A DNA stretch of 22,916 bases from an uncultured Actinotalea sp. (lineage in GTDB: Bacteria; Actinomycetota; Actinomycetes; Actinomycetales; Cellulomonadaceae), in the NCBI RefSeq assembly GCF_946885855.1, contig NZ_CAMPHH010000013.1:1-22916 (forward strand). The letters run 5' to 3'. Made by a program: the position numbers and the translations under genes. Positions 1 through 22,916 of this stretch are shown here, one piece after another (within the stretch, counting starts at the first letter, position 1; the number at the start of each line of letters is the position of its first letter). The notes below the pieces were generated by a model. The model ran no database searches, was not told where the DNA came from, and saw nothing but the letters and a program-made list of their open reading frames with translations.

Positions 1-1
1 C

Positions 2-2302
2 GGGTCGGACGACGTCGGGATGATGACCGGGGACAGCAGCGTCAACCCGGGCGCCCCGATCATCTGCTGCACCGCGGAGATCCTCGCGAACATCGCGCTG
101 CGCACCGGCGAGGGCGTGGCCGAGGCGCCCGGGCACCAGGACGACCCCGCGGTGCCGGGCGAGGACGCCGTCGGCCAGGTCGTCATGGACGAGTTCCACT
201 TCTACGCCGACCCCCAGCGCGGCTGGGCCTGGCAGGTCCCCCTCCTCGAGCTGCCCCGGACCCAGTTCCTGCTGATGTCCGCGACGCTCGGCGACACCGC
301 GTTCTTCGCCGAGGACCTCCAGCGGCGCACCGGCGTGCCGGTCGCCGAGGTGACGAACGCCGAGCGGCCGGTGCCGCTGACCTTCTCCTACGTCGTGGAG
401 CCGCTGCACGAGGTCGTCGAGGAGCTCGTCCAGACGCACCGCGCCCCGGTGTACCTCGTCCACTTCACGCAGAAGGACGCCGTCGAGCGCGCCCAGGCGC
501 TGCTGTCGACCACCGTCGCCTCCCGCGAGCAGCGGGACCGGATCGCCGCGGAGCTGGGCGCGTTCCGGTTCGGCACGGGTTTCGGCAAGACGCTCTCGCG
601 CCTGCTCCGCCACGGGGTGGGCGTCCACCACGCGGGGATGCTGCCGCGCTACCGGCGCGTCGTCGAGCGGCTCACGCAGCAGGGCCTGCTCACCGTCGTG
701 TGCGGCACGGACACCCTGGGCGTGGGCATCAACCTGCCGATCCGCACCGTGGTGCTCACCTCGCTGGTGAAGTACGACGGCGTGCGGATGCGGCACCTGT
801 CCGCCCGGGAGTTCCACCAGATCGCGGGCCGGGCGGGCCGCGCGGGGTACGACACGGTCGGTGAGGTGCTCGTCATGGCGCCGGACCACGTCATCGAGAA
901 CCGCAAGCTCCTGGCCAAGGCCGGGGACGACCCGAAGAAGCTCCGGAAGATCGTCCGCAAGAAGGCGCCCGAGGGCGCGGTGAACTGGACGGACAAGACC
1001 TTCGAGCGGCTTCGCGACGCCCCGCCCGAGCCGCTGACGTCGAGCTTCGCGGTGACCCACGCCATGGTGCTCAACGTGCTGTCACGCCCGGGCGACCCCG
1101 TCGCGGCGATGCGCCGCCTGCTCACGGACAACCACGAGCCGGAGGCGGCCCGGGGGCGCCACGTGCGCCAGGCCGTGCGGATCTACCGCTCGCTGCGGAC
1201 CGCCGGCGTCGTCGAGCGGGTGCGCCGGGCGGACGGTCCGGGCTGGACCGTCCGGCTCACCGTCGACGTGCCGCCGGACTTCGCGCTCAACCAGGCCCTG
1301 TCCCCCTTCGCCTACGCCGCGCTCGACGTGCTGGACCGCGAGGCGCCGTCGTACGCCCTGGACGTCGTCTCGGTCGTCGAGGCGATCCTCGACGACCCGC
1401 GCCAGGTCCTCGCCGCCCAGGAGAACCGGGCCCGCGGCGAGGCGGTCGCCGCGATGAAGGCCGAGGGCTACGACTACGACGAGCGCATGGCGCTGCTCGA
1501 GGACGTCACCTACCCCAAGCCCCTCGCCGAGCTGCTCGAGGCCACCTTCACGATCTACCGGCGGGCGAACCCGTGGGTCGCCGACCACCAAGTCTCGCCG
1601 AAGTCGGTGGTGCGGGACCTGCACGAGCGGGCCATGACCTTCACCGAGTTCGTCTCCGTGTACGGGCTGGAGCGCACCGAGGGCGTGCTGCTGCGCTACC
1701 TCGCCGACGCCTACCGGACGCTGCGGCAGACCGTGCCGCCCGAGCGCCGCGACGAGCAGCTCGAGGACCTGGTCGAGTGGCTGGGCGAGCTCGTCCGCGG
1801 CACCGACTCCAGCCTCCTGGACGAGTGGGAGCGGCTGCGCGACCCCGAGGCCTTCGCCGACGGCGCCCCGGCACAGGCCGACGACGGCGTCGCGGCCACC
1901 CGGGTCACCGCCAACCGGCGCGCGTTCCGGGTGCTCGTCCGCAACGCGCTCTTCCGGCGGGTCGAGCTCGCCGCCCGCGAGCGCTGGGAGGCGCTCGGGG
2001 CCCTCGGCGACGTGGACACCGACGGCGCGGCATGGACCGCCGACCGCTGGGCCGACGCCCTGGACCCGTACTTCGACGAGCACGCAGAGATGGGCACGGG
2101 GCCGGACGCGCGCGGGCCGGCGCTGCTCCTCATCACCGAGCGCCCGGCCGGCGGTGGGGCCGGCGAGCGGTGGGAGGTCCGGCAGGTGCTCGACGACCCG
2201 GCCGGCGACCGGGACTGGCGCATCGACGCCGCCGTCGACCTCGCCGTGAGCGACGAGCGCGGTGAGCCCGCGATCGTCGTCACCGCGGCCGGGCGCCTGT
2301 GA
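2..2302 (+). CDS. Ski2-like DEAD/DEAH-box RNA helicase with DUF3516-type C-terminus (5' end outside window)
   Basis: ATP-dependent SF2 helicase of the Ski2/Mtr4-like type, probably acting on RNA. The frame is open from base 2, so the N-terminus with the Walker A motif lies outside the window; 766 residues are visible. Numbering from the first visible residue, TGD-x3-NPGAP and TAEIL are the early motifs, DEFH is motif II (Ski2 proteins usually have DEVH), and SAT is motif III. HFTQKD lies in the motif IV region, GTDTLGVGINLP is motif V and QIAGRAGRAG is motif VI. The remaining ~470 residues match what I know of the actinobacterial helicases annotated with DUF3516. No frameshift is visible and codon use matches the neighbours. 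The next gene follows after 82 bp behind its own promoter, so they are probably not one operon. Confidence 0.93.
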   Translation, partial: GSDDVGMMTGDSSVNPGAPIICCTAEILANIALRTGEGVAEAPGHQDDPAVPGEDAVGQVVMDEFHFYADPQRGWAWQVPLLELPRTQFLLMSATLGDTAFFAEDLQRRTGVPVAEVTNAERPVPLTFSYVVEPLHEVVEELVQTHRAPVYLVHFTQKDAVERAQALLSTTVASREQRDRIAAELGAFRFGTGFGKTLSRLLRHGVGVHHAGMLPRYRRVVERLTQQGLLTVVCGTDTLGVGINLPIRTVVLTSLVKYDGVRMRHLSAREFHQIAGRAGRAGYDTVGEVLVMAPDHVIENRKLLAKAGDDPKKLRKIVRKKAPEGAVNWTDKTFERLRDAPPEPLTSSFAVTHAMVLNVLSRPGDPVAAMRRLLTDNHEPEAARGRHVRQAVRIYRSLRTAGVVERVRRADGPGWTVRLTVDVPPDFALNQALSPFAYAALDVLDREAPSYALDVVSVVEAILDDPRQVLAAQENRARGEAVAAMKAEGYDYDERMALLEDVTYPKPLAELLEATFTIYRRANPWVADHQVSPKSVVRDLHERAMTFTEFVSVYGLERTEGVLLRYLADAYRTLRQTVPPERRDEQLEDLVEWLGELVRGTDSSLLDEWERLRDPEAFADGAPAQADDGVAATRVTANRRAFRVLVRNALFRRVELAARERWEALGALGDVDTDGAAWTADRWADALDPYFDEHAEMGTGPDARGPALLLITERPAGGGAGERWEVRQVLDDPAGDRDWRIDAAVDLAVSDERGEPAIVVTAAGRL

Positions 2303-2372
2303 CGGTGACGCGCCCGTGACCGTGGCGCGCGCCCGCGCCGGGACGACGCACCACCACCGGGCCGTTGCCTCG

Positions 2373-2384
2373 TAGGCTCCCGCC
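2373..2384 (+). promoter_or_regulatory. Leaderless promoter -10 (TAGGCT) of the ybaK-type gene
   Basis: TAGGCT at 2373-2378 is followed by 6 nt and then the GTG start at 2385. No Shine-Dalgarno sequence precedes the GTG. This is the geometry of an actinobacterial leaderless transcript beginning at the start codon. I see no clear -35. Confidence 0.6.
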
Positions 2385-2879
2385 GTGGCGAGGAAAAAGG
2401 GTCCCAGCGGCACGCCTGCGCTCGTCGCCCTCGAGGCGGCCGGGGTCCCGCACACGGTGCACCCGTACGAGCACGACCCCGGATCCGACCTCGGCTACGG
2501 GCTCGAGGCCGCACAGGCGATCGGCGTCCCGGCCGAGCAGGTGTTCAAGACCCTCATGGCGGTGGTCGACGGCGAGCTCACGGTCGCCGTCGTGCCCGTG
2601 ACGGGGATGCTGGACCTCAAGGCCTTGGCCCAGGCGGTGGGCGCGAAGCGTGCGGTCATGGCCGAGAAGCCCGCGGCGGAGCGCGCCACGGGCTACGTCG
2701 TCGGCGGGATCTCGCCGCTCGGCCAGCGCACCGCGCACCGCACCGTCGTCGACGAGACCGCCGAGCTGTTCGACGTCGTCTACGTCTCCGGGGGCCGGCG
2801 GGGGCTGGACGTCGGGCTCGCGCCCGCCGACCTCGTCCGGCTCACCGGCGCCGTCGTCGCCGACGTCGCACGCGGCTGA
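2385..2879 (+). CDS. ybaK: Cys-tRNA(Pro) deacylase, YbaK/EbsC family
   Basis: Trans-editing enzyme that hydrolyses Cys-tRNA(Pro) mischarged by prolyl-tRNA synthetase, in the cytoplasm. The protein has 164 residues, the usual size for YbaK. The catalytic lysine region is VFKTLM (Lys55), and the family's GG-x-SP loop is GGISPLG (residues 107-113). The N-terminal HPYEHDP segment is also typical. The GTG start is chosen because a -10 element sits 6 nt upstream and the protein length then fits the family; an ORF in another frame that overlaps this start is a shadow. The gene converges with the yccF-like gene and shares a hairpin with it. Confidence 0.93.
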   Translation: MARKKGPSGTPALVALEAAGVPHTVHPYEHDPGSDLGYGLEAAQAIGVPAEQVFKTLMAVVDGELTVAVVPVTGMLDLKALAQAVGAKRAVMAEKPAAERATGYVVGGISPLGQRTAHRTVVDETAELFDVVYVSGGRRGLDVGLAPADLVRLTGAVVADVARG

Positions 2880-2882
2880 CGG

Positions 2883-2902
2883 GCACGCCCCTCAGGGCGT
2901 GC
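2883..2902. terminator. Bidirectional hairpin terminator between convergent genes
   Basis: A perfect 8-bp inverted repeat (GCACGCCC, loop CTCA, GGGCGTGC) begins 4 bp after the ybaK stop and ends 12 bp before the yccF stop. There is no T-tract, which is common for terminators in high-GC actinobacteria. Confidence 0.6.
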
Positions 2903-2914
2903 TCGTGGACGGGC

Positions 2915-3313
2915 TCAGCGGACGGACTCGGCGAACGGCCGGTCCGTGCTGACGACCTCCTTGCCCAGCGGCAGCAGCGAGATCGGGATGAGCTTGAGGT
3001 TCGCGATGCCCATCGGGATGCCGATGATCGACACGAACAGGGGGATCGCCGTGAGCACGTGCCCGATCGCGAGCCAGACGCCCGCCACGACGAGCCAGAT
3101 GACGTTGCCCAGCGTCGACCAGGCACCTGCACCCGGCTTGTCCACCACCGTGCGCCCGAAGGGCCAGAGCACGTAGCCCGCGATCCGGAACGAGGCGATG
3201 CCGAACGGGATCGTCACGACGAGGAGGCAGCAGAGGATGCCCGCCGCGACGTAGCCGAGAGCGAGCCAGGCGCCGGCGAAGAACAGCCAGATGACGTTGA
3301 GGAGCGCTTTCAC
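2915..3313 (-). CDS. YccF domain-containing inner-membrane protein
   Basis: Small membrane protein of unknown biochemical role. With a GTG start at 3313 it has 132 residues and two tandem YccF units. Each unit begins NVIWL and continues with a hydrophobic stretch, an IPFGIA or IPMGIA turn and a terminal (W/L)P(F/L)G(R/K) motif. Expect two to four membrane segments. I chose the GTG before KALLNVIWLF because the frame upstream of it is charged and unlike the family, and a GAGAGG/GGAG stretch lies before it. It is divergent from the AhpD-like gene and convergent with ybaK. No function can be read from the context. Confidence 0.85.
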   Translation of the reverse strand: MKALLNVIWLFFAGAWLALGYVAAGILCCLLVVTIPFGIASFRIAGYVLWPFGRTVVDKPGAGAWSTLGNVIWLVVAGVWLAIGHVLTAIPLFVSIIGIPMGIANLKLIPISLLPLGKEVVSTDRPFAESVR

Positions 3314-3376
3314 GGCTCCAGCCTCTCCCACGCCCGTCCGCGGCGACATCGGGGATCCACCGGACCCGCCCCTGAC

Positions 3377-3403
3377 CGTCACATCGCAGGCCACTCGCCC
3401 GTC
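3377..3403 (+). promoter_or_regulatory. Predicted ECF41-type sigma promoter for the AhpD-like gene
   Basis: CGTCACA at 3377-3383 is followed by exactly 16 nt and CGTC at 3400-3403, 29 nt before the ATG at 3433. As I recall it, the motif reported for ECF41 sigma factors is TGTCACA-N16-CGTC, so this matches 10 of 11 positions with exact spacing. The same arrangement precedes the sigma gene itself at 5143-5169. Confidence 0.7.
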
Positions 3404-3432
3404 ATGCAGGCGTACCCGATCCAGGAGGAGTC

Positions 3433-4026
3433 ATGGCCCGTCTCGCCCCGCCCACCCGCACCGGTCTGCCGACCCGCGCGGCCCTCGCTCTGCTCCGTCG
3501 CCTCTTCGGGAGGCGGCTGGAGCCCCAGGCGATCACCGCGCACCACCGGGGGTCCTTCTGGGGCGGCCTGCTGCACGAGGGGGTGCTCCTGCGCTCCCGG
3601 TCCAGCCTGCCGCCCGGCCTCGCCGACCTCGTGAACCACCGCACGGCCGTCGTCATCGGGTGCCCGTGGTGCCTCGACTTCAGCGCGATGCTGGCACTGC
3701 GCACGGGCGTCACGGCGGACCAGCTCCTGGCCGTGCCCGAGTACGCCGGTTCGGCCCTCTTCTCCGGCCTCGAGAAGCGGGCGATGGCCTACGCCGACGC
3801 ACTCACCGCCACCCCGCTGACCGTCAGCGACGAGCAGGTGGCGGCACTGCGCGCGGAGCTCGGGGACTCCGGCCTCGTCGAGCTCACCCACCTCATCACC
3901 CTGGAGAACCAGCGCTCCCGGTTCAACCACGGGCTCGGGATCACCGCACAGGGCTTCACCGACGCCGCCGTCTGCGCCGTGCCCGGAACCCGTGCCCCGG
4001 CCGCCGGCGACGACGGTCCGGACTGA
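3433..4026 (+). CDS. AhpD-like carboxymuconolactone decarboxylase family protein
   Basis: Predicted thiol-active protein of the AhpD/CMD superfamily, 197 residues. The redox pair is Cys77 and Cys80 in GCPWCLDF; AhpD proteins use such a CxxC in peroxide reduction or related chemistry. The substrate here cannot be read from sequence. The ATG at 3433 has a strong ribosome site (GGAGGAG, 4 nt spacer). The gene converges on an ECF41 sigma gene, and members of that sigma group are known to lie beside carboxymuconolactone decarboxylases, oxidoreductases or epimerases. It is therefore the likely target of that sigma, and the matching promoter at 3377-3403 supports this. A strong hairpin follows the stop. 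Confidence 0.9.
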   Translation: MARLAPPTRTGLPTRAALALLRRLFGRRLEPQAITAHHRGSFWGGLLHEGVLLRSRSSLPPGLADLVNHRTAVVIGCPWCLDFSAMLALRTGVTADQLLAVPEYAGSALFSGLEKRAMAYADALTATPLTVSDEQVAALRAELGDSGLVELTHLITLENQRSRFNHGLGITAQGFTDAAVCAVPGTRAPAAGDDGPD

Positions 4027-4071
4027 CGGGAGCCCCCGCCGGCCCGCGCGCCCGGTCGGGGCCGGCCGGGG

Positions 4072-4105
4072 CCGGTCCGGGCCGGAGCACCGCGGCCCGG
4101 ACCGG
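4072..4105. terminator. Bidirectional terminator between AhpD-like and sigma genes
   Basis: Perfect 12-bp inverted repeat, CCGGTCCGGGCC (4072-4083) with GGCCCGGACCGG (4094-4105) and a 10-nt loop. It ends one base before the sigma stop codon. It can serve both convergent transcripts; there is no T-run. Confidence 0.7.
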
Positions 4106-5095
4106 TCAGGCCCCGAGAAGCGCGGCCGGTACCCGCGCCAGCTTCTCGGGGTTGCGCACGATGTCGACGCCGGTGACCACACCGCCGGGCCCCACGTGCG
4201 GCACGACCACCGACCGGTCGACGAGACCGTCGGGCGAGGCCGCCACGACGACCAGGCCCACCTCACCGTTGACGAGGACCGGCACGACCTCCACGGGTCC
4301 GGCGGCACGCTGGACGAGGCCGAGGAGGAAGCGCGCGACGCCGTCGGCGCCCACGACAGGCCGCAGCGCGGCGCGCACCCGGCCGCCGCCATCGCTGCGC
4401 AGCACCACGTCCGGCGCGAGGAGCCCGACGAGCCGGCCGAGGTCCCCGCCGGCCGCCGCCCGGGCGAAGGCCTCGACGACGTCGCGCTGCAGGGCGCGGT
4501 CGACCGGCCGCGGCGGGCCTTCCTGCTCCACGGCCCGGCGCGCCCGGGCCGCGAGCTGGCGCGCCGCGGCCGGCGTCGCGTCGAGGACGCGGGCGACCTC
4601 GTCGAACGGCACCGCGAAGACGTCGTGCAGCACGAGGGCGACCCGCTGCTCCGGGGTGAGGCGCTCGAGGGCGACCAGCAGGGCGAGCCGGACCGACTCG
4701 TCGATCTCCACCTGGGCGGCCGGCCCCTCCTCCGTCGCGACGACGGGCTCCGGCAGCCACGGCCCGACGTAGACCTCGCGCACGGTGCGCGCCGACCGCA
4801 GCCGGTCCAGGCAGAGGCGCGACGTCACCGTCGTCAGCCACGCCGCCGGTTCACGCAGCTGCCCCGCGTCCACCTGGGACAGACGCAACCACGCGTCCTG
4901 GACCACGTCCTCCGCGTCGGCCAGCGTGCCGAGCATGCGGTAGGCCAGATCGGTGAGCCTGCGGCGGTGCTGCTCGAACATCGCTGCCGTCACCTCGGCT
5001 GCCGTCACCTCGTCGGCCCGCTCGTCGGCGGTCCCGCGAGGGGGCCGTTCGCAGGGCTGCCGAGCGGGCTCCTGACTGGGCACCTGACTGGGCAT
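4106..5095 (-). CDS. ECF sigma factor of the ECF41 (SigJ-like) type with C-terminal SnoaL-like domain
   Basis: RNA polymerase sigma-70-like factor, 329 residues. An N-terminal extension (1-38) precedes region 2 (about 39-105, with DLAYRMLG and AEDVVQDAWLRL) and region 4 (about 142-190, with LTPEQR and an FDEVARVLDATPAAARQ helix-turn-helix). A SnoaL/NTF2-like domain follows (about 203-325). The three signatures of ECF41 are all present: WLPEP (113-117), DGGGR (235-239) and NPEKL (315-319; usually NPDKL). In this group the fused domain modulates activity in place of an anti-sigma factor. The ATG at 5095 has AGAGGA 6 nt upstream, so I keep it over the internal Met39. A matching ECF41 promoter lies upstream, suggesting autoregulation. 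The gene converges with the AhpD-like gene. Confidence 0.93.
   Translation of the reverse strand: MPSQVPSQEPARQPCERPPRGTADERADEVTAAEVTAAMFEQHRRRLTDLAYRMLGTLADAEDVVQDAWLRLSQVDAGQLREPAAWLTTVTSRLCLDRLRSARTVREVYVGPWLPEPVVATEEGPAAQVEIDESVRLALLVALERLTPEQRVALVLHDVFAVPFDEVARVLDATPAAARQLAARARRAVEQEGPPRPVDRALQRDVVEAFARAAAGGDLGRLVGLLAPDVVLRSDGGGRVRAALRPVVGADGVARFLLGLVQRAAGPVEVVPVLVNGEVGLVVVAASPDGLVDRSVVVPHVGPGGVVTGVDIVRNPEKLARVPAALLGA
4983..5012 (-). repeat. 15-bp perfect tandem repeat inside the sigma gene
   Basis: GCTGCCGTCACCTCG occurs twice head to tail (4983-4997 and 4998-5012). On the coding strand it yields EVTAA twice, just before the conserved region 2. It looks like a recent in-frame duplication in an unconserved N-terminal extension. 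Confidence 0.85.
5071..5094 (-). repeat. 12-bp tandem repeat at the sigma gene start
   Basis: CCTGACTGGGCA occurs twice in tandem at 5071-5082 and 5083-5094. It encodes the PSQ-PSQ pattern right after the initiator Met. Together with the 15-bp repeat it shows the N-terminal extension was built by short in-frame duplications. Confidence 0.85.
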
Positions 5096-5142
5096 GCTGG
5101 ATCCTCTCGCAGACGGGGCCCTGGACGCAGGCCCGCCCGTCG

Positions 5143-5169
5143 GACGACCCGGACCGGTCCGACGTGACG
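5143..5169 (-). promoter_or_regulatory. Predicted ECF41-type promoter of the sigma gene
   Basis: Read on the minus strand, CGTCACG (5169-5163) is followed by 16 nt and CGTC (5146-5143). The sigma start codon lies 47 nt further on. The element is near-identical to the one before the AhpD-like gene, which is what autoregulation would give. Confidence 0.65.
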
Positions 5170-5171
5170 GC

Positions 5172-5183
5172 TACAGTCGCGCT
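5172..5183 (+). promoter_or_regulatory. Leaderless promoter -10 (TACAGT) of yggS
   Basis: TACAGT at 5172-5177 is followed by 6 nt and the GTG start at 5184, with no Shine-Dalgarno sequence. Its -35 region would fall around 5149-5154, inside the divergent sigma promoter. Confidence 0.6.
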
Positions 5184-5990
5184 GTGCCGCCGACCGACCA
5201 CGACCACGCGCCCCGCAGCGGACCCGGAAGCACGCCCGACGACGTCGCCGCCCGGCTCGCCGCGGCACGGGGGCGCGTGGCCGCGGCGGCCCGGGCCGCA
5301 GGCCGCGGACCCGGTGACGTCCGGCTCCTGCTCGCCTCCAAGCGGATGCCGGTCGACGTCGTCCGGCGCGCGGTCGTCGCGGGCGGGACCCTCCTCGGCG
5401 AGAACACGGTCCAGGAGCTCGTGGCCAAGGCGCCGGACCTCACGCCCCTGGGCGCCGAGCTCCACCTCATCGGGCACCTGCAGTCCAACAAGGTCAACGC
5501 GGCGCTGCGCTGGGCCCACTGCGTGCAGAGCGTCGACTCCCTCGCACTCGCCGAGCGGCTCTCCCGCCGGTGCGTCACGACGGACCGCGACCTCGACGTC
5601 ATGGTCCAGGTCAACGTCTCGGGCGAGGACAGCAAGTCCGGCGTCGCCCCGGACGACGCCGCGGCACTCGCGGCGCAGGTCGCGGCTCTGCCGAGGCTCC
5701 GCCTGGTCGGGTTCATGACGATCGGGGCGAGCACCGACGACGAGAGCCGGGTGCGGGCCGGCTTCGCGCGGCTGCGCCGGATCCGGGACGAGGTGCTCGC
5801 CTCGGGGGCGCCGGGGACCGGCGACGCGACGGAGCTGTCGATGGGGATGAGCGGCGACCTCGAGATCGCTGTGGCGGAGGGCGCCACCGTGGTGCGGCTC
5901 GGGACGGCGGTGTTCGGTGCGCGACCGCCGCAGCCCGCGCAGGACGCAGACGACGACGCCGACGCGGACGCCGCGAAGCGCGCACCGTGA
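5184..5990 (+). CDS. yggS: YggS family pyridoxal-phosphate homeostasis protein
   Basis: Cytoplasmic fold-type III PLP-binding protein that buffers PLP and affects amino and keto acid pools. 268 residues. Visible landmarks are the PLP lysine in LLASKRMP (Lys53), GENTVQEL (72-79), HLIGHLQSNK (94-103) and SMGMSGDLEIAVAEG (219-233), followed by VRLGTAVFG. The GTG at 5184 is chosen because a -10 element lies 6 nt upstream and the frame before it reads through the sigma promoter. The last ~20 residues are an Asp/Ala-rich tail. Its TGA overlaps the GTG of the next ORF (GTGA), so the two are translationally coupled. In many actinobacteria YggS sits near ftsZ and sepF; here it does not. Confidence 0.93.
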   Translation: MPPTDHDHAPRSGPGSTPDDVAARLAAARGRVAAAARAAGRGPGDVRLLLASKRMPVDVVRRAVVAGGTLLGENTVQELVAKAPDLTPLGAELHLIGHLQSNKVNAALRWAHCVQSVDSLALAERLSRRCVTTDRDLDVMVQVNVSGEDSKSGVAPDDAAALAAQVAALPRLRLVGFMTIGASTDDESRVRAGFARLRRIRDEVLASGAPGTGDATELSMGMSGDLEIAVAEGATVVRLGTAVFGARPPQPAQDADDDADADAAKRAP

Positions 5991-6523
5991 CGCCGCCGCC
6001 GCAGCGGCTGGACCGGGAGAGCTTCGTGCTCGAGGTCGACGAGACCTTCGACCAGCCGGATCTCGACACCACGCGGTGGCTGCCGCACTACCTGCCGCAC
6101 TGGAGCAGCCGCGAGGCGACCCGGGCGCGCTGCCACCTGACGGGTCCCGGGCTGGTCCTGCGGATCGACGAGGACCAGCAGCCGCGGAGCCCCGAGTACG
6201 ACGGCGCGACCCGTGTGTCTTCGCTGCAGACCGGAGCCTTCAGCGGCCCGGTCGGCTCGTCCGTCGGGCAGCACCACTTCCGGCCGGGCCTGCGGGTCCG
6301 CCACGAGGAGCCGCGACTGCGGCTGGTCGCGTCGCACCACGGGCTGGTCGAGGTCCGCGCCGCGGCATGCCCGCACCCCGACGCACTCGTCGCCCTGTGG
6401 ATGATCGGCCTCGAGGACCGCCCGGAGCACTCCGCCGAGATCTGCGTCATGGAGGTCTTCGGCCCGCCCCGCCTGACGCGTCCGCGACCGGGACCGCTGG
6501 CGTCCCCGACCGCCTACCCCTAG
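5987..6523 (+). CDS. Truncated GH16-like (concanavalin-fold) protein, possibly a decayed gene
   Basis: 178 residues related to the actinobacterial glycoside hydrolase family 16 (laminarinase/licheninase-like) proteins. Recognisable parts are FDQPDLDTTRWLPHYLPHWSS, RVSSLQTGAFSGPVGS, GQHHF, a VEVRA strand and the active-site strand AEICVMEVFG. Glu151 and Glu156 fit the nucleophile and acid/base of the GH16 E-x-D-x-x-E motif, with Cys153 in place of the Asp. From memory, full relatives continue for about 70-100 residues with further strands; here the frame ends after ~20 Pro/Arg-rich residues that do not resemble them. A sandwich lacking these strands may not fold. It starts at a GTG overlapping the yggS stop. 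There is no signal peptide, so it would be cytoplasmic. Confidence 0.65.
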   Translation: MTPPPQRLDRESFVLEVDETFDQPDLDTTRWLPHYLPHWSSREATRARCHLTGPGLVLRIDEDQQPRSPEYDGATRVSSLQTGAFSGPVGSSVGQHHFRPGLRVRHEEPRLRLVASHHGLVEVRAAACPHPDALVALWMIGLEDRPEHSAEICVMEVFGPPRLTRPRPGPLASPTAYP

Positions 6524-6546
6524 ACTAGTTGAAAGGTGAACTAGTC
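6521..6546 (+). promoter_or_regulatory. Promoter (-10 TAGACT) overlapped by an 8-bp palindrome, candidate operator
   Basis: GACTAGTT (6523-6530) and AACTAGTC (6539-6546) are perfect inverted repeats with an 8-nt spacer. They sit in an AT-rich island just before the ribosome site of the hydroquinone-reductase-like gene. TAGACT at 6521-6526 is a plausible -10, so the palindrome would cover the -10 and the transcription start. That is a typical place for a dimeric repressor of the MarR or similar type. The regulator is not in the window. Confidence 0.6.
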
Positions 6547-6558
6547 GAGGAGGTCGCG

Positions 6559-7623
6559 GTGGCCGAGCAGCACCCGGAGCACAGCACCGGCGGGACGTAC
6601 ACGGTCAAGGGCAAGGAGTTCACGCGGGACACGCGGTACATCACGACGCGCGTCACCGCTGACGGGCGCGACGGCTTTCCCGTCGAGGCGGGCCGCTACC
6701 GGCTCGTCGCCGCGCGGGCGTGCCCCTGGGCCAACCGCGCCATCATCGTCCGGCGCCTCCTCGGCCTCGAGGACGCCCTGTCCCTGGGCACGCCGGGGCC
6801 GACCCACGACGCCCGGTCGTGGACGTTCGACCTCGACCCCGACGGCAAGGACCCGGTCCTCGGCATCGAGCGGCTGCAGGAGGCGTACCTCCGCCGTGAC
6901 CCCGAGTACCCGCGCGGGATCACGGTCCCGGCCATCGTCGACGTCCCCAGCGGAGCCGTCGTGACGAACGACTACGCGCAGATGACGCTCGACCTGTCGA
7001 CGGAGTGGACCGCCCACCACCGCGCCGGGGCACCGGACCTCTACCCGGAGCACCTGCGCGCCGAGGTCGACGAGGTCAACGACGACGTCTTCCGCAACGT
7101 CAACAACGGCGTCTACCGCGCGGGCTTCGCCGGGTCGCAGGAGGCCTACCGGACTGCCTACGACCGCCTCTTCGCCGCGCTGGACCGGCTCGAGGAGCGC
7201 CTGACGACCCGCCGCTACCTCGTCGGCGACACGATCACCGAGGCCGACGTCCGGCTGTTCACGACGCTCGTCCGGTTCGACGCCGTCTACCACGGGCACT
7301 TCAAGTGCAACCGGAACAAGCTCAGCGAGATGCCGGCCCTGTGGGCCTACGCGCGGGACCTGTTCCAGACCCCCGGGTTCGGCGACACGGTGGACTTCCA
7401 GCAGATCAAGGAGCACTACTACGTCGTCCACACGGACATCAACCCGACGCAGATCGTGCCCCAGGGACCGGACCTGTCCGGCTGGATGACCGCGCACGGC
7501 CGCGAGGCACTCGGCGGGCGCCCGTTCGGCGACGGCACGGCGCCCGGCCCGGTGCGCGCCGGCGAGCAGGTGGACCCGGCTCACACGCCGCTGGGCAGCC
7601 GCGCGGGCTCGCTCAGCAGCTGA
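6559..7623 (+). CDS. Glutathionyl-hydroquinone reductase-like protein (Xi-class GST; YqjG/EcM4 type)
   Basis: Cytoplasmic thioredoxin-fold enzyme, 354 residues. Family members reduce glutathionyl-hydroquinones through an active-site cysteine, seen here as Cys55 in ACPWANR. Other family landmarks are DPEYPRGITVPAIVD, TNDYAQMTLDLSTEW, NVNNGVYRAGFA, TEADVRLFTTLVRFDAVYHGHFKCN and an HTDINPTQIVP tail. Actinobacteria generally make mycothiol instead of glutathione, so mycothiol may be the partner; that is inference. The GTG at 6559 has a strong GAGGAGG site 5 nt upstream. A TTG 30 nt earlier lies inside the palindrome and is unlikely. The palindrome suggests control by a redox- or quinone-sensing repressor. 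Confidence 0.92.
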   Translation: MAEQHPEHSTGGTYTVKGKEFTRDTRYITTRVTADGRDGFPVEAGRYRLVAARACPWANRAIIVRRLLGLEDALSLGTPGPTHDARSWTFDLDPDGKDPVLGIERLQEAYLRRDPEYPRGITVPAIVDVPSGAVVTNDYAQMTLDLSTEWTAHHRAGAPDLYPEHLRAEVDEVNDDVFRNVNNGVYRAGFAGSQEAYRTAYDRLFAALDRLEERLTTRRYLVGDTITEADVRLFTTLVRFDAVYHGHFKCNRNKLSEMPALWAYARDLFQTPGFGDTVDFQQIKEHYYVVHTDINPTQIVPQGPDLSGWMTAHGREALGGRPFGDGTAPGPVRAGEQVDPAHTPLGSRAGSLSS

Positions 7624-7636
7624 CGACGGCGCCGCG

Positions 7637-7670
7637 CGGCCCCGTCCCGCGGTGACGCGGGGCGGGGCCG
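7637..7670. terminator. Strong bidirectional terminator between convergent genes
   Basis: 15-bp stem (7637-7651 with 7656-7670; one T-G wobble) and a GTGA loop. It lies 13 bp after the reductase stop and 31 bp after the cimA stop on the other strand. No T-tract. Confidence 0.75.
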
Positions 7671-7701
7671 ACCCGCGTCGTCCAGCACCCGGCCGCAGCC
7701 G

Positions 7702-9303
7702 TCACGGCCGGGCGTCGACGCCCGCGCGCAGCAGTCCGAAGACGATCGAGTCGACGATGGCCTCCCACGAGGCCTCCACGATGTTCGGGCCTACGCCGAC
7801 CGTGCTCCACGTGGTCTCGGCGCCGGTGTCCATCGTCTCGACGAGCACACGCGTCGTGGCGTCGGTGCCGTGCTGCGTGTCCATGATCCGCACCTTGAAG
7901 TCGATGAGCTCGAACCGCTCGATCTCCGGGTAGCACGGCCGCAGCGCCTTGCGCAGCGCGTGGTCCAGGGCGTTGACCGGGCCGTTGCCCTCCCCCGTCG
8001 CGATGACGCGCTCGCCCCCGACGTGCACCTTGACGGTCGCCTCGCTCGTCGCGTCGGTCGGGTTGCCGGGGACCGTCTCGACGAACACCCGCCAGCTCTC
8101 CGTGCGGAAGAACGCCGGGCGCGCGCCGTCGAGCTCCTCGCGCAGCAGCAGCTCGAACGAGGCGTCCGCCGCGTCGTAGGTGTAGCCCTGCGCCTCGGCG
8201 TCCTTGACCCGGTTCGTCACCCGGGACAGCAGCTCGCCCTGCCCGGACAGGTCGAAGCCCAGCTCCCGACCCTTGAGCTCGATCGACGCCCGCCCGGCCA
8301 TGTCCGAGACGAGCATGCGCATGTCGTTGCCGACGGCCATCGGGTCCGCGTGCTGGTAGAGGTCGGGGTCGACCTTGATGGCGCTGGCGTGCAGGCCGGC
8401 CTTGTGCGCGAACGCGCTGGCGCCCACGTAGGGCTGGCGCGCGAACGGGGCGATGTTCGTCACCTCGCTGATCGCGTGGGCGATGCGGGTCATCTCCCGC
8501 AGCCCGGTGCCGGCGAGGAGGCGCTGCCCCTCCTTGAGCTCGAGGTTCGCGACGACGGTGAGCAGGTCGGCGTTGCCGGTCCGCTCGCCGTAGCCGTTGA
8601 CCGTGCCCTGCACGTGGGAGGCGCCGGAGGCGACGGCGGCCATGCTGTTCGCCACCGCGCAGCCGGAGTCGTTGTGGGCGTGGATGCCGAGCCGCCCGTC
8701 CACCCGCTCCCGCACGGCCCGGACGACCTCGTGGACGCGGTCCGGCAGCATCCCGCCGTTGGTGTCGCACAGCACCGCCACCTCGGCGCCGGCCGCGAAG
8801 GCCGCCTCGATGGCGCGCAGTGCGTAGTCCGGGTCGAAGCGGTACCCGTCGAAGAAGTGCTCCGCGTCGAGGAAGACCCGGCGCCCCTCCCCCACGAGGA
8901 ACGCCACCGTGTCGCCGATCATCGCGAGGTTCTCCTCGCCCGTGGTGCGCAGCGCCCGCTCCACGTGCCGGATGTCGCTCTTGGCGACCAGCGTGACGAC
9001 CGGGGCCTCGCTGTCGAGCAGCGCCCGCACCTGCGGGTCCTCCCAGGCGCGCGCGCCGGCCTTGCGCGTGGCGCCGAAGGCCGCGAGCTCGGCGTGGCGC
9101 AGGTCCAGCTCCTTCGCGGCCCGCTTGAAGAACTCCGTGTCCTTGGGGATGGCGCCGGGCCACCCTCCCTCGATGAAGCCGACGCCGAGCTCGTCCAGGA
9201 GCGGGGCGATCGTCAGCTTGTCCGCGACGGAGAGGTTCATCCCCTCCTGCTGGGCGCCGTCGCGCAGCGTCGTGTCGTAGACGTCGAAGGTCGTGGTGTC
9301 CAC
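7702..9303 (-). CDS. cimA: (R)-citramalate synthase
   Basis: Condenses pyruvate and acetyl-CoA to citramalate, the first step of the threonine-independent route to isoleucine. 533 residues: a DRE-TIM/HMGL-like barrel opens with DTTLRDGAQQEG (Arg14-Asp15) and continues with GVGFIEGGWPGA, HAHNDSGCAVANS and GYGERTGNADL. The C-terminal ~150 residues form the LeuA-type allosteric domain. FIEGGWPG and the overall length fit CimA (about 530 residues) better than LeuA or homocitrate synthase. The start is a GTG at 9303 with only a weak purine-rich ribosome site. The mRNA leader carries a short Ile-rich peptide, a terminator and further hairpins (9323-9538), so expression is probably controlled by attenuation. 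The gene lies downstream of leuB and ilvE on the same strand. Confidence 0.95.
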   Translation of the reverse strand: MDTTTFDVYDTTLRDGAQQEGMNLSVADKLTIAPLLDELGVGFIEGGWPGAIPKDTEFFKRAAKELDLRHAELAAFGATRKAGARAWEDPQVRALLDSEAPVVTLVAKSDIRHVERALRTTGEENLAMIGDTVAFLVGEGRRVFLDAEHFFDGYRFDPDYALRAIEAAFAAGAEVAVLCDTNGGMLPDRVHEVVRAVRERVDGRLGIHAHNDSGCAVANSMAAVASGASHVQGTVNGYGERTGNADLLTVVANLELKEGQRLLAGTGLREMTRIAHAISEVTNIAPFARQPYVGASAFAHKAGLHASAIKVDPDLYQHADPMAVGNDMRMLVSDMAGRASIELKGRELGFDLSGQGELLSRVTNRVKDAEAQGYTYDAADASFELLLREELDGARPAFFRTESWRVFVETVPGNPTDATSEATVKVHVGGERVIATGEGNGPVNALDHALRKALRPCYPEIERFELIDFKVRIMDTQHGTDATTRVLVETMDTGAETTWSTVGVGPNIVEASWEAIVDSIVFGLLRAGVDARP

Positions 9304-9322
9304 GTCGTGCTCTCTTCGTCCG

Positions 9323-9342
9323 GCCCCGTCGAGCGACGGGGC
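9323..9342 (-). promoter_or_regulatory. Hairpin just upstream of the cimA ribosome site
   Basis: GCCCCGTCG/CGACGGGGC forms a perfect 9-bp inverted repeat with only two unpaired bases (about 8 bp with a realistic loop). It ends 19 nt before the GTG of cimA and could affect translation initiation. Confidence 0.5.
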
Positions 9343-9421
9343 TGCGGGTACTGCCGGGACCTGCTGGGCCGTGCTGTGCCTGGGCCCCGCCGGCCGGGGG
9401 TGGTGCCGGCGTCCGGGCGAC

Positions 9422-9449
9422 GGTCCGGGCGGGGGGTGGTGCCCGGACC
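9422..9449 (-). promoter_or_regulatory. Second hairpin directly downstream of the cimA attenuator
   Basis: Perfect 9-bp inverted repeat GGTCCGGGC/GCCCGGACC with a 10-nt loop, beginning 3 nt after the T-run of the terminator. It is transcribed only if the terminator is read through. Confidence 0.5.
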
Positions 9450-9452
9450 AAC

Positions 9453-9481
9453 AAAAAGACCCCCCGGGGTACGGGAGGTCT
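9453..9481 (-). terminator. Intrinsic terminator (attenuator) in the cimA leader
   Basis: On the minus strand AGACCTCCCG (9481-9472), a 5-nt loop and CGGGGGGTCT (9466-9457) pair over 10 bp with one T-G wobble. The stem is followed directly by a T-run (TTTTTG, about 9457-9452). This U-tract terminator stands out in a window where other terminators lack one, and it lies between the leader peptide and cimA. Confidence 0.85.
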
Positions 9482-9509
9482 GCGCGTCCGGCGGGTCTGC
9501 CGAACGCGC
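9482..9509 (-). promoter_or_regulatory. Leader hairpin starting at the leader-peptide stop codon
   Basis: On the minus strand GCGCGTTCGGC (9509-9499) and GCCGGACGCGC (9492-9482) pair over 11 bp (one T-G wobble) with a 6-nt loop AGACCC. The first G is the last base of the leader TAG, so a ribosome at the stop codon would block this stem. It abuts the terminator stem with no gap. Confidence 0.7.
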
Positions 9510-9538
9510 TACTCGATAATGAGGGTGATCCAGGTCAC
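9509..9538 (-). CDS. cimA leader peptide (VTWITLIIE)
   Basis: A 9-codon ORF: GTG ACC TGG ATC ACC CTC ATT ATC GAG TAG. Three of nine residues are Ile and one is Leu, and two Ile codons (one the uncommon ATT) come just before the end. It is followed directly by a hairpin and then an intrinsic terminator ahead of cimA. This is the classic layout of ribosome-mediated attenuation: with scarce charged tRNA-Ile the ribosome stalls on the Ile codons and termination is relieved. The GTG has no Shine-Dalgarno but lies 6 nt after a CATGAT -10, so the transcript is probably leaderless. The peptide itself is expected to have no function of its own. Confidence 0.75.
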   Translation of the reverse strand: MTWITLIIE

Positions 9539-9544
9539 GGAGGC

Positions 9545-9550
9545 ATCATG
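9545..9550 (-). promoter_or_regulatory. Predicted -10 (CATGAT) of the cimA leader transcript
   Basis: CATGAT lies 6 nt before the leader GTG at 9538. It keeps the A at position 2 and T at position 6 of TANNNT. No good -35 is visible. Confidence 0.5.
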
Positions 9551-9769
9551 CCACAGCGTCCGGGGCGCGGACAGGGTGGTCGCATCGTGGGACGAGGGGC
9601 CCGGCAGCGCCGCCACCATGACGAGTCCGCCGGATCGCGTCGACTGCGCCGGGTCCTACCGGCGGGGTGGACGCGGTCCGGCGGAGTCGACGGGTGACGG
9701 GCGACAGGCGACGGCGGGTCGCCGCGCGCGCTGCGGCCGGGTGCGCGCCCGTCCAGGCAGCCCGACCCG
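9551..9769. other. Intergenic stretch between the cimA promoter and ilvE
   Basis: About 219 bp with no convincing gene. The only structure seen is a weak 6-bp hairpin at 9707-9723 (GGCGAC/GTCGCC) that could serve as the ilvE terminator. Confidence 0.4.
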
Positions 9770-10879
9770 TCAGACCAGGCGGCGCATCCAGCCGTGCGGG
9801 TCCTCGGCGCGGCCGTACTGGATGTCCGTCAGCCGGCTGCGGATGGCGGACGTGACACGACCCGTCTCGCCGTCGCCGACCGTGAGGTCGAAGTCGTCAC
9901 TGGCGAGGCGCCCGATCGGGGTCACGACGGCCGCGGTGCCGCACGCGAACATCTCCGTGATCGAACCGTCCTGCAGCCCCGCGCGGACCTCCTCCAGCGG
10001 CACCGGCCGCTCGACGACGTCGTGCCCGGCCTCCCCGAGCAGGGTGAGGATCGACGAGCGCGTGACGCCCTCGAGGATCGAGCCGTTGAGCTCGGGCGTG
10101 GTGACCGAGCCGTCGGAACGCACCACGAAGACGTTCATGCCGCCGAGCTCCTCGAGGAAGGACGCCGTCGGCGCGTCGAGGAAGCAGACCTGGTCGCAGC
10201 CCTGCGCCTGCGCCTGCTGCTGGGGCAGCAGGCTCGCGGCGTAGTTGCCGCCGCACTTGGCGGACCCGGTGCCGCCGGGACCGGCCCGGTGGTAGTCCCG
10301 CACGACCCAGATCGACACGGGCTTGAGGCCGCCGGAGAAGTACGGCCCGACCGGGGAGGCGATGAGGACGTACTCGGCCTGGCGCGTCGGACGCACGCCG
10401 AGGAACACCTCGGAGGCGTACATGAAGGGGCGCAGGTACAGGCTCGTCTCCTCGCCCGAGGGGACCCAGGCGCGGTCGGTGCGCACGAGTGCCTCGATGG
10501 AGCCGAGGAAGTCCTCGACCGGCAGCTCGGGCAGCGCGAGCCGCCGGGCGGACCGCGCGAACCGCTCCGCGTTGGCCTCCGGCCGGAACGTCCAGACCGA
10601 GCCGTCGACGTGGTGGTAGGCCTTCAGCCCCTCGAAGATCTCCTGCCCGTAGTGCAGCACGGCGGTCGCCGGGTCCAGCACGAGCGGGCCGTAGGCCTCG
10701 ACGCGGCGGTCCTGCCAGCCGCCGTCGGCGGTCCACGAGACCCGCGCCATGTGGTCGGAGAAGGCCGTCCCGAAGGTCGGGGAGGCCAGGACGGCCTCGC
10801 GCTCGGCCGTCGAGCGGGCGGTCGTGCTGGCGCGGACGTCGAAGCGGTCCGCGGTCGAAGCAGCAGCAGTGGTGCTCAT
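9770..10879 (-). CDS. ilvE: Branched-chain amino acid aminotransferase
   Basis: PLP-dependent fold-type IV transaminase that makes Ile, Leu and Val from their 2-keto acids with glutamate; cytoplasmic. 369 residues, the normal size for the longer (BCAT2-like) form. Landmarks are LHYGQEIFEGLKAY (75-88), LYLRPFMYASE (147-157), the Schiff-base lysine in GTGSAKCGGNYAASL (Lys208) and FLEELGGMNVFVV. The ATG at 10879 has AAAGGA 5 nt upstream. It follows leuB by 90 bp on the same strand, so the two may be cotranscribed, though a possible own promoter (TACCGT at 10920-10925) precedes it. No leader peptide like those of cimA and ilvB was seen here. Confidence 0.96.
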   Translation of the reverse strand: MSTTAAASTADRFDVRASTTARSTAEREAVLASPTFGTAFSDHMARVSWTADGGWQDRRVEAYGPLVLDPATAVLHYGQEIFEGLKAYHHVDGSVWTFRPEANAERFARSARRLALPELPVEDFLGSIEALVRTDRAWVPSGEETSLYLRPFMYASEVFLGVRPTRQAEYVLIASPVGPYFSGGLKPVSIWVVRDYHRAGPGGTGSAKCGGNYAASLLPQQQAQAQGCDQVCFLDAPTASFLEELGGMNVFVVRSDGSVTTPELNGSILEGVTRSSILTLLGEAGHDVVERPVPLEEVRAGLQDGSITEMFACGTAAVVTPIGRLASDDFDLTVGDGETGRVTSAIRSRLTDIQYGRAEDPHGWMRRLV

Positions 10880-10919
10880 GTCGATCCTTTCACCGGGGCG
10901 TGAGCCCGCTCGGTCCCAG

Positions 10920-10925
10920 ACGGTA
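10920..10925 (-). promoter_or_regulatory. Possible -10 (TACCGT) of ilvE
   Basis: TACCGT on the minus strand, 40 nt before the ilvE ATG, would give a short 5' UTR holding the AAAGGA ribosome site. No clear -35 is visible, so this is weak. Confidence 0.35.
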
Positions 10926-10969
10926 CCGGGGTGACGGCCGACGCGGCACGACGACTCGTGCGGCCCGTG

Positions 10970-12013
10970 CTACCCGCGCACGCGGCCCGCGAGGTCGGCG
11001 CCCACCTCGGCCGTCGACCGTACTCGGCCCCCGCGCTCGGCGAGGTCGGCCGCGACCGCGCGCTCCACGCGCGCCGCCTCCTCGTCGAGACCGAGGTGTG
11101 CGAGGAGCATGCTCACGGACAGCACCGTGGCGGTCGGGTCGGCCTTGCCCTGGCCGGCGATGTCCGGCGCGGAGCCGTGCACCGGCTCGAACATCGAGGG
11201 CGAGGTCCGGTCCGGGTTGATGTTCCCGGAGGCGGCGAGCCCGATGCCGCCGCAGATCGCGGCCGCCTGGTCCGTGATGATGTCGCCGAAGAGGTTGTCG
11301 GTGACGATGACGTCGAACCGCGACGGGTTCGTGGTCATGAAGATCGTGGCCGCGTCGACGTGCAGGTAGTCGGTGGTGACCTCGGGGAACTCCTCGTTGA
11401 CCCGCTCCACCGTGCGGCGCCACAGGTGACCGGCGTGCACGAGCACGTTGTGCTTGTGCACGAGCGTGAGGTGCCGGCGGGGCCGGGCCTGGGCCCGCGC
11501 GAACGCGTCCCGGACGACGCGCTCCACACCGAACGCCGTGTTGACGCTGACCTCGTTGGCGACCTCGTGCGGGGTGCCGACGCGGATCGCGCCGCCGTTG
11601 CCGACGTACGGTCCCTCGGTGCCCTCGCGCACGACGACGAAGTCGATCTCGCCCGGCTCGGCGAGCGGGGACCGCACCCCGGGGTACAGGCGACCCGGCC
11701 GCAGGTTGACGTAGTGGTCGAGCTCGAACCGCAGGCGCAGGAGCAGGCCCCGCTCGAGCACCCCCGAGGGCACACCCGGGTCGCCGATCGCGCCCAGCAG
11801 GATCGCGTCGTGGCGGCGGATCGTCGCGAGGTCCTCGTCGGTGAGCGTCTCGCCGGTCGCGTGCCAGCGGCGCGCGCCCAGGTCGAGCTCGGTCGTGGTG
11901 ACCTCGACATCACGGCCGGCGAGGGCCGCGTCCAGGACCGCCAGGCCTTGCTCGACGACCTCGGTCCCGATGCCGTCCCCGGCGACGACGGCGAGCTTCA
12001 CGGTGCGTGCCAT
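10970..12013 (-). CDS. leuB: 3-isopropylmalate dehydrogenase
   Basis: NAD-dependent oxidative decarboxylase of leucine synthesis, 347 residues. In the citramalate route it also converts erythro-3-methylmalate to 2-ketobutyrate, so it serves CimA. Landmarks are [10 protein letters not shown] near the N-terminus, [16 protein letters not shown] (the arginine-rich substrate segment), [10 protein letters not shown], the LVHKHNVL lysine strand, [13 protein letters not shown] and the NAD loop [20 protein letters not shown]. The length and the start match actinobacterial LeuB. ATG at 12013 follows a TAGGGT -10 by 8 nt with no ribosome site, suggesting a leaderless or near-leaderless transcript. ilvE lies downstream. 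Confidence 0.96.
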
Positions 12014-12021
12014 AGCAGGCG

Positions 12022-12062
12022 ACCCTAGTCGCGCGTCCCATCCAGCGGGACACGCGTCCCGC
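12022..12062 (-). promoter_or_regulatory. leuB promoter with a palindrome over the -35 region
   Basis: On the minus strand TAGGGT (12027-12022) is 8 nt before the leuB ATG. The perfect 7-bp inverted repeat GCGGGAC-N4-GTCCCGC (12045-12062) covers the -35 position. It could be an operator or the terminator of the upstream ASCH gene. Confidence 0.45.
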
Positions 12063-12126
12063 CATCCGGACCCGTTCAGGAATCCCGCCCGGCGTCACCG
12101 GTCCAGACGTCGGACGGGGTCCGGTC

Positions 12127-12669
12127 TCAGGAGTGGACCACCACGACGTGCTCGACCACCAGCTCCGTGTCGTCGTCGGCCTCGACGCCCGCCGCGTCGC
12201 GGACGGCGGCCTCGACCTCCCGCCGCCAGGCGGCGACGTCGTCGTCGCCCGTCTCCGCCCGCACCCGGCTCGCGTCGACGTCGCCCAGGCGGACGACCTC
12301 CACCGCGGTCGTCCGCAGGAGCGCCCGGGGCCGGCCCGCCCCGTCGGCCACGATCCACAGGTCGTCGACCTGCGGCAGGACCGGGTCGTCCCCGGCGAAC
12401 CCGGCGAGCGGTGCACTGACCGCCGTCACCGTCCCGTCCAGCACGAGTGCGAGACGGGCGTCCGCGGCGGCCGGGTCCTCGGCGAGACGTCCGACCGGCG
12501 GGGGCACCGACGCGAGGACTCCGGTGCCGACGACGGCGCTGAGCCGGGTGAGACCGGCGCGCGAGCGGGCGACCTCCCAGAAGCGCAGGACGTCGGCGGC
12601 GTGCCGCTCCTCCTCGGGCGACAGCGCGCCGTCGTCGTCGGTGGGGAGGACGTGCCCGGAGTCGGTCAT
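12127..12669 (-). CDS. ASCH domain-containing protein
   Basis: 180-residue protein of the ASCH superfamily (PUA-like fold, proposed RNA-binding or nucleoside-handling proteins). Family marks are FWEVARSRAGL near residue 30, the substrate-like strand DARLALVLDGTVTAVSA, the DDLWIVADGAGRPRALLRTTAVEVVRLGDVD core, AAWRREVEA and a C-terminal VVEHVVVVH strand. The usual FG(D/S)...KTAT motif is degenerate here (DGTVTAVSAPL). The ATG at 12669 has a GGGGGAG stretch 10 nt upstream. The gene lies between leuB and the divergent yihY-type gene and has no clear link to branched-chain synthesis. The biochemical role is unknown. Confidence 0.85.
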   Translation of the reverse strand: MTDSGHVLPTDDDGALSPEEERHAADVLRFWEVARSRAGLTRLSAVVGTGVLASVPPPVGRLAEDPAAADARLALVLDGTVTAVSAPLAGFAGDDPVLPQVDDLWIVADGAGRPRALLRTTAVEVVRLGDVDASRVRAETGDDDVAAWRREVEAAVRDAAGVEADDDTELVVEHVVVVHS

Positions 12670-12741
12670 GGTGGTCAGTCTCCCCCACCGGGAGGCAGCG
12701 GGGCACCCGCCGGACACCTCGCGCGCACCTCGCCCCACCGC

Positions 12742-12790
12742 GGACGGCGCTGCGCCGTCCCGCCGCGTCCGGAAGACTCGTGCCCGGACG
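12742..12790. promoter_or_regulatory. Two inverted repeats upstream of the YihY gene
   Basis: GGACGGCG-CTG-CGCCGTCC (12742-12760) is a perfect 8-bp hairpin. CGTCCGG (12766-12772) with CCGGACG (12784-12790) is a second, 7 bp with an 11-nt spacer. They lie in the divergent gap between the ASCH and YihY genes and could be operators; their role is unknown. Confidence 0.4.
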
Positions 12791-12807
12791 CGAGTGAGGA
12801 GGGCGCG

Positions 12808-13827
12808 GTGGCCCAGGAGATCGACCCGGAGATCGGCCGGGAGGTCGACGACCGGCATCCGGGCGCGCACGCGCGGACCCCGGAAGAGATCCCCGCGCGC
12901 GGCTGGTGGCAGGTGCTGGTCCGGGCGCTGCGGCGGTCGGCCGAGGACCGGGTGCCCCTCGTGGGCGCGGGCGTCGCGTTCTTCGGGTTCCTCGCGCTGT
13001 TCCCCACGCTCATCGCCGCCGTGCTGCTGTACGGCCTCGTCGCCGACCCGGCCGCCCTGGACCGGCACGTGCAGAACGTCGCCGCGGTCCTGCCCCCGGC
13101 AGCGGCCGACCTCGTCATCGTGCAGATGCAGGAGCTCGTCGCCGCCGACCGCGAGGGCCTGTCCCTGGGGCTCGCCGTCGCGCTCGTCACCGCGCTGTGG
13201 TCCGCCTCGGTCGGCGTGGCCAACCTCATCAGCGCCGTCAACCTCGCCTACGCCGAGACGGAGCGGATCACCTGGGTCAAGCGCCGCGCCATGGCGCTCG
13301 TCTTCACCGTCGGGGCCATCGTGACGTTCACGGTGCTCGTCGGCGTCGTCGCCGTCCTGCCGTTCGCGGTGGACACGGCAGACGTTCCGGCCGTCCTCGT
13401 CGGGACCGTCCGTTGGGTCGGGCTGGCACTGGTGTCCGCCGGGGTCCTCGGGGTCATCTACCGCTACGCCCCCGAGCGTCGCGGCGCGCGCACCGCCTGG
13501 GTGAGCGTCGGCGCCGTCGTCGGCACGGCGATCTGGGTGCTCGCCTCCGTCGGGTTCTCCCTGTACGCGAGCTGGTTCGGCTCGTACGGGCAGACGTACG
13601 GGACGGTCGCGGGCGTCGTCGTCCTGCTGCTCTGGATGTGGCTGACCAGCATGGCGGTGCTGCTCGGCGCGGAGATCAACGCGGAGGCCGAGCACCAGAC
13701 GGACGCGGACACCACCGTCGGCCCCGAGCGGCCCCGCGGTGAGCGCGACGCCGTCAAGGCCGACACGGCCGTCGGTCGCCCCGACCCTCCCGGGGCCACC
13801 GCCCGAGACGGCGACGCATCGGACTGA
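12808..13827 (+). CDS. YihY/BrkB family inner-membrane protein
   Basis: Integral membrane protein of unknown function (once misnamed ribonuclease BN/virulence factor BrkB), 339 residues. Six hydrophobic segments are visible at about 48-79, 119-148, 160-188, 193-219, 229-258 and 265-290. The family signatures are present: VGAGVAFFGFLALFPTLIA in the first segment, ALWSASVGVANLISAVNLAY in the second and the closing LLLWMWLTSMAVLLGAEINAEAEH. The first ~45 residues are charged and cytoplasmic, and the last ~45 are a hydrophilic tail. The GTG at 12808 is preceded by GAGGAGG with a 5-nt spacer. It converges with ilvC across a palindrome-rich gap. Confidence 0.93.
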   Translation: MAQEIDPEIGREVDDRHPGAHARTPEEIPARGWWQVLVRALRRSAEDRVPLVGAGVAFFGFLALFPTLIAAVLLYGLVADPAALDRHVQNVAAVLPPAAADLVIVQMQELVAADREGLSLGLAVALVTALWSASVGVANLISAVNLAYAETERITWVKRRAMALVFTVGAIVTFTVLVGVVAVLPFAVDTADVPAVLVGTVRWVGLALVSAGVLGVIYRYAPERRGARTAWVSVGAVVGTAIWVLASVGFSLYASWFGSYGQTYGTVAGVVVLLLWMWLTSMAVLLGAEINAEAEHQTDADTTVGPERPRGERDAVKADTAVGRPDPPGATARDGDASD

Positions 13828-13838
13828 CGCCCGCTGTC

Positions 13839-13875
13839 GTGAGCGTTGGAGTCGGATACCGGCTCCAACACTCAC
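13839..13875. repeat. 17-bp imperfect palindrome, probable terminator of the YihY gene
   Basis: The arms 13839-13855 and 13859-13875 pair at 15 of 17 positions around an ATA loop. The core is GTTGGAG/CTCCAAC. It begins 11 bp after the YihY stop. There is no T-run. It is notably less GC-rich than other hairpins here. Confidence 0.7.
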
Positions 13876-13918
13876 CACAAGGGCCGCAGGCCCACCCAGG
13901 GCGACGGTCAGAAGCGCA

Positions 13919-13998
13919 GCGAGGCCCGGTGCGCGATCGTGGCCGCGCCTGGCGGGAGACCCGCCGGGGTCGGATGGAGATCGCGCACCGGGCCTCGC
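13919..13998. repeat. Perfect 20-bp inverted repeat with nested hairpin
   Basis: Arms 13919-13938 and 13979-13998 are perfect inverted copies (core GAGGCCCGGTGCGCGATC). The 40-nt centre holds a second perfect hairpin, GGCGGG-AGA-CCCGCC (13951-13965). No ORF or T-run is associated. It may be a bidirectional terminator or a small mobile palindromic repeat. Confidence 0.75.
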
Positions 13999-14028
13999 GG
14001 AGCGACCCGACTCAGCCGAGGAGCGTCG

Positions 14029-15214
<1,186 letters not shown>

Positions 15215-15236
15215 TCAGGCGGACGGCGCGTCGCCG

Positions 15237-15761
15237 TCAGGCGCTGCGGGCGACGCGCTCGAGCGCGCGGTCCGTGATGGAGCGGGCACCCCGGCCGATC
15301 GCCACGGTCCCGGACTGCACGATCTCGCGGATGCCGTAGGGCTCGAGGGCCGCGAGCAGCGCGTCGAGCTTCCCGGGGCTGCCGGTCGCCTCGACGACGA
15401 CGGCCTCGGGGACCACGTCGACGACGTGCGCCCGGAACAGCTGGACGACCTCGAGCACGTGGGTCCGGGTGGCCGCGTCGGCGCGCACCTTGACCAGCAG
15501 CAGCTCACGCTGCACGGACGCCTCCGGCTCAAGCTCGACGATCTTGATGACGTTGATGAGCTTGTTGAGCTGCTTGGTCACCTGCTCCAGCGGGAGCTCG
15601 TCGACGTCGACGACGACGGTGATGCGCGAGATCTCCTCGTGCTCCGTCGGGCCCACCGCGAGGGAGTGGATGTTGAACGACCTGCGGGCGAACAGGCCGG
15701 CGACCCGCGTGAGCACGCCTGGCTTGTTCTCGACGAGGACGGAGAGCGTGTGCCTGCTCAT
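15237..15761 (-). CDS. ilvN: Acetolactate synthase small (regulatory) subunit
   Basis: Regulatory subunit that activates IlvB and confers feedback inhibition by valine and other branched-chain amino acids. 174 residues. The ACT domain (about 4-80) starts HTLSVLVENKPGVLTRVAGLFARRSFNIHSL-like and carries the effector-site segment; the C-terminal half (about 85-165) is the ALS_ss_C domain. The ATG at 15761 overlaps the TGA of a 40-codon ORF that fills the gap after ilvB (ATGA). Its ribosome site (GAAGAAGG) lies inside that ORF. ilvC follows on the same transcript. Confidence 0.96.
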   Translation of the reverse strand: MSRHTLSVLVENKPGVLTRVAGLFARRSFNIHSLAVGPTEHEEISRITVVVDVDELPLEQVTKQLNKLINVIKIVELEPEASVQRELLLVKVRADAATRTHVLEVVQLFRAHVVDVVPEAVVVEATGSPGKLDALLAALEPYGIREIVQSGTVAIGRGARSITDRALERVARSA

Positions 15762-15880
15762 GCTGCACCTTCTTCACGGAGGACGGGACGTGCGGGGGCG
15801 ACCGGGCCGCGCCGGTCGAGGCCTCGGGCGACGGCTCGGGCGGGAGGTCCGGGGACGGCGTGCCGACGGGCGGAGCGCAT
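15758..15880 (-). CDS. Possible small ORF bridging ilvB and ilvN
   Basis: A 40-codon frame begins with ATG 2 nt after the ilvB stop behind a very good ribosome site (GGGAGGAG), and stops with TGA inside the ilvN start codon (ATGA). The product would be Arg/Pro/Ala-rich (starts MRSARRHAV, ends REEGAA). Third codon positions are G/C in only about two thirds of codons, far below the neighbours, so it is not an ordinary conserved gene. It may instead carry ribosomes across the gap to couple ilvN translation to ilvB. I do not recognise the peptide. Confidence 0.4.
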   Translation of the reverse strand: MRSARRHAVPGPPARAVARGLDRRGPVAPARPVLREEGAA

Positions 15881-15882
15881 GC

Positions 15883-17793
15883 TCACTCCTCCCGGTCCCA
15901 GGCAGGGCTGATGCCCCGCGCGTACTGGATCTCGTCGTTGCTCACGCCGGCGGCGACCATGGGCCACACCATGGCGTCGCGCGAGACGGTGAAGTCCACG
16001 ACGACCGGCTGGTCGTCGATCTCCATCGCGCGCTTGATGGTCGCGTCCACGTCGGCCGGGCTCTCGCAGCGCAGGCCGACGCATCCGTAGGCGTCGGCGA
16101 GCTTGACGAAGTCGGGGATGCGCGCGGTCCCGTGGCCCGTGTGCAGGTCGGTGTTGGAGTAGCGGGACTCGTAGAAGAGCGTCTGCCACTGCCGGACCAT
16201 GCCGAGCGAGGAGTTGTTGACGACCGCCACCTTGATCGGGATCTCGTTGATCGCGCAGGTGGCGAGCTCCTGGTTGGTCATCTGGAAGCAGCCGTCGCCG
16301 TCGATGGCCCACACGGTGCGGTCCGGGTCGCCGACCTTCGCGCCCATCGCCGCCGGCACCGCGTAGCCCATCGTCCCGAGACCCCCGGAGTTCAGCCACG
16401 AGCTCGGCCGCTCGTAGCGGATGAACTGCGCGGCCCACATCTGGTGCTGGCCCACGCCGGCGACGTAGATCGCCTCCGGTCCCGCGATCTCGCCGAGGCG
16501 CTGGATGACGCGCTGCGGCGCGAGGTGACCGTCGTCGGGGTCGGTGTAGCCCAGGGGGAAGGTCTCGCGCCAGTCGTCGATCTGCCGCCACCACCCCTCG
16601 AGGTCCGGCTTGCCGTGCTGCGCGTGCTCGCGGCTCAGCTCGGGCAGCAGGTCGGCGATGACCTCGCGCAGGTCGCCGACGATCGGCACATCCGCCCGCC
16701 GGTTCTTGCCGATCTCGGCGGGGTCGATGTCCGCGTGCACGACCGTGGCGTGCGGCGCGAAGGAGGCCAGCTTGCCGGTCACGCGGTCGTCGAAGCGTGC
16801 CCCGAGGGCCACGACGAGGTCGGCCTTCTGCAGCGCCGCCACCGCGGGGACGGTGCCGTGCATGCCCGGCATGCCGAGGTGCTGCGGGTGCGAGTCGGGC
16901 AGCGCCCCGCGCGCCATGAGGGTCGTGACCGCCGGGGCACCCGAGAGGTCGACGAGGCGCCGCAGCTCCGCGCTCGCCCCCGAGCGGATGGCGCCGCCAC
17001 CGATGTAGAGGACAGGTCGCCGCGCGGTCGCCAGGAGCCGTGCCGCCTCGCGGATCTGCTTCGCGTGCGGCTTGGTCACCGGGTGGTAGCCGGGCAGCTC
17101 GAGCGACTGCGGCCAGGAGAACGTCGTCTGGGTCTGCATCGCCGACTTGGCGATGTCGACGAGGACCGGCCCCGGACGGCCCGTGCTGGCGATGTGGAAG
17201 GCCTGCGCGATGACCTTGGGGATCTCGTCCGGGTTCGTGACGAGGAAGTTGTGCTTGGTGATCGGCAGGGTGATGCCGACGATGTCGGCCTCCTGGAACG
17301 CGTCCGTGCCGATCATCGAGGCGCCCACCTGGCCGGTGATGGCCACGAGCGGCACGGAGTCCATGTTGGCGTCCGCGATCGGGGTGACGAGGTTCGTCGC
17401 CCCCGGTCCCGACGTCGCCATGCAGACGCCCACCCGGCCGGTCGCGTAGGCGTAGCCCGAGGCGGCGTGCCCGGCCCCCTGCTCGTGCCGCACCAGGATG
17501 TGGCGCAGCGCGCTGGAGTCCATGAGCGGGTCGTACGTCGGGAGGATCGCGCCACCCGGGATGCCGAACACGACCTCCGTGCCGGCCGCCTCGAGCGAAC
17601 GGACGATCGACTCGGCGCCCGACATGGGCGTGCCCGAGGCGACGACGGGCGCCGGCCCGCCGCTCGGGCCAGGACGGCTGCCGGCGACGGCGGGCCGTAC
17701 GTCCGCGGGCGTGACGGCCGGCTGCGGCCGGGCGGTCTCGGCGGCCGGACGGCCGCTCCCCGTGGGCGGGGCCTGGTGGGTGCCCTGTGCCAT
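15883..17793 (-). CDS. ilvB: Acetolactate synthase large (catalytic) subunit
   Basis: ThDP/FAD enzyme that makes 2-acetolactate from two pyruvates, or acetohydroxybutyrate from pyruvate plus 2-ketobutyrate. 636 residues. An N-terminal Pro/Ala-rich extension (1-56) precedes the catalytic core. The ThDP-activating glutamate is Glu104 in [14 protein letters not shown], and the ThDP/Mg motif runs from GDG (499-501) to NN (526-527). [13 protein letters not shown] and GMHGT segments are also typical. The ATG at 17793 follows GGGAGAG with a 4-nt spacer. It opens the ilvBNC operon, which has a leader peptide and attenuator upstream (17860-17966). Confidence 0.97.
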
Positions 17794-17836
17794 GTCGCTC
17801 TCCCTGGCTGGTGGTGCGGGTGGTGCTGCGGCTGCC

Positions 17837-17853
17837 GGGGCCGTCCGGGCCCC
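17837..17853 (-). promoter_or_regulatory. Hairpin downstream of the ilvB attenuator
   Basis: GGGGCC-N5-GGCCCC, 6 bp, lies just after the T-run of the ilvB leader terminator and before the ilvB ribosome site. The cimA leader has a hairpin at the same relative position. Confidence 0.4.
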
Positions 17854-17859
17854 GACATG

Positions 17860-17896
17860 AAAAAGCCCCTCCGCCCGTCTGGTGGGCTGCGAGGGG
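17860..17896 (-). terminator. Intrinsic terminator (attenuator) in the ilvB leader
   Basis: On the minus strand CCCCTC (17896 down) pairs with GAGGGG (17871-17866), and an inner GCCC/GGGC adds four more pairs with a small internal loop. A CTTTTT tract follows (17865-17860). It sits between the leader peptide and ilvB, 66 nt before the ilvB start. Confidence 0.82.
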
Positions 17897-17936
17897 TCGG
17901 CGCGCGGACGAAGCCTGGCTGGCGGTCGGCCGGCGC

Positions 17937-17966
17937 CTAGGCGAGTACTACGAGGATCGTCTGCAC
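17937..17966 (-). CDS. ilvB leader peptide (VQTILVVLA)
   Basis: A 9-codon ORF: GTG CAG ACG ATC CTC GTA GTA CTC GCC TAG. Residues 4-8 are Ile-Leu-Val-Val-Leu, the three end products of the pathway, and both internal Val codons are GTA, a rare codon in such high-GC genomes. A terminator follows within 41 nt. Leader-peptide attenuation of ilvB operons is known in actinobacteria. The GTG lies 7 nt after a TAGGCT -10 with no ribosome site, so the message is probably leaderless. Rare GTA codons should make stalling more sensitive to valine supply. Confidence 0.85.
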
Positions 17967-17973
17967 GAACCGC

Positions 17974-18002
17974 AGCCTACGCCCGCGTCGGTGCGCTGTC
18001 AC
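17974..18002 (-). promoter_or_regulatory. Promoter of the ilvBNC operon
   Basis: On the minus strand GTGACA (-35, 18002-17997), a 17-nt spacer and TAGGCT (-10, 17979-17974). The leader GTG follows the -10 by 7 nt. This is the best sigma-70-type promoter in the window. Confidence 0.75.
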
Positions 18003-18023
18003 GCAGCCCCCCACCCGTCTCAC

Positions 18024-18066
18024 ATCGTGGTTCACATGTCCACGATTCGGCAGGGGCAACGAATCG
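18024..18066. promoter_or_regulatory. Two overlapping palindromes upstream of the ilvB promoter
   Basis: ATCGTGG-N9-CCACGAT (18024-18046) and CGATTCG-N10-CGAATCG (18043-18066) are perfect 7-bp inverted repeats that share four bases. They are AT-richer than the surroundings and lie about 20-65 bp upstream of the -35. They may be regulator sites; the protein is unknown. Confidence 0.5.
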
Positions 18067-18106
18067 GCCGAATCCACCACACGACCCGACGCCCGGTCGG
18101 GGCCGG

Positions 18107-18142
18107 ACGGGGTGGGAGCGCGTCCGCCGTTCTCCCACCCCG
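18107..18142 (-). terminator. Terminator of ilvD
   Basis: Perfect 11-bp inverted repeat CGGGGTGGGAG (18107-18117) and CTCCCACCCCG (18132-18142) with a 14-nt loop. It begins 7 bp after the ilvD stop on the minus strand. No T-tract. Confidence 0.72.
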
Positions 18143-18149
18143 CTGCGGC

Positions 18150-19859
18150 TCAGCTGAGGACGGCGCCCTTGGAGGCCGACTGGACGAGCTTGGCGTACTT
18201 CGCCAGCACACCCCGGGTGTAGCGCGGGGGCAGCGGTGCCCACCCCTCGCGCCGGGCGTCCAGCTCCGCCTCGTCGACGAGCAGCTCGAGCGTGGCGTTG
18301 CGGACGTCGAGGCGGATGCGGTCGCCGTCGCGGACGAAGGCGATGGGGCCGCCGTCGACGGCCTCGGGGGCGACGTGCCCGACGCACAGGCCGGTCGTGC
18401 CGCCGGAGAACCGTCCGTCGGTGAGCAGCAGGACGTCCTTGCCCAGGCCCGCGCCCTTGATGGCGCCGGTGATGGCGAGCATCTCGCGCATGCCCGGTCC
18501 GCCCTTGGGGCCCTCGTACCGGATGACGACGACGTCGCCGGCGACGATCGTGCCGTCCTCCAGGGCGTCCATCGCGGCCCGCTCGCGGTCGAACACCCGG
18601 GCAGTCCCCTCGAAGACGTCGGAGTCGAACCCGGCGGACTTCACCACCGCGCCCTCCGGGGCGAGGGAGCCGTGCAGGATCGTGATGCCGCCGGTGCGGT
18701 GGATCGGGTCGTCCAGGGCCCGCAGGATCTTCCCGTCCGGGTCCGGCGGGTTCACCTCCGCGAGGTTCTCCGCGACGGTCCTGCCGGTCACGGTGAGGCA
18801 GTCCCCGTGCAGCAGCCCGGCGTCCAGGAGCGCCTTCATGACCACCGGCACCCCGCCGATCCGGTCCACGTCGTTCATGACGTAGCGGCCGAACGGCTTG
18901 AGGTCGCCCAGGTGCGGCACCTTCTCGGCGACCCGCGCGAAGTCCGCGAGCGTGAGGTCCACCTCGGCCTCGTGCGCGATCGCCAGCAGGTGCAGGACCG
19001 CGTTCGTCGACCCGCCGAAGGCCATGACCACGGCGATGGCGTTCTCGAACGCCTCCTTGGTCATGATCTGCCGGGCCGTGATCCCCTTCCGGAGCATCTC
19101 CACGACCGCCTCACCGGACCGCTGCGCGAACTGGTCGCGGCGCCGGTCCGCCGACGGCGGCGCGGCCGACCCCGGCAGGGACATGCCCATCGCCTCGGCG
19201 ACGGACGCCATCGTGTTCGCCGTGTACATGCCCCCGCACGCGCCCTCACCCGGGCAGATCGCGCGCTCGATGCGGTCGACGTCCTCGGTGCTCATGAGGC
19301 CCCGCGCGCACGCCCCGACCGCCTCGAAGGCGTCGATGATCGTGACCTCCTTCTCGGTGCCGTCGCTGAGCTTGACCCAGCCCGGGGCGATCGAGCCGGC
19401 GTAGAGGAACACCGACGCGAGGTCCAGTCGCGCGGCGGCCATGAGCATGCCCGGAAGGGACTTGTCACACCCGGCCAGCAGCACCGACCCGTCCAGGCGC
19501 TCGGCCTGCATCACGGTCTCCACGCTGTCGGCGATGATGTCGCGGCTGACGAGGGAGAAGTGCATCCCCTCGTGACCCATCGAGATCCCGTCGGACACGG
19601 AGATCGTCCCGAACTCCAGCGGGAAGCCCCCGCCGGCGTGCACACCGTTCTTGACCGCCTTGGCCAACCGGTCCAGCGACAGGTTGCACGGCGTGATCTC
19701 GTTCCACGAGCTGGCGACACCGATCTGCGGCTTGGCGAAGTCCGCGTCGCCCATGCCCACGGCGCGCAGCATGCCGCGCGAGGCGGTCGCCTCCAGGCCG
19801 TCGGTCACCTGGCGGCTGCGGGGCTTGATGTCGACGGCTCCGTCGGGGTTCTGCGTCAT
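18150..19859 (-). CDS. ilvD: Dihydroxy-acid dehydratase
   Basis: Iron-sulfur enzyme that dehydrates 2,3-dihydroxy-isovalerate and 2,3-dihydroxy-3-methylvalerate to the keto acids used by IlvE. 569 residues, the usual length. Cluster cysteines fit Cys58 ([10 protein letters not shown]), Cys131 ([10 protein letters not shown]) and Cys208 ([14 protein letters not shown]). The C-terminal half shows [41 protein letters not shown] and GHVAPEA. The ATG at 19859 lies 7 nt after a TAGACT -10 and has no ribosome site, so the transcript looks leaderless; the open frame continues upstream but is not IlvD-like. It is a separate unit from ilvBNC, with its own terminator. Confidence 0.97.
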
Positions 19860-19872
19860 GGCCGGAAGTCTA
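19860..19872 (-). promoter_or_regulatory. Leaderless promoter -10 (TAGACT) of ilvD
   Basis: On the minus strand TAGACT (19872-19867) followed by 7 nt and the ATG. No -35 match at the expected distance and no Shine-Dalgarno sequence. Confidence 0.58.
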
Positions 19873-19975
19873 GGACCGCGCCCGGTCAGCGGGACGGGAC
19901 GGGTCGCACTGCGGACGGGCTCCCCGGGAGAGCCGTCGCTGGGCAGGTGCAGAGGGCCGACGGCGTCCGCCGCCG

Positions 19976-20626
19976 TCAGTCGCGCCCCTGCCAGGTGCAG
20001 ACGCACGCCTCGTTGCCCTCGGGGTCCGCGAGCACCCAGAAGGCCGGCGCGCGGGTGTCGTCGACGACGCGTCCCCCGGCCGCGACGGCCGCCGCGACGC
20101 GCGCCTCGGCGAGGTCGTGGGGAACGTCGACGTCCACGTGGAGCCGGTTGCGCTGCGGCCGCGGGGCGTCCATCTCCTGGAACCACACGACCGGGCCGAG
20201 CCCGGCCGGGTCCACGAGCCGCTCGGCGGCGTGCCGGTCGTCGACGTAGCCGAGGACGGCGCGCCAGAACGGCAGCACCGCCGGGATGTCCGTCGCGTCC
20301 ACCGCGAGCTCGAGGAGCCGGGGCGCGGCGACGTCGGCCTCCAGTCCCATGGCGTCGGCGATCGCGCTGATGCGGTCCGCGAGCGCGACGTCGCGCTCGG
20401 TCAGGCGACCCACGTCGTGGGAGACGAGCGTGAGGGTGACGGCCGGGTACCGCAGCACGACGTCGGGGTGATGCCCCGCCTCCTCGGCGGCCTCCGTGAC
20501 GCGGGCCACGAGCTCGGCGCCCCGGACGAAGCTGCCCGTGGCGAACGTGGCCTGGAGGTGACCGAGGACGACGCGCCAGTGGCGCGCGTCGACGGCGGCG
20601 GTGACGTCGGCGTGGGAGAGGTCCAT
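19976..20626 (-). CDS. Pterin-4a-carbinolamine dehydratase domain fused to a VOC (glyoxalase-like) domain
   Basis: 216-residue two-domain protein. Residues about 10-93 match the PCD/DCoH family, including the catalytic HHP (52-54) in [16 protein letters not shown] and His70 in [12 protein letters not shown]. Residues about 105-213 match a glyoxalase/bleomycin-resistance-type VOC domain ([31 protein letters not shown]). I recall similar fusions being widespread in actinobacteria, but their role is not established. The window has no aromatic amino acid hydroxylase, so pterin recycling is not supported by context. The ATG at 20626 has only a weak ribosome site (GCAGAG). Confidence 0.88.
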
Positions 20627-20651
20627 GGGGGCACTCTGCCACCGCCCGCGC

Positions 20652-20681
20652 GATCCCGGCCCTGGCGGCGGGGCCGGGATC
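20652..20681 (-). terminator. Terminator overlapping the GH43 stop codon
   Basis: Perfect 11-bp inverted repeat GATCCCGGCCC/GGGCCGGGATC with an 8-nt loop. On the minus strand the first stem bases are the GA of the GH43 TGA stop. Confidence 0.72.
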
Positions 20682-22233
20682 AGGGGTGCGGCAGGTACTC
20701 GACGCGCTCCACGTGGACCCTGCCGGCGTCGGGACGGCCCCGGCTCGTGCCGTACACGCCGATCCACAGGCCGAGGAAGCCCCCCGTGGTGACGCTGTCC
20801 AGCCACCGGCCGTCCGCGACGGCCACGGTGACGGGTGCCCCGCCGTCCTGCTCGACGACCAGGCGGTACTCCTGTCCGCGGGCGGACACGGTCAGCACGA
20901 CCGCACCCCCGGCGGGGTCCACCGGCGCCTCGCCCAGGACCGTCTCCTCGCCGTGGTCGACGCGCACGGCGGCCACCCGCGGCTGCGGCCCGCCGGTGAG
21001 CCCGAGCAGGACGTGCGCCTTCTCCGACTGCCGGACGGCGAGACCGACCTCCTCGCCCGGACCGGGTGCCGCGGGCAGGACCACGCGGACGTCGACGTCG
21101 CGGTGCTGCTGGCGCACGCCCAGGAAGGAGGCCACGTCGACGTCCGCGAGCGTGGCGGGCCGGACCGGCAGGTCCCACCCCTGCCCGCGCGGCACGGCCA
21201 CCTCCTGCGGGAGGGCCCGGACCGACGTCCAGCGGAGGTCGTCCGGCAGCACGGGCCCGGACGGCACGGGCAGGCCGGTCCCGTCCGGGCCGGCCACCGC
21301 GCCCGGGACCTCGACCGTGGGAGCCACACGCCCCAGGCCCGGGGCGAAGACGGGCCAGCCGTCCTCCCAGCCGACCGGGACGAGGAAGGTCTCCCGCCCG
21401 AGGTTGTCGTGGTAGCCCCCGTAGGGGCGCATCGCCAGGAGCACCGCCCACCAGCCCCCGTCCGGCGCCTGCACCAGATCGGCGTGGCCCACCCCGACCA
21501 CGTCGGCGCCGTGGCCGAGGTCCCGGTGGGTCAGGACGGGGTTGCCCTTGTAGCCCTCGTAGGGCCCCGTCACCGATGCGGACCGGGCCACCGAGACGGC
21601 GTGGTGGAACTCGGTGCCGCCCTCGGCCGCGAGCAGGTAGTAGGAGCCGTCGATCTTGTACAGGTGGGGCGCCTCGGCCCACACCGCGCCCCGGACGGCG
21701 CCCGTCCAGACCACGTGCTCGGGTCCCACGAGCGTCCGCCGCTCGAGGTCCAGCTCCCGGACCCAGACCTCGGTCTGGTGGAACCACTCGGGGTCCTCGG
21801 CCAGACGGGTCCCCTGCACCCAGGCGCGGCCGTCGTCGTCGAAGAAGAGGGACGGGTCGATGCCGGCCACGCCGAGCCAGACCGGGTCCGACCAGGGACC
21901 GGCCGCGTCCTCCGCGGTCAGGAGGAAGTCGCCACCACGCGTGTCGTCGTTCTGGTCCACGAGCGTGCAGACGAGCCAGAAGAGCCCGTCGTGGTGTCGC
22001 AGCGTCGGGGCGTACAGGCCCCCGGAGGATGCGATGCCCGAGAAGTCCAGCATCCCCGGCCGGTCGATGGCGTGCCCGACCTGCTCCCAGTGGGCGAGGT
22101 CGGTGCTGCGGAACACGGGCAGTCCCGGGAGGTACTCGAACGTCGACGTCACCAGGTAGTACGTGTCCCCGACCCGGCAGATGGACGGGTCGGGGTAGCA
22201 GCCCGGCAGGATCGGGTTGCGGACGACCGTCAC
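20680..22233 (-). CDS. Glycoside hydrolase family 43 protein (beta-xylosidase/arabinofuranosidase type)
   Basis: Probable beta-xylosidase or alpha-L-arabinofuranosidase acting on xylan oligosaccharides; no signal peptide, so cytoplasmic. 517 residues. The five-bladed propeller (about 1-320) starts [22 protein letters not shown] with the base Asp15. Asp126 in [12 protein letters not shown] is the pKa modulator and Glu187 in WAEAPHLYK the acid. A beta-sandwich accessory domain (about 340-515), typical of the XynB-like subfamilies, follows. The GTG at 22233 overlaps the stop of the upstream GH3 gene (GTGA) and has AAGGAG 8 nt upstream, so the pair is an operon with coupled translation. A terminator closes it. 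Confidence 0.93.
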
Positions 22234-22916
22234 GCGGGCAGCTCCTTGACCTCGACCCGGCGCGGGTCGCTCGTCGTGACCTCGTGCAGCTCACCGGTGA
22301 CGGCCAGGACCGCGCGCGGCGTGGCGGTGCCGGCGACGGCGGCGGCGCGCCGCTCCTGCTGCGGGATCGCCCCGCCCGTGGTCCCCAGGGTGGACGAGCC
22401 GTCGGCCGACACCCCGGCCTGCGAGGCGACCCACACCTCGACGTCACCGGGCTCCACGACGCGCACCACGCGCCGGTCGGCGAAGGCGAGCCGCGTGGTG
22501 GGCACGGTGAACTCCAGCCGTGCCGACGCGCCCGGCGCCACCGTGACGCGGGCGTACCCGAGCAGCTGCTCGACGGGACGCGCCACGCTGCCGAGGAGGT
22601 CATGCCCGTAGAGCTGGACGACGTCCGTGCCCTCCACCGCGCCGGTGTTGGTCACCGTGACCGCGGCCCGGAACGTCCCGCCCGCCCGGACGGACGCGTC
22701 CACCTCGAGATCGCTGTACGCGAACGTCGTGTACGACAGCCCGAACCCGAACGGGCGGGCGGGCGTCGAGTCCGCCGAGGTGACGTCCGACGGACCGCCG
22801 AGGACCGGGTGCAGGTAGGTGTACGGCTGCGCCCCGGTGCTGCGGGGCAGCGACACCGGCAGCCGACCGGACGGGTTCACGCGACCGGTCAGGACGTCGG
22901 CGATCGCCGGGCCGCC
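22230..22916 (-). CDS. Glycoside hydrolase family 3 protein, C-terminal part (5' end outside window)
   Basis: Beta-glucosidase/beta-xylosidase type enzyme; only the last 228 residues are visible and the frame runs off the right edge. It begins in the GH3 alpha/beta C-domain (GGPAIADVLTGRVNPSGRLP, then FGFGLSYTTFAYSDL) and continues into the fibronectin-type III-like domain (VTNTGAVEGTDVVQLYGHDL, RPVEQLLGYARV, PGDVEVWVASQAG). About 60 further residues follow that domain. The catalytic Asp lies outside the window, so the substrate cannot be judged. Linkage to the GH43 gene by a GTGA overlap points to hemicellulose oligosaccharide use. Confidence 0.92.
   Translation of the reverse strand, partial: GGPAIADVLTGRVNPSGRLPVSLPRSTGAQPYTYLHPVLGGPSDVTSADSTPARPFGFGLSYTTFAYSDLEVDASVRAGGTFRAAVTVTNTGAVEGTDVVQLYGHDLLGSVARPVEQLLGYARVTVAPGASARLEFTVPTTRLAFADRRVVRVVEPGDVEVWVASQAGVSADGSSTLGTTGGAIPQQERRAAAVAGTATPRAVLAVTGELHEVTTSDPRRVEVKELPA

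Follow-up and report, generated by a model that had tools for sequence, protein, structure and literature searches.

The leuB, ilvE and cimA genes follow one another on the minus strand of the 22,916-nucleotide stretch analysed here (the window), and the gap between ilvE and cimA raises the question of whether cimA carries an isoleucine-dependent control of its own. The row opens with leuB (10970..12013; NF002898, 599.4 bits against a cut-off of 393), continues with ilvE (9770..10879; NF009897, 487.5 bits, cut-off 307) and ends with cimA (7702..9303; TIGR00977, 616.8 bits, cut-off 450), which encodes citramalate synthase, the enzyme at the head of one route to isoleucine, is the gene proposed as regulated and was given the GTG at 9303 as our choice of start. 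The initial annotation had placed in this gap a CATGAT -10 element, an open reading frame (ORF) encoding VTWITLIIE 6 nt further on, an 11-bp hairpin beginning on the last base of the stop codon and a 10-bp terminator with a T-run, and all of these were present. Read on the minus strand, the element (9553-9453) runs TGTGG-CATGAT-gcctcc-GTG ACC TGG ATC ACC CTC ATT ATC GAG TAG, followed by a first hairpin (H1), the terminator (T) and TTTTGTTG. The extended -10, TGG-CATGAT, occupies 9545..9553 (CATGAT at 9550-9545), and the leader ORF VTWITLIIE* (9509..9538) is predicted to be leaderless, with transcription predicted to start at or adjoining its GTG at 9538; both features were read directly from the sequence.

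The two hairpins were identified by folding and covariation, and T in addition by a terminator scan. H1 (9482..9509, minus strand) has 11 bp, a loop AGACCC and a lower stem GCGCG/CGCGC, and its first base is the G of the leader TAG. It is abutted by T (9453..9481, minus strand), an intrinsic terminator with a 10-bp stem (9481-9457), a loop TACCC and a T-run of TTTT at 9456-9453 followed by GTTG. The 90-nt leader folded at -45.1 kcal/mol (z -4.84), and 0 of 200 shuffles were equally stable. Between 8500 and 10500, the only terminator-like sites were three overlapping ones at the leader (shuffled mean 0.1), and a strict sigma-70 pattern scan demanding both hexamers returned no promoter in that interval. 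No Rfam family, leader peptides and riboswitches included, reached its threshold over the window; the best sub-threshold match in 9300-9770 reached 23.8 bits, where the gathering score is 58.8. Identity of the cimA leader with an Rfam family was therefore rejected, and genome annotation that relies on Rfam misses this leader because the element is absent from that database.

We then examined the best 80 cimA loci from public genomes, picked by CimA protein similarity alone, with a covariance model (R1) built from 28 sequences. The element lay directly upstream of cimA in 49 of the 80 loci, among them records of Cellulomonas, Cellulosimicrobium, Isoptericola, Demequina, Pedococcus, Nocardioides, Streptomyces, Nonomuraea, Planotetraspora, Acrocarpospora, Streptomonospora, Micromonospora, Motilibacter, Nakamurella, Kutzneria, Pseudonocardia and Amycolatopsis; the closest relative among the matches listed was Cellulomonas carbonis (CimA identity 90%). 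The model found no element directly upstream in the other 31 of these 80 loci, among them Brachybacterium, Propionibacteriaceae, one Nakamurella, several actinobacterial metagenome-assembled genomes, Acidimicrobiaceae and a few non-actinobacterial records. A looser search of the 31, for short ORFs with paired isoleucines and a -10 within 600 nt, gave candidates in three (L041, L067 and L071). In the loci listed, T starts 50 to 318 nt ahead of the CimA match, and its place relative to the start codon varies.

Among 394 genomes drawn evenly from the class, 250 matched the model at E <=0.001 and 310 had cimA. A match was present somewhere in 237 of the 310 genomes with cimA versus 13 of the 84 without it; at E 0.001 the cimA elements number at most 237, as some of these matches are the ilvB sister element described below. 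For 25 of the 30 best cimA hits in this class search, the element lay beside cimA by position. A further 76 places, chosen from the model's own better hits, comprised 74 before cimA and two before ilvB. Three matches about 2 kb before cimA (L068, L073 and L079) and two before ilvB (L194 and L205) were left out of the cimA elements. Counts from the 124 cimA elements matched by R1 lean towards isoleucine, since the model includes the isoleucine columns.

We also assessed the coding signal in a model-free manner. Pattern matching located both T and an H1 opening with GCGC in 49 of the 81 regions examined upstream (the 80 loci and the window). At these 49 loci, the last five codons of the upstream ORF (uORF) frame, which leads into the TAG, held a mean of 2.04 isoleucines, compared with 0.02 and 0.10 in the other frames. 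At least two isoleucines in one frame occurred at 44 of the 49 loci and in 0.16% of control windows. The remaining five (L003, L029, L032, L033 and L035) had fewer than two in every frame, and this test had anchored L029, L032 and L035 on another GCGCG than the model hits. Across the 124 cimA elements, the two positions of the isoleucine pair, codons A and B, encoded isoleucine in 115 and 98 cases, respectively. The leader and its isoleucine codons, whose loss in close relatives the initial annotation had named as grounds for refutation, were thus kept.

The choice of isoleucine codon was likewise distinctive. The 123 leaders contained 150 ATT, 134 ATC and no ATA codons, the third base exchanging T and C with the amino acid kept, and nine of the uORFs had a single isoleucine. 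At the 49 element-bearing loci among L001-L080, ATT made up 53 of 80 leader isoleucine codons versus 29 of 789 in the cimA bodies (p 4e-43 for ATT versus ATC, with loci that are not independent). ATT had been called uncommon in the initial annotation, and cimA, ilvE, leuB and ilvB of the window use ATC for all 78 of their isoleucines. Use of this rare codon might make the response sharper, or might leave the RNA before H1 unpaired. We also observed that some cimA leaders carry a single isoleucine followed by one or two threonines (L178, L180 with MTSCITT, L187, L188 and L191), a pattern that might let the leader sense threonine, isoleucine's other precursor, as well.

To relate the ORF to its promoter, start codons were chosen by position and without consulting the promoter; the start of L114 fell beyond the range of the rule, which left 123 leaders. 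A -10-like nAnnnT stood at a spacing of 6 or 7 nt from the start in 91 of the 123 and only at 8 or 9 nt in 11, while no such match occurred at spacings 4-9 in 21. Upstream, T at -15 and G at -14 were found in 49% and 79% of the 124 cimA elements. An nAnnnT 6-7 nt before the start is the signature of a leaderless ORF, and the leaderless form is predicted on this basis. The initial annotation had regarded a leaderless start as unusual for an attenuator. Such starts have proved ordinary in actinobacteria: according to the accessible text of an RNA-seq study of Streptomyces lividans, seven of eight leaders are leaderless and cimA is not among the eight (PMC8079986), and the Corynebacterium glutamicum ilvBNC transcript starts one nucleotide from its uORF (PMC11857589, excerpt).

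Structure was evaluated in an alignment of 28 relatives (A1), picked for short H1 loops and anchored on GCGCG, with L048 dropped as mis-anchored. Changes on both sides were present in 12 of 21 base pairs (6 of 11 in H1 and 6 of 10 in T), a count reached by 0 of 500 shuffles. Paired cells amounted to 94%, falling to 40-53% when partners were slid by 1-3 columns; by the weakest covariation measure, further pair types, 11 of 500 shuffles reached the value of A1. The lower five H1 pairs were invariant, but the choice of anchor accounts in part for the constancy of GCGCG in A1. In an anchor-free count at 49 loci, with H1 located from pairing only, GCGCG opened the hairpin in 47. H1 loops varied widely in length and sequence among relatives.

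The geometry of the parts was also constrained. H1 and T were joined without a linker in 92 of the 124 elements when a wide range of linkers was allowed, and in 99 of 124 over a narrow range. H1 began on the last base of the stop codon in 71 of the 124, the stop lay downstream of the H1 start in 49 others, and the ORF ended just before H1 in four. In 119 of 123 leaders, the last isoleucine codon began 8 nt (95) or 11 nt (24) ahead of H1. Comparison of relatives has in this way established the spacing of promoter and start, the isoleucine codons, both hairpins and the fixed arrangement of these parts.

On these grounds, we are fairly confident that the cimA leader is a ribosome-mediated transcription attenuator sensing isoleucyl-tRNA. 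As in attenuators of the ilvB and leuS type, codons for the end product, here isoleucine, are in frame near the predicted 5′ end, H1 overlaps the end of the ORF in most elements and, by sequence and structure, a predicted intrinsic terminator stands upstream of cimA. The core proposal of the initial annotation, an isoleucine-coded, predicted leaderless leader with a terminator before cimA, gained support from conservation, covariation and the in-frame isoleucine codons, and isoleucine-responsive attenuation at cimA is likely. Against attenuation we counted the single-isoleucine leaders (9/123), the lineages in which threonine follows a lone isoleucine, the leaders with no -10 (21/123), the 31 of 80 loci with no element directly upstream and the lack of an antiterminator. 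We infer translation of the ORF, a response to isoleucine and antitermination on stalling from the homologous ilvB leaders.

Under this reading, transcription would start at the leader GTG and a 70S ribosome would begin on the very 5′ end. When isoleucine is available, the ribosome would pass ATT-ATC, end at TAG and leave; H1 and T would then form, and RNA polymerase would stop after about 85-90 nt. When isoleucine is short, stalling on the isoleucine codons would bring the front edge of the ribosome onto GCGCG in the 5′ arm of H1, termination would fail and cimA would be transcribed. If a ribosome reaches 12 nt beyond the first base of its A site, one stalled with the last isoleucine codon in that site would hide exactly GCGCG in the 8-nt class (95/123) and only its first two bases in the 11-nt class.

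How stalling would act on T was addressed by a search for competing structures. In equilibrium folding with ViennaRNA, the mean probability of T was 0.974-0.995 over seven exposed stretches of the 124 elements. A thermodynamic antiterminator was therefore rejected as a general switch, with T winning for nearly every ribosome position modelled. In the window, the probability of T drops to 0.25 when exposure of the RNA starts at the end of the H1 5′ arm, and the competitor seen by eye is AGACCCGCCGG, which pairs with the 3′ arm of T. As a general switch, this type of competitor was also rejected, because T fell below 0.5 in only 3 of the 124 elements for that exposed stretch. Seven pairings of the H1 loop or arms with the T arms, in 105 to 124 elements each, gave none clearly above shuffles (mean z -0.12 to 0.50).

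The H1 loop region was mildly enriched in motifs able to pair with the T 3′ arm, namely ACC (79 of 124 elements versus 58.5 expected), ACCC (44 versus 28.4) and GACC (35 versus 20.1). The initial annotation had suggested the AGACC shared by the first loop and the terminator as a possible competitor. This motif is present in H1 loop and T of the window, in the geometry of the putative Corynebacterium ilvB antiterminator, which in the available part of its description consists of the P1 loop and the right side of the terminator (PMC10272879). As an antiterminator it is not conserved: AGACC occurred in 11 of the 124 elements, counted over the H1 loop region, versus 3.3 expected from shuffles, and L001, L002 and L012 lacked it. 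Because the elements are not independent, the motif enrichment is weak support for the AGACC idea and not proof against it. ViennaRNA folding and complementarity searches over the 124 elements revealed no conserved antiterminator competing with T, and we therefore do not file the element as a classical three-structure attenuator.

One way in which stalling could work with no competing antiterminator is that H1 is a helper of T, so that a stalled ribosome takes away a hairpin on which T depends for stacking or pausing. This idea draws on the abutting of H1 and T (92/124), the near-invariant GCGCG (47/49) and the geometry of the 8-nt class (95/123), and the 11-nt class (24/123) speaks against it; we put it forward tentatively, as a possibility less probable than not by a good distance. 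If it is true, actinobacterial branched-chain leaders would as a rule be two-hairpin attenuators lacking an antiterminator.

The proposed attenuator at cimA can be compared with sister elements elsewhere. In the window, a hairpin with a T-run precedes ilvB on the minus strand (17860..17979), with a -10 TAGGCT at 17979-17974, an ORF VQTILVVLA at 17966-17937 and a terminator at about 17896-17865. The ORF starts with GTG and mixes isoleucine, leucine and valine codons, the fold was moderately better than shuffles (z -1.75; 12 of 200 equally stable), and at E 0.01 the leader gave no match to the cimA model. Downstream lie ilvB (15883-17793, by profile search), ilvN (15237-15761) and ilvC (14114-15142). 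From its sequence, 17860-17979 is probably a second leaderless attenuator in the window.

Beyond the window, the cimA model gave 18 weaker places away from cimA in 26 genomes. Sixteen of the 18 were fetched, of which eight lay before ilvB (by tblastn), three before leuS, one before a small ORF and four without a recognised gene; these last four may be chance. The eight ilvB leaders read ILVLT, LVVP, LLVIT, LLVLVQRAG, LLVII, ILVLGKRVG, LVVILRAG and ILVLGRRAAS, and two of the leuS leaders read LLLT and LLLGQPR, the third leuS place giving no ORF by our rule. All eight ilvB leaders, like that of the window, had a candidate start 6-7 nt after a -10. Close model matches before ilvB, with Val-Val-Pro or Val-Ile-Pro, also occurred in two genomes without a cimA match (L194 and L205). 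The Streptomyces indicus ilvB leader (L122, MRTRILVLGKRVG) has the same sequence as IlvL of S. lividans, which RNA-seq showed to be leaderless (PMC8079986, in part). With isoleucine before cimA, mixed codons before ilvB and leucine before leuS, these data point to one skeleton serving several genes, in which the codons follow the gene.

Two further groups of elements were observed. In Streptomyces indicus (L123 382-786), the element recurs as a strong match (E 3.8e-13, leader MLRQLIIGCGVPAPR) ahead of an 82-aa ORF at 538-786, which by eye has the look of an IlvM-kind acetolactate synthase small subunit and gave no Pfam or NCBIfam match. Related elements stand ahead of leuB, about 2 kb before cimA, at L068 366-436, L073 388-459 and L079 436-508, with leader ends AVVVAIG, QVIVIV and TVIMD, respectively. 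Their sequences suggest attenuation at the head of the leuB-to-cimA row in those other lineages.

The mixed codons before ilvB bear on a broader specificity, in which the cimA leader would sense branched-chain amino acids generally and the leucine and valine codons beside isoleucine would count too. The codon before the isoleucine pair is leucine in 29 and valine in 12 of the 124 elements, and the window leader itself reads L-I-I. Isoleucine is nonetheless more frequent than any other residue at each of the three positions (58, 115 and 98 of 124), and it is the ilvB leaders of the same architecture that have mixed codons, so we consider general sensing improbable. Similarly slim, in our estimate, is the chance that the uORF acts through Rho, RNA decay or cimA translation, with the intrinsic terminator constitutive. 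That account would fit a T that is stable at equilibrium for nearly every modelled ribosome position and the lack of a conserved competing fold; it fits less well with the abutting of H1 and T in 92 of 124 elements, with a T that holds no fixed place by the start codon and with the related ilvB leaders, which work through such a terminator (PMC11857589 and PMC13236596, both in excerpt).

Given that cimA follows leuB and ilvE on one strand and that T lies between ilvE and cimA, T could be a mere terminator of leuB-ilvE, with a plain downstream promoter for cimA and an incidental ORF. We think this very unlikely, as it gives no role to the frame-specific isoleucine codons at a fixed distance from H1, to the covarying H1 or to the ORF-phased -10. 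Within the attenuator reading, T would also cut leuB-ilvE read-through and so separate cimA, and read-through transcripts would carry the leader ORF with no obvious ribosome-binding site. That the ORF is fortuitous and the leader is a riboswitch for a metabolite or a binding site for a protein, to which a GCGCG more constant (47/49) than pairing alone needs might point, is highly improbable in view of the missing Rfam threshold match, the variable H1 loops and the strong coding signal.

If isoleucine-dependent attenuation at cimA is true, the citramalate route to isoleucine would have its own isoleucine-specific control, widespread in actinomycetes and sitting beside the mixed-codon control of ilvB in one genome. 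The cimA, ilvB and leuS leaders, with the same skeleton and different codons, would amount to a natural codon-swap experiment, and the sister leaders pose the question of how termination is avoided with no visible antiterminator. The initial annotation knew of no attenuator for cimA, and none was found in the open-licence papers searched; a description elsewhere is possible. In the accessible text of a 2005 comparative study, actinobacterial elements are given for trp, cys, ilvB, leuA, leuS, trpS and ileS, and cimA is not named (PMC1262725).

Functional data on related leaders come from several species. As cited in the available part of PMC11857589, replacement of the leader valines of C. glutamicum ilvBNC led to loss of valine-dependent expression. 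In the excerpted account of the Mycobacterium tuberculosis ilvB1 leader, changing LVVI to AAAA abolished induction, and the terminated RNA was about 120 nt long (PMC13236596). Codon mutations in S. coelicolor ilvB were without effect, which counts against the attenuator reading (cited in PMC1262725, in part).

Classical enterobacterial trp, ilv and leu attenuators combine a coded leader, a first hairpin and a terminator with a clear antiterminator that overlaps the terminator, and have Shine-Dalgarno sites. The cimA element resembles them in its coded leader, first hairpin and terminator, and differs in that no antiterminator was seen and its start is predicted to be leaderless. For leuA, the LEU element has been described as forming a pseudoknot and the leader as having no typical terminator (PMC1262725 and PMC8079986, as far as their accessible text goes), in contrast to the intrinsic terminator of the cimA element. 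The regulator proposed for LEU is a DEAD-box protein of the ML1624 kind (PMC1262725, same portion); the window encodes a DUF3516 helicase-type protein at 20-2302 on the plus strand.

The closest parallels are actinobacterial. Like Streptomyces leuS, where leuL2 is a leaderless uORF with three leucine codons followed by a hairpin and a U stretch (PMC8079986, excerpt), the cimA element joins a coded, predicted leaderless uORF to hairpins, the leuS leader differing in its leucine codons and its tRNA ligase gene. With Corynebacterium ilvB-II, S. lividans ilvL and M. tuberculosis ilvB1 it shares a uORF with branched-chain codons and a biosynthetic gene downstream (PMC10272879, PMC8079986 and PMC13236596, each in part), and with ilvB-II also a pair of hairpins, there called P1 and P2 and corresponding to H1 and T, and a U-run (PMC10272879, in part). 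The loop-to-T antiterminator proposed for Corynebacterium ilvB was not supported in the cimA set, although the AGACCC loop of the window could form one. Judged by sequence and structure, the cimA element very probably belongs to the actinobacterial attenuators with a leaderless uORF, a known kind, as an isoleucine-specific member that is widespread and, as far as searched, new; it departs from the actinobacterial ilvB leaders in having cimA downstream, codons narrowed to isoleucine and a T that usually abuts H1.
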